The notes under the pieces were generated by a model. The model was not told the DNA's origin. It saw only the letters and a program-made list of their open reading frames with translations, and made no database searches. The translations under genes were made by a program, and so were the position numbers. From Actinospica robiniae DSM 44927 (GTDB lineage Bacteria > Actinomycetota > Actinomycetes > Streptomycetales > Catenulisporaceae): 64,000 nucleotides of DNA. The stretch is taken from contig NZ_KI632511.1 of assembly GCF_000504285.1 (NCBI RefSeq), positions 5,081,372 to 5,145,371 on the forward strand, written 5' to 3'. This document shows positions 1-64,000 of this stretch, in pieces. Positions within the stretch are counted from its first letter, which is position 1; each line of letters opens with the position of its first letter.

Positions 1-3000
1 ACCTCGCCGTCGAAGCGGCCGGGGTAGCGGCTCATCCCGTCCAGGCCGAGGTCGCGCGAGCGCGTGACCACGGCGGTGGCGCGCGCGCCGTCGGCCGGGC
101 GGTCGTCGGCGACGCCGAGCAGGCCGCGCTGCTCCGGAACCCGCATCCGCGGCACGCTGATGGCCTGGATCGGCGGCTCCATCGGCAGATACAGCGTGAA
201 CACCGAGCCGCGGCCGAGGGTGGACTGCACCGTGATCGCGCCGCCGAGCAGGTGCGCGATCTCGCGGCTGATCGACAGGCCGAGGCCGGTGCCGGCGTAC
301 TTGCGGCTGATCGTGCCGTCGGCCTGCTGGAAGGCCTCGAAGATGATCCGCAGCTTCTCCTCGGCGATGCCGATGCCGGTGTCGGCGACCTCGAACGCGA
401 CCGCCTTGGGCAGCGTGACGATGTCGTCGCCGTCGCCGACGTGGACCTGCTCGGAGACCGAGATGGTCAGCTCGACGGTGCCCTCCGCGGTGAACTTCGC
501 CGCGTTCGACAGCAGGTTGCGCAGCACCTGCTGCAGCCGCTGCTCGTCGGTGTGCAGCTCGCCCGGGGCGTGCGGGTCGAGCCGGACCGCGAAGTCGAGG
601 CCCTTTTCCGCGGTGAGCGGCCGGAAGGTCGCCTCGACGTACTCGACGAGCGACGAGAGGGCTATCGGCGAGGTCTGCACGTCCATCCGGCCCGCCTCGA
701 TCTTGGACAGGTCGAGGATGTCGCTGATCAGGCCGAGCAGGTCGGAGCCGGAGCCGTGGATGGTCTCGGCGAACTCGATCTGCTTGCCCGTCAGGTTGCC
801 CTCGCTGTTGTCCGCGAGCAGCCGGGCCAGGATCAGCAGGCTGTTGAGCGGGGTGCGCAGCTCGTGCGACATGTTGGCGAGGAATTCGCTCTTGTACTTG
901 CTCGCCAGGGCCAGCTGGTCGGCCCGCTCCTGCAGCGCCTGCCGGGCCTGTTCGATCTCGGAGTTCTTGACCTCGATGTCCTTGTTCTGCCGGGCCAGCA
1001 GCGCCGCCTTCTCGGCGAGCTCCGCGTTCGAGCGGCGCAGTTCCTCCTGCTGCGACTGGAGTTCCTCGGAGCGCTCCTCGAGCTGCGCGGTCAGCTGCCG
1101 CGACTTGGCCAGCAGGTCCTCGGTGACCGAGTTGGCCATGATGGTCTTCACGGTGACGCCGACGGACTCCAGGATCTGGTCCAGGAAGGCCAGCTGGATC
1201 TCGGTGAACTGCTCGAACGAGGCGATCTCGATCACCGCGAGCAGCTGGTTCTCGAACAATACCGGCAGCACGATCAGCGAGGCCGGGTCGGCCGAGCCGA
1301 GGCCGCTGCCGATGCGCAGGTAGCCGGCCGGCACCCGGGTCAGGTGGATCGGCTTGCGCTGCGCGGCCACCTGGCCGACCAGGCCGTCGCCGAGCCGGAA
1401 GGCCACGTCCACGCCGTCGGGGGCGGTCGCGGCCCGGCCGTAGCCGGCCAGCATCCGCAGCCGGCCGTTCTCCAGCAGGTAGAACGCGCCGTGCTGGCCG
1501 TCGACCACCGGGGTCAGCTCGGCCATGATCAGCTGGGCCACGGCCGAGGGGTCGCGCTGCCCTTGCATCAGGCTGCTGATGCGGGCCAGGTTGCCCTTGA
1601 GCCAGTCCTGGTCCTGGTTGCGCCGGGTGGTCTCGCGCAGGTTCGCGATCATCTGGTTGATGTTGTCCTTGAGCTCGGCCACCTCCCCGGACGTGTCCAC
1701 GTCGATCTGCTGGGTCAGGTCGCCGCGGGTGACCGCGGTGGCCACCTCGGCGATGGCGCGCACCTGGGTGGTCAGGTTGCCGGCGAGCTGGTTGACCGAC
1801 TCGGTCAGCCGCTGCCAGGTGCCGGCCACGCCGGGCACGGTGGCCTGGCCGCCGAGCTGGCCCTCGGTGCCGACCTCGCGGGCGACGCGGGTGACCTCCG
1901 AGGCGAAGGCGGAGAGCTGGTCGACCATCGTGTTGATCGTGGTCTTGAGCTCGAGGATCTCGCCGCGCACGTCGACGTCGATCTTCTTGGACAGATCGCC
2001 CCGGGCCACGGCCGTGGTGACCATGGCGATGTTGCGCACCTGGCCGGTGAGGTTGTTCGCCATGACGTTGACGGTGTCGGTCAGGTCCTTCCAGGTGCCG
2101 GCCACGCCCGGGACCTTGGCCTGGCCGCCGAGGCGCCCCTCGGTGCCCACCTCGCGGGCCACCCGGGTCACCTCGTCCGCGAACGCGGAGAGCTGGTCCA
2201 CCATCGCGTTGATGGTGTTCTTCAGCTCGAGCACCTCGCCGCGGGCGTCCACGTCGATCTTCTCGGACAGGTCGCCCCGGGCCACCGCGATGGCCACCTG
2301 GGCGATGCCGCGCACCTGGCTGGTCAGGTTGTAGGCCATGACGTTGACCGTGTCGGTCAGGTCCTTCCAGATGCCGGCCACCCCGCGCACGTGCGCCTGG
2401 CCGCCGAGCTGGCCGTCCGTGCCCACCTCGCGGGCGACGCGGGTCACCTCGTCCGCGAACGCGGAGAGCTGGTCGACCATCGTGTTGACGGTCTCCTTCA
2501 GCTGGAGGATCTCGCCGCGCGCGTCCACGCTGATCTTCTGGGACAGGTCGCCCCGGGCCACGGCCGTGGTGACCAGGGCGATGTTGCGCACCTGGCTGGT
2601 CAGGTTCGAGGCCATCGAGTTCACGGAGCTGGTCAGCTCCTGCCACACCCCGGCCACGCCCGGCACGGTGGCCTGGCCGCCGAGCTGGCCCTCGGTGCCC
2701 ACCTCGCGGGCGACGCGGGTGACCTCCGAGGCGAACGCGGAGAGCTGGTCCACCATCGCGTTCACGGTGTTCTTCAGCTCGAGCACCTCGCCGCGGGCGT
2801 CCACGTCGATCTTCTCGGACAGGTCGCCCCGGGCCACCGCGGTGGTGACCTGGGCGATGTTGCGCACCTGGCTGGTCAGGTTCGAGGCCATCGAGTTGAC
2901 CGAGTTGGTCAGGTCCTTCCAGGTCCCGCCCACGCCCGGGACCAGCGCCTGCCCGCCCAGCTTGCCCTCGGTGCCCACCTCGCGGGCGACCCGGGTGACC

Positions 3001-4103
3001 TCGTCGGCGAAGGTGGAGAGCTGGTCCACCATCGAGTTGATGGTCTCCTTCAGCTCGAGCATCTCGCCGGAGACCTCGACCGTGATCTTCTGCGACAGGT
3101 CGCCCTCGGCCACCGCCGTGGTCACACCGGCTATGTCGCGCACCTGCGCGGTGAGGTTGCGCGCGGCCGAGTTGACCGAGTCGGTCAGGTCGCGCCAGAT
3201 GCCGTCGGCGCCGGGCACCACGGCCTGGCCGCCGAGCTGGCCCTCGGTGCCGAGCTCGCGGGTGACCCGGATCACCTCCGAGGCGAAGCCGCTGAGCTGG
3301 TCCACCATCGAGTTGATGGTGGCCTTGAGCTCGGCCATCGCCCCCGCGGCCGGGCCCTCCACCTTGCGCGAGAGGTCGCCGTCGGCCACCGCGGTGGTCA
3401 CCCGCAGCAGCTCGTGCACCTGGTCGGCGAAGCGGTGGCTGGTCTGCTCCATCGAGCCGACCAGGGTGGACCACTCGCCGGGGAACTGGCCGGCCCGCGG
3501 TCCGCCCGCGGCCGCCGCGCCGGCCACCTCGGCCCGCACCGCGGAGGCCGCGCCGTCGGCTCCGGCTCCGGCACTCGTCCGGTTCATCCGGTCGATCGCC
3601 TCGTGCAGCCGCAGCTGCTGGGCGGCGAGCCGGTTCACCCCGCGCACCTGGCGCAGCAGGTCTCCGCGCAGCGAACGCCCGTCCACCTGCAGCGCCAGCG
3701 GCGAGGCGGAGGCCTCGCGCAGCTTGCCCTCGGCGAGCAGCTCGACCACCTGGCCGGACTCCTGCATCGGCAGGACCAGCCCGTCGAGCATGTTGTTGAG
3801 CGCGTCCACGGTGCGCTGCCAGGCCCCGGCGCCGGGACCGGGCGCGATCCGCGCGGCCAGCCGGCCGTCGCGTCCGACCGCCTTGGCCACCCGGCCCAGC
3901 TCGGCGTGCAGCGCCTGCTCGCGGTCCACGATCTCGTTCACGACGGCGGCCAGCGGGGCGAGCGGCGAAGCCGGACGCACGTCGAGGCGCCGGCGCAGGT
4001 CCCCGTCCCGCACCTGCCGTAGGGTGCGCACGGCCTCGGCCAGATCGGCCGCCACCGCCGCGTCCACCCTTGCGTCCGACGCGTTGCCCGCGCGCTGCGT
4101 CAT
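1..4103 (-). CDS. Poly-HAMP sensor histidine kinase, C-terminus cut by window edge
   Basis: This is a soluble histidine kinase read from an ATG at 4103 and still open at base 1, giving at least 1367 residues. In order it has a degenerate HAMP-like N-terminus (about 1-220), seven regular HAMP periods of 92 residues (about 225-810, with recurring cores such as [13 protein letters not shown]), one GAF domain (about 830-970), a glutamate-rich coiled coil (about 985-1060), a HisKA domain with the H-box [11 protein letters not shown] near residue 1079, and a HATPase with an N-box NLLSNAAKF near 1196 and a GTGLGLSI box near 1270. No membrane segment is visible, so it should act in the cytoplasm. The layout is that of Nik1/group III-type hybrid kinases, in which one or more receiver domains follow the HATPase; these would lie outside the window. 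It diverges from a PP2C-type phosphatase gene, which suggests a shared stress or osmotic signalling role (inference). Confidence 0.95.
1690..3440 (-). repeat. Seven tandem 276-bp HAMP-coding repeats
   Basis: The sequence coding GDL(S/T)xK(I) recurs with an exact 276-bp spacing: the copy at 3363-3392 lies 1656 bp, or six periods, from the copy at 1707-1736. Each period encodes two HAMP-like segments, one with TAVARGDLS and one with [11 protein letters not shown]. Neighbouring copies are near identical at the DNA level over tens of bases, so copy number could change by recombination without a frameshift. Confidence 0.9.
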
Positions 4104-4246
4104 CGCCTCTCCTTCGCCTCGAGCGCGAAATCCCGTCCTCGTATCGTATGCCCGTCACCCGGCGGCGCTGTCCGGTTTCGCACGGAATTCCGAATCGTTT
4201 GCGGCTTTATCAAGCCCACTTGGAGCCCGGCTCGCCATCCGGGCTT

Positions 4247-4252
4247 TAGACT
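4247..4252 (+). promoter_or_regulatory. Candidate leaderless -10 element (TAGACT) of the phosphatase gene
   Basis: TAGACT fits the actinobacterial TANNNT -10 consensus and is separated by six bases from the ATG at 4259. No Shine-Dalgarno sequence precedes that ATG. This is the arrangement expected for leaderless transcription beginning at the start codon. No convincing -35 hexamer is seen, so the call is tentative. The 155-bp gap is shared with the divergent kinase. Confidence 0.35.
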
Positions 4253-4258
4253 GCCGCG

Positions 4259-6511
4259 ATGAGCATGACCCGCGCCGCCGAGTTCGCCGCCGCGCCCGGC
4301 GCGGCCAACGAGGCGCGCAGATTCGTCCGGGAAACTCTGGCGCAATGGGATGAAACCGGTCAATACGGAATCGAATCCGTGCTCGACGACACCTTGCTGC
4401 TCACCAGCGAACTGGTCACCAACGCCGTCGTACACGCCGGCACCGCCGCCGCCGTCACCTGTGAGCTGCGCCACGGCGCGGACGGCGAGCCGGCCGCGAT
4501 CCGGATCGAGGTGGCCGACCGCCACCCCGGCAAGGCCCTGCCCGCGCCCCGTCCGCCGTCCGCCCGCGAGGCGATGGCCGAGCTCGAGGACGGGCACGGC
4601 GTGCCCGAGGCGCCGGAGCAGGGCTGGGGCCTGTACCTGACCGCGCATCTGGCCGACGCCTGGGGCGTGCAGTACTCGCGCACCTCGAAGCAGGTCTGGT
4701 TCGACCTGCCGCTCCCGGCCCGCCAGGGCGCGCCGGCCTCGACGCCCCCGGCCGTGCCCGGGCTGGACGGCGCGGACGCGCTGCCCGCCTGGGACCCGCA
4801 CAGCGTCGAGGAGCTCGACGACCACCTGCGCACCATGGCCGAGCACATCCGCAACCTGTTCGACCTGGACACCGCGCTGATCCTGCTGACCCAGGACGAC
4901 GCCCCGGGCACGCTGCGGCTGCGGGCCGCGGCCGGCGTGCCGACCGGCGCCCTGCCGCAGGTCACCCAGGTGCCCAGCGCCTCCACCCGGATCGACCTGT
5001 CCGCGCTGCCCTCGGTCTACCCGGACCTGGCCGGCCAGGCCGAGCACTCCAGCGCCCTGCTCTCCGCGCTGACCGGGCTCGGCGTGCGTTCGCTCTCCAC
5101 CGCCCCGCTGACCGTGGGCGGGCGCACCACCGGCCTGATCGCGGTAGCCGACCACGCCCCGGACCGGATCGGCGAACCGGACGCGCTGCGCCTGGCCCTG
5201 GAGGCCGAGCGGATCGCGCTGACCGTGGAGACCGCGCGGCTGGCCGAGGCCGGGCAGAGCCGCCGGGCCGCGCTCTCCTTCCTGGCCGAGGCCGGCGAGC
5301 TGCTGGCCGGCTCGCTCGACCCGGAGCGCACCCTGGCCCTGGCCGCGCAGCTGCTGGTGCCCTCGCTGGCCCGCTGGTGCGCGATCCACCGGCACGACGA
5401 GAACGGCCGGCGCCGGCCCGCGCTGGTCTGGCACGCGGACGAGGACTGGTACGACCCGCTGGCCGGCGCGGTGGCCGCGTCCGGGGAGCCGCAGCCCGGC
5501 ATGGACGCCGCGCAGTGGCCGCGGACCGAGCACACCCGGCTGCGCCCCGGCGAGCTGCTGGTGCTGCCGCTGGAGGCGCGCGGCCGCCCGCTGGGCACCA
5601 TCGCGCTGGCCACCGCCCCCGGCGTCCGGCTCACCCGCGAGGCCGGGGACCTGGCCTGGGACCTGGCCCGGCGCATCTCGGTCACCTACGACGCGGCGCT
5701 CTCCTACGCCGAGCTGCGCCGCACCGCGCACCAGCTGCAGTCCACGCTGCTGCCGCCGGAGATCCCGCACGTGGACGGCGCCGACATCGCCGTGTTCTAC
5801 CATCCGGCCGGCCAGGACGGGGCCAACGCCGACATCGGCTACGACACCCTGGTCGGCGGGGACTTCTACGACGTCTTCGAGATCCGCCCCGGCTGCTGGG
5901 GCCTGGCCGTGGGCGACGTGTGCGGCACCGGCCCGCAGGCGGCCGCGGTCACCGGCCTGGCCCGGCACTCGCTGCGGCTGCTGGCCCGGGAGGGACTGCG
6001 TCCGACCACGGTGCTGCACCGGCTCAACCAGGCCATCCTGGACGAGGGCGAGCGCGGGCGTTTCCTGACCCTGATATACGCCGAGGCCGAGCCGCAGCCG
6101 GACGGCTCGCTCAGCCTGGCGCTGATCTGCGCCGGCCACCCGCCGCCGCTGATCCTGCGCACCGACGGCCGGATCGAGGCGGCCGGCTCCGCGCAGCCGC
6201 TGCTCGGGGTGATCGAGGGCGATCCGGACTTCCACATCGACACCGTGCAGCTGCGTCCGGGCGACGCCATGCTCTGCTTCACCGACGGCGCCTCCGAGCG
6301 CCGGCGCGGCGGCGCGATGCTCGGCGAAGACGGCCTCGCCCGGCTGCTCGCGGACTGCCACGCGCTCTCCGCCGCCGGGATCACGGCCCGGATCCAGCGC
6401 GGCGTCGAGCAGTTCGGCGACGGCCCGCTCAGCGACGACATCGCCCTGCTCGCACTGCGTGCCGCGCCCGGGAACGAGGGCGCGGCACGCGGGGTGCGAT
6501 CCGGCGCGTAG
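4259..6511 (+). CDS. HATPase-GAF-PP2C (SpoIIE-type) serine phosphatase
   Basis: A 750-residue cytoplasmic signalling protein. Residues about 20-155 form a GHKL/RsbW-like ATPase with an N-box around E51 and N55 and a glycine box [15 protein letters not shown]. Residues about 185-330 look like a GAF domain, a second GAF-like region follows to about 480, and residues about 495-740 are a SpoIIE/PP2C phosphatase, with [10 protein letters not shown] and [12 protein letters not shown] supplying metal-binding aspartates. Fusions of an anti-sigma-factor kinase module to its opposing phosphatase are typical of actinobacterial partner-switching networks, where they control anti-sigma factor antagonists. 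The target is not encoded nearby. The gene diverges from the poly-HAMP kinase and converges on the MFS gene, 27 bp away. A 13-bp perfect hairpin sits within its last codons. Confidence 0.93.
6457..6490 (+). terminator. Hairpin inside the 3' coding end of the phosphatase gene
   Basis: A 13-bp perfect stem (GCGTGCCGCGCCC, loop GGGAACGA, then its complement) lies 19 bases before the stop codon at 6509-6511. Only 27 bp separate this gene from the convergent transporter, so the hairpin may serve as a terminator in either direction. There is no T-run, as is usual for actinobacterial terminators. Confidence 0.5.
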
Positions 6512-6538
6512 CCGGCAAGACGGGCGTAGACGGCGTGT

Positions 6539-7951
6539 CTAGCCCATTTCCTCCAGCGCCTTGCCCTTCGTCTCCTTGACGAACTTGAGGACGAAGAAGA
6601 ACGACAGCAGCGCCATGACGGCGTAGATGGTGTACGAGCCGGTGAGCGACCAACGGCTCAGGCTCGGGAAGGACTGCGAGACGGCGAAGTTGGCCAGCCA
6701 CTGGAAGGACGCGGCCACCGACAGCGCGAGCGCGCGGATCTTGTTCGGGAACATCTCGCCGAGCAGCACCCAGACCACCACGCCCCAGGACATGGCGAAG
6801 AAGAACACGAACACGTGCGCGCCGACGATCGCGGTGGTGCCGTAGGACTTCGGGATCGAGCCGACGCCGCTGGTCTTGTCCACGTGCGAGAAGGCCCAGG
6901 CGACCACGGCCAGCGCGGCCGTCATGCCCAGCGAGCCGATCAGGGCGAGCGGCTTGCGCCCGACCCGGTCGATCACCGAGATCGCCACGATGGTGCCGAC
7001 GACGTTGACGATCGAGGTGGACACGGACAGCAGCAGCGAGCTCGAGACGTTGTAGCCCACCGACTGCCACAGCAGCGACGAGTAGTAGAAGATCACGTTG
7101 ATGCCGACGAACTGCTGGAAGATCGACAGGCCGATACCGATCAGCACGATCGGCAGGACGAAGCCGTTGGGGCCGAGCAGATCGCGGAAGCGGGGCTTGT
7201 GCTCGGACCTGATGACGTGGTCGATCTCGGCGATCCGCCCGTCGACGTCCAGGTTGTCGCCTTCGACCTTGTGCAGCACGTTCTGCGCGCGGCTGGTCTG
7301 GTGGGTGGCGATGAGGTACCGCGGCGACTCCGGCACCGCCAGCGCGAGCCCGCCGTAGAGCAGCGCGGGGAAGGCCTCGATGATCAGCATCCAGCGCCAG
7401 GCCTGCAGGCCCCAGATGTTGTTCGTGGTCTGGCCGTTGGCCGCCTGGGCCAGGCCGTAGTTGATCAGCTGCGAGACGAAGATGCCGGTCACGATCGCCA
7501 TCTGCTGCAGCGAGCCGAGCCGGCCGCGGTACTGCGGCGGAGCGATCTCGGCGATGTACGTGGGGGCGACCACCGAGGCGATACCGATCGCGATACCGCC
7601 GACGATGCGCCAGATCGAGAGGTCGACGATGGAGAAGGCCAGACCGCTGAGCACGCCGGAGATGACGAAGAGCACCGAGGCGATCAGCATGACCTTGACC
7701 CGGCCGATCCGGTCGGCGATGGGCCCGGCGATCCACGCGCCGAAGGCCGAGCCGAGCAGGGCCGAGGAGACCGCGAAGCCGGTCGCGTTCGTACCGACGT
7801 TGAAGTGCTTCTGGATGCCGGTGACCGCGCCGTTGATCACGGAGCTGTCATAGCCGAACAGGAACCCGCCCATGGCGGCCGCGGCCGCGATGAAGATCAC
7901 ATAGCCGAAATGCTCGGCATGCCCGCTCTCGCCCGTTCTCGTCGTCGCCAT
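6539..7951 (-). CDS. MFS sugar-porter family transporter
   Basis: A 470-residue membrane protein with about 12 hydrophobic segments and the sugar-porter signatures GFLFGYDSSVINGA near residue 29, DRIGR between helices 2 and 3, IAEIAPPQYRGRLGSLQQ, PESPRYLI near residue 210 before the central loop, and DRVGRKPL in the second half. It should import a sugar or polyol by proton symport. The family includes glucose, xylose, arabinose and myo-inositol carriers, and the sequence alone does not separate them. The start is an ATG at 7951. It stands alone, converging on the phosphatase gene and separated from the conservon by a strong terminator. Confidence 0.92.
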   Translation of the reverse strand: MATTRTGESGHAEHFGYVIFIAAAAAMGGFLFGYDSSVINGAVTGIQKHFNVGTNATGFAVSSALLGSAFGAWIAGPIADRIGRVKVMLIASVLFVISGVLSGLAFSIVDLSIWRIVGGIAIGIASVVAPTYIAEIAPPQYRGRLGSLQQMAIVTGIFVSQLINYGLAQAANGQTTNNIWGLQAWRWMLIIEAFPALLYGGLALAVPESPRYLIATHQTSRAQNVLHKVEGDNLDVDGRIAEIDHVIRSEHKPRFRDLLGPNGFVLPIVLIGIGLSIFQQFVGINVIFYYSSLLWQSVGYNVSSSLLLSVSTSIVNVVGTIVAISVIDRVGRKPLALIGSLGMTAALAVVAWAFSHVDKTSGVGSIPKSYGTTAIVGAHVFVFFFAMSWGVVVWVLLGEMFPNKIRALALSVAASFQWLANFAVSQSFPSLSRWSLTGSYTIYAVMALLSFFFVLKFVKETKGKALEEMG

Positions 7952-8017
7952 GATCGCAAGGTAACCCGTCGGGGCGTCAGGAAACCCGCTGCGAGAGCCG
8001 AACGAGTGAGCAGGCGT

Positions 8018-8056
8018 CGCCCGCCCCCGCTCCGGACGGTGGAGCGGGGGCGGGCG
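8018..8056 (-). terminator. Terminator of the conservon operon
   Basis: A 16-bp perfect stem (CGCCCGCCCCCGCTCC with loop GGACGGT) lies 17 bp past the stop of the last conservon gene. It separates that operon from the same-strand transporter gene. Confidence 0.85.
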
Positions 8057-8072
8057 AGAGGTCTGACTGGGG

Positions 8073-8675
8073 TCAGCGCATCGCGGCGAACCGCGACATC
8101 GCGTGCTCGACCAACCGGATGAGCGTCAGCTTCGTCGACTCGCGCGAGCGCGCGTCGCAGGTGACGATCGGGACGTCGGTCGGCACCGAGAGGGCCTCGC
8201 GCACGTCGTCCATCTCGTGGCTGAGCACGCCGTCGAAGCAGTTGACCGCGATGATGTACGGCAGGCCCGCGTCTTCGAAGTAGTCGATCGCGGCGAAGCA
8301 GTCGGCCAGCCGGCGGGTGTCGACCAGCACCACGGCGCCGATGGCGCCGCGGGTCAGGTCGTCCCACATGAACCAGAATCTGTTCTGCCCGGGGGTGCCG
8401 AACAGGTACAGGATCAGTTCGCGGTCCAGCGACACACGGCCGAAGTCCATCGCGACGGTGGTCGTTGTCTTGTCCGGGACCTTCGACAGGTCGTCGATCC
8501 CATCGCTCGCCGCCGTCATGACCGCTTCCGTGGTCAGCGGGCTGATCTCGGAGACGGCGCCGACGAAGGTGGTCTTGCCGACTCCGAACCCGCCCGCCAC
8601 GACGATCTTGACCGACGTGGTCGGTCCGGAGGGCGCGGGCGCGGCGTAGCCCGCACTAGAGGTTGCGAAGTCCAA
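8073..8675 (-). CDS. cvnD: Conservon small GTPase (CvnD-like)
   Basis: A 200-residue Ras-like GTPase of the conservon type. The P-loop GGFGVGKTTFVGAV, a switch region with FGTPGQNRFWFMWDD, and the NCFDG guanine-recognition motif are visible. In conservons this protein is the nucleotide switch that works with the roadblock protein and the membrane kinase in a complex likened to eukaryotic G-protein-coupled receptors (known of the family). Translation appears to start at a TTG at 8675, behind AAGGG, overlapping the end of the DUF742 gene by 20 bp; this suggests coupled translation. It is the last gene of the operon. Confidence 0.93.
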   Translation of the reverse strand: MDFATSSAGYAAPAPSGPTTSVKIVVAGGFGVGKTTFVGAVSEISPLTTEAVMTAASDGIDDLSKVPDKTTTTVAMDFGRVSLDRELILYLFGTPGQNRFWFMWDDLTRGAIGAVVLVDTRRLADCFAAIDYFEDAGLPYIIAVNCFDGVLSHEMDDVREALSVPTDVPIVTCDARSRESTKLTLIRLVEHAMSRFAAMR

Positions 8676-9009
8676 GGAGCACCCTTTCCAGAAGCGCGAG
8701 GTCCGGCTTGCCTTCGGCGGAGCCCGGCTGCTGGACCGCGATCAGGCCCGACTCGGCCATGTCCCCGACCATCACCCGGGCCACGCCCAGCGGCATCCGC
8801 ATCAGCGCGGCGATCTCGGCCAGCGACTTGATCTCGACGCACAGTTCGCAGATCCGCTGGTGTTCCGGCATGAGTCCGTAGCCGGCGTTGCGGCCCTGAG
8901 GCGTGGTGGTCACCAGCGCCTCGATGGCCAGTTGATAGCGCGCCCGCGTCCGGCCGCCGGTCATGGCGTACGGGCGGACAAGCGGGGAGGAGTCTTGTCC
9001 TGAGCTCAA
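8656..9009 (-). CDS. cvnC: Conservon DUF742 protein (CvnC-like)
   Basis: A 117-residue protein with the DUF742 layout: an N-terminal VRPYAMTGGRTR, then a winged-helix-like part with HQRICELCVEIKSLAEIAAL and PLGVARVMVGDMAE, ending RVLLGLRNL. DUF742 proteins are fixed members of conservons; the molecular role is not well defined, and DNA or protein binding is inferred from the fold. The likely start is a TTG at 9009 with GAAGGA upstream. It lies 36 bp after the roadblock gene and overlaps the GTPase gene. Confidence 0.92.
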   Translation of the reverse strand: MSSGQDSSPLVRPYAMTGGRTRARYQLAIEALVTTTPQGRNAGYGLMPEHQRICELCVEIKSLAEIAALMRMPLGVARVMVGDMAESGLIAVQQPGSAEGKPDLALLERVLLGLRNL

Positions 9010-9045
9010 TGAAACCGTCCTTCACGCGGGGGATAAGACCTGCGC

Positions 9046-9468
9046 CTACCGGGGGAGCGAGTTCTGCAGCTCGGCCCGCAACGCGGGCGTGAGCGTGTCG
9101 CCGGCCCGCTCCACCAGCAGGGCCATCTCGTAGCCGATCAGGCCCATGTCGCAATCCGAGGAGGCCAGCACGGCGAGCACGGAGCCGTCGCTGATGGCCA
9201 TGACGAACAGGAAGCCGCGCACCATCTCCACCACGGTCTGGGTGACCGAGCCGCCCTCGAAGATCCGAGCGGCTCCGGTGGTGAGGCTGGACAGGCCGGA
9301 GGCCACCGCGGCGAGCTGGTCGGCCCGGTCCCGCGGGAAGCCGTTGGAGACGGCGAGCAGCAGGCCGTCCGAGGACACCACGACGGTGTGAGCCACACCG
9401 GGCACGCGGTCCACGAAGTTGGTGATCAGCCAGTTGAGGTTCTGCGCCGCCTGGCTCAGCTCGCTCAC
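9046..9468 (-). CDS. cvnB: Conservon roadblock/LC7 protein (CvnB-like)
   Basis: A 140-residue roadblock/LC7 domain protein. It has [16 protein letters not shown] at the N-terminus, [12 protein letters not shown], and a C-terminal segment beginning [17 protein letters not shown]. Related proteins (MglB type) bind small GTPases and control their nucleotide cycle, so it is expected to act on the GTPase encoded two genes downstream. It starts at a GTG at 9468, 49 bp after the kinase gene, with AAGGG upstream. Confidence 0.93.
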
Positions 9469-9517
9469 GGTTGTGCCCTTTCGAAATGGTTGCCTGGAGT
9501 GGTGCCGGCCATGGCGA

Positions 9518-12500
9518 TCAGCGCTCGCCTTCGGACGGGTTGGTGTCCTGGCCGGTCGCGGCGTCCCGGCCCTGGCGCAGGCCGCGGTGGAAGCTGGAGA
9601 GCCGTCCGCGCACCTCCTCCGCCGAGCGCGGAGCCATCGGCGGCGGGGTGGCCTTGGCCGCTCCGGTTCCGCCGGCCGAGCCTGGCACCAGGTTGGACTT
9701 GGGCACGCGCTTGGGCAAGCCCTTCTGCGTCAGCCCTGCGGCGACCGGCTTCGCGGCGGCCTGGGCCGCCCGCCAGCCTTCGTCGCCCGGAGAGGACCAG
9801 GACCCGGAGTTACCGCGCGCGCCTTCCGGCGCCCGCACCTCCTCCGCGGCCGAGGCGGAAGAGGTCGGCCAGCTCGGCGGGGGGGTCTCCATAGGCCTGT
9901 CTCCTGCGGAGTTCGGTACGGGTGCCGCGGGCGTTTCCGGCGCGACGGTCGGCGGTGTCGGGAAAGCGGGCGCCTGCTCCAGCGGCTCGACCGAACGGGC
10001 CTCGGCCTGCGGCTGAACCTGCGGCTCGGCCGGTCGGACCCGGGCCTGCGGAGCAGGGGTCGGCACCGGGGCGCGCTCGGCCGGTCCGGCGAAGCCGGTG
10101 GGCCGCTGCGAGGCGGCCTGGGCCGCCTGGGCCCGGGCCTCGTCCCGGCGGCGGAACCACTCGGACTCCATCGCCTCGAAGATCGGCAGCCGCTCGTCCG
10201 TGGCCGGGGCCGGGGGCAGCGGGTCGCTGGCGAAGAGCCGGTCGGCCACCGAGAACGAGCCGGAGCCGGCCGGGTCCGCCTGCGGGTTGAGCCGGAACTG
10301 CGCGGTGTCGTCCGAGGCCCGGCGCTGCGGGGCGACCGGGGCGTTCGGCGCGGCCGAGCGCGGCACGACCGGGATCTGGCCGGTGTCGCCGGAGTGCCGG
10401 GGCGCGCCCGGACCCTTCGAGCCGACCGCCGGGAACTGGCCGGTGTTGCCCACGTCGCGGATCCGCGGCAGCTGTCCGGTGGACTCGCTGCGGGTCGGCG
10501 GCGGGGTGGGCGGAGCCTGCGGCGGGGCCGCGGGCACCTGCGGCAGCGGCTGGGTCATCGCGGGGGGCTGCGGCGGGACGGGCGGGGCCTGCTTCGCCGG
10601 CTCGGCCGGCGGGAACGGCGGCGGCAGCGGGGGCTGCTGGAGCCCCTGGGCCGAGCCGTCGAGGCCGAGTTCCGCCCGCGGCGCGGCCCGGAACGGGTTG
10701 CCCGGGGCCGGCGGCTCGCTGCCGAAGGCTGCCGGAGCGGACAGGCCGGGCTGCGCTCCGGCCGGCGGGCCGAACGGGGCGTCGGCGCCGAACGGCGGCG
10801 CGGGCGGGGCCGCGGGCGCGCTCGGGGGGCCGAACGGCGGCTCGAACGGGGCCGGGGCCGGCTCCTCGCGCGGCGGCTGCGCGGCGAACGGGTTGACCGG
10901 CGGGCCGACCGGCGGGGCCGGGCGGGTGGCCGGGGGCGCCTCGTCCATCGGGCTGCGGGCGCCGGGGATGGAGCCCGAGCCGGCCGGACGGCCGCCGAGG
11001 CCGGAGGAACCGGGCTCGAACTCGTCCAACGGCGCCGGCGGCAGTCCGCCGAGGCCGGCCGACGGGGACTCGGCCAGGGCGCGCGGCCCGCCGCCGAACG
11101 AGCTCTCCAGCGGGTCGTCGTAGGTGGGCAGCGGCTCCGAGGGCAGGGCGCCGCGGCGCGGCAGCGCGCCGAGGTTGCGCACACCGGTGGCGGACAGCTC
11201 CGTCGCCGGCACCTGCTCGCCCTCGACGCCCGCGAGCAGCGAGCTGGGCACGAGCACGAGGGCGGTGATGCCGCCGCCGGCCGAGCGGCGCAGGCGGACC
11301 TGGATGCCGTGGCGGGTGGCCAGCCGGCCGACCACGTACAGGCCCATGCGGCGGGAGATGGCGACGTCGATGACCGGCGGGTTGGCCAGCCGCTCGTTCG
11401 CGTCGTCGAGTTCCTCGGGCGTCATGCCGATGCCGGAGTCCTCGATCTCGAGCATCACGCCGCCGGTGTTGAGCGTGTTGGCGGTGACGGTGACCTTGGT
11501 CTCCGGCGCGGAGAACGAGGTCGCGTTCTCCAGCAGCTCGGCCACCAGGTGCACGAGGTCGTTGACGACGCGGCCGACGACGTTGGTGTCGGGCAGGTCG
11601 TGCAGGGCGACCCGCTCGTACTGCTCCACCTCGGACGCGCCGGCGCGCAGCACGTCGAGCAGGCGCACGGCCTGGCTCCACTTGCGGCCCGGCTCCTCAC
11701 CCGCGAGGACCAGCAGGTTCTCACCGTTGCGGCGCATACGGGTGGCGAGGTGGTCGAGCTTGAACAGGCTCGCGAGCTGGTCCGGGTCCTGCTCGCTGTT
11801 CTCCAGCTCGTCGATCAGGCGCAGCTGGCGCTGGACCAGCGACTGGGAGCGGCGGGAGAGGTTGACGAACATCGAGTTGACGTTCGCACGGAGCATGGCC
11901 TGCTCGGAGGCCAGGCGCACGGCCTGCTGGTGGACCTCGTCGAAGGAGCGCGCCACCTCGCCGATCTCGTCGGAGGAGGTGATCGGGATCGGTTCGACCC
12001 GGCTGTTGGCGTCCGCGGTGGCCGCGTCCGCGTCACGCAGCCGGCGGACCATCTCCGGCAGTCGGGTGGCCGCGATCTCCAGCGCGGCGGCCCGCAGCAT
12101 GCCGAGCGGCCGGGTCAGCGACCGGGCCACCAGCAGGGTGCCGAGGAAGGAGAGCAGCAACGCGAAGATGATGATGCCGATGTTCAGGTACAGGTCGCTG
12201 TCGGCCGCGTTGAGCAGGGACTGCGAGTCGTCGACCATCTGGTCGATGGCGAGGGCCTGGACCGAGCGCAGGTCGCCGATGGTGCCCGGCAGATCCTCGT
12301 TGACCAGACCGTCGCTGATGTTGTTGGTGCTGTTGACCCAGATCGGGTTGTTCACCCCGAACTGGCCCTGCTTCGAGTCCTGCACCACGGCCAGCGCGGA
12401 GGTGACACCGGCCGAGGCGCCGGAGACCAGCGGCCCGGAGACGGTGGAGTCGTAGGACTGCACCAGCGCCTGGGACGCGGTCGTGTCGAAGCTCTGCTGC

Positions 12501-13387
12501 GCGGAGTCGTAGGACGCCAGCGCGTCCTGCAGCTCCTGGGCCTGGCTGTTCTGCACCAGCTCCGGGCTCAGCGCGCCCTGGGCCGCGTAGACCTGGTCGG
12601 TGATGACCTCGGCGATCGACTCGGACTCGATCATCTGGTTGAGCGCCGAGAGCGCCTGGTTGTCCTGGGTCACCGACTGGTCCGAGGTGCCGGCCGCGGT
12701 CGCCGCGAGCACCGCCATGACGTCGTCGATCACGCCGCTGTAGGAGTTGAAGGTGACGGTGTAGACGGCCGCCTGGGTGGTGACCGACTTGCGGATCGCG
12801 CCGAGGTCCTGGGCGCGCCCGAGCGCCTCGGCGGCGGCCGCGCGCAGCTGGGCGGCGAAGGAGCCGTCCTGGGCCACGGACTCGGCGATCGGCGTCAGCT
12901 GCTCGACGGTCTGCGTGGTGGCGCCGATCGCGTCTTCGAACTCGACGTAGTAGGGGTTGGGGTTGGTCTTCGACCCCTCGACGCAGGGCGAGCCGCCGGT
13001 CTCCATGGCCACGCACACCGCGGCGGCCTGGCGCTCCTGCTGGATCGTCAGCAGCAGCTGCTCGACCTGGGCGGCGGTACCGGCCTGGAACCGGGCGTGC
13101 TGCAGATGGGAACGGTCCTGATACAGCGTGTTGACTCGGGTGGCGGCCACGCCGATGGCGATCACCAGCGGGAAGCACACGAGCAGGAAGAGCCTGTTGC
13201 GCACTCGCCAACTGCGCAGGGAGAAGCGCCCCGGCTGAGCGGGCGCGGCGTCGCGGGCGTTCGGCGCGGGTGGTGTCGGTCCCTGGGGGCGACCCCGCCG
13301 CCGCTCCGACGCGGCCGAGTCGACTCCGGCACTGCGGGCGCCGCCTGGGGCGGACTCGCGGCGCGGGGTCACGGGTCGTGTCTGCAC
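9518..13387 (-). CDS. cvnA: Conservon NIT-domain sensor kinase with long Pro-rich tail (CvnA-like)
   Basis: A 1289-residue membrane kinase. A basic N-terminus (1-60) leads to a first membrane helix ([15 protein letters not shown]), then an extracytoplasmic NIT (nitrate/nitrite-sensing type) domain from about 95 to 385 with QQERQAA near its start. A second helix ([19 protein letters not shown]), a HAMP segment, a histidine-containing helix [16 protein letters not shown], and a HATPase (N-box [11 protein letters not shown] near 620, then [12 protein letters not shown] and GLYVVGRLA) follow. The last 560 or so residues are a low-complexity Pro/Ala/Gly tail ending in [17 protein letters not shown], a C-terminal motif I recall from related kinases. 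It heads the conservon operon. The start is a GTG at 13387 behind a short GAGGG. The adjacent divergent solute-binding lipoprotein suggests a sensory partnership (inference). Confidence 0.93.
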
Positions 13388-13917
13388 TTGCCCTCACCAG
13401 ATTCTGGCCGTGTCCTACGGCACGGGGCGGCCTTCCCGGCTGCCCGCACGCGCCGCGGTGCGGCATCGCTCGACCGTTCGAGCGCAGTGCTCGACGGTCC
13501 GTTCAGGAAACGCATTCCAGCACAGTCTGTGTCCCCCAGCCAAGACGGGGTTGCCACAATTCAGAATCAACCTGGGAACAGAGTTCATATACAGGGATAA
13601 AACGGACGACTTTGCCGAGATTTCACCGACGGTCCTGGCGTATTGCCGACACGCGGTGGAAGGATGCGACAGGTCCTGACGGCCTCCGCGGACCAGGAAC
13701 GTTATCGCGCTGACGGATAGTCGCCGTATCACGACAAAGCGTAGCCAGGGTCTGTAGCTATATACCCGAGGCAATTACGATCGACACAATCCCCGACGAA
13801 GCGCGTACCGTTTCGAAACCGATCTGTGCTGTTTCCAGGCCAGTATTCATGGTCACCCGGAAGTGGATTAGCATGACGCCGCCAGACGCGAGACGAGCCC
13901 GACCCGAGAGGTTTGAC
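13388..13917. other. Divergent intergenic region between cvnA and the lipoprotein gene
   Basis: This 530-bp gap carries no convincing gene. It is visibly less GC-rich than its flanks, notably around 13540-13850, as expected of a control region. It holds an inverted repeat at 13468-13483 (GCTCGA, spacer CCGT, TCGAGC). TAGCTATATAC near 13755 could be part of a promoter, but no -35/-10 pair stands out on either strand. Confidence 0.5.
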
Positions 13918-15012
13918 ATGCCCCAGCCCATCGGAGCCCCGCGGAGCGCGCGGCCGGTCCGCTCGCGCGCCCGGCTCACCCGCCTCGGCGCGCTCGGCCT
14001 TTCGCTCACCGTGTCGGCCTCGGTGCTGACCGCGTGCAGCAGCGGGTCCGCCTCGGTGGAGACTCCCGACATCACCATCGGCTACGTCAACAGCCTCGGC
14101 TCCGCGCCGTTCCTGCTCGGCATCAAGCAGGGCCTGTTCAACACCGGCGGCCTGAGCGTGACCCCCAAGGCGTACGCCGACGACACCGACGAGGAGAAGG
14201 CGCTCAAGAGCGGCGAGATCCAGATCGCGCTCGGCGACTACACCTCGTTCCTCGACAACCAGAACGCGGCCGGGGTGGCCCCGCTGCTGCAGGTCGTCGG
14301 CGAGGCGTACGACGCCGGCTCGGACACCTTCGGCCTGGTCGCCGCGCGCACGAACACGGGCTTGTCCGCCGACCCCGCCACGACCATCGCCTCCAAGATC
14401 GCCGGTGCCGGGATCTCAGTCTCGGTGCCCGCCTTCGACAGCCCGGAGTACGTCTCCCTGGCCGCGTGGGCGATGTCGGAGCAGGCGCCGGTGCCGTCCC
14501 GGCAGTCCAACATCCACACGGCCGCGGCCGACGCCGACCCGGCCTCGGCGGCGAAGCAGATCCTGAGCAACATCGCCTCGGGCAACTCCTCGGCCGGCGT
14601 GTTGCAGGAGCCGTACCTGACCCAGGCGCTGGAGACCGGCAAGGTCGTCGAGCTGGCCAACCTGTCCTCGGGCACCGCGGCCGACATGCCGGTCAGCGGC
14701 TACTTCGCGCTGACCAAGTTCACCCAGTCCAACCCGAACACGATCGCCGCGTTCGACGCCGCGCTGGCCCAGGCCCAGGCGCTCGGCGACAGCCGGGTCT
14801 CCATCGAGCAGGCGCTCGAGGCCCAGTCGGTCGACGACACCCTCGCCGCGACCACGCAGATCGGCAACTTCCCGAGCATCGTCGTCCCGGCCACGATCGA
14901 CAACGTGCTGTCCCTGATGAACGCGGCCGGCCTGCAGATCGGCACGCTCTCCTCGGGCACGCTGACCGGCACCAGCAACAGCGGCAACTCGGACACCATG
15001 ACGCTCGGCTGA
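13918..15012 (+). CDS. NitT/TauT-type ABC solute-binding lipoprotein, no adjacent permease
   Basis: A 364-residue exported lipoprotein. An arginine-rich N-terminus and a hydrophobic stretch end in a lipobox SVLTAC, with the lipid-modified cysteine at residue 40. The mature part follows the NMT1/SsuA/TauA pattern: ITIGYVNSLGSAPFLLGIKQG near its start, then ALGDYTSFLDNQNAAG and LQEPYLTQALETGK. The family binds nitrate, sulfonates, taurine or thiamine precursors for ABC importers. The ATG at 13918 is chosen because GAGAGG lies six bases upstream; an in-frame start at 13849 would add 23 residues before the signal peptide. No permease or ATPase gene follows; a terminator and thyX do. It diverges from the NIT-domain kinase, so it may serve as a sensor component rather than a transporter part. 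Confidence 0.88.
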   Translation: MPQPIGAPRSARPVRSRARLTRLGALGLSLTVSASVLTACSSGSASVETPDITIGYVNSLGSAPFLLGIKQGLFNTGGLSVTPKAYADDTDEEKALKSGEIQIALGDYTSFLDNQNAAGVAPLLQVVGEAYDAGSDTFGLVAARTNTGLSADPATTIASKIAGAGISVSVPAFDSPEYVSLAAWAMSEQAPVPSRQSNIHTAAADADPASAAKQILSNIASGNSSAGVLQEPYLTQALETGKVVELANLSSGTAADMPVSGYFALTKFTQSNPNTIAAFDAALAQAQALGDSRVSIEQALEAQSVDDTLAATTQIGNFPSIVVPATIDNVLSLMNAAGLQIGTLSSGTLTGTSNSGNSDTMTLG

Positions 15013-15034
15013 CGCCGCGTCACCACGCACAGCT

Positions 15035-15066
15035 CCGAAGGCCCCGCGGCGACGCGGGGCCTTCGG
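15035..15066 (+). terminator. Terminator of the solute-binding protein gene
   Basis: A 13-bp perfect stem (CCGAAGGCCCCGC, loop GGCGAC) begins 22 bp after the stop codon at 15012. Confidence 0.88.
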
Positions 15067-15099
15067 CGTCTGCGGCCGGGAGGCGTCCTGATCGGCACT

Positions 15100-15120
15100 G
15101 TCGGCGGCGCCGACTAGGCT
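15100..15120 (+). promoter_or_regulatory. Candidate thyX promoter with overlapping inverted repeat
   Basis: An inverted repeat GTCGGC-GGC-GCCGAC (15100-15114) abuts TAGGCT (15115-15120), which fits a TANNNT -10 element about 54 bp before the thyX start. A regulator bound to the palindrome would cover the -10/-35 spacer. No -35 hexamer is clear. Confidence 0.35.
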
Positions 15121-15174
15121 GAGAGCTCGTCATCCCCCGTCCGGGACCGGGAACGTCCAGCCAGGAGCCGCCGC

Positions 15175-15954
15175 ATGTCCACGCAGCCGACCGCCACCAC
15201 GACCGCGCCGACGGGCGAGCCGGAGGGCGACGCGCCGGAGCAGGCGGTGCGCTTCCGCTCCGACGTCACGGTCGAGCTGGTCAAGGCCACCGCCGCGGAC
15301 GCGGACGTGCTCTTCGCCGCGCGCGTCTCCACCGCCGGCGAGAAGTCGCTGCAGGAGGTCGGCGGGGACGCCGAGCGCTCCGCCGGACTGATCAATTACC
15401 TGATGCGCGACCGGCACGGCTCGCCGTTCGAGCACAACCAGTTCACCTTCTACGTCTCCGCGCCGATCTTCGTCTTCCGCGAGTTCATGCGGCACCGCAC
15501 CTTCAGCTACAACGAGGAGAGCGGCCGCTACCGCAGGCTCGAGCCGGTCTTCTACGTGCCCGGCAGGGAGCGGATGCTGGTGCAGGAGGGCAAGCCGGGC
15601 CGCTACGTGTTCGTCGACGGCAGCGCCGAGCAGCACGAGTTGGTCGAGAGCACGACGCGCCGGGTGTGCACCGAGTCGTACCGCGCGTACCTGGAGATGC
15701 TCGAGGCGGGTGTGGCGCGCGAGGTCGCCCGGGGCGTGCTGCCGGTCTCGATCTACTCGTCGATGTACGCGACCTGCAACGCCAGGGCGCTGATGCACTT
15801 CCTGTCCCTGCGCACCAAGCGCGAGGACGCGAGCTTCCCGTCGTTCCCGCAGCGCGAGATCGAGATGGTGGCCGAGCGGATGGAAGACCACTTCGCCGAG
15901 ACCATGCCGCTCACCCACGGCGCCTGGAACCGCAACGGCCGGGTCGCCCCGTAG
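15175..15954 (+). CDS. thyX: FAD-dependent thymidylate synthase ThyX
   Basis: A 259-residue flavoenzyme that makes dTMP from dUMP using methylenetetrahydrofolate and NADPH. The ThyX signature RHRxxSxNxxSxR is present as RHRTFSYNEESGR around residues 106-118. HGSPFEHNQFTF before it and ATCNARALMHFLSLR near the C-terminus are also typical. The first 25 residues are a Thr/Pro-rich extension. The start at 15175 has AGGAG eight bases upstream. It is followed by dapA and rnj on the same strand, an order also known from Streptomyces and mycobacteria. Confidence 0.97.
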   Translation: MSTQPTATTTAPTGEPEGDAPEQAVRFRSDVTVELVKATAADADVLFAARVSTAGEKSLQEVGGDAERSAGLINYLMRDRHGSPFEHNQFTFYVSAPIFVFREFMRHRTFSYNEESGRYRRLEPVFYVPGRERMLVQEGKPGRYVFVDGSAEQHELVESTTRRVCTESYRAYLEMLEAGVAREVARGVLPVSIYSSMYATCNARALMHFLSLRTKREDASFPSFPQREIEMVAERMEDHFAETMPLTHGAWNRNGRVAP

Positions 15955-16126
15955 TAGCGGTCTTGTCACAGTCCTTCCACAACACCCGGGGCCGCCGGCC
16001 GCGCTCGCGCGCCGCCGAGCCCGGCCCGGTGATCGCAACCGGTTCATGCGACGTCCACCCCATCGGATGAACTGGACGGCGGGACCCGTGACCCTCCCGC
16101 GCGCCGCTCGTAGATAACGGCAGGAC

Positions 16127-16164
16127 CCCGCCGCGTCGAGACCCCCCGAACTCGGCGCGGCGGG
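16127..16164 (+). terminator. Strong stem-loop between thyX and dapA
   Basis: A 14-bp stem with one G-T pair (CCCGCCGCGTCGAG against CTCGGCGCGGCGGG, loop of ten bases) lies in the 324-bp thyX-dapA gap. It probably terminates thyX transcription. The rest of the gap (15955-16278) shows no gene. Confidence 0.7.
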
Positions 16165-16266
16165 CGTCCCTCCAGCAACCGCCGCATCCTCCTCCCCTTG
16201 CGCGCCGCCGCCCGCCACGCCGCCGTCCCGGCCGTTTCCGCGGTGTGCCGCCATCGGCCCGTCCGG

Positions 16267-16272
16267 TAGCTT
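16267..16272 (+). promoter_or_regulatory. Candidate leaderless -10 element (TAGCTT) of dapA
   Basis: TAGCTT fits TANNNT and is followed by exactly six bases and the dapA ATG at 16279. No Shine-Dalgarno sequence is present. The spacing equals that seen before the phosphatase gene at 4259, which supports leaderless transcription at both. Confidence 0.4.
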
Positions 16273-16278
16273 TATCCC

Positions 16279-17175
16279 ATGGCGTCCTTCACCAGCTCCG
16301 TGCCCTTCGGCCGCGTCGTCACCGCGATGGTCACCCCCTTCGCCGCCGACGGCGGCCTCGACCTCGACGGCGCGCAGCAGTTGGCCCAGCAGCTCGTGGA
16401 CGCCGGCAGCACCGGCCTGGTCGTCAACGGCACCACCGGCGAGGCCCCGACCACCACCGACGCCGAGAAGAGCGCGCTGGTGCGCGCCGTGCTCGAGGCC
16501 GTGGGCGACCGGGCCCGGGTCATCGCGGGCGTCGGCAGCAACGACACCCGGCACACGGTCGAGCAGGCCCTGGCCGCCGACGGCGCCGGCGCGCACGCGC
16601 TGCTCGTGGTCACGCCCTACTACAGCAAGCCGCCGCAGGCCGGGGTGCGGGCGCACTTCGAGACCGTCGCCGACGCCACCGGGCTGCCGGTCATGCTGTA
16701 TGACATCCCCGGCCGCACCGCCACCCCGATCGAGACCGAGACGCTGCTGCGCCTGGCCGAGCACCCGCGGATCGTCGCGGTCAAGGACGCCAAGGGCGAC
16801 CTCGGCGCGTCCAGCCGGGTCATGGCGGAGACCGACCTGGCCTACTACTGCGGCGACGACATGCTCAACCTGCCCTTCGCGGCGATCGGCTCGGTCGGCA
16901 CCGTCTCCGTCGTCTCCCACCTCGTGGCCGCCGAGCTGGCCGCCATGTACGAGGCCTACTTCGCCGGCGACGTGGCCAAGGCCCGCGACATCCACCGGAT
17001 GCTGCTTCCGGTGTACACGGGTGTGTTCCGCACGCAGGGGGTAATCACCATCAAGGCGGCGTTGCGCGCCCTCGGCCGGCCCGGCGGTCCGCTGCGGCTG
17101 CCGCTGGTCGAGCTGGACGGGGCCGGGCTGGCCACGCTCCGGGCCGACCTGGCGGCGGTCGGCATCGCCATCTGA
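16279..17175 (+). CDS. dapA: 4-hydroxy-tetrahydrodipicolinate synthase DapA
   Basis: A 298-residue TIM-barrel enzyme that condenses pyruvate with aspartate semialdehyde, the first committed step to diaminopimelate and lysine. The signatures GTTGEAPTTT (near 51), VTPYYSKPPQ (near 111), YDIPGRTA with the catalytic tyrosine at 141, and the Schiff-base lysine K169 in VAVKDAKGD are all present. It lies between thyX and rnj and appears to have its own leaderless promoter. The next pathway enzyme, dapB, is about 3 kb away on the other strand. Confidence 0.97.
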   Translation: MASFTSSVPFGRVVTAMVTPFAADGGLDLDGAQQLAQQLVDAGSTGLVVNGTTGEAPTTTDAEKSALVRAVLEAVGDRARVIAGVGSNDTRHTVEQALAADGAGAHALLVVTPYYSKPPQAGVRAHFETVADATGLPVMLYDIPGRTATPIETETLLRLAEHPRIVAVKDAKGDLGASSRVMAETDLAYYCGDDMLNLPFAAIGSVGTVSVVSHLVAAELAAMYEAYFAGDVAKARDIHRMLLPVYTGVFRTQGVITIKAALRALGRPGGPLRLPLVELDGAGLATLRADLAAVGIAI

Positions 17176-17349
17176 CCCCGCCCCGCCCCCCGCCGCTCCC
17201 CCACCCGAACCAGGCACCGCGAGAACCGAGCCAGACCCGCACGGCGACCCACGCCCGTACACACTTCCGGCCCAGCGCCGCACAACTGAACAGGGAAAAC
17301 ACCTGAAGACCATGGACAATTGCACACAAGCACCACAAGGAGCCGCCAG

Positions 17350-19035
17350 ATGAGCCATCCCCACCCCGAGCTGGGGACCCCTCCGCCGCTGTCCGAAGGT
17401 GCCCTGCGGGTCACTCCGCTCGGCGGCCTGGGCGAGATCGGCCGCAACATGACCGTGTTCGAGTTCGGCGGCAAGCTGCTGATCGTCGACTGCGGGGTGC
17501 TCTTCCCCGAGCCCGAGCAGCCCGGCGTGGACCTGATCCTGCCGGACTTCACCTCGATCCGGGACCGGTACGACGACGTCGTCGCGGTCGTGCTCACGCA
17601 CGGTCACGAGGACCACATCGGCGCGGTGCCCTACCTGCTCAAGGAGCGGGCCGACATCCCGCTGATCGGCTCTCAGCTGACCCTCGCGCTGATCGAGGCG
17701 AAGCTGGCCGAGCACCGGATCCGGCCGTACACGCTGGAGGTGAAGGAGGGTCAGACCGAGCGGATCGGGCCCTTCGACTGCTCGTTCCTCGCGGTCAACC
17801 ACTCCATCCCGGACGCCCTCGCCGTGGTCATCAAGACCCCGGCCGGCACCGTGCTGCACACCGGCGACTTCAAGATGGACCAGCTGCCGCTCGACGGCCG
17901 GCTGACCGACCTGGCCGGGGTCTCCCGGCTGGGCGAGGAGGGCCTGGACCTGGTGCTGGTGGACTCCACCAACGCCGAGGTGCCCGGCTTCGTGGCCAGC
18001 GAGCGGGAGATCCAGCCCGCGCTCGACCGCGCCTTCGCGAACGCCGAGCGCCGCCTGATCGTCGCGTCCTTCGCCAGCCACGTGCACCGGATCCAGCAGG
18101 TGCTCGACTGCGCGGTCAAGTACCGGCGCAAGGTCGCCTTCATCGGCCGCTCGATGGTGCGCAACATGGGCGTCGCCCGCGACCTCGGCTACCTGCGCGT
18201 GCCCGAGGGCCTGGTGATCGACGCCAAGCAGATCGAGGAGCTCCCACCGGAGCAGGTGGTGCTGGTGTGCACCGGTTCGCAGGGCGAGCCGATGGCCGCG
18301 CTCTCCCGGATGGCCAGCCGCGACCACCAGATCCGGATCGTGGAGAACGACACGGTCGTGCTCGCGTCCTCGCTGATCCCCGGCAACGAGTCGGCGGTCT
18401 ACCGCGTCATCAACGGCCTGAGCCGTTGGGGCGCGAACGTCGTGCACAAGGGCAACGCGAAGGTGCACGTCTCCGGGCACGCCTCGGCCGGCGAGCTGCT
18501 GTACTTCTACAACCTGGCCAAGCCACGCAACGTCATGCCGGTCCACGGCGAATGGCGCCACCTGCGCGCGAACGCCGACCTGGCCGTGCTCACCGGCGTC
18601 CCTCGCGAGCGCACGGTGCTCGCCGAGGACGGCGTGGCCGTGGACCTGGTCGACGGCGTCGCCCGGATCGCCGGCAAGGTCCCGTGCGGATACGTGTACG
18701 TCGACGGCGCCTCCATCGGCGACATCACCGAGGCCTCGCTCAAGGACCGCCGGATCCTCGGCGACGAGGGCTTCATCTCCGTCTTCGCCGTGGTCGACTC
18801 GGACACCGGCAAGGTCACCGGCACGCTGCAGGTCCAGTCCCGGGGCGCCGGCATCGACGACGAGCAGCTCGCCGCGGTCATCCCGAAGATCGAGGAGGCC
18901 CTCGCCGACGCCGCCGCCGAAGGCGTGGGCGAGGCCTACCAGCTGCAGCAGATCATCCGCCGAGTGGTCGGCAAGTGGGTCGACGTGACCTTCCGCCGCC
19001 GCCCGATGATCCTGCCGGTGATCATCGAGGTCTGA
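17350..19035 (+). CDS. rnj: Ribonuclease J (beta-CASP metallo-ribonuclease)
   Basis: A 561-residue RNase J. The metallo-beta-lactamase motif THGHEDHIGA is near residue 82, with later ligands in HSIPDAL and HTGDFKMD; the beta-CASP part contains VCTGSQGEPMAAL, and HVSGHAS follows. RNase J combines 5'-3' exonuclease and endonuclease activity in mRNA decay and rRNA maturation. The ATG at 17350 is preferred because AAGGAG ends seven bases upstream; the alternative 30 bases earlier lacks a site. It ends at a strong terminator. A second ribonuclease, PNPase, lies about 3 kb away on the minus strand. Confidence 0.96.
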   Translation: MSHPHPELGTPPPLSEGALRVTPLGGLGEIGRNMTVFEFGGKLLIVDCGVLFPEPEQPGVDLILPDFTSIRDRYDDVVAVVLTHGHEDHIGAVPYLLKERADIPLIGSQLTLALIEAKLAEHRIRPYTLEVKEGQTERIGPFDCSFLAVNHSIPDALAVVIKTPAGTVLHTGDFKMDQLPLDGRLTDLAGVSRLGEEGLDLVLVDSTNAEVPGFVASEREIQPALDRAFANAERRLIVASFASHVHRIQQVLDCAVKYRRKVAFIGRSMVRNMGVARDLGYLRVPEGLVIDAKQIEELPPEQVVLVCTGSQGEPMAALSRMASRDHQIRIVENDTVVLASSLIPGNESAVYRVINGLSRWGANVVHKGNAKVHVSGHASAGELLYFYNLAKPRNVMPVHGEWRHLRANADLAVLTGVPRERTVLAEDGVAVDLVDGVARIAGKVPCGYVYVDGASIGDITEASLKDRRILGDEGFISVFAVVDSDTGKVTGTLQVQSRGAGIDDEQLAAVIPKIEEALADAAAEGVGEAYQLQQIIRRVVGKWVDVTFRRRPMILPVIIEV

Positions 19036-19067
19036 CCCCGCTCGAGGCCCTTCGCAGCAGCCTGAGC

Positions 19068-19106
19068 AACGACGTCTGGCGCGCCAACCGCGCGCCAGGC
19101 GTCGTT
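19068..19106 (+). terminator. Terminator of rnj
   Basis: A long stem (AACGACGTCTGGCGCG pairing with CGCGCCAGGCGTCGTT, one G-T pair) starts 32 bp after the rnj stop. Confidence 0.85.
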
Positions 19107-19156
19107 CCACACTCATCCGAGTGAGTGATCGTCACTTAATCGGGTGATCGTCGCGG

Positions 19157-19333
19157 ATGAGCTTCTGCCGGATCATCGTGTCGAATACATCGACGCTGCA
19201 CGTCCTCAACGGTTCACGGCCCGGCTATCAAGTGCACAGCCACGGCCGCTACGGCGAACCGATCCGACTCCCCGAGCCGTTCGGCTTCGTCATCCCGACG
19301 GACGAGTGGCCGGCCTACACCGACGAGGGCTGA
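19157..19333 (+). pseudogene. Probable C-terminal remnant of a Uma2-like protein
   Basis: A 58-codon plus-strand frame ends GRYGEPIRLPEPFGFVIPTD and then EWPAYTDEG. This resembles the extreme C-terminus of Uma2-family (DUF820) putative endonucleases, which often close with a short beta-rich segment such as GExVRLPEPFGF. The catalytic core (PD-(D/E)XK) is absent, and no continuation is found in the other frames upstream. The last 19 bp overlap the end of the convergent TPR gene. It could instead be an intact small protein; assignment rests on recalled family pattern only. Confidence 0.4.
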
Positions 19334-19818
19334 GCCGTGCCCGGCTGGGCCTCGAACTCCAGCTTCACCGCGTGGCGCATGGCGGCGCGGGCGCGGGAGG
19401 AGTCCTTCGCGGCGTAGTACGCGGCGGCGAGGCGGTACCAGCAGCGCCAGTCCTCGGGCGTGGCCTCGGTCTCGGCCTTGCGGCGGGCGAACAGGGCGTC
19501 GGCCGCCGCGCGATCCACACGGCCGCCGGGGGAACGGGGCAGGCCGTCGATCTCCTCGTAGCGCAGGCCGCCACCGGGGGTCTCGTCATCGTCGAGGGCC
19601 TTGGCCAGACGCTCGGTGGCGAAGCCGAAGCGGATCTCGCGGTAGAGCACCCAGGAGCCGATGAAGCCGAAGATCAGCACCGCCACCCCGAGCACGCCCG
19701 CGGTGACAGAGCCCTTGTCCACCGCGGTGTACAGGGCCAGCACTCCGCGCCAGACGCAGCCGACGAGGTAGAACACGAGCACTGCGCCGAGGATGAAGGC
19801 GGTGGTACGGGCACGCAT
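19315..19818 (-). CDS. TPR-like small membrane protein
   Basis: A 167-residue protein with two membrane helices near the N-terminus (TTAFILGAVLVFYLVGCVW and TAGVLGVAVLIFGFIGSWVL) and a cytoplasmic C-terminal part. Residues about 105-155 contain a TPR-like helical pair (DWRCWYRLAAAYYAAKDSSR, then ARAAMRHAVKLE). I recall a gene of this kind between dapB and thyX in Streptomyces; its function is unknown. The start is an ATG at 19818. It is followed on the same strand by nothing for 2.1 kb and lies downstream of dapB, separated by a short run of repeats. Confidence 0.75.
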   Translation of the reverse strand: MRARTTAFILGAVLVFYLVGCVWRGVLALYTAVDKGSVTAGVLGVAVLIFGFIGSWVLYREIRFGFATERLAKALDDDETPGGGLRYEEIDGLPRSPGGRVDRAAADALFARRKAETEATPEDWRCWYRLAAAYYAAKDSSRARAAMRHAVKLEFEAQPGTAQPSSV

Positions 19819-19854
19819 GTAGATCAGTTCCAGACGTTCGCAGGCTCGTTCTCG

Positions 19855-19938
19855 TTACAGGCTCAAGCTGTGTTCAATGCTTCTTCACAGGCTCAGACTG
19901 TGCTCAAGCTTCTTCACAGGCTCAGATAGTGCTCGAGG
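19855..19938 (-). repeat. Three 29-bp direct repeats over the dapB stop codon
   Basis: Three tandem units cover 19855-19883, 19884-19912 and 19913-19938. On the minus strand each contains a version of GAGCACxxxCTGAGCCTGTGA. The last unit is the real end of dapB (coding EHYLSL and the stop); the other two are copies of it downstream of the gene. The copies differ at a few bases, so the duplication is not brand new. Confidence 0.85.
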
Positions 19939-20666
19939 CCGATCGTCAGCCCGGGGTGCGCGGCGACTTCACGCACGCCGACGACCACGCCGGGCATGAA
20001 CGAGGCGCGGTCGAGGGAGTCGTGGCGCAGCGTCAGGGTCTCGCCCACGCCGCCGAGCAGCACTTCCTGGTGCGCGACCAGGCCGCGCAGGCGCACCGAG
20101 TGGATCGTCACGTCCTGCACCTTGCCGCCGCGGTGGCCGCCCTCGTCGTGCACGGTGGCGTCGGGCGACGGGGCCGTGCCCGCGGCGGTGCGCGCGTCGG
20201 CGATCAGCTGCGCGGTGCGCAGCGCGGTGCCGCTCGGGGCGTCGGCCTTGTCCGGGTGGTGCAGCTCGACGATCTCCACCGACTCGAAGTACGGGGCCGC
20301 CTGGGCCGCGAACTTCATCATCAGGACCGCGCCGAGGGAGAAGTTCGGGGCCACCAGTACGCCCACGCCCGACTCCGGGTTCTCCGCCAGCAGCCGCTGC
20401 ACCTGCTCGATCTTGTCCGGGCCGAAGCCGCTGGTGCCCACGACCACGTGGATGCCGTTGCGGACGCAGAACTCGAGGTTGCCCAGCACGGCGTCCGGGT
20501 GGGTGAAGTCCACCGCGACCCGCGCGCCCGCCTCGACGGCCAGCTTCGGGTCCTCGCCCACGTCGACGCGGGCCACCAGCTCCAGGCCCTCGGCGGCCTC
20601 GACCGCGTCGCACACCTGACGGCCCATCCGGCCGGCCGCGCCGAACACGGCCACAGCGATACTCAC
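19914..20666 (-). CDS. dapB: 4-hydroxy-tetrahydrodipicolinate reductase DapB
   Basis: A 250-residue NAD(P)H-dependent reductase for the second step of diaminopimelate synthesis. It has the Rossmann motif VFGAAGRMGRQV at the N-terminus, VDFTHPDAV, VVGTSGF, APNFSLGAVLM, the catalytic ELHHPDKADAPSGTA stretch, and a C-terminal DRASFMPGVVVGV. The start is a GTG at 20666 whose last bases overlap the TGA stop of the upstream peptidase gene (GTGA), so translation is probably coupled. Its stop-codon region has been tandemly duplicated downstream. Confidence 0.96.
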   Translation of the reverse strand: MSIAVAVFGAAGRMGRQVCDAVEAAEGLELVARVDVGEDPKLAVEAGARVAVDFTHPDAVLGNLEFCVRNGIHVVVGTSGFGPDKIEQVQRLLAENPESGVGVLVAPNFSLGAVLMMKFAAQAAPYFESVEIVELHHPDKADAPSGTALRTAQLIADARTAAGTAPSPDATVHDEGGHRGGKVQDVTIHSVRLRGLVAHQEVLLGGVGETLTLRHDSLDRASFMPGVVVGVREVAAHPGLTIGLEHYLSL

Positions 20667-22051
20667 GAGAAATCCTCGACGTTCTGGTAGGGACCGACGA
20701 CCGCCGTGGCCGGGGCCGTCGCCAACAGTTCGGCGGCGACCCGCCGCACCTCGTCCATGGTCACCGCGCCCATGCGCTCGAGCACTTCGTCCACCGACAG
20801 ATGCTGACCGTAGACCAACTCGCTCTTGCCCAGCCGGCTCATCCGCGATCCGGTATCCTCCAGCCCCAGCACGGTGCCGCCGCGCAGCTGGCCGATGCCG
20901 AGGGCGAGCTCGCTCTCGCTGATCCCGTCCGCCGCGGCCTTGCCGATCTCGTCCCGGCACAGCGAGAGCACCTCGCGCAGCTTCTTCGGCTGGCAGCCCG
21001 CGTAGACGCCGAAGGCGCCGGAGTCGGTGAACTGGGTGGCGAAGCTGTAGACCGAGTAGGCCAGCCCGCGCTTCTCCCGGACCTCCTGGAACAGCCGGGA
21101 GGACATGCCGCCGCCGAGCACCGCGGCCAGCACGCCCAGCGCCCAGCGCCGGTCGTCGAGCCGGTTGACGCCCGGGGTGCCGAGCACGAGGTGCGCCTGC
21201 TCGGTCTTCTTGCCCAGCAGCCGCACCGCGGGGGCCAGGGTGAGCGGGGCCGGTCCGGCCGCCGCGTCCAGTTCGGCCCGGGAGACGTTCGGGCCGAGCT
21301 CCCGGTCCAGGCTGATGTGCGAGTGCCGGGCGACCTGCTCGAAGCCCGCCCACACCAGTTCGACCACGTGCTCGTGGGTCAGGTTGCCGGCCGCGGCCAC
21401 CACCAGGTTGGGCCCGGTGTAGTGGCTGCGGTAGTGCTCGGCGATCTGGTCCCGGGAGAGCTCGCGCACCGAGTCGACCGAGCCGGCGATCGGCCGGCCG
21501 AGCGGGGTGTCGCCCCACAGCGCCAGCGAGAACTCCTCGTGCACCAGGTCGCCCGGGTCGTCCTCGGTCATGGCGATCTCTTCGAGGATCACCCCGCGCT
21601 CGGACTCGACGTCCTGCTCGCGCAGCAGCGCCGCGCCCACCACGTCGGTGAGCACGTCCGCGGCCAGCGGCAGGTCGGCGTCGAGCACCCGCGCGTAGTA
21701 GCAGGTGTACTCCTTCGTGGTGAAGGCGTTGATATCCCCGCCGACCGCCTCGATCTCGGCCGAGATGTCCAGGGCGCTGCGCCGCGGCGTGCCCTTGAAC
21801 AGCAGGTGCTCGAGGAAGTGGCTGGCGCCGGCCACCGCGGGAGACTCGTCCCGCGAGCCGACGCCCACCCATATCCCGATCGAGACCGAGCGCACCAGCG
21901 GCATCGCCTCGGTCACCACCCGGATGCCGCCGGGCAGGACGGTCCGACGCACCGCGCCGGACCCGTCCGTGCCCTCGAGCAGCAGCTCTCCGCCCGCCGG
22001 CTCACCCTCCGTATAGGCGGCGGCCGAGATCACCTCGACGGAGTCGCTCAC
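20663..22051 (-). CDS. M16 family zinc peptidase (processing-protease type)
   Basis: A 462-residue peptidase with the inverted zinc motif HxxEH as H78-F-L-E81-H82 (HFLEHLLFKGT) and a downstream glutamate in ERGVILEEIAMTEDDP around residues 145-160 as third ligand. The second M16 lobe follows. Such proteins cleave short peptides or exported fragments in the cytoplasm; the substrate is unknown. The start is a GTG at 22051, preceded by GAGAGG, 54 bp after pnp. Its stop overlaps the dapB start, so pnp, this gene and dapB probably form one transcript. Confidence 0.93.
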   Translation of the reverse strand: MSDSVEVISAAAYTEGEPAGGELLLEGTDGSGAVRRTVLPGGIRVVTEAMPLVRSVSIGIWVGVGSRDESPAVAGASHFLEHLLFKGTPRRSALDISAEIEAVGGDINAFTTKEYTCYYARVLDADLPLAADVLTDVVGAALLREQDVESERGVILEEIAMTEDDPGDLVHEEFSLALWGDTPLGRPIAGSVDSVRELSRDQIAEHYRSHYTGPNLVVAAAGNLTHEHVVELVWAGFEQVARHSHISLDRELGPNVSRAELDAAAGPAPLTLAPAVRLLGKKTEQAHLVLGTPGVNRLDDRRWALGVLAAVLGGGMSSRLFQEVREKRGLAYSVYSFATQFTDSGAFGVYAGCQPKKLREVLSLCRDEIGKAAADGISESELALGIGQLRGGTVLGLEDTGSRMSRLGKSELVYGQHLSVDEVLERMGAVTMDEVRRVAAELLATAPATAVVGPYQNVEDFS

Positions 22052-22105
22052 CTGACGCCTCTCTGCTCTCTGCGCGGCTGTGCTTGTGCTGCGGACCTGC
22101 GTCGG

Positions 22106-24316
22106 CTACGACGCCTGCGGGGCCGCGGCCTCTTCCTCGGCGACCACCGGGGCGAGCGAGAGCTTGCCGCGCTGGTCGATCTCGGAGATCTCGACCTGGA
22201 TCTTGTCGCCGACCTTGACCACGTCGTCGACGTTCTCCACCCGCTTGCCGCCGGCGATCTTGCGCAGCTGCGAGATGTGCAGCAGGCCGTCCTTGCCGGG
22301 CATCAGCGAGACGAAGGCGCCGAAGGCGGTGGTCTTCACGACCGTGCCCAGGAAGCGCTCGCCCACCTCGGGCATGGTCGGGTTGGCGATCTGGTTGATC
22401 GTCGCCCGGGCCTGCTCCGCCGCGGCGCCGGTGGTGGCGCCGATGTAGATGGTGCCGTCGTCCTCGATGGTGATCTCGGCGCCGGTGTCCTCCTGGATCT
22501 GGTTGATCATCTTGCCCTTCGGGCCGATGACCTCGCCGATCTTGTCCACCGGGATCTTCACCGTGATGATGCGCGGCGCGAGCTCGGACATCTCGTCCGG
22601 CACGTCGATCGCCTCGAGCATCACGTCGAGCACGTGCAGGCGCGCCTCGCGGGCCTGCTTGAGCGCCTGGCCGAGCACCTCGGCCGGGATGCCGTCGAGC
22701 TTGGTGTCGAGCTGCAGCGCGGTGACGAAGTCCTTCGTGCCGGCGACCTTGAAGTCCATGTCGCCGAACGCGTCCTCGGCGCCGAGGATGTCGGTCAGCG
22801 CCACGTACTGGGTCTTGCCCTCGATCTCGGCCGAGACCAGGCCCATCGCGATGCCCGCGACCGGCGCCTTGAGCGGCACGCCGGCGTTGAGCAGGGACAT
22901 GGTCGAGGCGCAGACCGAGCCCATCGAGGTCGAGCCGTTGGAGCCGAGGGCCTCGGAGACCTGCCGGATCGCGTACGGGAACTCCTCGCGGGTCGGCAGC
23001 ACCGGCACCAGCGCCCGCTCGGCCAGCGCGCCGTGGCCGATCTCGCGCCGCTTGGGCGAGCCCACCCGGCCGGTCTCGCCGGTGGAGTAGGGCGGGAAGT
23101 TGTAGTTGTGCATGTAGCGCTTGCGGTTCTCCGGGTTCAGCGTGTCGATCTGCTGTTCCATCCGGAGCATGTTGAGCGTGGTGATGCCCAGGATCTGGGT
23201 CTCGCCGCGCTCGAACAGGGCCGAGCCGTGCACCCGCGGAACCGTGTCGACCTCGGCCGACAGGGCGCGGATGTCGGTCACGCCGCGGCCGTCGATGCGC
23301 ACCCGGTCCCGGATGATGCGCTCGCGCACCAGCTTCTTGGTCAGCGAGCGGTAGGCGCCGGAGATCTCCTTCTCCCGGCCCTCGAACTGGCCGGCGAGCT
23401 TCTCGAGCGTCACGGCCTTGAGCCGGTCCTGCTCGGTCTCGCGCTCCTGCTTGCCGGCGATGGTCATCGCGGCGGCGAGCTCGGCGGAGACGGACGCGGC
23501 CACGGCCTCGTACACGTCGTCCTGGTAGTCGAGGTAGCGGGGGAACTCGGCGACCGGCTTGGCCGCCTGCTTCGCCAGCTCGGCCTGGGCCCGGCACAGC
23601 TCCTTGATGAAGGGCTTGGCGGCGTCGAGGCCCTCGGCCACGATCTCCTCGGTCGGGGCGCCCGCGCCCTCGCCGACCAGGGTGATGGTCTTGTCGGTGG
23701 CCTCGGCCTCGACCATCATGATGGCCACGTCGCCGTCGGGCAGCACCCGGCCGGCCACGACCATGTCGAAGACCGCGCTCTGCAGCTCCTCGTGGGTCGG
23801 GAAGGCGACCCACTGGCCCTCGATCAGGCCGACGCGCACGCCGCCGATCGGGCCGGAGAAGGGCAGGCCGGCCAGCTGGGTGGAGGCGGAGGCCGCGTTG
23901 ATCGCGATCACGTCGTAGAGGTGCTGCGGGTGCAGCGCCATCACGGTGCACACGATCTGGATCTCGTTGCGCAGGCCCTTGGCGAAGGACGGGCGCAGCG
24001 GCCGGTCGATCAGGCGGCAGGTGAGGATGGCGTCCTCGGAGGGCCGGCCCTCACGGCGGAAGAACGATCCGGGGATGCGCCCGGCCGCGTACATGCGCTC
24101 CTCGACGTCGACGGTCAGCGGGAAGAAGTCCAGCTGGTCCTTCGGTGTCTTGGAGTAGGTGGTGGCCGACAGGACCATGGTCTCGTCGTCCAGGTAGGCC
24201 ACGGCGGACCCCGCCGCCTGCCGGGCCAGACGCCCGGTCTCGAACGTGACCTTCCGGGTGCCGAAGCGCCCGTTGTCGATGACCGCCTCGGTCGTCGCGA
24301 TCTCGGAACCCTCCAT
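22106..24316 (-). CDS. pnp: Polyribonucleotide nucleotidyltransferase PNPase
   Basis: A 736-residue 3'-5' phosphorolytic exoribonuclease, which in actinobacteria also makes polynucleotide 3' tails. The two RNase PH cores are visible: the first has [17 protein letters not shown], and the second has [13 protein letters not shown] and [25 protein letters not shown] domain ([20 protein letters not shown]) and an S1 domain ([20 protein letters not shown]) close the protein. The ATG at 24316 is chosen over upstream in-frame starts because AAAGGAGG lies seven bases before it and the N-terminus then matches the family. It follows rpsO, as in many bacteria. Confidence 0.97.
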
Positions 24317-24651
24317 GGGTTCCCTCCTTTGGTGTGAGCTGGAACGCGACGGGCTCACCTCTGATGACCAGGGACCGGTCTCCGATCGAAGCCGCCGTAT
24401 ACGTCCGCGCGGCGGGCCCGTTGGCCTGCCGCGGTCGGACGGATTCCGACGGCCACTACCGAAGATCGGTACACCGGCGTCGCTGTTCCGGTCGTTTCCT
24501 CTTCTTTTTATCCACAGCCACGCTAACCCATGCGGCTGCCTCTCGGCACCAAGACGCCCCGACGGGCGCCCCGCTACCCCTCGGACGCACCGCACCCGCG
24601 GCGGTGCCGGGGGCGGGGCGCCGTGGATCTTGGTGCGGCCGAGTACGGCGA
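24317..24651 (-). other. pnp leader region
   Basis: This stretch between the rpsO terminator and pnp holds no gene. It contains a short hairpin at 24434-24450 (GTCGGA-CGGAT-TCCGAC) and an AT-rich patch around 24500-24520. In other bacteria pnp leaders fold and are cut by RNase III for autoregulation; nothing here proves that. Confidence 0.4.
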
Positions 24652-24686
24652 GGGAGCGGCACCCGAGCCTTCCGGGTACCGCTCCC
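24652..24686 (-). terminator. Terminator or attenuator between rpsO and pnp
   Basis: A 14-bp stem with one mismatch or wobble (GGGAGCGGCACCCG against CGGGTACCGCTCCC) lies 16 bp downstream of the rpsO stop. Confidence 0.8.
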
Positions 24687-24702
24687 GTGGTTCTTGTGCC
24701 GA

Positions 24703-24972
24703 CTAGCGGCGCAGCCCCAACCGCTCGATCAGCGAGCGGTAGCGCGTGATGTCCTTGTGCGCCAGGTACTTCAGCAGCCGGCGGCGCTTGCCGACCAGCT
24801 GCAGCAGGCCACGACGCGAGTGGTGGTCGTGCTTGTGCAGCTTGACGTGCTCGGTCAGGTCGTTGATACGCTTGGTGAGCAGCGCGACCTGCACCTCCGG
24901 GGAACCGGTGTCACCCTCGACCGTCGCGTACTCGGTCATGATCTGCTTCTTCGTGGCGATGTCCAGGGACAC
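24703..24972 (-). CDS. rpsO: 30S ribosomal protein S15
   Basis: An 89-residue S15 with the family signatures [33 protein letters not shown] and [10 protein letters not shown]. It binds 16S rRNA and helps nucleate the 30S platform. The start is taken as the GTG at 24972, which gives the usual S15 length and has GAGGAG upstream; an ATG further out would add 42 residues not found in S15. Confidence 0.97.
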
Positions 24973-25108
24973 GCGCGACTCCTCGTCGGCTGCGGGCCCG
25001 CCACGGTAGGTGTCACGCGGCGGTATCGAACCCGACGGGCAGTCTACCAGCGCGACAGGGCCCGCCCGGACCGTCGGATCCGAGGGGCCCCGTCGCACGG
25101 GTGAGCGG

Positions 25109-26545
25109 TCAGTGACCGACCGACTGCACCGTGTTGTACACCGCCAGCACGCCGAGCAGCACCGGGATGACCGAGGCCAGCAGCAGCGCGTCGAGCATGT
25201 CCACCGTGCGGGCCCAGCGCGGCGAGAGCGAGCGGCCCGGCAGCGCGTAGCCGACCAGCAGCAGGAGCAGGCCGACCGCCAGCACCACGGCGAAGTACCA
25301 GGTCTGCCGGGCCGTGGCCGAGAGCTGCAGGGTCGCGCCGACCAGCAGGATCGTCTCGGTGATCACGCCGCCGCCGATCAGCGCCGTGACCTGGGGGGTG
25401 CGCCGCAGCAGCCGGGCCCGGGAGACGAGCACCAGGCCGAGGATGCCGGCCATGCCCTGCGCCCAGGCGCCGCCGCCGCTGTGCAGCGTGGTGAACGAGA
25501 GCGTCAGCGCGCACACGACCGTCACCAGCGCGCAGGCCGCGACCAGGCCGGTGAGCAGTTCGTGGCCGCGCCGGGTGCGCCGGGCCATGGCCTCGGTGTC
25601 CACCGGGTCGTCGTTGCCGGCCGGCAGGGTCGCGCGCTGCTGCTGCCCGCCCGGGCCCACCTGCGGGGCGCCGTCGATCAGCTGCGGCATCGGGAAGCGC
25701 ACCAGCCGCATGGCCAGGCCCGGCAGGAAGCCGATCGCGGCGACGGCCACGGTGCCGGCCCCGGCCGCGAGCTTGACCGGATCGGCGTGGGTGGCCAGGC
25801 CCACCGCGGCGGTCAGCGCGCCGATGGTGCCGGCGATGCCCGCGGCCAGGTAGACCTCGTCGTGCTCCTCCTGCACCACCCCGCCGATCACCGCGACCAC
25901 CAGCACCGCCGCGCAGGCGACCAGGAAGTGGCTGCGGCCCAGGCCCGCGGTCTGGCTCAGCGACAGCACGCCGAGGCCGGCCAGGAACGCGTAGGGCACC
26001 GCGCAGCCGCCGAGCACCGCGCCGCCGACGTGGTCCTTGTAAGAACGCGAGCACACGCCGCCGGAGACGGTCAGCAGCACGGCCAGGATGGCGGCCACGG
26101 CCGCGGGCATCCCGTGCGGGTCGGCCGAGGTCCACAGCACCCAGGCGCCCACCGCGAGCATCATCGAGCCGCCGATCAGCCCGAGCCGGCGGAAGTGCGG
26201 GGCCGACCACATCCGCTTGTCGTCCGCGACCGAGCGCACGATCGCGTCCACCACGTCGTCGTAGACCGGCGGCGGCAGCGTCTCGGTGGCAGCACGCAGA
26301 TAAAGAAGGTCTCCGTTGCGCACGCCCTGGGCGGAGAGCGACAGGCCCGTGTCGAGCTCGCCGCCGTCCAGCCGGGCCATGGCGAATCCCGAGTGCGCGC
26401 CCTCGTTCTGCCACTGGTCGGCCATCCGCAGGATGTCCGGCAGCAACTCGGCCAGCGGCACATCCTCCGGCAGCGCGACGTCCACCCGCACGTCCGGAGC
26501 CACCACCGTGATACGACAGAACCCTGTCATGACATTGGCAGCCAC
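25109..26545 (-). CDS. eccD: Type VII secretion membrane protein EccD
   Basis: A 478-residue EccD. The N-terminal 90 residues form the ubiquitin-like (YukD) domain ([20 protein letters not shown], then NGDLLYLR), followed by about 11 hydrophobic helices that form the central part of the ESX membrane complex. A GTG at 26545 is preferred because GGGAGG lies nine bases upstream and it gives a short N-terminus as in homologues; an ATG at 26530 is the alternative. It diverges from eccC across a 202-bp control region. The 136 bp between eccD and rpsO hold no clear gene. Confidence 0.94.
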
Positions 26546-26640
26546 TTCCCTGCCCCTCCCGTTTTCGAAACGCTCGCAGCTTGTCGCCGCCGTACGCGAC
26601 CCTCGACCTGCGCCGGGTACGACCATCGGCGCATCCTGAT

Positions 26641-26707
26641 GAACTGTCTACGCGCGCCCGAGCATACTAGACTCCACCGCAACTGCCAGTTCTGCGATAT
26701 CGAACTG
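26641..26707. promoter_or_regulatory. GAACTG repeats in the eccD-eccC control region
   Basis: GAACTG occurs at 26641-26646 and 26702-26707 and its complement CAGTTC at 26687-26692. The last two form an inverted repeat with a nine-base spacer, about 40 bp before the eccC start. They may bind a regulator of the divergent ESX genes. Short motifs like this can arise by chance. Confidence 0.3.
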
Positions 26708-26732
26708 CTGCACAGAATCTTGAGTGGGTCAC

Positions 26733-26740
26733 GGGAGGGG
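26733..26740 (+). promoter_or_regulatory. Ribosome binding site fixing a TTG start for eccC
   Basis: GGGAGGGG lies seven bases before the TTG at 26748. An upstream in-frame GTG at 26724 would place this site inside the gene, so the TTG is the better start. Confidence 0.75.
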
Positions 26741-26747
26741 CACGGTT

Positions 26748-29700
26748 TTGAGTACCGTCGTCGTCAAGCGCCCGCCGCGGGTACATCCGCCGCAGGTGCC
26801 ATCGGGAGAGGTGTACCTCGAGCCGCCGCCGGAGCTCGCCCGGGCGGGCAAGGGCGGCGCGGCGCTGATGCAGGCGCTGCCGATGCTGGGGATGCTCGGC
26901 TCGGTCGGCTTCTTCTTCATGCCCGGCAGCAACATCATGATGAAGATGATGGGCGGCATGACCGTCCTGGGCTCGCTGGGCATGCTCACCCAGAGCATGG
27001 GCAAGAAGGGGAACAAGGGCAAGACGGCCGACGCGCGCCGGGACTATCTGCGCTACCTGAGCCAGATGCGCCAGCAGGTGCGCAAGACCCAGCAGCAGCA
27101 GTACACCGCGCAGATGTGGTCGCACCCTGATCCCGCGCACCTGTGGGCGATCGTGACCAGCGGCCAGCGGCTGTGGGAGCGGCGCCCGAACGACCCCGAC
27201 TTCGTCCAGGTGCGCCTCGGCACCGGCTCGCAGCGGCTGGCCACGCCGCTCGTCGCACCGGAGACCGCGCCGGTCGACGAGCTCGAACCCATCTGCGCGG
27301 ACGCGCTGCGCCGCTTCATCACCGTGCAGGGCATGCTGGACAAGCTGCCGATGGCGGTCCCGCTGCGCTCGTTCTGGCACGTGCTGATCAGCTCGGCCGG
27401 CGAGGGCACCCCGGAGGACGCCCGCGGCCATGCCAGGGCCCTGCTGGCGCAGCTGGCCTCCTTCCACGCCCCGGACGAGGTGCGGGTGTGCGTGGTCGCG
27501 GCGGAGAACCGGCAGCAGTACTGGGAATGGGTCAAGTGGCTGCCGCACGCGCAGCACCCCAAGCAGACCGACGCGGCCGGCTCGGTGCGCCTGGTCTACT
27601 CGGACGCGAGCGAGCTCGAGGAGGCGCTGGGCAGCGAGCTGCTCGACCGTCCGCGCTTCGCCCGCGACAACCACCCGATCCTGGACCAGCCGCACCTGAT
27701 CGTGGTGGTGGACGGGGCCCGCGCCAGCGGCGACTCGATCCTGCTGCACGGCGAGGGCATCCAGGGCGTGACCATCGTCGAGATCGACGCCGAGGGCCAC
27801 GCCGGCCTGGTGCGCGGCGGCGTCCACATGGCCCTGGACGGCGACAAGCTGCGGGTGGAGACCTCCTCCGGCGCCTCGTTCAGCGGGGTGGGCGACCGGC
27901 TCTCGATCGCGCAGGCCGAGGCGCTGGCCCGGCAGCTGGCGCCGCTGCGGGTGGGCGGCGGCGGCGACGGCGACGAGCCGCTGATGAGTGCGCTGGACTT
28001 CACCGACCTGATGGGCATCGGCGACCCGGGCTCGTTCGACACCCGCAAGGGTTGGAAGCGGCTGAGCCCGCAGGACCGGCTGCGCGTGCCGATCGGGATC
28101 GGCGAGAACGGCGAGCCGGTGATCCTGGACATCAAGGAAGCGGCCATGGGCGGCATGGGCCCGCACGGCCTGTGCATCGGGGCCACCGGTTCCGGCAAGT
28201 CCGAGGTGCTCAGGACCCTGGTGCTCGCGCTCGCGGTGACGCACTCCTCGGAGGGCCTCAACTTCGTCCTGTCCGACTTCAAGGGCGGCGCGACCTTCGC
28301 CGGCATGGCGACGATGCCGCACACCGCGGCCGTGATCACCAACATGGCGGACGACCTGACCATGGTCGACCGCATGCGCGACGCCATCGTCGGCGAGATG
28401 AACCGGCGTCAGGAGCTGCTGCGCGACGGCGGCAACTTCAAGAACATCCACGACTACGAGAAGGCCCGTTCGGCCGGGGCGCAGCTGACCCCGATGCCGA
28501 ACCTGCTGATCGTGCTCGACGAGTTCTCCGAGATGCTCACGGCCAAGCCGGACTTCCTCGACCTGTTCATCCAGATCGGCCGGATCGGCCGTTCGCTCGG
28601 CGTGCACCTGCTGCTGGCCTCGCAGCGCCTGGAGGAGGGCAAGCTGCGCGGCCTGGACACCTACCTGTCCTACCGGCTGGGCCTCAAGACCTTCTCCGCG
28701 GCCGAATCGCGGGTCGTGCTCGGCGTGCCGGACGCGTTCAACCTGCCCTCGATCCCCGGTTCCGGCTACCTCAAGACGGTCGGCGCCGAGGGCGGCCAGG
28801 GTCCGGGCACCCGGTTCAAGGCCGCGTACGTCTCCGGGCCCTACCGCCCGCAGACCCGCACCACGGTGGAGCGCAAGCTCGACCACCGCCGCCCGACCCT
28901 GTTCACCGCCGCGTACATCGAGCCGGAGCGGGTCGACCAGCCGGTGGCCGTGGTCAAGTCGCACGACGATGACGACGCGCTGGTCGACACCGTGCTCGAC
29001 GTGCTGGTGCGGCAGATGGAGGGCGAAGGCCTGCCCGCGCACCAGGTATGGCTGCCGCCGCTGGCCGAGCCCCCCACGCTGGACCAGCTGATGCCGGGCA
29101 TCCAGGCCACCGCGGACCGCGGCCTGACCGCCACCGGGTACTCCGGGGCCGGCCGCCTGGTGGTGCCGATCGCCATCGCGGACAAGCCGATCGAGCAGAA
29201 GCGCGAGGTCTACCAGCTCGACCTGTCCGGCGCCGCCGGCCACGCCGTGGTCGTGGGCGGTCCGCGCACCGGAAAGTCCACCCTGGTGCGCACGCTGCTG
29301 ACCGGCCTCGCGCTCGGGCACACCCCGCTGGAGACGCAGTTCTTCTGCCTGGACTTCGGCGGCGGCTCGCTGATGAGCCTGCAGGGCCTGCCGCACATGT
29401 CCGGCATCGGCACCCGGCTCGACGTGGACATCGTGCGCCGGATCGTGAGCGAGGTCGTCGGGATCCTGGACAAGCGGGAGGAGACCTTCCGCGCCAACCA
29501 GATCGACTCCATCGGCACCTTCCGGGCCCGGCGGGCCCGCGGCGAGCTGCCCGGCGAGGCGTTCGGCGACGTGTTCCTGATCGTGGACGGCTGGCAGACG
29601 CTCAAGAGCGAGTTCGAGCAGCTCGAGCAGGACCTGCTCGACATCGCCCAGCGCGGCCTCGGCTTCGGCGTGCACGTGATCATCACCGCCGCGCGCTGGG

Positions 29701-30725
29701 CCGAGATCCGCCCGCAGCTCAAGGACGCCGTCAACACCCGCATCGAGCTGCGCCTCGGTGACCCGATGGAGTCCGACGTGGACCGCAAGGTGGCGCAGAA
29801 CGTGCCGCCCGGCACCCCCGGCCGCGGCATCACCCGGCAGAAGCTGCACTTCCTCGGTGCGCTGCCGCGCATCGACGGGGTCGAAGACGCCACCGACCTC
29901 GCGGACGGGGTGGCCAAGACGGTCGCCGCGATCGCGGAGGCCTGGCAGGGCCCGATGGCCCCCAAGCTGCGCATGCTCCCGCTCATGGTGCCCTACACGG
30001 ACCTGCCCGAGCCCTCGGCCCGTCCGGCGTTCGCGATCCCGCTCGGCGTGGACGAGAACAAGCTCGAGCCGGTCTACCTGGACTTCAGCCAGGACCCGCA
30101 CTTCCTGATGTTCGGCGAGGGCGAGTCGGGCAAGACCGCGGTGCTGCGCACGCTCATCAAGGGCATCACCGAGATGTACACCGGCAGCCAGGCCCGCATC
30201 CTGCTGGTCGACTACCGGCGCTCGCTGCTCGGCGCGGTGCCCGAGAGCCACCAGCTCGGCTACTGCGCCGCGAGCGGGGCCGTCTCCTCCACCGTCGCCG
30301 AGATCAAGCCGTTCCTGGACAAGCGCCAGCCCGGCCCGGACGTCACCGCCGAGCAGCTGCGCAACCGCAGCTGGTGGACGGGTCCGGAGATCTTCGTGAT
30401 CGTGGACGACTACGACCTGGTGGCCACCCCCGGCGGCAACCCGCTCTCCCCCTTCGGCGAGTACCTGCCGATGGCCCGGGACCTGGGCTTCCACCTGATC
30501 GTGGCGCGGGCCGCGGGCGGTGCCAGCCGGGCCCTGTTCGAGCCGGTCATCCAGCGCCTGCGCGAGTCGCGCCAGCCCGGCCTGGTCCTGTCCGGCGACC
30601 GGGACGAGGGCCAGCTGATCGGCTCGGTCCGGGCCAGCCAGCAGCCTCCGGGCCGCGGCACCCTGGTCAGCCGGCGGCACGGCAGCCTGCTGGTGCAGAC
30701 GGCCTTCACCCCGCCGACGCTGTAG
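26748..30725 (+). CDS. eccC: Type VII secretion ATPase EccC (FtsK/SpoIIIE type)
   Basis: A 1325-residue motor ATPase of the ESX membrane complex. The N-terminus (STVVVKRPPR, then PSGEVYLEPPPE) and two hydrophobic segments at about 45-90 are typical. Three FtsK-like ATPase domains follow, with Walker A motifs GATGSGKSEVLR near residue 477, GGPRTGKSTLVR near 837 and GEGESGKTAVLR near 1121. Walker B in the first is LLIVLDEFSEML; the later two are VFLIVDGWQTL and IFVIVDDYDLV, where the acidic pair is weaker. The domains are fused in one chain, as in Streptomyces, not split into Ca and Cb as in mycobacterial ESX-1. The gene ends at a strong terminator. Substrates would dock on the third ATPase domain. 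Confidence 0.97.
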   Translation: MSTVVVKRPPRVHPPQVPSGEVYLEPPPELARAGKGGAALMQALPMLGMLGSVGFFFMPGSNIMMKMMGGMTVLGSLGMLTQSMGKKGNKGKTADARRDYLRYLSQMRQQVRKTQQQQYTAQMWSHPDPAHLWAIVTSGQRLWERRPNDPDFVQVRLGTGSQRLATPLVAPETAPVDELEPICADALRRFITVQGMLDKLPMAVPLRSFWHVLISSAGEGTPEDARGHARALLAQLASFHAPDEVRVCVVAAENRQQYWEWVKWLPHAQHPKQTDAAGSVRLVYSDASELEEALGSELLDRPRFARDNHPILDQPHLIVVVDGARASGDSILLHGEGIQGVTIVEIDAEGHAGLVRGGVHMALDGDKLRVETSSGASFSGVGDRLSIAQAEALARQLAPLRVGGGGDGDEPLMSALDFTDLMGIGDPGSFDTRKGWKRLSPQDRLRVPIGIGENGEPVILDIKEAAMGGMGPHGLCIGATGSGKSEVLRTLVLALAVTHSSEGLNFVLSDFKGGATFAGMATMPHTAAVITNMADDLTMVDRMRDAIVGEMNRRQELLRDGGNFKNIHDYEKARSAGAQLTPMPNLLIVLDEFSEMLTAKPDFLDLFIQIGRIGRSLGVHLLLASQRLEEGKLRGLDTYLSYRLGLKTFSAAESRVVLGVPDAFNLPSIPGSGYLKTVGAEGGQGPGTRFKAAYVSGPYRPQTRTTVERKLDHRRPTLFTAAYIEPERVDQPVAVVKSHDDDDALVDTVLDVLVRQMEGEGLPAHQVWLPPLAEPPTLDQLMPGIQATADRGLTATGYSGAGRLVVPIAIADKPIEQKREVYQLDLSGAAGHAVVVGGPRTGKSTLVRTLLTGLALGHTPLETQFFCLDFGGGSLMSLQGLPHMSGIGTRLDVDIVRRIVSEVVGILDKREETFRANQIDSIGTFRARRARGELPGEAFGDVFLIVDGWQTLKSEFEQLEQDLLDIAQRGLGFGVHVIITAARWAEIRPQLKDAVNTRIELRLGDPMESDVDRKVAQNVPPGTPGRGITRQKLHFLGALPRIDGVEDATDLADGVAKTVAAIAEAWQGPMAPKLRMLPLMVPYTDLPEPSARPAFAIPLGVDENKLEPVYLDFSQDPHFLMFGEGESGKTAVLRTLIKGITEMYTGSQARILLVDYRRSLLGAVPESHQLGYCAASGAVSSTVAEIKPFLDKRQPGPDVTAEQLRNRSWWTGPEIFVIVDDYDLVATPGGNPLSPFGEYLPMARDLGFHLIVARAAGGASRALFEPVIQRLRESRQPGLVLSGDRDEGQLIGSVRASQQPPGRGTLVSRRHGSLLVQTAFTPPTL

Positions 30726-30737
30726 CAGAGCACGACG

Positions 30738-30776
30738 AAGCGCCCCGTTCCCGGCCGAGCCGGGGGCGGGGCGCTT
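30738..30776 (+). terminator. Terminator of eccC
   Basis: A hairpin with outer stem AAGCGCCCCG/CGGGGCGCTT and inner stem CCCGGC/GCCGGG starts 12 bp after the eccC stop and runs into TTTC. It may also stop mycP transcripts arriving from the other side. Confidence 0.9.
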
Positions 30777-30894
30777 TCGTGCGCTGCTTCTTGCTGCACT
30801 GCTTCGCGGTGACTCAGGGCTGTGGCTGTGGCGTCCATGGCGGGGCTCTCAGCCCGCCTCAGGCCTCCGCCTGTCTCAGCACCCTGCCCGGATC

Positions 30895-32286
30895 TCAGTA
30901 CTCTGCTGCGCGGCGCCGACGGGCGGTGTCCCGCGCCACGGCCGCACCGCCGAGCGTCACCGCGGCCACCATGAGGCCGACGATCAGCGCGATGTAGGCC
31001 CAGCGCTGCTGGCTCTGCGCCGTCTTGTCCGTGACCGCGGCCACGTACGGCTTCGCCACGATCCGGTCGGCGGCCGAACCCGCGCTGGAGGCCGAGCCGT
31101 CCTTGTTCGGCCCCGCGCCGTACATCTTCACCGGCAGGCCGTAGATCGGACCGAACGAGCCCGGCGCGCTCCCGGAGACCAGGGCCTTGTCCTCCTTGGT
31201 CGCCGAGCTCGACACCTTCACCTTCGTCAGGGCGTACGAGATCTGCGCCTCGCCCCAGCCCGCGGACAGGCTGTAGGAACCCTCGCCGTCGGCGGTGGCC
31301 TCGATGATCTTCATGACCTCGTAGGCGCGCGCGGGGACCCGGTCGGACGCATGCGTCCAGTCGTACTCCTCGATGATCAGCGCCGCCTCGGCCGCGACGT
31401 ACGGCGCGGCGAAGCTGGTGCCGTCGTCCACCACCAGCTTGCCGTTCGGCAGCAGCGCCTCGACCGCCACGCCGGGCGCCACCACGCCGACGAAGGGGTT
31501 CGCGCTCGTGCCCTTCTCCGAGAAGGTCGGCACCGAGTCGTACTGGTCGACCGCGCCGACCGCGAGCACATAGGGCTGATACGACGCCGGGTAGGTCGGC
31601 GGATTGACGCCGTAGTCCTTGTTGTTGTTGTCGGTCGTGTCCCGGTCGCCCTGGTTGCCCGCCGACGTCACCACGATCACGCCGTGCTGGTAGGCGTTCA
31701 TCACGGCCGCGCGGAGCGTGTCGTCCGGGTCGTAGCCGTCCTGGGAGATGTTGATGACGTCGGCGCCCTTCTCGACCGCCTCGTTGATCGCCGTCGCCAT
31801 CGCGTCCTCGGTGTTGCCCGCCGTCGCCTGGCAGCCGGCCTCACGCATCGAGATCAGCTGCACGCCCGGCGCGATCCCGATCATCCCGCCCTCGCCGTCG
31901 CTCCCCGGCGACTTCGCGCCGATGATCGAGGCGACCATCGTGCCGTGCCCGTCGTCGTCCGCTGCGTCGCCCGTCTTGGTCTCGCCGTTGAGCACCGCCC
32001 CGCCGCTGACCACGAGCTGCTTGCCGGCCGCTATCCCGGTGTCCACCACCGCGACCTTCACCCCCTGGCCGGTCAACGGCTCGCCGGCCCAGTCCGTCAG
32101 CGCGCCGGCCGCCGAGATCTCCCAGGGCGTCTGCTGGCTGGTCGCGGCGGTGACGTTGTTCTGCGTGCAGTTGGAGGCATCCGCGAGCACGGTGCCGCCC
32201 GCGGCCGCGGTCGGAGCGGCGAAGCCGGTGCCCAGAGCCAACGCGGTGGACGCGGCCGCGGCGCCCACCTTCTTCAGGGTGCTCAC
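30895..32286 (-). CDS. mycP: Mycosin, ESX-associated subtilisin-like protease
   Basis: A 463-residue membrane-anchored serine protease of the S8 family. It has a signal peptide (STLKKVGAAAASTALALGTG), the catalytic aspartate in VAVVDTG near residue 82, histidine in DDGHGTMVA near 114, serine in GTSFAAP near 290, and a C-terminal membrane helix (YIALIVGLMVAAVTLGG) followed by basic residues. Mycosins stabilise the ESX complex and cut some substrates on the outer face. The GTG at 32286 is chosen because it begins the signal peptide directly; it lies 10 bp after eccB, so the two are cotranscribed. Confidence 0.95.
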   Translation of the reverse strand: MSTLKKVGAAAASTALALGTGFAAPTAAAGGTVLADASNCTQNNVTAATSQQTPWEISAAGALTDWAGEPLTGQGVKVAVVDTGIAAGKQLVVSGGAVLNGETKTGDAADDDGHGTMVASIIGAKSPGSDGEGGMIGIAPGVQLISMREAGCQATAGNTEDAMATAINEAVEKGADVINISQDGYDPDDTLRAAVMNAYQHGVIVVTSAGNQGDRDTTDNNNKDYGVNPPTYPASYQPYVLAVGAVDQYDSVPTFSEKGTSANPFVGVVAPGVAVEALLPNGKLVVDDGTSFAAPYVAAEAALIIEEYDWTHASDRVPARAYEVMKIIEATADGEGSYSLSAGWGEAQISYALTKVKVSSSATKEDKALVSGSAPGSFGPIYGLPVKMYGAGPNKDGSASSAGSAADRIVAKPYVAAVTDKTAQSQQRWAYIALIVGLMVAAVTLGGAAVARDTARRRRAAEY

Positions 32287-32296
32287 GGTCGACCGC

Positions 32297-33874
32297 CTAC
32301 TGCCCGTTGCCGGGCGTCGTGCCCGCGGCGGTCGGATCCAGAGGCGCGCCACCCTGCATCAGGTTCACCCATACCTCCGGCAGCTGTTCATCGGCGACCT
32401 CTCCGTATCCCAGCAGGGTCTTGGCCGACTGGTCCGTCTGCGTCGAGGACGGGGACGAGGACGAGGACGAGGTGGACGCGGCCTTCACGTCGACCAGCTC
32501 GTAGCGGTAGTCGGAGTCCTCGATCAGGAACTCCTTGCCGCCGCTGTTGAAGTCGCCGGTGAGCCGCCGGGCGACCAGGCCGTAGCCCGGGCGCACGACC
32601 ACGTTGTTGGCCTCGTTGTTGTTGCCCACCTGGTTCAAGCCGAACTGGCCGCCCGGCGAGCCGTAGGGCAGGGACTGGTAGAGCCAGGTGGTCAGCTGCG
32701 GCACCTTGCCGCCGCCGTCGTACGCGCCGTCGTAGCCCACGCAGAGATTCTGGCTGGTCGCCAGTTTGGCGTCAGAGTCCAGACTCGGCTCGATCGTCGG
32801 CCAGTCGGCGCCGAGCGTGTTCGAAGCCAGCAGGTCGCTCGCCTTCGGAGCGCCGTGGGCGTTCGCGCCCTCGATCGCGATCGCGGTGAGCTTGTTCGAG
32901 TCGATGTTCGCGACGTGGCCGCTCAGCGCGGAGTTGGTCGCGTAGAGGTAGTACTCGAACGGAGTGAGCTCGAGCAGGCCGTCAGCGGTCTGCACGGAGC
33001 CACCGCCGCCGGCGTAGTTGAGGCCGTAGTCGCCCACGTGCTGGCCGATCTGACCCGCGCCCGTCACGGGGTCGCCGACACCGCTGAGCAACGCCGGAGC
33101 GGTGATCTGCGCACCCGAGGTGAACACGCTCAACCACGCGTCCGACACCCAGAACCCGTCGCCCGCGGTCCAGTACTGGTCGGACTGCAGACCGGACAGC
33201 AGGTTCGCGACGTTCTGCGCGTCATCGGTGTAGTTGCCGACCTCGTACTTGTAGTCGCCGTCGATCAGGTACACGTCGTCCTGCGAGTCGTGCACGATGA
33301 TGCCCTCGTGGCTGGTCGCGTTCCACACCGCCGTCTGCGCGCTCGGCCCGTAGCCGATCTGCAGATAGGTCGAACCGCCCGGGAGCGACTCGTTGTTCGG
33401 ATCCTTCTCGTTCTGGCACAGCGACCACTGGGTCAGGTTCATGTTGGACGCGCTCGGCACGTCCTCCGGAGCGCCGAGAATGCCGACCGGCGAGCCGATG
33501 GTGATACCGGAGTTGTTGATGGTCGAATCCGGCACGTCGTACTTGGCGAAGTTCGAACCCAGAATCAGCCGCGCCGAGGTGATGTTGTAAACCGAGTGCA
33601 GCTGATTGTTCGACTTCGTATAGATGTACGCGGCGCCGGTGGACTCGTCCACGGCCAGGCCGTTCTGCCACCCGGAGGGCGCGGCCGGCTTGAAGACGCC
33701 GATGACCGCGACCGCGGCGACCGCGATGGCGCTCAGGATGATCGAGGTGGCGAAGGTCTTGACCGGCCGCGGAGCCCCCTCGTCGCTGCCGGTGGCGGTC
33801 GGCACCACCAGGTTCGCCACCATCCGCCGGCGGGCGAAGTTGAACGCGTCGAGCTGGTCCTTGCGAGTCGCCAC
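32297..33874 (-). CDS. eccB: Type VII secretion protein EccB
   Basis: A 525-residue EccB with the conserved N-terminus TRKDQLDAFNFARRRM, one membrane helix (ATSIILSAIAVAAVAVIGVF) near residue 50, and a large extracytoplasmic domain containing WQNGLAVDESTGAAY, LCVGYDG and PGYGLVARRL. EccB forms the periplasm-facing cap of the ESX complex. It ends in a Ser/Gly/Pro-rich tail. The GTG at 33874 has AAGGGG upstream and matches the family start; the ATG at 33898 would add eight residues. It heads the eccB-mycP pair and diverges from eccE. Confidence 0.96.
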   Translation of the reverse strand: MATRKDQLDAFNFARRRMVANLVVPTATGSDEGAPRPVKTFATSIILSAIAVAAVAVIGVFKPAAPSGWQNGLAVDESTGAAYIYTKSNNQLHSVYNITSARLILGSNFAKYDVPDSTINNSGITIGSPVGILGAPEDVPSASNMNLTQWSLCQNEKDPNNESLPGGSTYLQIGYGPSAQTAVWNATSHEGIIVHDSQDDVYLIDGDYKYEVGNYTDDAQNVANLLSGLQSDQYWTAGDGFWVSDAWLSVFTSGAQITAPALLSGVGDPVTGAGQIGQHVGDYGLNYAGGGGSVQTADGLLELTPFEYYLYATNSALSGHVANIDSNKLTAIAIEGANAHGAPKASDLLASNTLGADWPTIEPSLDSDAKLATSQNLCVGYDGAYDGGGKVPQLTTWLYQSLPYGSPGGQFGLNQVGNNNEANNVVVRPGYGLVARRLTGDFNSGGKEFLIEDSDYRYELVDVKAASTSSSSSSPSSTQTDQSAKTLLGYGEVADEQLPEVWVNLMQGGAPLDPTAAGTTPGNGQ

Positions 33875-34080
33875 GGTCTGCCCCTTTTCCCCTCTCATCC
33901 CCGATACCCGAGGGCACGGAGCATGCGTGCGAAACAGAGTACAGTAACGGCGGCGCGGACGGACGGGCGCGCTGACGGGCGACGAGGTGCGGCGCGGCTA
34001 TCGTCGAACCCGGATCTGCACGTACGATACGGGCTGCAGACCAAGGCAAACGCGCTCATACGAGGGGGCAGGCGCACCTG

Positions 34081-35358
34081 ATGGCGACAGCAGCAGCACG
34101 CAACGACGCCCGCGGGTCCGGCCGGCCGGCGACGGAGGCGGGAGCAGGCGGGCGCGGGCTCGCCGAAGTGTCGGCCGACCCCGGATTCCAGCCGCGGCCC
34201 GGGCGGATCGGCTCGCTGCCGCTGGTGCGGCTGATCCTGCTGGAGGCCGCCGCCGCGCTCGCCGCGACGCCGATCCTGGTGCACAAGCCGATGGTGTTCG
34301 CGGGCACCGGCCCGGCCGCGCTGCTGTGCGTGGTCGCCGCGATCGGCGGCAGCAGAGGCCGCTGGCTCGGCGCGAGCCGGCTCGTGCACGCGGATTACAA
34401 GGAGCGTCAGGAGCAGCGCCGGCCGGCCTCCGGGGAGTCCGCGCTCGCGCCGCTGCGGGAGACGTTCCCGGCGCTGCGTACCGCGACCGTGGCCACCCGC
34501 GGCGGCGAGCCCGTCGGCGTGATCGGCGACGGGACGTTCCTGACCGCCGTGATCCAGCTCGACTCGCGCGGCGAACCGCTGCGGGAACAGCGCCAGGCGC
34601 ACCCGCTGCCGGTCGGCGCCGTCGCCGCGGCCCTCTCGGACGCGCAGGTCCCGGTGGCGAGCGTGCAGCTGATCACGCACTCGCGCCCGGCCCCCGCCCC
34701 GCACCTGCCGCGCCAGTCCCTGTCCGCGCGCTCGTACCAGAGCATCGGCGCCACCGTCCCCGCGCAGCGCACCACCTGGGCGGCCGTGCGGCTCGACCCG
34801 GAGCAGGCGCAGGGAGCCGTCGAGGCCCGCGGCGGCGGCACGGTCGGCGCGCAGCGCGCGCTGCTGACAGCCGTTCAGCGGGTGGCCAGCCAGATCGAGG
34901 GCGCCGGCTTCGAGGCGACGATCCTGAGCGAGCCGGAGCTGATCTCCGCGCTGGGCACCGCCTGCAACGTCACGCAGGTGGCGGTGAACCCGACCGCGGC
35001 CGCGCACAAGCGGACCGAGGAGACGCGCCGTTACTGGCGCTGCGACGGCAGCTGGCACACGACGTACTGGCTGGACAAGCCGCCGACGTTCACCGACCGT
35101 ACGAGCCCTGACTTCTTCGCCACGGTGGGCGCGCTGCCGTCACTGGCCACCAGCGTCGCGGTGAATCTGACCAAGGGCACCGGGGACTCGGTCGCGTTCA
35201 GCTGCTTCATCCGGATCGCGGCGGGCTCGGAGCAGCAGCTCACCGAGTCGGGCAAGGTGCTCGAGCAGCAGGCCGGCAAGGCCGGCGCCGGGCTCACCCG
35301 CCTCGACGGCGAGCAGCTGCCCGGCCTGGTGGCCACGGTCCCGCTCGGAGGGGAATAA
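34081..35358 (+). CDS. eccE: Type VII secretion protein EccE
   Basis: A 425-residue protein in the EccE position. Two hydrophobic segments at about residues 55-100 (LILLEAAAALAATPILVH and GPAALLCVVAAIGG) are followed by a soluble domain. Homology of EccE is weak in general, and the call rests on the topology, on CNVTQVAVNPTA and YWRCDGSWHTTYW segments, and on the locus. EccE sits on the rim of the ESX membrane complex. It is followed after 3 bp by the next gene, so the two are translated from one mRNA. Confidence 0.85.
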   Translation: MATAAARNDARGSGRPATEAGAGGRGLAEVSADPGFQPRPGRIGSLPLVRLILLEAAAALAATPILVHKPMVFAGTGPAALLCVVAAIGGSRGRWLGASRLVHADYKERQEQRRPASGESALAPLRETFPALRTATVATRGGEPVGVIGDGTFLTAVIQLDSRGEPLREQRQAHPLPVGAVAAALSDAQVPVASVQLITHSRPAPAPHLPRQSLSARSYQSIGATVPAQRTTWAAVRLDPEQAQGAVEARGGGTVGAQRALLTAVQRVASQIEGAGFEATILSEPELISALGTACNVTQVAVNPTAAAHKRTEETRRYWRCDGSWHTTYWLDKPPTFTDRTSPDFFATVGALPSLATSVAVNLTKGTGDSVAFSCFIRIAAGSEQQLTESGKVLEQQAGKAGAGLTRLDGEQLPGLVATVPLGGE

Positions 35359-35361
35359 GGA

Positions 35362-36168
35362 ATGTCGTCGAACGGATCGTCAGCCGCGTACGCCCCCAGG
35401 AGGGCGAAGCGCGGCGCCGCGCAGGCAGAGCAGCGGACAGTGGTGGCGGCGCGCCCGGAGCGCGGCCACGAGGTGCACCTGATCCCGGCCCGCGGCCCCA
35501 AGCTGGAGAAGCACCTGCTGGAGGCCGGCCAGCTCGACGCGCTCGCCCTCCCGGTGGGAGACGACGGCGTCGTCATCGGCACGGACCAGGCCAGCCGCCC
35601 CGCGGTGATCAGCCTGTTCAAGCCGAGGGCGGTGGACGCGGCCCTGGTCGGCGGCGCGTACATGGCGCAGCTGATCGCCCTGCGCGCCACCGCGACCGGC
35701 GCCCGCGTCGTGGTCGAGACCGCGCGCCCCCAGCTGTGGGCCCCGCTGGCCCAGAACGCCGGCGGCGGCCAGCAGGTGATCGCCGTGGTCCCCGTGCGCA
35801 GAGTCGGAAACCTCGGCGCCACCCCCGCATCCCCCGTGCTGCTGCTGCGCGACTGCGGCGCCCGCCCCCCGCGCAGCGCCGCCCCGAAGACCCCGTGGAT
35901 GACGACACTGACCCTGTTGCCGTTCCTCGACCCCACCTTCGCCGGCCACCTGATCAGCTCGGACTACGTGGCGATGCAGCAGATCTCCCCCCAGGAAGCG
36001 GAACTGGCGGCCCGTCTGTTCCGCCTCAGCGCCCAAGACGTCGCCGCGCTCCCCACCCTGCTCCCCGAGCTGGCCCTGTGGACCGCCCGGCACGGCCGGC
36101 AGTACGTCTACACCGCCCCGACCCACGACGAGTCGGCACTGCTCGGCGCGCCGAGGAGGATGGACTAG
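35362..36168 (+). CDS. Unknown ESX-locus protein coupled to eccE
   Basis: A 268-residue protein that I do not recognise as a named family. It has a basic, Ala-rich N-terminus (1-35), no membrane helix, and a compact alpha/beta-looking region from about 40 to 220 with GAYMAQLIALRATATGARV and TTLTLLPFLDPTFAGHLISS. The C-terminus has helices rich in Leu and Ala. A start 3 bp after the eccE stop, sharing GGAGGGG and AAGGA as ribosome sites, shows it belongs to the ESX operon. It might be a cytosolic chaperone or a complex subunit. The position is compatible with the eccE-linked unknown genes of Streptomyces ESX loci (recalled, not checked). Confidence 0.75.
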   Translation: MSSNGSSAAYAPRRAKRGAAQAEQRTVVAARPERGHEVHLIPARGPKLEKHLLEAGQLDALALPVGDDGVVIGTDQASRPAVISLFKPRAVDAALVGGAYMAQLIALRATATGARVVVETARPQLWAPLAQNAGGGQQVIAVVPVRRVGNLGATPASPVLLLRDCGARPPRSAAPKTPWMTTLTLLPFLDPTFAGHLISSDYVAMQQISPQEAELAARLFRLSAQDVAALPTLLPELALWTARHGRQYVYTAPTHDESALLGAPRRMD

Positions 36169-36698
36169 CGCGGGATAGTCGGCGGCCGTCGGGCTTCGGC
36201 CGGCGGCAGTCGGTCGGCGGCAGTCGGTCGGCGGCTGCGAAAGCACGAGCACGAAGAGCAAGAACGAAGCACGAAGATTGACAACCGTCAGCGCAGTACG
36301 GGACCGCGGACGGGGTATGAGCCCGAATCGAACGGCGAGAACCAGCGCGGTGCGATCGGGTGGAAGTCGGCAAGTCAGCACGGGGACGACGACACGCACA
36401 GTCTCGGCAACGAGAGCAGTCGCACGGGCGTCAGAGGCGGCCAGGCCCGGGTTCGAGCGGAGCCCGGGTGAACGTCCGTCGACTCGATCACTCGCCCACT
36501 GAGCGACCGGTCGACGGCCAGGCGACGGCGGATCGGCGTCGAACGGGAGACCGACGGGTAACCGGCAAGAACCGAGTGAGGACATTGTTTTCAATCGGGG
36601 CCCGAGCCTGGTTACTGTAGGCATCAGGGTTGGCGCGCAGAGCGTGGCGGCAAGGACGAGGCGGCGCAGCGGTAGCAGCACAGAAAGTTGGAAGCGGC
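36169..36698. other. Gap upstream of the EspI-like gene
   Basis: This 530-bp stretch shows no gene with a family signature; in particular no frame carries a WxG motif in a roughly 100-residue helical protein. Near its start GGCGGCAGTCGGTC repeats twice in tandem with a partial third copy (about 36198-36236). TTGTTTTCAATCGG at about 36586 and GTTACTGTAGG at about 36610 are the only AT-richer segments and may hold the promoter of the next gene. Confidence 0.5.
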
Positions 36699-39600
36699 GT
36701 GAGCGGCGAGCACGGGTACGCAGACGGGCCGGAGGAAGACAGCTGGACCGGCCCGGTCTACACGACCCCGGAGTGGTACCGCCTGGGCAACACGGGGACG
36801 CCGGCGGCCCCGCCGGCGCAGCCGCCTGCCCAGCCGGGCGCGCCGGGACAGGGATCGGGGCAGGGTCCGGACCAGAGACTGGGGCAGTCGCCAGGCCAGG
36901 GACCCGGACAGGGGCAGGTTCCAGGGCAAGGAGCGCTGGGCCAGGGGCAGGTTCCAGGGCAAGGAGCGCTGGGCCAGGGGCAGCTGCCGGGCCCCGGTGC
37001 GCCGGGCCCGCTGCCAGGTCAGGGCCCTGGGCAAGGACAGCTTCCGGGCCAGGGAGCGCCCGGTCCGTTGCCGGGCCAGGCATACGTACCCGGCCAAGGA
37101 CGCGCGCCGGACCAGTCCGGCCCCGGCGGACTCGGCTCCAGTGGTCCAAACTCCAGTAGTCTGCCCGGCCGCGGCCCCAGCGCCCAGCCGCCCTACGGTC
37201 AGAGCCCTGCCGGCCCGCCCGGAATCGGCCAAGGCCCCGCACAAGGGCAATCCCCATACGGCCCCGGACCTGGCGGACAGCCAGGGATCGGTCAGAGTCC
37301 TGCGCCAGGACAGCCGCCGTACGGACAAGGACAAGGACCGGGCCAAGGCCAGTCGCCGTACGGACAAGGTCCCGCACAAGGACAGCCACCGTTCGGCCAG
37401 GGACCGACCCCGGGTCAGTCCCCTTACGGCCAGGGCCCCGCTCAGGGTCAACCGCCGTACGGTCAGCAGGGACCGGCTCAAGGCCAGTCGCCGTACGGTC
37501 CCCGACCTGGCGCACAGCCGGGAATCGGCCAAGGCCCAGGCCCCGCGCAAGGCCAGCCCCCATACGGTCCGGGACAGTCCGGCCAGCCGGGACAGGGACC
37601 GAGCGGACAACCGTTCGGCGCACCTGGCGCAGGCGGACAGCCGGGACAGGTTCCCGGGCAGCCTTTTGGAGCACCCGGCGCAGGCGGACAGCCGGGACAA
37701 GTTCCCGGACAGCCCTTTGGAGCACCCGGCGCAGGCGGCCAGGCGGGAACGCCCGGCCAGCCCGGCGCGCAGGGTCAACCGGGTGCCCAGGGCCAACCGG
37801 GCGCACCGGGTCAACCGGGTGCGCCGGGCCAGCCCTGGCAGCGACCCGGCGGTCAGCCGCTCGGACAGCCTGGGCAAGGGCCCGGTGCGCAGCCTGGCCA
37901 AGGCCCTGGCGCACAGCCGCCTTTCGGGGCACCTGCCGCGCAGCAGCCCTTTGCGGCAGGAGCACCTGGCGCTGCCGGACAACCGGGGCAACCAGGACAG
38001 CCGGGGCAGCCGGGACGGCCAGGCCAGCCGCAGATTCCCCCGCCGCCGCCCGCGCCGTTCGGAGCCAAGCCGTTCCCGTCGCCGGCGTCACCGTCCCCGG
38101 TGCCACCGCCCGCGGCGTCGGCGTCCCCTGCGTCCCCGGCTTCGATGCCCCCTGCGTCACCATCGCCGTCTCCGGTGACGGGGCCGACGGCGGGCCAACC
38201 GTCGTCAGCACCGCCGCCTACGAACGCGCCTGTGCAACTGCCGCCGCCCGGCGGGACGCCGGTGTTCCCGCCGCCGCCTGCGCCGCCCGCATCATTCGCG
38301 TCGCCGACATCGCCGACATCGCCGGCGTCGGGGGCTGCGCCTGGGACGGCGGGCGCGCCCAGTCCGGGCGTCGCCGTGCCTCCGCCTCCGCCGCCGCCCG
38401 TGTTTCCGGGCAGCGGCTTTCCGGGCAGCGGCGCGGGGACGGATGGCGGGGCTGCAGCTGGTCCGGCGGGGTCGGTAGCGCCGACTCAGCAGAGCCCTGC
38501 CATTCCGCCGCCGCCACCTTCGCCGTTCGGCACACCGACGTCGGCGTCGTCGACTGGGCAGGGCGCTTCGCTGTCGAGTTCTGGGTCGTCGTCTTCTTCT
38601 GCCGGCAGTACCTCCTCTGGTTCGGATGATTCCTCGGCGCCTAAGGCGTCTGCTGTCGGTGAGGCGGGCGCCTCGGGAACGGGCAGTACAGGGTCGGGCA
38701 GTGCAGGGTCGGGTACGGCTGGAGCCACAGGCTCCGCGGGCTCCGAGGGCTCTGATGAGAAGTCAGAGGCTCCGGCACCGCGGCATGGTGCTCCGGGGGA
38801 GGCAGGCGGCGAGGCTTCGGACACCGCCGCGGCTGCGGCCACGGCACTGCCGGGGTCGGGTGCCGCGCCCGGTCCTTCCGCCGCGCCGGCGCTTACGTCC
38901 GGCTCTGCGAGCGCGGCCGAGCCGCGGTCGGGCGAGATCGCACTCGCACGGCAGAACGAGCTCGCCGTGAATCCGCCGGCGCCGGGGGTGTGGCAGGCTG
39001 CTGCCGCGCCTTCGCCTGCGGCGCCGGGGCAGGCTCCTGCGCCTACCTCGCGTCCCGACCAGGCGATGGCGCACGGACAGTCGCCTTCACCCTCTATGCC
39101 CGCGGCTTCCTCAGCCGGGCCCTCTTCGCCGTCGCCTTCTTCGTCGTCGGCTGCTCCTCTTTCACCCACCTCGCCTTCGTCACTCACGCCACCACTGGCA
39201 CCTCCCGGACCTCCCGCACTTCCCGCACTTCCCGCACTTCCCGCACTTCCCGCACTTCCCGCACTTCCCGTCCCTGCTCCGATCAACGTTCCGCCGCAGC
39301 ACGGAGTTCCCGCTCAGTCACCTTTCAGTGACAGGCCGCAACCGGAGCTTCCGGCGGGATCGCAGCAGCCTGGCGTACCGCCGCAGCAGGGGGTGGCGCC
39401 AGGGACGGTCGTGATTCAGCCTTCTGCGCTCGGGCTCTCGGGGCTGCCGCAGCCTTATCAGCAGGGACAGCCACAGCCGGGATATCCGCCGCAGCAGCCC
39501 GGGCAGCCGTATCCGGGGGCGCAGCAGCCTCAGCCGGGCCAGCCGTACCCAGGACCGGGGCAGCCCTATCCGGGGCCGGGACAGGCGCAGCAGGACCAGG

Positions 39601-40754
39601 CGGGACAGATCCTCTACGGGCCGCAGTCGCAAGGCCAGCAGCCGTTGCAGTACGGGCAGCCGGGACAGCCTGGCCAGCCCGGACCGTCGGGGCAGTCTGG
39701 TGGGTGGGCGGCTCAGCCCGGCTATCCGGGCGCGCCCAACATCCCGGGCTTTCCGCAGCAGGGTTACGAGCAGGGCTACGGCTCCGGCCTCAGCACGCCG
39801 CTCGGGTTCCAGGCGTCGCAGGAGCTCAGCTCGGAGCGGCTCGTCCGCAAGGCCGAACCCGTTGCCAAGACGGGGTGGCGGCGCACGGTGCGCTCGGCGA
39901 GCGGGGGGCTGATCAAGCCGGGGCCCGGCAAGATCGAGGCCTACCGCAACGAGCTGCTCGAGCGGGTGCGCAGCCCGCTGGTCGGGTGCTACCGGATCGC
40001 GGTCATCTCGCTCAAGGGCGGCGTGGGGAAGACGACCACCACCACGGCGCTCGGGGCGACGCTCGCGTGGAACCGCGGGGACCGTGTCATCGCCGTCGAC
40101 GCCAACCCGGACGCGGGAACGCTCGGTCGGCGTGTGCGGCGGGAGACCGGGGCGACGATCCGCGACATGCTGCAGGCGTTGCCGTCCATCCGCAGCTATG
40201 TCGACATGCGCCGGTTCACCTCACAGGCGCCGAGCCGGCTGGAGATCCTCGCCAACGACGTCGACCCGGCCGTCTCGACCACGTTCAACGACGAGGACTA
40301 CCGGCGGATCATCGAGGCGCTGCAGAATCAGTACTCGATTATCCTCACCGACTCCGGCACCGGGCTGCTCTACTCCGCCATGCGCGGGGTGCTGACGATG
40401 GCCGACCAGCTGATCGTGGTCTCCACGCCCAGCGTGGACGGCGGCAACTCGGCGTCGACGACGCTGGACTGGCTTGTCGCGCACGGTTTCGAGGACCTCG
40501 TGCGCCGCTCGATCACCGTCATCTCGGCGGTCCGGCCGTCGTCCAAGGAGATCGACCTGTCCCAGCTCATCGCGCACTTCGCGGCGCGGTGCCGCGCGGT
40601 GGTGCCGATTCCCTACGACTCGCACCTGTCCACGGGCGCGGAGATCGACCTCGAATACCTCAGGCCTGCTACTGCGGACGCCTACCTGGAACTGGCCGCG
40701 CATGTCGCGGAGGGATTCGTCTCGCCGCGTGGGATGAGGCCGTACCAGGGCTAG
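36699..40754 (+). CDS. EspI-like protein: Gly/Pro/Gln repeat region plus ParA/MinD ATPase
   Basis: A 1351-residue protein. After a short acidic start ([20 protein letters not shown]) come about 1,050 low-complexity residues: PGQG and GQG(P/S)YGQ repeats (about 40-330), collagen-like G-x-y runs such as [16 protein letters not shown] (about 345-450), a Pro/Ser/Ala/Thr part (450-880) and further [10 protein letters not shown] repeats (900-1020). From about 1050 a ParA/MinD domain follows with a deviant Walker [14 protein letters not shown] near 1105, [16 protein letters not shown] and [10 protein letters not shown]. This is the layout of mycobacterial EspI (Pro/Ala-rich N-terminus, MinD-like C-terminus), which downregulates ESX-1 at low ATP (known). 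The GTG at 36699 follows GGAAG by four bases; a TTG at 36630 is possible. Confidence 0.88.
36909..36984 (+). repeat. 33-bp direct repeat, two copies plus part of a third
   Basis: The unit beginning CAGGGGCAGGTTCCAGGGCA occurs identically at 36909-36941 and 36942-36974, followed by a partial copy. It encodes [11 protein letters not shown]. Identity at the DNA level points to recent tandem duplication. Confidence 0.9.
37617..37740 (+). repeat. 51-bp direct repeats, two and a half copies
   Basis: The unit encodes [17 protein letters not shown] and occurs at about 37617-37667 and 37668-37718 with a third partial copy to about 37740. Copies differ at only a few positions. Confidence 0.85.
39211..39272 (+). 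repeat. 9-bp tandem repeat CTTCCCGCA, about seven copies
   Basis: CTTCCCGCA is repeated head to tail and encodes Ala-Leu-Pro triplets within the disordered part of the EspI-like protein. The unit length keeps the reading frame, so copy-number change would alter length, not cause truncation. Confidence 0.92.
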
Positions 40755-40786
40755 GAGCCACCGAAGCCCGAGAAGTAATGCCCAGA

Positions 40787-40811
40787 GGCCCGTCCCGGAG
40801 TGGGGCGGGCC
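40787..40811. terminator. Terminator between convergent EspI-like and M20 peptidase genes
   Basis: A stem GGCCCGTCCC/GGGGCGGGCC with one G-T pair lies in the 78-bp gap between the two stop codons and can act in both directions. Confidence 0.75.
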
Positions 40812-40832
40812 CCTTGGCTTGCGGCGGGTGGC

Positions 40833-42167
40833 TCAGGCCGACATCAGGAAGCGGTCGAGCACGCGCGCGCCGAAGTCGAGGGCGGAGACCGGCACGCGCT
40901 CGTCCACGCCGTGGAACATGGCGGCGAAGTCGAGGTCCGGCGTCAGGCGCAGCGGGACGAACCCGTACCCTGTCATGCCCATGTCGGCGAAGGTCTTGTT
41001 GTCCGTGCCCGCGGACAGGCAGTAGGGCACCGTGCGCGCGGCCGGGTCCTCGGCCTGGAGGGCCTCGAGCATCCGCTCCACCAGCGGCGCGGCGAACGGC
41101 GACTCGACGCTGCGGTCGAGGTGGATGTCCTCGCGGACCACGTCCGGGCCGATCAGCTCGTCGATCGCGGCCAGGAACTCCTCCTGGCCGCCGGGCAGGA
41201 ACCTGCCGTCGATCACCGCTTCGGCGCGCTCCGGGATGACGTTGGTCTTGTACCCCGCCGTGAACATCGTCGGGTTCGCGGTGTGGCGCAGCGTGGCGCC
41301 GACGAACCGGGCCAGCGGGCCCAGCTTCGCCACCGCCTGCTCGGGCTCGGACGGGTCGAACTCGACGCCCATCGCGTCGCAGACCTCGGCGAGGAAGTCG
41401 CGCACGGTCGGGGTCAGGGTCACCGGGAACTCGTGCGTGCCGATGCGCGCGACGGCGGCGGCGAGCGCGGTGACGGCGTTGTCGTGGTTGATCATCGAGC
41501 CGTGGCCGGCTCGGCCGCGCGCCCGCAGCCGCATCCAGGCCAGGCCCTTCTGCGCGGTCTCGATCAGGTACAGCCGCAGGTCGGGGTTTATCTCCATGGA
41601 GTAGCCGCCGACTTCGCTGATGGCCTCCGTGCAGCCGGCGAACAGGCCGGGGTGGTTGTCGGCGAGGAACCGCGCGCCGAGCTTGCCGCCGGCCTCCTCG
41701 TCGGCGAGGAAGGCCACGACCACGTCCCGGCGCGGTCGGCGGCCCTCGCGCATCATCCGGCGCACGACGGCGAGCGTCATCGCGTCCATGTCCTTCATGT
41801 CGACGGCGCCGCGGCCCCACACCAGGCCGTCGCGCACCTCGCCGGCGAACGGGTGGACGCTCCAGTCGGCCGGGTCGGCCGGGACCACGTCGAGGTGGCC
41901 GTGCACGAGCAGGCCGGGGGCCGCGGAATCGGTGCCCTCGATCCGGGCGACGACCGAGGCCCGGCCGGGCTCGGACTCGAAGATCTGCGGGTCCAGACCC
42001 GCCTCGGCCAGCTTCTCGGCGACGTACTCGGCGGCCGGGCGCTCGGGCTTGGTCGGGTTCGAGGTGTCGATCCGGATGAGATCGGTCAGGAATCCGACCA
42101 CCTCGCCGTAACCCGGCTCGGCGCCCGTGGCGGCTTCGGTCTCGTGTACCTGCTCAGGCTGGCTCAT
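40833..42167 (-). CDS. M20 family metallopeptidase (ArgE/DapE/carboxypeptidase type)
   Basis: A 444-residue di-zinc hydrolase. The first ligand is in LLVHGHLDVVPADPADW, the bridging aspartate in GRGAVDMKDMDA, the catalytic and ligand glutamates in LADEEAGGKLG, and a late histidine in AMFHGVDERVP near the C-terminus. The family removes acyl or amino-acid groups from small peptides or N-acyl amino acids. It resembles the M20 carboxypeptidase-like group more than strict DapE, but the substrate cannot be read from sequence. It begins at an ATG at 42167, 9 bp after the upstream membrane-protein gene, so the two are probably cotranscribed. Confidence 0.92.
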   Translation of the reverse strand: MSQPEQVHETEAATGAEPGYGEVVGFLTDLIRIDTSNPTKPERPAAEYVAEKLAEAGLDPQIFESEPGRASVVARIEGTDSAAPGLLVHGHLDVVPADPADWSVHPFAGEVRDGLVWGRGAVDMKDMDAMTLAVVRRMMREGRRPRRDVVVAFLADEEAGGKLGARFLADNHPGLFAGCTEAISEVGGYSMEINPDLRLYLIETAQKGLAWMRLRARGRAGHGSMINHDNAVTALAAAVARIGTHEFPVTLTPTVRDFLAEVCDAMGVEFDPSEPEQAVAKLGPLARFVGATLRHTANPTMFTAGYKTNVIPERAEAVIDGRFLPGGQEEFLAAIDELIGPDVVREDIHLDRSVESPFAAPLVERMLEALQAEDPAARTVPYCLSAGTDNKTFADMGMTGYGFVPLRLTPDLDFAAMFHGVDERVPVSALDFGARVLDRFLMSA

Positions 42168-42176
42168 ACGGCCAGC

Positions 42177-43547
42177 TTAATCCGGCTGCGACTCCTCCTG
42201 GGCATGCCAAAGCGTCGCGGGCGGGTTCTGGTGGGAATGTTCACGCAGATGCAACTCGCGCTCGATCGCGGCCTCGGCCTCGAGCAGGCGCGGGACCGTC
42301 ATCTTCGGCATGGTCACGTGCGGCGCGTCGATGTGCAGCAGGTGGATGCCGGAGGCGCTCAGCTCGGTCTTCACCGCGTGCCGGCGCTCGTAGACGGCCA
42401 GGTAGACACGGCGGACCTGGATGGCCGTCTCGAGCTCCTTGTTCATCCGCGCGTAGAACTGCTCCTTGTACGCCTCGTCGGTCATCGAGGAGATCGCGAA
42501 GAAGAACGCCGACACGGCGGCCAGGAACAGCGAGACCTGCCAGAGCCGGTTGTCGATGCCGATGCCGATGTAGTGGTCGAGGTCGTGGCCGAAAACGTGG
42601 ACGTGATCCTCGAACTTCAGGTCCGGGTTCTTGGTCCACTTGTTGATGAGCTCATCGTCGATGGCGAGCCGGCCGAAGCCGAGGAAGAACGCGAACACGA
42701 GGACGCCGAGCATCACCACTTGCAGCATCTGGCCGACGAAGAGCACCAGCAGCATATTGATCCGCTGCGAGCGGCTGAGCGGAAGCGCGCCTTCGTGCAG
42801 GACGAATCCGGACATGACGCCGTCCAACGGGGTGTCTCTGCAGGCCTCGACGATGGTCGTGCGGTCGTCGTGACCGGCGACCCGGCGCACTTCGTCCGGG
42901 AGCCGATAGATCAGGAACAGCACGGTGAAGACGGTGAACATCGCGACCACGCCCCACAGGCGCGGCCGACTGATGTCGCCGGCGAACTCCCACACGTCGC
43001 CGCTGATGAACAGGAAGCTGTTGAACAGGAACACCAGCGGCAGGGCTCTGGCCGCAAGGTCGAAGACCTCGCCGAGCTCCTGGAAGGTGCGCCGGAAAGC
43101 CCAGCGGGCCAACGGGAAGAGCGCGGAGGCGATCACGTAGATCAGCACCACGACGGCGACGTCGACGGCGAGGTCGATCAGCGCGTCCTTCACCTTGTGC
43201 CGCGCCACGAACGCGACGATCGGCGGGATCACGATGAAGCCGCCGAGCTCGAACCAGCCGATCTGGCTCGGCCGGCCGAGGACCTTCTCGCCCCGGAACC
43301 TGTTGCGCACCATGTACACCAGCCCGAGCAGCACCACGCCGAGCACGGCGCCGCCCATCCGTTGCAGGGCGCTGAGGTGCAAGGAGAGCACCACCATCAG
43401 GTTGCCGACGAAGTAGATCAGCAGCATCGGCAGGGCCCTGTTGAAGACGTCCTCGGTGACCTTGCGATCCTCGATGAAGTAAGGCAGCCCCCTTCGAACG
43501 AACCAGCTCTCAGTACTCTTCAGCAGTACGTCGTAGCTCTCTGCCAT
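42177..43547 (-). CDS. Unknown multi-spanning membrane protein
   Basis: A 456-residue protein of unknown function with about seven membrane segments: near residues 35-75 (LPMLLIYFVGNLMVVLSLHL, then AVLGVVLLGLVYMV), 100, 130, 165-180, 205-220 and further pairs at about 275 and 340. The C-terminal 90 residues are soluble and contain AYKEQFYARMNKELETAIQ and a histidine-rich end (LHLREHSHQNPPATLWH). No transporter or enzyme motif is recognised. The start is an ATG at 43547, close to a divergent... none; the upstream neighbour ribF is on the same strand, 97 bp away. It precedes the M20 peptidase gene by 9 bp. Confidence 0.75.
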   Translation of the reverse strand: MAESYDVLLKSTESWFVRRGLPYFIEDRKVTEDVFNRALPMLLIYFVGNLMVVLSLHLSALQRMGGAVLGVVLLGLVYMVRNRFRGEKVLGRPSQIGWFELGGFIVIPPIVAFVARHKVKDALIDLAVDVAVVVLIYVIASALFPLARWAFRRTFQELGEVFDLAARALPLVFLFNSFLFISGDVWEFAGDISRPRLWGVVAMFTVFTVLFLIYRLPDEVRRVAGHDDRTTIVEACRDTPLDGVMSGFVLHEGALPLSRSQRINMLLVLFVGQMLQVVMLGVLVFAFFLGFGRLAIDDELINKWTKNPDLKFEDHVHVFGHDLDHYIGIGIDNRLWQVSLFLAAVSAFFFAISSMTDEAYKEQFYARMNKELETAIQVRRVYLAVYERRHAVKTELSASGIHLLHIDAPHVTMPKMTVPRLLEAEAAIERELHLREHSHQNPPATLWHAQEESQPD

Positions 43548-43644
43548 CGTCAGCCCGTCTTCCCACCCCTGGCCCGCCCGCCGTACGCAGGCGGGTGTTG
43601 CTCACCCGACGGGCGATCACGATATCGGACCTGGCAGTACCGGG

Positions 43645-44583
43645 CTACTCGGACAGCAGCACCCTGACCTTGGCCACGTCCTGGTTCATCCGCTCGACGA
43701 GCTCTGCGATGCCGGAGAACTTCTCCTGGCCGCGCACCCGGGCCACGAAGTCGACCGAGACGTGCTTGTCGTAGAGGTCGAGGTCGGTGCGGTCGAGGGC
43801 GTACGCCTCCACGGTGCGGTGCTCGCCGTCGAACTGGGGGTTGGTGCCGACGGAGATGGCGGCGGGCAGCCGGTCCGGGCCGAAGGACAGCCAGCCGGCG
43901 TAGACTCCGTCGGCCGGGATCGCGGTGTGCGCCGGGGTGTCGACGTTGGCGGTGGGGAAGCCGAGCTCGCGACCGCGCTTGGCCCCGTGCACGACGGTGC
44001 CCTCCACCCGGTGCGGGCGGTCCAGCCGCAGCGCGGCCGTCTCCACGTCGCCGGCCAGCACCATCCGGCGCACGTCGGTGGAGGAGAAGCGGGAACCCTC
44101 GCCCTCCTCGGGCGCGGCCAGGGCCAGGCCCTCGACCGCGAAGCCGTGCTCGGCGCCGAGCTCGGTCAGTACCGCGACCGTGCCGGCCGCCTTGTGGCCG
44201 AAGCGGAAGTTCTCCCCCACCACCACGGCGACCGCGTGCAGCCGCTCGACCAGCACCTGCTTCGCGAACTCGGCCGGGGTCAGCCGGGAGAGCTCCACCG
44301 TGAACGGGAGCACGAGGACCGCGTCCACGCCGAGCTCGCCCATCAGGTCGGCCCGGTGGGTCGGCGTGGTGAGCAGCGGCGGATGCGTGCCCGGGCGCAC
44401 GACCTCGCTCGGGTGCGGGTCGAAGGTCAGCACGACCGCCTTGACACCGCGCTCGCGGGCCAGCTCCACCGCTCGGCGCACCACCCGCCGGTGCCCGTGG
44501 TGCACCCCGTCGAAGAAGCCGACGGTGACGACCGAGTCCCCCCAGGCCGTGGGCACCTCGGCCAGGCTGTCCCACCGCTGCAT
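43645..44583 (-). CDS. ribF: Bifunctional riboflavin kinase/FAD synthetase RibF
   Basis: A 312-residue enzyme that makes FMN and then FAD from riboflavin and ATP. The N-terminal nucleotidyltransferase domain has VGFFDGVHHGHR near residue 20 and FSSTDVRRMVLAGDV near 160; the C-terminal flavokinase domain has GRELGFPTANV and GVYAGWLSFG. The ATG at 44583 is favoured because homologues start MQRW; a GTG 21 bases earlier is in frame. It is the last gene of the conserved truB-ribF neighbourhood but is separated from truB by a plus-strand gene. Confidence 0.96.
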   Translation of the reverse strand: MQRWDSLAEVPTAWGDSVVTVGFFDGVHHGHRRVVRRAVELARERGVKAVVLTFDPHPSEVVRPGTHPPLLTTPTHRADLMGELGVDAVLVLPFTVELSRLTPAEFAKQVLVERLHAVAVVVGENFRFGHKAAGTVAVLTELGAEHGFAVEGLALAAPEEGEGSRFSSTDVRRMVLAGDVETAALRLDRPHRVEGTVVHGAKRGRELGFPTANVDTPAHTAIPADGVYAGWLSFGPDRLPAAISVGTNPQFDGEHRTVEAYALDRTDLDLYDKHVSVDFVARVRGQEKFSGIAELVERMNQDVAKVRVLLSE

Positions 44584-44717
44584 CGCATCCCGCTGTCCGC
44601 TCACAGACCAAGCGTGCCAGATCTTCCGGCGTGCTCCGTACCGAGCCCGCCGTAACGCGGTGACGAGTGCTGGCGGGAACCGGGCGCCAGGCCTACGATG
44701 GCCTGCGCATATCGAAC

Positions 44718-44738
44718 CGGACGCCGCCGCGGCGTCCG
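44718..44738 (+). promoter_or_regulatory. Perfect palindrome just before the ribosome site of the inserted gene
   Basis: CGGACGCCG-CCG-CGGCGTCCG is a 9-bp perfect inverted repeat with a three-base loop, ending two bases before AGGAGG (44741-44746). As RNA it would form a hairpin next to the ribosome binding site of the gene at 44758; as DNA it could be an operator. Confidence 0.5.
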
Positions 44739-44757
44739 TTAGGAGGGGAAAGCTCCG

Positions 44758-45516
44758 ATGTCCTATCAGCCGCCCGGGTCCTATCCGGTCGCTTCGATGC
44801 CGCCGGTCTACGGCATGCCGCCGCAGGGGCGCCCGCCGATCCCGCAGGCCGCCCTGCGCTCCTACTACGCGATCCTCGCCGGAGCCGCGCTGAGCGCGGT
44901 GAGCATCGTCATCGGGCTCACCAGCATGGGCTCCATCCGCTCGCAGCTGCGCGACCAGCTCGCGCCCAAGGGCTTCGGCGAGGACACGATCAACACGTTC
45001 ATCAACGTCGAGATCGCCTTGATCGTCGTCTTCGGCATCATCGGGGTCCTGCTCTGGCTGTGGATGGCCTGGAAGATCAAGTCCGGCCGGCACTGGGCCC
45101 GGGTGCTCTCCTCGGTCTTCTTCGGCCTCGAGTGCTTCTCGGTGCTGATCGGCGGCGTCAACTACCGGTCCAGCGTGACGTCCGGCGACGAGACCACCAA
45201 CGCCTCGGTGCACCAGTCCGCGGCCGTCACGATCCTCGGCTGGGTGATCGTCCTGGTCGGCCTCTACGCGCTGGTGATGTTCTGGCACAAGAGCAACGCG
45301 GCCTTCTTCCGGCCGGCGCAGGCCTACGCCCCGGCCGGCTACCCCTACCCGTACCCGCCGCAGGGCGGTTACCCGCAGGCCCAGTACCCGCAGGGCTACC
45401 CGCAGCCGCAGTACCCGCAGGCCCAGTACCCGCAGGTGCCGGACCAGGGCGGGGCCGCGCCGCAGGAGGGCGCGCCGCAGCAGCCGAACGACCCGTGGAG
45501 CACCCCGCCGCAGTAA
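44758..45516 (+). CDS. Pro/Tyr-rich four-helix membrane protein of unknown function
   Basis: A 252-residue protein. Its N-terminus is Pro-rich (SYQPPGSYPVASMPPVYGMP), then come about four membrane helices (AILAGAALSAVSIVIGLTSM; IALIVVFGIIGVLLWLWMAW; VLSSVFFGLECFSVLIGGV; AVTILGWVIVLVGLYALVMF), and a cytoplasmic tail of repeats such as YPQAQYPQGYPQPQ. Such tails occur in many actinobacterial membrane proteins of unknown role. AGGAGG lies eleven bases before the ATG. It is inserted on the opposite strand between truB and ribF, which are normally neighbours, so it is a later arrival to this cluster (inference). Confidence 0.85.
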   Translation: MSYQPPGSYPVASMPPVYGMPPQGRPPIPQAALRSYYAILAGAALSAVSIVIGLTSMGSIRSQLRDQLAPKGFGEDTINTFINVEIALIVVFGIIGVLLWLWMAWKIKSGRHWARVLSSVFFGLECFSVLIGGVNYRSSVTSGDETTNASVHQSAAVTILGWVIVLVGLYALVMFWHKSNAAFFRPAQAYAPAGYPYPYPPQGGYPQAQYPQGYPQPQYPQAQYPQVPDQGGAAPQEGAPQQPNDPWSTPPQ

Positions 45517-45550
45517 GGCGGCGCGGCAACCCCGAAGGGCGGGGCCGGCT

Positions 45551-46483
45551 TCAGACGAAGACGGCTATCGGCTTGCAACGCCGGCCCTGCTCCTCGACCA
45601 GAGCCAGGAAGGCCCCGTCCGGCGCGAACACCGCGATGGGGCCGGGGCCGAGGCCGCGGGCCGGCAGCGGACCGCCGTGGGCGATCGCCCGGGCCTGCTC
45701 CTCGTCCGCGTCGTAGCGCGGGAACGCGGCTCCGGCGGCGTCGGCGATCGGCAGCACCGGCACCGCCTCGCCCGCTTCGGCGCGCTCGGCGAGCTGCGTC
45801 AGTGACGCGGCGTCGGCCAGGGAGTACGGGCCGACCCGCGTGCGCCGAAGCGCCGTCAGATGGCCGCCCACGCCGAGGCTCGCGCCCAGATCGCGGGCCA
45901 GGGCCCGGATATACGTGCCGCTGGAGCAGACCACCCGCACGTCCGCGTCGAGCACGCCCGGTTCGCGCCGGATCCCGAAGAGTTCGAACTCGTACACGGT
46001 GATCGGGCGGGGCTGGAGCTTGACCTCGTCACCCGAACGGACCCGGTGGTACGAGCGGACGCCGTCCACCTTGATCGCCGAGACGGACGAGGGCGTCTGC
46101 ATGATCTCGCCGGTGAGCGCGGCGATCCCGGCGGCCACGGCCGCGTCGGTGACGGCGGCCACCGCGGCGGGGTCGGCCTGCGCGGTCACCTCGCCCTCGG
46201 CGTCGTCGGTGACGGTGGCCTGGCCGAGCCGGATGGTCGCCTCGTACTCCTTGCGGGTCAGCGCCAGGTGCCCGAGCAGCCGGGTCGCCTTCTCCACGCC
46301 GAGCACGAGCACGCCGGTGGCCATCGGGTCCAGCGTGCCGGCGTGCCCGACCCGGCGGGTGCCGACCAGCCGGCGCATCTTGCCGACCACGTCGTGCGAG
46401 GTCCAGCCGCCGGGCTTGTCGATGATGACGAGACCGTCCGGCGGGGCCGGACGGTCCGCATAGGCCTTGGGCCGACGGCTCAA
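45551..46483 (-). CDS. truB: tRNA pseudouridine-55 synthase TruB
   Basis: A 310-residue enzyme that isomerises U55 of tRNA. The catalytic aspartate is in [30 protein letters not shown] precedes it, and [13 protein letters not shown] is the RNA-contacting motif. It has a short actinobacterial C-terminal domain. The start is a TTG at 46483 that overlaps the stop of rbfA (TTGA), so translation is coupled. Confidence 0.96.
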
Positions 46484-46956
46484 CGCTCGTCCTCGTCGTC
46501 CGGCTCGGCGTCCTCGGGCTCGGCGTCCTCGTCCTCCGGACGCGGCGCGCGGTACGGGTCGGCCTCGCCCGCGAAGGTCTTGCCCTGGGCGATCTCGCGC
46601 ACCCGGGCGTCCTCGGCCGCGGCCCGGGCGAGCAGGTCGTCGATCTGCCGGGCGCCCTCCGGGATCGCGTCCAGGATGAACGCGAGGGTCGGGGTGAACT
46701 TCACCCCGGTCTGCCGGCCGACCTCGCTGCGCAGGATGCCCTTGGCCGACTCGAGCGCGGCGGCCGAGGCGGCCCGCTCCTCCTCGTCGCCGAAGACCGT
46801 GTAGAAGACCGTGGCCTCCCGCAGGTCCCCGGTGATCCGGGTGTCGGTGATGGTGACGAACCCGAGACGCGGATCCTTGATCTTCGTCTTCAGCGTCTCG
46901 GCGACCACCACCTTGATCCGGTCGGCCAGCTTCGCCGAACGCGTGCTGTTCGCCAT
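46480..46956 (-). CDS. rbfA: Ribosome-binding factor A
   Basis: A 158-residue RbfA, which assists maturation of the 30S subunit. The KH-like domain ([43 protein letters not shown]) covers residues 1-120. The tail is strongly acidic ([17 protein letters not shown]). AGGAG precedes the ATG at 46956. It lies 18 bp after the DUF503 gene. Confidence 0.96.
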
Positions 46957-46974
46957 GGTCCGCTCCTTTGATTC

Positions 46975-47292
46975 TCAGTCGTCTTCGTCGCTGCGGACGC
47001 GGCGGCGCACCGAGAGGACCTCGAGCTCGGGCCGCCAGGACACCGCGCCCTCGCAGTCATCCAAAAGCTCTACCACCCGCCGGTGCGTGCCCGCCACGAC
47101 GGCCACGCCGAACACGGCGCGTCGGTGCAGATCCTGCAGCGCCACCTCCGCCGCGCCCACTCCGGGACGGCGGTTGAGGTCGGCCAGAACGGGCCGGATC
47201 AGCGCCCGCTTCTGCTTGAGCGAGTGCACCTCGCCCAACAATACGTCGATCTTCAGCGTTCCGGAGAACACGGTGCCGTCGGACACAGGCAT
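46975..47292 (-). CDS. DUF503 (YlxP-like) protein
   Basis: A 105-residue protein of the DUF503 family found between infB and rbfA in many bacteria. It shows [49 protein letters not shown] and [13 protein letters not shown]. YlxP-like proteins are linked to ribosome assembly, but their role is not settled. The ATG at 47292 gives the family length; an earlier ATG at 47364 lies inside a strong hairpin and is rejected. Confidence 0.88.
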
Positions 47293-47337
47293 CAGGGCTT
47301 GACCCAGCCCAGGGGAGGTGAAGGGATTCCAGGCCCG

Positions 47338-47374
47338 CAGGCCCGATACGCAAGAGACTTGCATATCGGGCCTG
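47338..47374 (-). terminator. Long stem-loop ahead of the DUF503-rbfA-truB genes
   Basis: A 17-bp stem with a single mismatch (CAGGCCCGATACGCAAG against CTTGCATATCGGGCCTG, loop AGA) lies between infB and DUF503, 45 bp before the DUF503 start. It may be a second terminator after infB or a leader structure controlling the downstream genes. Confidence 0.7.
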
Positions 47375-47411
47375 TGGGGACAACGGGTTATCCCGCGCGC
47401 GGGGCGTCCGC

Positions 47412-47442
47412 CACGGTGCCGCCGGGGTCCGCCGGCACCGTG
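47412..47442 (-). terminator. Hairpin directly after infB
   Basis: A 10-bp perfect stem CACGGTGCCG/CGGCACCGTG with an 11-base loop begins 9 bp past the infB stop. Confidence 0.75.
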
Positions 47443-47451
47443 TCCGGGACG

Positions 47452-50400
47452 CTACGCGCGGGTCTTCTCCCGCATCTCGTACGTCTCGATGACGTCGTCC
47501 ACCTGGATGTTGTTGAACGAGCCGAGTCCGATACCGCACTCGTAGCCCTCGCGGACCTCGGTGGCGTCGTCCTTGAACCGCTTCAGCGAGTCGATGGTCA
47601 GGTTCTCCGCGACCACCGCGCCGTCCCGGATGAGCCGGGCCTTGGCGTTGCGGCGGATCAGGCCCGAACGCACCAGGGTGCCCGCGATGTTGCCGAACTT
47701 GGAGGAGCGGTAGACCTCGCGGATCTCCGCGGTGCCGAGCTGCACCTCCTCGAACTCCGGCTTGAGCATGCCCTTGAGCGCCGCTTCCATCTCCTCGATC
47801 GCCTGGTAGATGACCGAGTAGTAGCGGATCTCGACACCCTCGCGGTCGGCCTTGGTCCGAGCCCGGCCATCGGCCCGGACGTTGAAGCCGATGATGATCG
47901 TGTCGCTGGTCAGCGCCAGGTCCACGTCCGACTCGGTGATCGCGCCGACGCCGCGGTGGATGATCCGCAGGTCGACCTCCTCGCCGACGTCCAGCTTGAG
48001 CAGCGCGTCCTCGAGGGCCTCGACCGAACCGGACACGTCGCCCTTGAGGATGAGGTTGAGCCGCTGGATCTCGCCGGCCTTCATGGCCCGGTCGATGTCC
48101 TCGAACGAGACCCGCACCCGCCGCTTGGAGAGCAGCGCGTTGCGGTCGCGTGCGGCGCGGCGCTCGGCGATCTGCCGGGCCACCCGCTCCTCCTCGACCA
48201 CCAGGAAGGTGTCGCCGGCCCCGGGGACCGAGGTCAGACCGAGCACCTGCACCGGCCGGGACGGGTCGGCGATCTCGACGTTGTTGCCGTTCTCGTCGAG
48301 CATGGCCCGGACCCGGCCGTGCGCGTCGCCGACGACCATGGTGTCGCCCACGCGCAGCGTGCCGCGCTGGACCAGCACCGTGGCCACGGCACCGCGGCCG
48401 CGGTCCAGGTGGGCCTCGATCGCGACGCCCTCCGCGTTCTGGTGCGGGTTGGCCTTCAGGTCGAGGGACGCGTCCGCGGTCAGCACGACCGCCTCGAGCA
48501 GCTCCTCGATGCCGATGTTCTCCCGCGCGGAGATGTCGACGAACATGGTGTCGCCGCCGAACTCCTCGGCCACCAGGCCGTACTCGGTGAGCTGGCTGCG
48601 CACCTTGAGCGGGTCGGCGCCTTCCTTGTCGATCTTGTTGACGGCCACCACGATCGGCACGTCGGCCGCCTTGGCGTGGTTGAGCGCCTCGATCGTCTGC
48701 GGCTTGACGCCGTCGTCGGCCGCCACCACGAGCACCGCGATGTCGGTCACCTTGGCACCGCGGGCACGCATGGCGGTGAACGCCTCGTGGCCCGGGGTGT
48801 CGATGAAGGTGATCCGCCGGTCGAGGCCGTGGATCTCGGCCGCGACCTGGTAGGCACCGATGTGCTGGGTGATGCCGCCGGCCTCGCCCGCCACCACGTT
48901 CGCCTTGCGGATCGCGTCCAGCAGGCGGGTCTTACCGTGGTCGACGTGGCCCATGACGGTGACCACCGGCGGGCGCGCCGCGAGGTCGTCCTCGCCGCCC
49001 TCGTCCTCGCCGAACTCGATGTCGAAGGACTCGAGCAGCTCGCGGTCCTCCTCCTCGGGCGAGACGATCTGGATCTCGAAGCCGATCTCCGAGCCGATCA
49101 GCTGCAGGATCTCCTCGTTGACCGACTGGGTCGCGGTGACCATCTCGCCGATCGCGAAGGCGGCCTGCACCAGCGCGGCCGGGTTGGCGCCGATCTTCTC
49201 GCCGAGGTCCATCAGCGACGAGCCGCGGGGCAGCCGGACGACCTGTCCGTTGCCGCGGGGCAGCATCGCTCCGCCCATGGACGGGGCCTGCATGTTGTCG
49301 AACTCTTGCCTGCGCTGCTTCTTGGACTTGCGTCCGCGGGCCGGGCCACGGCCGCCCGGGCGTCCGAAGGCGCCCTGGGTGCCGGCACCGCGACCGCCGC
49401 GACCGCCGCCGCCACCGCCGCCGGGACGTCCGGCGAAGCCGCCGCCGCCACCGCCGCCGCCGGGGCCGCCGCTCGCGCCGCCGCCGAAGCCGCCGGGACG
49501 CGGGCCGAAGCCGGCGCCGGGTCCGGGACGCGGACCGCCGCCACCGGGACGCGGGGCGCCGCCGGCCGGACGGGGACCGCCGGGCGCGCCGGAGCGCTGG
49601 CCGGGGCCGCCCTGGCCGCCGCCGGGACGCGGGCCGCCCTGGCCGGGGCCGCCGCCGGGGCGTCCGCCGCCGCCCTGGGACGGGCCGGGACGGTTGGGCA
49701 TCATGCCCGGGTTGGGACGCGGACCGCCGGGGCCGCCGCCGGAGCGGGGCGCTGCGGGACGCGGCGGCATGCCCGGACGCGGGGCGCCGGGGACCGAGCC
49801 GCCTTCGCCGCGGCCCTCGCCGCCCGGGCGCTGGCCCTGCGGACGAGGCGCCTGCGGCCGGGGCATGCCGGTCGAGCCGCTGGTGAACGGGTTGTTGCCG
49901 GGACGCGGGCCGCGCGGGCGGTCGCCGCCCGGACGCGGGCCGGGGGTCGCCGGACGGGGGCCGCGCTCGGCCGAGCCGGGACGCTGGCCGCGCTCGCCCT
50001 GGGCCGGGGGCTGCTGGGCCGCCGGGTTGGGCTTGGGGTTCGCCGGGCCGGGACGCGGGCCGGGAGCCGGCGCCGCGGGACGCGACGGGTTCTGGTTCGC
50101 CGCCGGGGGCGTCGCCGGGGTACTCGGGGCAGGCGAAGCCTGCGCCTTGACCTGCGGCGCGGGCGCGGGGCCGGCGGGCTTGGGGGCCGGCGCGGAGCCG
50201 GGCTTGACCGCCGCCGCGGGACCCGGCTTCGGGCCGGGGGCGGGCGCCGCGGGACGCGGCTGGGGGGTCGGCCGCGGGGCGCCGGACCGCGCAGGCGCGG
50301 ACGCTCCCTTACCCTCGGCCGCGAGGGAGTCTCTCAGTTTACGCTCGACTGGCGCCTCGATCGTCGATGACGCCGAACGGACGAACTCACCGAGGTCTTG

Positions 50401-50472
50401 GAGCTTGGCCATGACGACCTTGCTCTCAACACCCAAATCCTTGGCGAGCTCATAGACCCGGACCTTGGCCAC
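47452..50472 (-). CDS. infB: Translation initiation factor IF-2
   Basis: A 1006-residue IF-2, which places initiator tRNA on the 30S subunit and promotes subunit joining. An N-terminal IF2_N domain ([20 protein letters not shown]) leads into a very Gly/Pro/Arg-rich linker (about 60-390), a second IF2_N segment, the G domain with [12 protein letters not shown] near residue 503, DTPGHEAF and NKIDK, and the C-terminal beta-barrel and C1/C2 domains. The GTG at 50472 with AGGAG four bases upstream matches the family start. The linker accounts for the large size compared with non-actinobacterial IF-2. Confidence 0.97.
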
Positions 50473-50661
50473 TTCACTCCTCATCTTCGGTCCGCGTCTT
50501 CTCAGTCCGCGTGACCGTCGCTGTCACTTCATGGGCGTGCTCATCGCTGTGTGCTCATCGCGTGCTCATGATGTTTCTCTACCTGCTTCCGCCTGATAAC
50601 GCCGTGCCCGCATGGACTCCCGACGGGAGCCCACGACCTGCTTCCCCTCCGTCAGCCTGCC

Positions 50662-50970
50662 TCACTCCCCGCTCCGTCGCACACCGAGCGCGGCGTGCAG
50701 CGGCTCGAGCCCGAGCGGTCCCGGCAGGCGCAATGCCCGCGGAAAGGCCCGCTTGCGCTCGGCTAGGGCGAGACACTCGGGACGCGGATGCACATAGGCC
50801 CCTCGTCCCGGAAGGCGCCGCCGCGGATCGGGCCGGACTTCGGGATCACCCGAGTCCCCCGTCCCCACGACGACACGGAGCAACAGGTCCTGCGCACCCC
50901 GCTCCCGGCATCCGACGCACATGCGCGTCGGGACGCCGTGGACTTCGGGGATTACCGGCAGGCCAGTCAC
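50662..50970 (-). CDS. ylxR: YlxR family (DUF448) RNA-binding protein
   Basis: A 102-residue protein with TRMCVGCRERGA, GRGAYVHPRPECL and AERKRAFPRAL, the DUF448 signatures. YlxR-like proteins are nucleic-acid binding and have been linked to RNase P and to nucleoid functions. The start is a GTG at 50970. It sits between nusA and infB, 189 bp before the latter. Confidence 0.93.
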   Translation of the reverse strand: MTGLPVIPEVHGVPTRMCVGCRERGAQDLLLRVVVGTGDSGDPEVRPDPRRRLPGRGAYVHPRPECLALAERKRAFPRALRLPGPLGLEPLHAALGVRRSGE

Positions 50971-51164
50971 ACCCTATGCTACCGCCAATCGCCACCGGTT
51001 CTCACCGGGGCAAGATCGGCATGCACCGACACAACGCGGCGGCCCCGGCGTTTGTTCCGCCGGGGCCCGAGTCTGATGCCGCGTCAGCCGAGTCAGAACA
51101 CGTCGATACCCTCGTGATCAGGAGGTTCCCGGCGCCCCTGGGCCGATCTTCACCGCGCCCCGGC

Positions 51165-52157
51165 TCAGCGCTCCGGATCCGCGTCCGAGCGGATGTCGAT
51201 GCGCCAGCCGGTCAGCCGCGCCGCGAGCCGGGCGTTCTGCCCTTCCTTGCCGATGGCCAGGGACAACTGGTAGTCCGGCACGACCACCTGGGCCGAGCGG
51301 CTCTCCAGGTCGATGATCTTGACCTTGGAGACCTTGGCCGGCGAGAGGGCCGAGGCCACCAGCTTCTCCGGGTCCTCGGACCAGTCCACGATGTCGATCT
51401 TCTCGCCGTGCAGCTCGGTCATCACGTTGCGCACGCGCGAGCCGACCGGCCCGATGCAGGCACCCTTGGCGTTGACCCCGGGCTTGCGCGAGCGCACCGC
51501 CATCTTGGTGCGGTGCCCGGCCTCGCGGGCCAGCGCGGCGATCTCCACGGTGCCGTCGGCGACCTCGGGCACCTCCAGCGCGAAGAGCTTGCGCACCAGG
51601 TTGGGGTGGCTGCGGGAGAGGATCACGGCCGGGCCGCGCGGGGTCCGGCGCACCTGGACCACCAGGCACTTGATCCGCATGCCGTGGCCGTACTGCTCGC
51701 CCGGCACCTGCTCGGGGGTCGGCAGCATCGCCTCGAAGCGCTCCTGCTTGCCCGAGTCGATCTCCACCAGCACGTGCCGCGGGTCGTCGCTCTGCTGCAC
51801 CCGGCCGGAGACCAGGTCGCCCTCGCGCGCGGCGAAGTCCTTGAACACCGCCTCGTCCGCGGCCTCGCGCAGCTTCTGCGCGATGACCTGCCGGGCGGTG
51901 GCCGCCGCGATCCGGCCGAAGCCGGTCGGGGTGTCGTCGAACTCCAGCCCGACCGGGCTGCCGGACTCGTCGGTCTCCTTCACGAACACGGTGACGTGCC
52001 CGCTCTTGCGGTCCAGCTCCACCCGGGCGCCGGAGCGGGCGCCCTCGGTGTGCTCGTACGCGTGCAGCAGCGCCTGCTCGATGGCCCCGTACAACAGGTC
52101 CGGCGAGATCTCTCGATCCTGCGCGAGATCGCGCAGCATCCTCATGTCGATGTCCAC
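51165..52157 (-). CDS. nusA: Transcription termination/antitermination factor NusA
   Basis: A 330-residue NusA of the short actinobacterial type, lacking the C-terminal acidic repeats. The N-terminal polymerase-binding domain ([17 protein letters not shown]) is followed by an S1 domain ([15 protein letters not shown]) and two KH domains ([20 protein letters not shown] and [20 protein letters not shown]). The start is a GTG at 52157, 6 bp after rimP. Confidence 0.97.
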
Positions 52158-52163
52158 GGTCCC

Positions 52164-52715
52164 TCAGCTCTGCTCGTCCACGTCTTCATCGGCCTCGTCC
52201 CAGGCCGGCTCCCCGTCGGCCCCGGGGCGGTTGAACTCGATCTGGACCCTGCCCTTGCCCAGCTCCGAGTACCCGAGGCGGCGCCGTTCACCCGGCACTC
52301 CGGGCTTCTTCCCCGGCAGCTCCAGGGTGACCGCCTCGTCGTCGGTCTCCACCACCCGGCCGGTGACCTCGCCGCCGGAGGCCAGCGGCACCTGCACCAA
52401 TCGGCCGGCCGCCCGCCGCCAGTGCCGCGGCTCGGTCAGCGGACGGCTGACCCCGGGCGAGGTGACTTCGAGGTCATAAGCGGTCTCGCCCATCTGGTTG
52501 CCGGCGTCCAGCGCGGCCGAGACGGCCTGGCTGACCTCGGCGATGTCGTCCAGGGTGACCCCGTCGTCGCCGTCCACCACGATCCGCAGCAGCCGGCGGG
52601 AGCCGGCCCGGTGCACCACGACCTCCTCGAGGTCGTAGCCCAACTCGGCCACCACCGGTTCCAGCTGGACGCGGAGTTTGGTCCCGTCGATTTCGGCGCG
52701 GGCGGCGGGACTCAT
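52164..52715 (-). CDS. rimP: Ribosome maturation factor RimP
   Basis: A 183-residue RimP for 30S assembly: LEPVVAELGYDLEEVVVHRA, VDGDDGVTLDDIAEVSQAVS, YDLEVTSPGVSRPLTEPRHW. It ends in an acidic tail (EPAWDEADEDVDEQS). The ATG at 52715 has GAGGAG nine bases upstream. It is the first gene of the nusA-infB operon; the 189 bp separating it from proS include a GC-rich hairpin around 52815-52827. Confidence 0.95.
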   Translation of the reverse strand: MSPAARAEIDGTKLRVQLEPVVAELGYDLEEVVVHRAGSRRLLRIVVDGDDGVTLDDIAEVSQAVSAALDAGNQMGETAYDLEVTSPGVSRPLTEPRHWRRAAGRLVQVPLASGGEVTGRVVETDDEAVTLELPGKKPGVPGERRRLGYSELGKGRVQIEFNRPGADGEPAWDEADEDVDEQS

Positions 52716-52904
52716 CGGACTTCGCTCCTCGGGCGGTATGGGACTGCGGGACTGCGGCGGACTACGGACCAACGGGACTACGCCAGACGCGCAGGGGCGC
52801 GCGCCTTCGCGCCTCCGGCAAAGCCGGGGCGCGGCGCGGACCTCGAACTGCGCACCCCACAGGGTAGTCGCTCCCGGGGCCCCGGTAAGCCAGTGGCGAG
52901 TCCG

Positions 52905-54644
52905 TCAGCCCGCGAGGGTGGCGACGAGGTCGGCCAGCGGCACGTCCGTGCGCTCGCCGGTCGCGCGGTCCTTGACCTCGACCTTGCCCTCGGCCAGGCC
53001 CTTGCCCACCACCACGATCGTCGGCACGCCGATCAGCTCGGCGTCCTTGAACTTCACACCCGGCGAGGCCGAGCGCCGGTCGTCGAACAGCACCCGCAGG
53101 CCGGCCGCGTCGAGGTCGGCGGCGAGGCGGCCGGCCGCCTCGTACACCGCGTCGTCCTTGCCGGTGGCGACGAGGTGCACGTCCGCCGGGGCGATCTCGC
53201 GCGGCCAGACCAGGCCGAGCTCGTCGTACTTCTGCTCGGCGATGGCCGCCACCGCGCGGGAGACGCCGATGCCGTAGGAGCCCATGGTCACCCGCACCGG
53301 CTTGCCGTCCGGGCCGAGCACGTCGAACTGGAAGACGTCGGTGTACTTGCGGCCGAGCTGGAAGATGTGCCCGATCTCGATGCCGCGGTCGATGGTGATC
53401 GCCGAGCCGCAGCGCGGGCAGGCGTCCCCGGCGCGCACCTCGGCGGCGCCGATCGTTCCCGAGGGGGTGAAGTCGCGCCCGTTCACCACGTGCGCGGCGT
53501 GCTTGCCCGCCTCGTTGGCCCCGGTGATCCAGGCCGAGCCCGGCACCACCAGGGTGTCCACCTTGTAGGTGTATCCGGCCTCTGCCAGGCCCTGCGGGCC
53601 GATGTAGCCGCGTACCAGGGCCGGGTGCCTGGCGAAGTCCTCGGCCTCGAACATCTCGATCTCGGCCGGGCTGACGGCGGCCTCGAGGCGCTTCATGTCG
53701 ACGTCCCGGTCCCCCGGCACGCCGACGATCAGGACCTCGGCCTCCTTCTCGCCGGGGTGGCGCAGCTTGACGACCACGTTCTTGAGCGTGTTCGCCGCGG
53801 TGGTCTCGCCGAACCCCTCGAAGCCCTGGAACACCTGCACCAGGGTCTCGATCGTGGGCGTGTCCGGCGTGTCGAACACCTTCGCCGCGGGCACGCCGGA
53901 CGCGTCGAGCTCGGCGCCCGGGCGGCCTTCGAAGGCCTCTGTGTTGGCCGCGTAGTCGCAGTCGGTGCACTGGACGAAGGTGTCCTCGCCGGTCGGCGCC
54001 GGGGCCAGGAACTCCTCCGAGGCCGAGCCGCCCATCGCGCCGGACATGGCCGAGACGATCCGGTACTGCATGCCGAGCCGCGTGAAGATCCTGATATAGG
54101 CCTCGCGGTGCAGCTCGTAGGCGCGCTTGAGGCCCTCGTCGTCCAGGTCGAAGGAGTACGAGTCCTTCATCACGAACTCGCGCCCGCGCAGGATGCCGGC
54201 CCGCGGACGGGCCTCGTCCCGGTACTTGGTCTGGATCTGGTAGAGGTTCACCGGCAGGTCCTTGTAGGACGAGTACTCGCCCTTGACCATGAGGGTGAAC
54301 ATCTCCTCGTGCGTCGGACCGAGCAGGTAGTCGTTGCCCTTGCGGTCCTTGAGCCGGAAGATGTTGTCGCCGTACTCGGTCCAGCGGCCGGTGACGTCGT
54401 AGATCTCCCGCGGCAGCAGCGCGGGGAAGTGGACCTCCTGCGCGCCGAAGGCGTCCATCTCCTCCTTGACCACGCGCGCGACGTTGTCGAGCACCATCTT
54501 GCCCAGCGGCAGCCAGGAGTAGATGCCCGGCGCGACCCGGCGGACGTAGCCGGCGCGCACCAGGAGCTTGTGGCTCGGCACCTCGGCGTCGGCCGGATCA
54601 TCGCGAAGGGTGCGAAGGAACAGCGACGACATGCGCGAGATCAC
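52905..54644 (-). CDS. proS: Prolyl-tRNA synthetase, bacterial type
   Basis: A 579-residue class II synthetase. Motif 2 is [20 protein letters not shown]; motif 3 lies in [20 protein letters not shown]. An editing (INS) domain sits between, at about 225-390, as in bacterial-type ProS, and the anticodon-binding domain is C-terminal ([14 protein letters not shown]). The GTG at 54644 is chosen because GAGGAG ends seven bases upstream; an ATG four codons later is the alternative. Confidence 0.96.
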
Positions 54645-54750
54645 TGCGGGGCTCCTCGGAGGCGGGGATGGACGAACCGATACCCGAGGATATCCGCCCG
54701 GGCGCCGCACTTCGAACGCGTTTGCCGATCCGGCCCGGATGGAGGGAGTT

Positions 54751-55617
54751 TCAGAACAGAACCGAGGCGAATTCCGAGACCTCGCGGAAGCCCACCCGGT
54801 GGTAGGCCGCGCGCGCCGGGGCGTTGAAGTCGTTGACGTACAGCGAGACCACCGGTGCGAAGTCGCGCAGCGCGTACTCGACCACGGCCGACATCCCGCC
54901 CTCGGAGACGCGCTGCCCGCGGAAGCGCGGATTGACCCAGACGCCCTGGATCTGGCACACCTCGCGGGTGACGGCGCCGATCTCGGCCTTGAACACCACC
55001 TCGCCGCGGTCGATCCAGGCGAACGCGCGCCCGGCGCCGATCAGCTCGGCCACCCGCTGCCGGTAGCCGTGCCCGCCGTCGGCCCCGATCGGCGAGACGC
55101 CCACCTCCTCGGTGAACATCGCCACGCAGGCCGGCATGAGCGCGTCGAGCTCGGCCGGGCGCACCGGGCGCACCCGGAAGTCGGGCGCGACGGTCGGCGA
55201 GGACTCGCGGATGGCCATCACCGGCTGGCTGGCCCGCACCTCGCGCGGCCGGCCCCAGTGCGCGCCGAGGTAGGACCACAGGTCCAGCACCGGCTCGCGC
55301 GGGCCGACGATCGAGGAGCAGCGCCGCCCCTGCTTGCGGGCGCGGTCGGCGAAGGCGCGCACCGACTCGGGCGTCGCGCACACCGGCACCAGGTTCGCGC
55401 CGGAGAAGCACATCGAGGTCAGCCGCCCGCCCACGTGGAAGCCCCACAGCTCCCCGCCGAGCTGCCACGGGTCGAGCCCGGCGGCGGCCACGCGGGAGGC
55501 GATGAAGACGTTGTCCACCGGGTCCCGGGCGAGCAGGTCGAGCGCCTCGCCGAGATCACCCGGACCGAGGACGCGGGCGGCGGAGGAAGGTGAGAGCAGA
55601 CGCGTGACCATGTTCAC
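54751..55617 (-). CDS. GNAT acetyltransferase with N-terminal DUF4081 domain
   Basis: A 288-residue two-domain protein. Residues about 1-135 match the DUF4081 pattern ([29 protein letters not shown]); residues about 145-288 are a GNAT domain with an acetyl-CoA loop [20 protein letters not shown] and the final [17 protein letters not shown]. The acceptor is unknown. It may start at the GTG at 55617 or at the ATG two codons in. It lies between proS and ispG, an arrangement I recall from Streptomyces. Confidence 0.9.
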
Positions 55618-55797
55618 CGCTCAGCTCACCCCCGCGGCAGGACGCGGCGCCGGCGGGGTGGACATGGCGCCGCCCGTGCGGACGCGGACCGACTCGAAGG
55701 GCACAGCACCACTTTAAGCCCTGTCCCGACTCTTCGGTTCGGTCTCGATCGCGGCGCCGCCCCGCCGCACCGCCCGCACGGGTCCACCGAGGCCGGC

Positions 55798-56952
55798 TCA
55801 GCCGGCCGTCACCTGCGGTTCGCCCTCGCCGAGATCGACGCCGAGCTCCTCGGCCAGCCGGGCCGCCTCCTCCACCAGGGTCTCGACGATCTTGGCTTCG
55901 GAGACGGTCTTGATGACCTCGCCGCGCACGAAGATCTGGCCCTTGCCGTTGCCCGAGGCCACGCCGAGGTCGGCCTCGCGGGCCTCGCCCGGGCCGTTCA
56001 CCACGCAGCCCATGACCGCCACCCGCAGCGGCACGTCGAGACCCTCGAGCGCCGCGGAGACCTGGTCGGCCAGGGTGTAGACGTCCACCTGGGCGCGTCC
56101 GCACGAGGGGCAGGAGACGATCTCCAGGCCGCGCTTGCGCAGCCCGAGCGACTCGAGGATCTGGGTGCCGACCTTGACCTCTTCCACCGGCGGGGCGGAG
56201 AGGGAGACCCGGATGGTGTCGCCGATGCCCTCGGCCAGCAGCGCGCCGAAGGCGACCGCGGACTTGATGGTGCCCTGGAAGGCGGGACCGGCCTCGGTCA
56301 CCCCGAGGTGCAGCGGGTAGTCGCAGGCGGCGGCGAGCTGCCGGTAGGCCTGGATCATCACGACCGGGTCGTTGTGCTTGACCGAGATCTTGATGTCGCG
56401 GAAGTCGTGCTCCTCGAACAGCGAGCACTCCCACAGCGCGGACTCGACCAGCGCCTCCGGGGTGGCCTTGCCGTACTTCTCGTACAGCCGCGGGTCGAGC
56501 GAGCCGGCGTTCACCCCGATCCGGATCGGGGTGCCGAGGTACTTGGCCCGGCGGGCGATCTCGCCCACCTGGTCGTCGAACTTGCGGATGTTGCCCGGGT
56601 TCACCCGCACCGCCGCGCACCCGGCGTCGAGGGCGGCGAAGACGTACTTGGGCTGGAAGTGGATGTCCGCGATCACCGGGATCTGCGACTTCTTCGCGAT
56701 CATCGGCAGCGCGTCCGCGTCGTCCTGCGAGGGCACCGCCACCCGGACGATCTGGCAGCCCGACGCGGTCAGCTGCGCGATCTGCTGCAGCGTCGCGTTC
56801 ACGTCGGAGGTCAGCGTGGTGGTCATCGACTGCACCGACACCGGCGCGTCCCCGCCCACCGGGACGGAGCCCACGTGGATCTGCCGCGAGACACGGCGGG
56901 GCGCGAGCGGCTTGGCCGGCACGGACGGAGTGCCGAGTGCGACAGCGGTCAT
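55798..56952 (-). CDS. ispG: 4-hydroxy-3-methylbut-2-enyl diphosphate synthase IspG
   Basis: A 384-residue iron-sulfur enzyme of the MEP isoprenoid pathway. Its [4Fe-4S] cysteines lie in [12 protein letters not shown] near residue 280 and in [18 protein letters not shown] near 315; [13 protein letters not shown] and the TIM-barrel motif VRVNPGNIR are N-terminal. The start is an ATG at 56952. With dxr 2 kb away, it places two MEP enzymes in this stretch. Confidence 0.96.
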
Positions 56953-57158
56953 CGGGTCGGGTTCTCCCTGGGTCGTGGCGGTCGTGCTCTACCAAGATTC
57001 TGTTCCGCAGACGAGGCTGCTACCCGTCCACGCTACGGCACGTGCTCGCCAGCGGTGCACTCCGGTCGCCGAGCGGCACCCGGTCTTCACCCGATCTTCA
57101 CCGCGCGCGTCCGAACGGCGCAGAGCGGATCGCGGCGCCCCCGCGGCCGGACGCCGCG

Positions 57159-58364
57159 TCAGCCCAGATGAATGGGGTTGGTGATGTCCGCGGCGACCAG
57201 AAGGACCGTCAGGCAGACGAAGACCATCAAGAAGACGTAGGCGACCGGGATCATCTTGTTCAGGTCCACCCGGCCCGGATCCGGCCGGCGCAGCAGGCGG
57301 TAGGCCCGCTTGCGGCCCTCCTCGTAGAGCAGGATCGCGATGTGGCCGCCGTCCAGCGGCAGGATCGGCAGCAGGTTGAACACGCCGATGAAGACGTTCA
57401 CCTCGGCCACCAGCGCCAGCACCGCGCCCACGCCGCCCTGCTGGTAGAGCGTGCCGCTGGCCTGGGCCATGCCGACCACGCCGACCGGGCTGTCGGTGGA
57501 ACGCTGGGTGTGGTCCACGGTCGAGTGGAACAGCTTCGGGATGGACGCCGGGATCGAGGCCAGCCCCTGGAAGGTGCCCTTGATGGTGAGCCAGTAGTCG
57601 TCGCCGCTGGTCTTGATCGCCGTGATCGGGTTCTGCCGCACCTGCACGGTGCCGGGCAGGATGCCGATCACGCTGCCGACGCCGGTGCTGCCGTCGTTCT
57701 CCGTGACCGCGGCGCCGCCGACCGGGGTGACCTGCAGCGTCTTCGTGTGGCCCTGCGCGTCCCGGACGGTCAGCTGGGCCGGCTTGCCGCCGGGCAGCGC
57801 GCGGAGCGAGTCCACCAGCGTGGTCGTGTCCGGCACCGGCTTGCCGTTCACGTCGAGGATCGTGTCGCCGGAGACCAGGCCCGCCTTCGCGGCCGGGCTG
57901 ACCTGACCGGTCTGGCAGGCCGTGGTGCTTCCGGCGTTCTTCCCGCTCGGCACCATGCAGGGGTAGACCGTGCCCACCGTCGTGGTGGACTTCTGCAGGC
58001 CGAAGAGCATCGGGATGAAGGCGAACAGCAGCAGCGCGATCAGGAAGTGCATGAGCGAGCCGGCCGAGAGGGTGAGCAGGCGCTTGCGGGCCGGCTTGTA
58101 CTTGAGCGCGCGGTCCTCGTCGCCCGGCTCGATCTCGTCGAGATCGGTCATTCCGACGATCTTGACGTACCCGCCGGCCGGAATGGCCTTGACCCCGTAC
58201 TCGGTCTCGCCCCGCCGGAAGGACCACAGCTTGGGCCCGAATCCGACGAAGAACTCGGTCACCTTGCCGCCCGACCAGCGCGCGCACCACATGTGGCCCG
58301 CCTCGTGCAGCACGATCGAGATCAACAGAGCGAGCACGAATAACAGCGCGCCTACGACACCCAC
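57159..58364 (-). CDS. rseP: Site-2 membrane metalloprotease, RseP type (M50)
   Basis: A 401-residue intramembrane protease with the zinc motif HEAGH in the first helix (LLISIVLHEAGHMWCA) and the third ligand in NLLPILPLDGGH near the C-terminus. A PDZ domain lies between, around LVSGDTILDVNGKPVPD. Such enzymes cut anti-sigma factors inside the membrane. The GTG at 58364 follows GGGAAG by six bases and puts the first helix at the N-terminus; an upstream ATG would add 27 residues. It sits between dxr and ispG. Confidence 0.94.
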   Translation of the reverse strand: MGVVGALLFVLALLISIVLHEAGHMWCARWSGGKVTEFFVGFGPKLWSFRRGETEYGVKAIPAGGYVKIVGMTDLDEIEPGDEDRALKYKPARKRLLTLSAGSLMHFLIALLLFAFIPMLFGLQKSTTTVGTVYPCMVPSGKNAGSTTACQTGQVSPAAKAGLVSGDTILDVNGKPVPDTTTLVDSLRALPGGKPAQLTVRDAQGHTKTLQVTPVGGAAVTENDGSTGVGSVIGILPGTVQVRQNPITAIKTSGDDYWLTIKGTFQGLASIPASIPKLFHSTVDHTQRSTDSPVGVVGMAQASGTLYQQGGVGAVLALVAEVNVFIGVFNLLPILPLDGGHIAILLYEEGRKRAYRLLRRPDPGRVDLNKMIPVAYVFLMVFVCLTVLLVAADITNPIHLG

Positions 58365-58626
58365 GCTCGACTTCCCGCCTTCGCTTGCCTGTCCGACAGT
58401 CTTCCGCGCCCCTACCCGTCGAGGGGACAGACGCACGAAGAGCACCGGAAAGTTCCTGCGGCCATCACCGCAGTGGCGTAATCCATGTCACCCAAGTCGA
58501 CGCATCGGGGCCGAAGCCGGGAAGCGCCGTTGGGCCGATCGGGCCACCCTATCCCGGTGCCGACCCGCGGCGCCCCGGATCCGCCGGAGCCTCACCGGGT
58601 GCCGCCGGGTGCTTTCGCGCGCGGCT

Positions 58627-59856
58627 CTAGCCAGCCGCGGCCAGCTCAGCCGCCCGCTTCCGGGCCCACGCATCCGCCGCGAGCACGGCATCCAGGCTGA
58701 GCCCGTCCGCACTCACCCGTTCGGCCGAGGCCTCGTGCTCGGCCACCACGGCCGCCACAGTGTCCACGATCCCGGTGAACGCGATCCGCCCCTCCAGGAA
58801 CGCGGCGACGCAGGCCTCGTTCGCGCCGTTGAACACGGCTGGCATGGTGCCGCCGGCCGCGCCCACGCGCTTGGCCAGGCCCACCGCCGGGAAGGCCTCC
58901 TCGTCCAGCGGGAAGAACTCCCAGGTCGCCGCTTTGGTCCAGTCGCAGGCCGGGGCCGCGTCGGCGACCCGCTCCGGCCAGCCCATGCCCAGGGCGATCG
59001 GGATGCGCATGTCCGGCGGCGAGGCCTGCGCCAGGGTCGAGCCGTCCGCGAACTCGACCATGGAGTGCACGATCGAGGTCGGGTGCACCACCACCTCGAT
59101 CCGGTCGAACGGCACGCCGTAGAGCAGGTGCGCCTCGATCACCTCGAGCCCCTTGTTGACGAGGGTGGCCGAGTTGATCGTGACCAGCGGCCCCATCGCC
59201 CAGGTCGGGTGCGCCAGCGCCTGCTCCGGCGTGACCGAGTGCAGCTCCTCGCGCTTGCGGCCGCGGAAGGGCCCGCCGCTCGCGGTCACGATGAGCTTGC
59301 GCACCTCCTCGGCGGCGCCGCCGCGCAGGCACTGCGCGAGCGCCGAGTGCTCCGAGTCGACCGCCACGATCTGGCCCGGGGCGGCCAGCGAGGTCACCAG
59401 GTCGCCGCCGATGATCAGCGACTCCTTGTTGGCCAGGGCGAGCGTGCGCCCGGCCTTGAGCGCCGCCAGCGTGGCCAGCAGCCCGGCCGCGCCGTCGATC
59501 CCGTTGAGCACGACGTCGCAGTCGTACTCGGCCAGCTCCACCACGGCCTCGCGCCCGGCCATGATCTTCGGGACCCGGGCCTCCCCGACGGCGTAGCCAC
59601 GCCGCTGCGCCTCCGCGTACAGCTCGAGTTGCACGTCCTCCACCGCCGTGCCCTTGGCCACCGCGACCACCTCGACCTCGAGGTCGAGAGCCTGCTCCGC
59701 CAGCAACCGCGGGTTCGAGCCGCCCGCGGCCAGGGCGACCACGCGGAAACGGCCGGGGTTGCGCCGCACCACGTCGATGGCCTGCGTGCCGATCGAACCG
59801 GTGGAGCCGAGGATGACGATGCGCCGGGGTGAGCTGCTCGCGTTCATGACCGCCAT
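58627..59856 (-). CDS. dxr: 1-deoxy-D-xylulose 5-phosphate reductoisomerase
   Basis: A 409-residue enzyme that commits DXP to the MEP pathway. The NADPH motif [14 protein letters not shown] is at the N-terminus; [12 protein letters not shown] near residue 170 holds the metal-binding residues; TASGGPFRG follows. The start is set at the ATG at 59856; an ATG three codons later (59847) is equally possible. It is followed downstream by rseP. Confidence 0.96.
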
Positions 59857-59976
59857 TGTGGCGCAGCGCCCCGGCCGACGCGTTACCCGGACGGCCCTGC
59901 GCGAGGGCCGTTCGGGCGGCACGCGGGCGCCGATTCCCGCCCCGAAACGCCGAGATGCGGGAGAAACCGCAGCTCA

Positions 59977-59992
59977 TTTATATGATTCCATG
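59977..59992 (+). promoter_or_regulatory. Candidate leaderless promoter and 3-codon upstream frame of the AfsA-like gene
   Basis: TTTATA (59977-59982) lies seven bases before the ATG at 59990, and no Shine-Dalgarno site is close to it. Overlapping it is a minimal frame ATG-ATT-CCA-TGA (59982-59993) whose stop overlaps the start codon of the gene (ATGA). Either leaderless initiation or reinitiation is possible. Confidence 0.35.
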
Positions 59993-60943
59993 ACGGATAT
60001 CGACCTGCTCAGCGAACCCGCGGTGCACCGGTCCGCACTGGTGGCAAGGGAATTCGTGCACCGCCTCGCACCCTCCCAGGTGCTGCTCACGGAGGTGCGT
60101 CCGGCCGGTCACGACGAATACCGCGCGGTGGTGCACTGGCCGCGGGCCCGGCCCGCGCACGAGCCCTCCGCCACCCGGCCGGTCAAGCCCGACCCGCTGA
60201 TGGTCGCCGAGACCCTGCGCCAGCTCGGCGTCTTCCTGCCGCTGCGCTACTACGGCGTCGACCCCGCCTCGCGGCTGGTGATCGAAGAGCTCAGCTTCAC
60301 CCTCGACTCCGCGGCCGAACCGGAAGATCATCCGACCGGCACGGAAATCACCTGCACGGCCCAAGTCCGGCGAGCGGGCGCGGCCGTCTCCGGCCCGCCG
60401 CACAGCCTCGCGCTCTCCGTGGAGTTCTCCGCCCGGAGCGGGAGCGCGCCCTTCGCCCGCGCCGACGGCATCGCCCGGGTGCTGAGCCTCGCCGCGTACC
60501 GAGCCGTACGCAACCGTCGCAAGCTGGTGCGGGAGGAGACCGAAGGCGAGGCCGGCCCCGACCCGGCGAGCCTGATCGAGCCGGTCGCCCCCGAGCGCGT
60601 CGGCATGTTCGGTCCGCACGAGGTGCTGGTGGCCCTCGACGAGCAGGGCGCGGTCCGGATCGCCCCCGCCGACCCGCACCACCCGTTCCTGCACGATCAC
60701 CCGAGCGACCACATCACCGGAGTCACCCTGATCAGTGCCGTGCGACAGGCCGCGGCGCTTCAGCGCGGCGCGCCGGAACTGCGGATGATCTCCTGCGCGC
60801 TGAAGGCGACCCGGTTCACCGAACCCGACCCGCCCGCCACCATCGAGGTGGACGAGTCGGGTCGGTTCGAGATCCGTCAGGAAGGCACCGTCACCGCCTC
60901 CGGCCAGGCCGGCTTCGAGAATGCCGAGGACATCGAGGCCTGA
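59990..60943 (+). CDS. AfsA-family protein, probable gamma-butyrolactone synthase
   Basis: A 317-residue protein with the tandem hotdog layout of AfsA/ScbA. The first repeat has VHRSALVAREFVHRLAPSQV and KPDPLMVAETLRQLGVFLP (ending near residue 85); the second has PFLHDHPSDHITGVTLISAV and RQAAAL around residues 235-260. AfsA proteins condense a beta-ketoacyl group with dihydroxyacetone phosphate to begin synthesis of A-factor-type hormones, which control secondary metabolism and development in streptomycetes (known). No TetR-type receptor gene is in the window. It is divergent from dxr and convergent with the aldehyde dehydrogenase gene, so it stands alone. Whether it makes a signal or acts in another pathway is open. 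Confidence 0.85.
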   Translation: MTDIDLLSEPAVHRSALVAREFVHRLAPSQVLLTEVRPAGHDEYRAVVHWPRARPAHEPSATRPVKPDPLMVAETLRQLGVFLPLRYYGVDPASRLVIEELSFTLDSAAEPEDHPTGTEITCTAQVRRAGAAVSGPPHSLALSVEFSARSGSAPFARADGIARVLSLAAYRAVRNRRKLVREETEGEAGPDPASLIEPVAPERVGMFGPHEVLVALDEQGAVRIAPADPHHPFLHDHPSDHITGVTLISAVRQAAALQRGAPELRMISCALKATRFTEPDPPATIEVDESGRFEIRQEGTVTASGQAGFENAEDIEA

Positions 60944-60965
60944 GTCAGCCCTCGAACGGCGATCG

Positions 60966-62456
60966 TCAGAGGTCGATGCCCGTCAGTACCAGGACCCGCT
61001 CATACGTGTAGTCCGCCATCGCGTACTTCACGCCCTCGCGACCGACGCCGGAAGCCTTCGCACCGCCATAAGGCATCTGATCGGCCCGAAAGCTCGGCGC
61101 GTCGCCGATGACCACGCCGCCGACCTCGAGCTCGCGGTGCGCCCGGAAGGCGTGCTGCAGATTGTGCGTGAAGACGCCGGCCTGCAAGCCGTACTTCGAG
61201 TCGTTGACCGCGGCGAAGGCCTCGTCCACACCATCGACGACTTCGAGCACGAGTACGGGCCCGAAGATCTCCTCGCACACGGCCTTGGCGTCACGCGGCA
61301 CTTCGGCCAGCACCGTCGGCGCGTACGAGGAACCGTCGCGAGTGCCGCCGGCGAGCAGCTTGGCTCCGGCGTCCACAGCCTCGTTCACCCACTGCTCCAC
61401 GCGCAGCGCCGCAGCCTCGTTGATCAGCGGGCCCACGTCCGTGGCCGGGTCGGTGGGAGCGCCCACGCCCTGCCGGTTGACCGCGTCCACCACCTTCGTG
61501 ACCAGCCGGTCGTAGACCGAGCGATCCGCGATCACTCGCTGCACCGAGATGCAGGACTGCCCACCCTGGTAGTTGGCGAAGGTGGCTATCCGGCTAGCTG
61601 CCCAATCGAGGTCGGCCTCGGCGGAGTAGTCGTCCAGCACCACGGCCGCCGCGTTCCCGCCGAGCTCGAGCGTGACGTGCTTGTGCGGGGCCTGACCCTG
61701 GATCAGCTCGCCCACCACAGTGGACCCGGTGAACGAGATGACCGGTAGACGCGGGTCCGTGGTGAGCGCGGCCATGCGCTCGTTGGGCACCGGCAGGATG
61801 GACCAGCTGCCCTCGGGCAGGTCGGTCTCGGCCAGCAGCTCGCCGATCAGCAGCCCGGAGAGCGGCGTGGCCGGAGCCGGCTTGAGCAGGATCGGCGCGC
61901 CCGCCGCGATGGCCGGGGCGACCTTGTGCGCGGCCAGGTTGAGCGGGAAGTTGAACGGCGAGATGCCCAACACGGCGCCCTTCGGGAACCGGCGCACGAT
62001 CGCGGTGCGCCCGGCCGCGGCGGCATCGGTGTCGAGCCGCTGCACCTCGCCGCCGAAGCGCCGCGCCTCCTCGGCCGCCCAGCGGAAGACCGAGACCGCG
62101 CGGCCGACCTCGCCGCGGGCCCACTTGATCGGCTTGCCGTTCTCGGCCGTGATCAGCTGCGCCACCTCTTCGGCGCGCTCGCCGAGCCGCCGCGCGACGT
62201 GATCCAGCGCCGTGGCCCGCGCGTGCGCCGAAAGCGCCGTGGTGGCCGGCACGGCGGCGTGGGCGGCCGCGACGGCCTGCTCCACCTGCTCGTCCGTCGG
62301 CACGGAGACGGTCGCGACCAGGCTGCCGTCGTACGGGTTGCGCACCTCGAAGGACCCGGACCCGGTGGCCGGCCGCCCGGCCAGCCAGAAGCCGCGCGGC
62401 TCGGTGGACGAACGCGGTGCGGCGGACGGGCGCGACTCGGTGGACTCAGCGGACAC
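60966..62456 (-). CDS. Aldehyde dehydrogenase family protein
   Basis: A 496-residue NAD(P)-dependent dehydrogenase. The catalytic glutamate is in THELGGN-like VTLELGGNAAAVVLDD and the nucleophilic cysteine in YQGGQSCISVQRV; ISPFNFPLNLAAHKVAPAIA and PFGG-like MPYGGAKASGVGREG are also typical. It most resembles the GapN/lactaldehyde/phosphonoacetaldehyde dehydrogenase group; the substrate is not fixed by sequence. The start is a GTG at 62456 with GAGGGAG upstream. It is convergent with the AfsA-like gene, 22 bp away. Confidence 0.93.
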   Translation of the reverse strand: MSAESTESRPSAAPRSSTEPRGFWLAGRPATGSGSFEVRNPYDGSLVATVSVPTDEQVEQAVAAAHAAVPATTALSAHARATALDHVARRLGERAEEVAQLITAENGKPIKWARGEVGRAVSVFRWAAEEARRFGGEVQRLDTDAAAAGRTAIVRRFPKGAVLGISPFNFPLNLAAHKVAPAIAAGAPILLKPAPATPLSGLLIGELLAETDLPEGSWSILPVPNERMAALTTDPRLPVISFTGSTVVGELIQGQAPHKHVTLELGGNAAAVVLDDYSAEADLDWAASRIATFANYQGGQSCISVQRVIADRSVYDRLVTKVVDAVNRQGVGAPTDPATDVGPLINEAAALRVEQWVNEAVDAGAKLLAGGTRDGSSYAPTVLAEVPRDAKAVCEEIFGPVLVLEVVDGVDEAFAAVNDSKYGLQAGVFTHNLQHAFRAHRELEVGGVVIGDAPSFRADQMPYGGAKASGVGREGVKYAMADYTYERVLVLTGIDL

Positions 62457-62610
62457 GGACGGCTCCCTCGGGGCTCAGGGCGGCGGTTATTCGAGCGATG
62501 GCGATCACTCCCGTCACCCTAAAACGCGGCCGCAAGCATGTCTCGCTACACCTTGGCGGGGAAACCGGTCCCCCGCCCTCAGGTTGCAAGCCCGAGCCGA
62601 CCAGCGAGCC

Positions 62611-64000
62611 TCAGGCGCGGAGGTTCACCAGGACCGGCGGCGTGCGGATGCCGTCCGGCGTCGCCAGCGAGATCAGCGCGTGCCCGACCGGTACCTCGTT
62701 GATGATGTCCGAGGGCGACCATACATAGCGCTCGACCGCCCGCGTCGCCACCGAACGCGAGTACTGCGTGGCCGTGGACCCGCTGAGCGTCTGCACCACC
62801 GACTTCTCACCCCGCCCGAAGCGCCCGGGCGAACCCGGCGAGGAGGTGTGGCCGCTGGTGTTGGTCGTCGCCGAACCGGTGGTCACGGTCGTCTCCGCGG
62901 ACCAGGCCGTGCCCCAGTATTCGGCGAAGTAGCGCGCGTCGGCCGGCTCGACACCGGCGAAGACGGCCTTGCAGCCGGTCGCGGTGAACACCGCCGAGCG
63001 AAGGTGCTCCGGGAACTGCGCCAGCGACTGCGTCAGCAGCACGATCCCGGCGTTGGCCGCGCGGGCCCGCTGCAGCCCCTGCACCACGTACTCGTCGACG
63101 AAGCGCCCCGCCTCGTCCACCACCAGACCCTTGAAGACCTCGCGGTTCGCCTCGGGAGCGGCGACCACCTGCACGAACTGGGCGATCGCCAGGCGAGCCA
63201 GTATCCGCGCCGCCTGCGGCGAACTGCCCTCCGGCAGCGCGATGCGCACCCGCAGCGGCCGGTCGATCTCCCGCATGGAGAACTTCCGCGTGCGCCCGTC
63301 GAACAGGTCGATCAGCTGCGGCCGGTCGAGCAGCCGCAGCCGCTCATTGAGCAGCGGCACCGGGCTGTGCGCGAGCACGTCGTCGATCAGCTCGCGCAGC
63401 CGCGGATAGCGGCCGTTGCGCTCGGTGAAGCCGGCGATGATGGAGTAGAGCGTGTTGCGCGCGGCCGAGTCGACCGCGGGGTCGCGCACCGCGCTGTCCG
63501 GCGGGAGCACCGCTCCGGCCAGCCGGTCGGCTGCCTCCTCCGGCCCGTTCGCCCCGCCGAACAGGTCGAAGCCCCAGGACTTGGGCCCCGCCGGGACGTT
63601 CGGATCGATGTCGACGTCGAAGAAGTCAGGAAGCTGCCGCGCGTCGAACGCCGAGCCGGTCGGGTCGATGACGACGACGGAAGCGAGCCCGACCAGCGTC
63701 TGCAGCCCGAGCAGCTCGATGATCGGCCGGGCGAAGGAGCGCGTCTTGCCGGCCCCGGGCGGCCCGACCACGAGCATGGACGTGCGCAGCACCTCGGTGT
63801 CGAGGGCGAACCATTCCCGCTGGTGAGTGGCCGGATTCCGGTCGGTCTCCGCCGCGACGCCCAGCCGCGCCTGCCCGGTGACCAGGTCGTGCTGAACCAG
63901 CCGGGGCATCGGCAGGTCGCGCTGCCCGGACGGGTGCAGGAAGGCACCGCCGCCCTTCTCCTGGATCGCGGTCGCTATCGGCGCGAGCTCCTGCGGCCCG
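62611..64000 (-). CDS. TraG/VirD4-like ATPase, N-terminus cut by window edge
   Basis: At least 463 residues, open through base 64000, so the start lies outside. Visible are a Walker A GPPGAGKTRSFARP, a Walker B-like ASVVVIDPTG and KGLVVDEAGRFVDEYVVQG, and the C-terminal motor motif ANAGIVLLTQSLAQFPEHL, as in TraG/TraD/VirD4 coupling proteins that move DNA or protein through a secretion channel. A Ser/Thr/Gly-rich insertion (about residues 375-395 of the visible part) is unusual. No relaxase or other transfer gene is in the window; homologues without such neighbours are seen in actinobacterial chromosomes, and their function is unclear. Confidence 0.82.
   Translation of the reverse strand, partial: GPQELAPIATAIQEKGGGAFLHPSGQRDLPMPRLVQHDLVTGQARLGVAAETDRNPATHQREWFALDTEVLRTSMLVVGPPGAGKTRSFARPIIELLGLQTLVGLASVVVIDPTGSAFDARQLPDFFDVDIDPNVPAGPKSWGFDLFGGANGPEEAADRLAGAVLPPDSAVRDPAVDSAARNTLYSIIAGFTERNGRYPRLRELIDDVLAHSPVPLLNERLRLLDRPQLIDLFDGRTRKFSMREIDRPLRVRIALPEGSSPQAARILARLAIAQFVQVVAAPEANREVFKGLVVDEAGRFVDEYVVQGLQRARAANAGIVLLTQSLAQFPEHLRSAVFTATGCKAVFAGVEPADARYFAEYWGTAWSAETTVTTGSATTNTSGHTSSPGSPGRFGRGEKSVVQTLSGSTATQYSRSVATRAVERYVWSPSDIINEVPVGHALISLATPDGIRTPPVLVNLRA

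What the first reader, a model, noticed from the sequence alone, without database searches (positions are those of the whole stretch)
36699..40754. Giant collagen-like, PGQG-rich EspI homologue in a non-mycobacterial ESX locus
About 1,050 residues of Gly/Pro/Gln repeats, including collagen-like G-x-y runs and several tandem DNA repeats (33, 51 and 9 bp), precede a ParA/MinD domain. Mycobacterial EspI has a shorter Pro/Ala-rich N-terminus. A long flexible or condensate-forming arm on an ATPase that controls secretion would be unusual, and the near-identical DNA repeats mean its length probably varies between strains.
Basis: partly seen in the sequence, partly recalled or inferred. Interest (0 to 1): 0.6.

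Follow-up and report, generated by a model that had tools for sequence, protein, structure and literature searches.

The report
Long-armed ATPase of secretion locus
A soil bacterium's type VII secretion locus carries a MinD-like ATPase with a roughly 1,000-residue floppy arm tipped by a short conserved motif; related Streptomyces have the same layout, and two keep it even after losing the secretion genes beside it, so the arm is an extreme case of a family trait and not a one-off.

Summary
The frame is real: GTG 36699 to stop 40754 (1351 aa), 1018 aa of low-complexity sequence before a MinD/ParA-type ATPase, in an ESX locus (EccB, C, D, E, subtilase). The arm is translated: a conserved N-terminal motif fixes the start, and internal repeats are all in frame with third-position changes in excess. 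Corrections: about half the arm is Gly/Pro/Gln-rich; collagen-like triplets cover 96 of 1018 residues; and long arms are the rule in this order. Complete Streptomyces genes with the tip motif (TGEF-IDY--P-WY) have arms of 380-994 aa; the same-genus G002 has polyproline-rich arm pieces. Ends are conserved, the middle is free. 'EspI homologue' is a lead, not a proven membership: the closest mycobacterial relatives are not ESX-linked and the tree is undecided. Decisive for function: two of 45 Streptomyces genomes lack the ESX block and any EccC over the cut-off, yet keep the ATPase with full arm and tip motif. So it is probably a tethered MinD-type switch whose client is not only ESX. The neighbour 35362-36168 is predicted to be a VirB4/FtsK-like pseudo-ATPase. 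Strain-level length variation and condensate formation were not testable.

The parts
36699..40754 (+). EspI-like MinD/ParA-type ATPase gene with long N-terminal arm, 1351 aa, GTG start
   Evidence: open frame; Pfam AAA_31/CbiA; start supported by conserved V-S-G-E-x-G in G002 and G004
36744..36779 (+). conserved tip motif [12 protein letters not shown] (residues 16-27)
   Evidence: identical in G002, similar in G004; TGEFTIDYxPPAWY in 39 Streptomyces, six of 14 positions (T, G, F, P, W, Y) invariant; absent by the same pattern from the 40 wider homologues
36780..39833 (+). low-complexity arm, residues 28-1045 (1018 aa): 24% Pro, 21% Gly, 14% Ala, 13% Gln, 10% Ser, 4% charged
37719..37835 (+). 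longest collagen-like stretch, 13 G-x-y triplets (residues 341-379)
36909..36983 (+). 33-bp tandem array, 2.3 copies, 100% match
37604..37748 (+). 51-bp tandem array, 2.8 copies, 88% match
39198..39270 (+). 9-bp tandem array (Ala-Leu-Pro), 8.1 copies, 95% match
39834..40751 (+). ATPase region, residues 1046-1351
   Evidence: Pfam; AF2 model of 39777-40751, mean pLDDT 69.8; VIA Z 14.3 to MinD 1g3q
39873..39920 (+). [16 protein letters not shown], the G-W-R element before the ATPase
   Evidence: G[WF][RQ] there in 32 of 40 non-Streptomycetales homologues, in 1 of 39 Streptomyces (a GFR); pLDDT under 50 in the model
40014..40034 (+). deviant Walker A KGGVGKT
   Evidence: translation, alignment A1
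35362..36168 (+). conserved neighbour, 268 aa, predicted VirB4/HerA/FtsK-class pseudo-ATPase
   Evidence: no family hit at E 1e-3; with EccE and EccB in 39 of 45 Streptomyces loci; VIA Z 18.7 to VirB4; no P-loop lysine in 22 of 22 rows
34081..35358 (+). EccE
   Evidence: PF11203 4.2e-27, TIGR03923 7.5e-46
32297..33898 (-). EccB
   Evidence: PF05108 1.3e-53
30895..32352 (-). subtilase, MycP by context
   Evidence: PF00082 8.8e-37
26724..30725 (+). EccC (EccCa and EccCb fused)
   Evidence: TIGR03924 2.4e-284, TIGR03925 3.9e-260
25109..26626 (-). EccD
   Evidence: PF19053 1.2e-83, YukD 1.8e-21

Best explanation
A three-part device: a short conserved docking peptide at the N-terminus, a long flexible low-complexity tether, and a MinD/ParA-type ATPase. 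Shown: the three parts exist, and across the order the ends are conserved while the middle diverges in sequence, composition and length. Also shown: the gene usually sits in the ESX locus but is kept, complete, in two Streptomyces genomes that lack the ESX block. Inferred: the tip peptide holds the protein at a membrane or polar partner that is not only the ESX machine; the slack arm lets the ATPase dimer reach and release a second site as its nucleotide state changes; ESX is one client, modulated rather than driven. The Gly/Pro/Gln flavour of the window's arm is a lineage-specific repeat expansion of a linker whose exact sequence matters little.
For: Tip motif at the end of the arm in the window plus 39 Streptomyces, in G002 and G004 on separate contigs and in 62 of 66 uncut named loci. 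No arm under 380 aa among the 40. In close pairs with 98.6, 95.2 and 94.2% ATPase identity the arms are 74, 51 and 70% identical. G002 arm pieces are polyproline-rich. Not ESX-bound: in G018 and G033 the gene follows ribosomal S15 with no EccE, EccB or 268-aa neighbour in the stretch read, and these two are the only ones of 45 Streptomyces genomes without an EccC over the cut-off, yet arms are 830 and 718 aa with intact tips; their ATPases differ from each other with dN 0.026 and dS 0.46. Conversely, 10 genomes of genus g2 and G015 have EccC but no close copy of the ATPase. Fold and KGGVGKT.
Against: Partner, ATPase activity and any phenotype are untested. The losses in G018 and G033 may be too recent for the ATPase to have decayed; most of the dN/dS signal may predate them. 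In 39 of 45 Streptomyces loci the gene does sit with EccE, EccB and the 268-aa gene. The tip motif is order-level only: 0 of 40 wider homologues match it, and a looser P-x-W tip is no commoner than in shuffled arms (18 of 40 against 14.9). Charge-hydropathy does not call this arm clearly disordered (FoldIndex +0.028; 46 of 97 windows below zero); disorder is inferred from Pro+Gly content, and the model with pLDDT under 50 covers only the last 19 arm residues. Closed frames without the motif: 2 and 4; a second copy in G045 (L050) has at most 232 residues before its match.
Confidence: 0.4

Rival explanations
1. Dedicated ESX regulator, as EspI is for ESX-1: the tip docks on EccE, EccC or the neighbouring pseudo-ATPase, and the ATPase damps secretion when ATP is low. 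The copies in G018 and G033 are recent orphans.
For: Gene beside EccE, EccB and the 268-aa gene in 39 of 45 Streptomyces loci and in the window; ESX-linked relatives in G102, G230, G123, G181, G299. EspI is reported to lower ESX-1 secretion at low ATP (passages of PMC6979476, and PMC11302016).
Against: Complete genes kept without the ESX block in G018 and G033; nearest wider relatives not ESX-linked; homologues in genomes with no EccC hit at E 1e-40 (G134, G225; 8 of the 46 genomes).
Confidence: 0.25
2. Condensate arm: the arm's job is self-association, clustering the ATPase into droplets or polar foci; the window's arm, nearly uncharged and rich in P-G, would be an extreme case.
For: PG dipeptides 8.0 per 100 residues against 0.4-6.9 in 39 Streptomyces arms; 4% charged against 7-17%; 35 Tyr+Phe.
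Against: Composition is not kept between relatives: Streptomyces arms are more acidic, G002 pieces are polyproline-rich. No predictor of phase separation was run.
Confidence: 0.15
3. Neutral slack: repeats slip and lengthen the linker without use; only the tip and the ATPase matter.
For: Near-perfect in-frame arrays, 20-35 indels between close species, arm replaced within a genus, low GC3 of this arm (0.69 against 0.79-0.92).
Against: 0 of 40 motif-bearing arms are under 380 aa, although many relatives outside the order have upper bounds of only about 90-250.
Confidence: 0.15
4. A collagen-like triple-helical stalk that trimerises the ATPase.
For: One 13-triplet run, above 500 shuffles (max 7).
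Against: Triplet runs cover 96 of 1018 residues; Streptomyces arms have longest runs of 2-7; no Pfam match; MinD/ParA ATPases work as dimers (general knowledge).
Confidence: 0.03
5. The repeat part is untranslated and the gene starts near 39700.
For: GC3 in the arm is low (0.56-0.81 per 300 bp, 0.94 in the ATPase).
Against: Conserved start and tip; repeats only in frame with third-position excess, and no stop in 1019 codons where 0 of 2000 position-wise shuffles stay open.
Confidence: 0.02

Closest known systems
EspI-like genes of Streptomyces ESX loci
   Same: tip motif, long arm, ATPase at 62-70% identity, mostly the same neighbours
   Different: arm richer in Ala and acidic residues, G-W-R element absent in 38 of 39, extra Gln/Pro C-terminal tail in the ones printed
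EspI of mycobacterial ESX-1 (Rv3876 type)
   Same: Pro/Ala-rich N-terminus, G-W-R element, MinD/ParA-type ATPase, gene in an ESX locus (PMC2763215 table passage: 'Pro and Ala rich protein')
   Different: shorter arm (at most 184 and 364 aa in L183 and L185), 35-40% ATPase identity, no tip motif, separate long branch
ESX-unlinked mycobacterial relatives beside ResB (Rv0530-like; that name is recalled)
   Same: closest mycobacterial match, 57-58% ATPase identity in L151-L154; G-W-R element
   Different: arm of at most 93-97 aa in L151-L154, nearest EccC or EccD over 250 kb away in G366, G413, G299, no tip motif
MinD / Soj / FlhG
   Same: fold (Z 13-14) and deviant Walker A
   Different: no long N-terminal arm (recalled); a C-terminal membrane helix was not looked for here

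Membership tests
MinD/ParA (SIMIBI) ATPases | deviant Walker A KGGxGKT | tested here: met
   KGGVGKT at 40014-40034; in A1 only L050 (KGGVSKT) and L082 (KGGTGKT) differ
MinD/ParA (SIMIBI) ATPases | fold | tested here: met
   AF2 model of moderate confidence (pLDDT 69.8); VIA Z 14.3 to MinD, 13.4 to Soj
MinD/ParA (SIMIBI) ATPases | ATP-dependent dimer, partner-stimulated ATPase | not testable with these tools
   needs biochemistry
EspI (ESX-1 secretion-associated) | Pro/Ala-rich N-terminus plus ParA-type domain | tested here: met
EspI (ESX-1 secretion-associated) | encoded in an ESX locus | tested here: met
   EccB, C, D, E and a subtilase within 16 kb; not so in Streptomyces G018 and G033
EspI (ESX-1 secretion-associated) | one clade with ESX-1 EspI | tested here: inconclusive
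   free trees keep them apart; holding them together costs 2.28 log units, AU p 0.167 (31 rows)
EspI (ESX-1 secretion-associated) | lowers secretion when ATP is low | not testable with these tools
   experiment needed
ESX / type VII secretion locus | EccB, EccC, EccD, EccE, mycosin | tested here: met
ESX / type VII secretion locus | WXG100 substrates in the locus | tested here: not met
   13 PF06013 matches in the genome, none inside the window; divergent Esx proteins could escape this profile
collagen-like protein | long uninterrupted G-x-y domain, collagen profile match | tested here: not met
   longest run 13 triplets, 96 of 1018 residues in runs of five or more; no Pfam hit at E 10

The most novel reading that the evidence does not exclude
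Streptomycetales encode a previously undescribed tethered regulator: a conserved tip peptide on a flexible arm of at least 380 residues reels a MinD-type ATPase onto membrane or polar machines, of which the ESX system (perhaps through the adjacent VirB4-like pseudo-ATPase) is only one. Arm length sets the reach and local concentration of the ATPase, while arm sequence drifts freely into Pro/Ala, polyproline or collagen-like forms, and the device outlives the secretion genes it usually travels with.
Probability: 0.22. Interest if true: 0.65.

Novelty: new variant of a known kind. Interest (0 to 1): 0.45.

Why it matters
ESX systems of Streptomyces are suggested to act in development rather than virulence (PMC8401907, section 18 read). 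A protein with two conserved ends and a length-bounded, sequence-free middle is a clean system for testing what a bacterial low-complexity tether does: swap or shorten the arm and measure. Genomes that kept the ATPase without the ESX block make its ESX dependence directly testable. The pairing of an EspI-like gene with EccE in Streptomycetales also bears on the proposal that eccE and espI were added in a plasmid ancestor after ESX-4 (PMC4791881, passages), with the reserve that orthology to EspI is unresolved.

Tried and rejected
Rejected: untranslated repeat; collagen stalk; a family-wide P-x-W tip (18 of 40 against 14.9 expected); strict co-occurrence of the ATPase with ESX (lost in both directions: 10 g2 genomes and G015 have EccC without it; G018 and G033 have it without EccC over the cut-off).

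Recounting showed 39 of 45 loci with EccE, EccB and the 268-aa gene; four of the other six are cut by a contig end, two (L045, L054) lack them. Searches followed that up, and the odds were moved from ESX-only to not-only-ESX.

Led nowhere: same-species arm comparison (G001 contig ends 18 residues before the ATPase); arm DNA search in G001, G002, G004 found the two ends (for G001 only the 3' end) and short matches; sigma-70-type promoter scan, 0 sites; FoldIndex, inconclusive. Literature: SCO5717 (0 papers), EspI with type VII secretion and Streptomyces (28), Streptomyces ESX (14, 19), ParA-type with disorder (2), EspI disorder (20) and (4): in the listings seen, nothing on the arm of the Streptomycetales gene; PMC11302016 treats disordered regions of mycobacterial EspI (passages). 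Subscription papers are mostly not held.

Redone: one search used a wrong frame; one search used too narrow a motif pattern; the tree dropped 18 rows missed by a P-loop pattern and was redone with 52 rows (left out there: L174, L081, L082). The groups of the AU tests were named after the first trees were seen.
Full report
WHAT IS THERE. The frame 36699-40754 (+) is open for 1351 codons. Its last 306 residues are a MinD/ParA-type ATPase (Pfam AAA_31 and CbiA; AF2 model with mean pLDDT 69.8; VIA Z 14.3 to MinD, 13.7 to FlhG, 13.4 to Soj). The 1018 residues before it (28-1045) are low-complexity: 24% Pro, 21% Gly, 14% Ala, 13% Gln, 10% Ser, 4% charged. The flavour changes along the arm: Gly/Pro/Gln at 28-447, Pro/Ser/Ala and Ala/Gly/Ser in the middle, Gln/Gly/Pro/Tyr at 928-1045. 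Collagen-like runs of at least five G-x-y triplets are 13, 8, 5 and 6 triplets long.

IS IT TRANSLATED. Three tests agree. The start and a tip motif are conserved: the window's [12 protein letters not shown] is identical in the same-genus genome G002 and similar in same-family G004, on contigs that also carry the end of the 268-aa neighbour. Repeats inside the arm occur only at lags divisible by three (37 segment pairs against 0 and 0), with mismatches 81/104/255 at codon positions 1/2/3; 20 codon-shuffled arms gave 0.65 pairs on average. No stop occurs in 1019 codons, whereas 0 of 2000 position-wise shuffles stay open.

WHERE. G000 is a 9.92-Mb single-contig genome. G002's contig has the same length (184,565 bases) as the Actinospica acidithermotolerans contig that encodes its match, so the window is most likely an Actinospica. 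The locus holds EccD, EccC, a subtilase, EccB, EccE, a 268-aa protein and the ATPase gene. No WXG100 match lies in the window; 13 lie elsewhere.

RELATIVES IN THE ORDER. The 11 without are ten of genus g2 and G015; all 11 carry EccC over the family cut-off. I fetched all 49 (window). Forty give a complete gene with the tip motif (window plus 39 Streptomyces), seven are cut by a contig end, two are closed frames without the motif. G002 and G004 are among the cut ones but show the motif on another contig. Four second copies in Streptomyces (L049, L050, L081, L082) lack the motif and were not counted; L050 has at most 232 residues before its match. Arm lengths: 380-890 in the 39, mean 610, sd 126; 1018 in the window. 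In 80 named loci (they overlap the first set), 62 have the motif, 14 are cut, four are closed without it, and the arms of the 62 are 387-994 aa, median 618.

THE ARM IS FREE BETWEEN FIXED ENDS. G002's pieces (179 residues from the start, 308 before the ATPase, not joined) are rich in polyproline with little of the window's P-G-Q-G repeats. In Streptomyces pairs with 98.6, 95.2 and 94.2% ATPase identity the arms are 74, 51 and 70% identical; realigned, those pairs show 22, 35 and 29 indels and a fourth, more distant pair 20. Tandem arrays are common in the family: the window has 4 near-perfect arrays, Streptomyces 0-7, and array coverage 0.38 lies within their 0.07-0.45. What sets the window apart is length, P-G density (8.0 per 100 against at most 6.9) and low GC3 (0.69 against 0.79-0.92; G002 pieces 0.86 and 0.91, G004 piece 0.79). 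The low GC3 is unexplained.

NOT BOUND TO ESX. In 39 of 45 Streptomyces loci the gene lies with EccE, EccB and the 268-aa gene; four of the other six are cut at the gene's 5' side; in L045 (G018) and L054 (G033) none of the three is found, and ribosomal S15, which flanks EccD in the window, lies just upstream of the ATPase gene. These two genomes, both 100% complete, are also the only ones of 45 Streptomyces without an EccC over the cut-off (42, three); each has one weaker EccC-like match (253 and 379 bits, cut-off 509). Yet both keep the whole gene, with arms of 830 and 718 aa and intact tips. They are not each other's nearest relatives in an ATPase DNA tree, though support there is weak; dN 0.026 and dS 0.46 between them match ESX-bearing pairs. 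So either two losses or one older loss, and the ATPase stayed intact. Conversely, ten g2 genomes and G015 have ESX without the ATPase.

WIDER FAMILY. In 398 genomes of the phylum 86 match at E 1e-18. I fetched 40 non-Streptomycetales matches, a selection, and all 40 were found again. Upper bounds for their arms run from 93 aa to several hundred or more (some frames are open upstream by chance, for example L159 and L179). Long arms also occur in two ESX-linked genes of genus g8 (642 and 851 aa, L160 and L162). None of the 40 has the tip motif. A G-W-R element before the ATPase is present in 32 of the 40 and in the window, but in 1 of 39 Streptomyces. The 57-58%-identical mycobacterial relatives in G366, G413 and G299 are over 250 kb from EccC and EccD; in G366 the gene lies near ResB, a DsbD-type protein, a histidine phosphatase and a class-III aminotransferase. 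ESX-linked EspI-type genes (L183, L185) form a separate long branch. Tests: window clade plus those two, AU p 0.167; plus L160 and L162, p 0.002; plus the ESX-unlinked mycobacterial group with L150, p 0.036. So 'EspI' is a lead and an unproven membership.

THE NEIGHBOUR. The 268-aa gene has no Pfam or NCBIfam match at E 1e-3. In g2 genomes, which lack the ATPase, a relative was found in 6 of 6 searched, within 10 kb of EccC in four. Its AF2 model (mean pLDDT 77.8; residues 9-53 and 60-66 under 50) matches VirB4 (Z 18.7), HerA (about 15), FtsK (14.4) and EccC (13.7) motor domains. The P-loop is replaced by G[GS][ALV][YW][MTL]AQ, without lysine, in 22 of 22 rows. It is absent from the G018 and G033 loci, so it is not an obligate partner of the ATPase.

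HOW IT PROBABLY WORKS. Docking tip, slack arm, switching ATPase, with a client that is not only ESX. The anatomy, the usual ESX linkage and its loss in two genomes are shown; docking, reach and regulation are inferred, leaning on MinD/ParA biology and on reports that EspI lowers ESX-1 secretion at low ATP (passages of PMC6979476, and PMC11302016; the original paper was not held).

VERDICT. A real gene and a real arm, in a family where long arms tipped with a conserved peptide are the rule. The window is the extreme, glycine-rich case. The layout, its survival without ESX, and the pseudo-ATPase neighbour are the interesting parts.

Noticed in passing
window 35362-36168 (+): Unannotated 268-aa ESX neighbour predicted to have a VirB4/HerA/FtsK fold with the P-loop lysine absent in all 22 aligned members; EccE itself matches weakly (3.4e-4) the C-terminal end of the SCO6880 family model, which may hint at a shared origin.
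   Followed up: partly
L045 and L054: Streptomyces genomes G018 and G033 appear to have lost the whole ESX block between ribosomal S15 and the ATPase gene.
   Followed up: partly
window 36780-39833: GC3 of the arm is 0.69, lower than in all 39 Streptomyces arms (0.79-0.92) and the G002 arm pieces (0.86, 0.91); unexplained.
   Followed up: partly
window 36169-36698: 530-bp gap before the gene with a 14-bp tandem repeat at 36196-36235; in G002 the gap is about 120 bp.
   Followed up: no
L058, L063, L051 and other Streptomyces loci: Streptomyces homologues carry an extra Gln/Pro-rich C-terminal tail after the ATPase that the window lacks.
   Followed up: no
L170, L192 (G245): Two back-to-back divergent pairs of these ATPases in G245, which has no EccD match; one pair lies about 8 kb from an EccC-like gene below the cut-off.
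   Followed up: no
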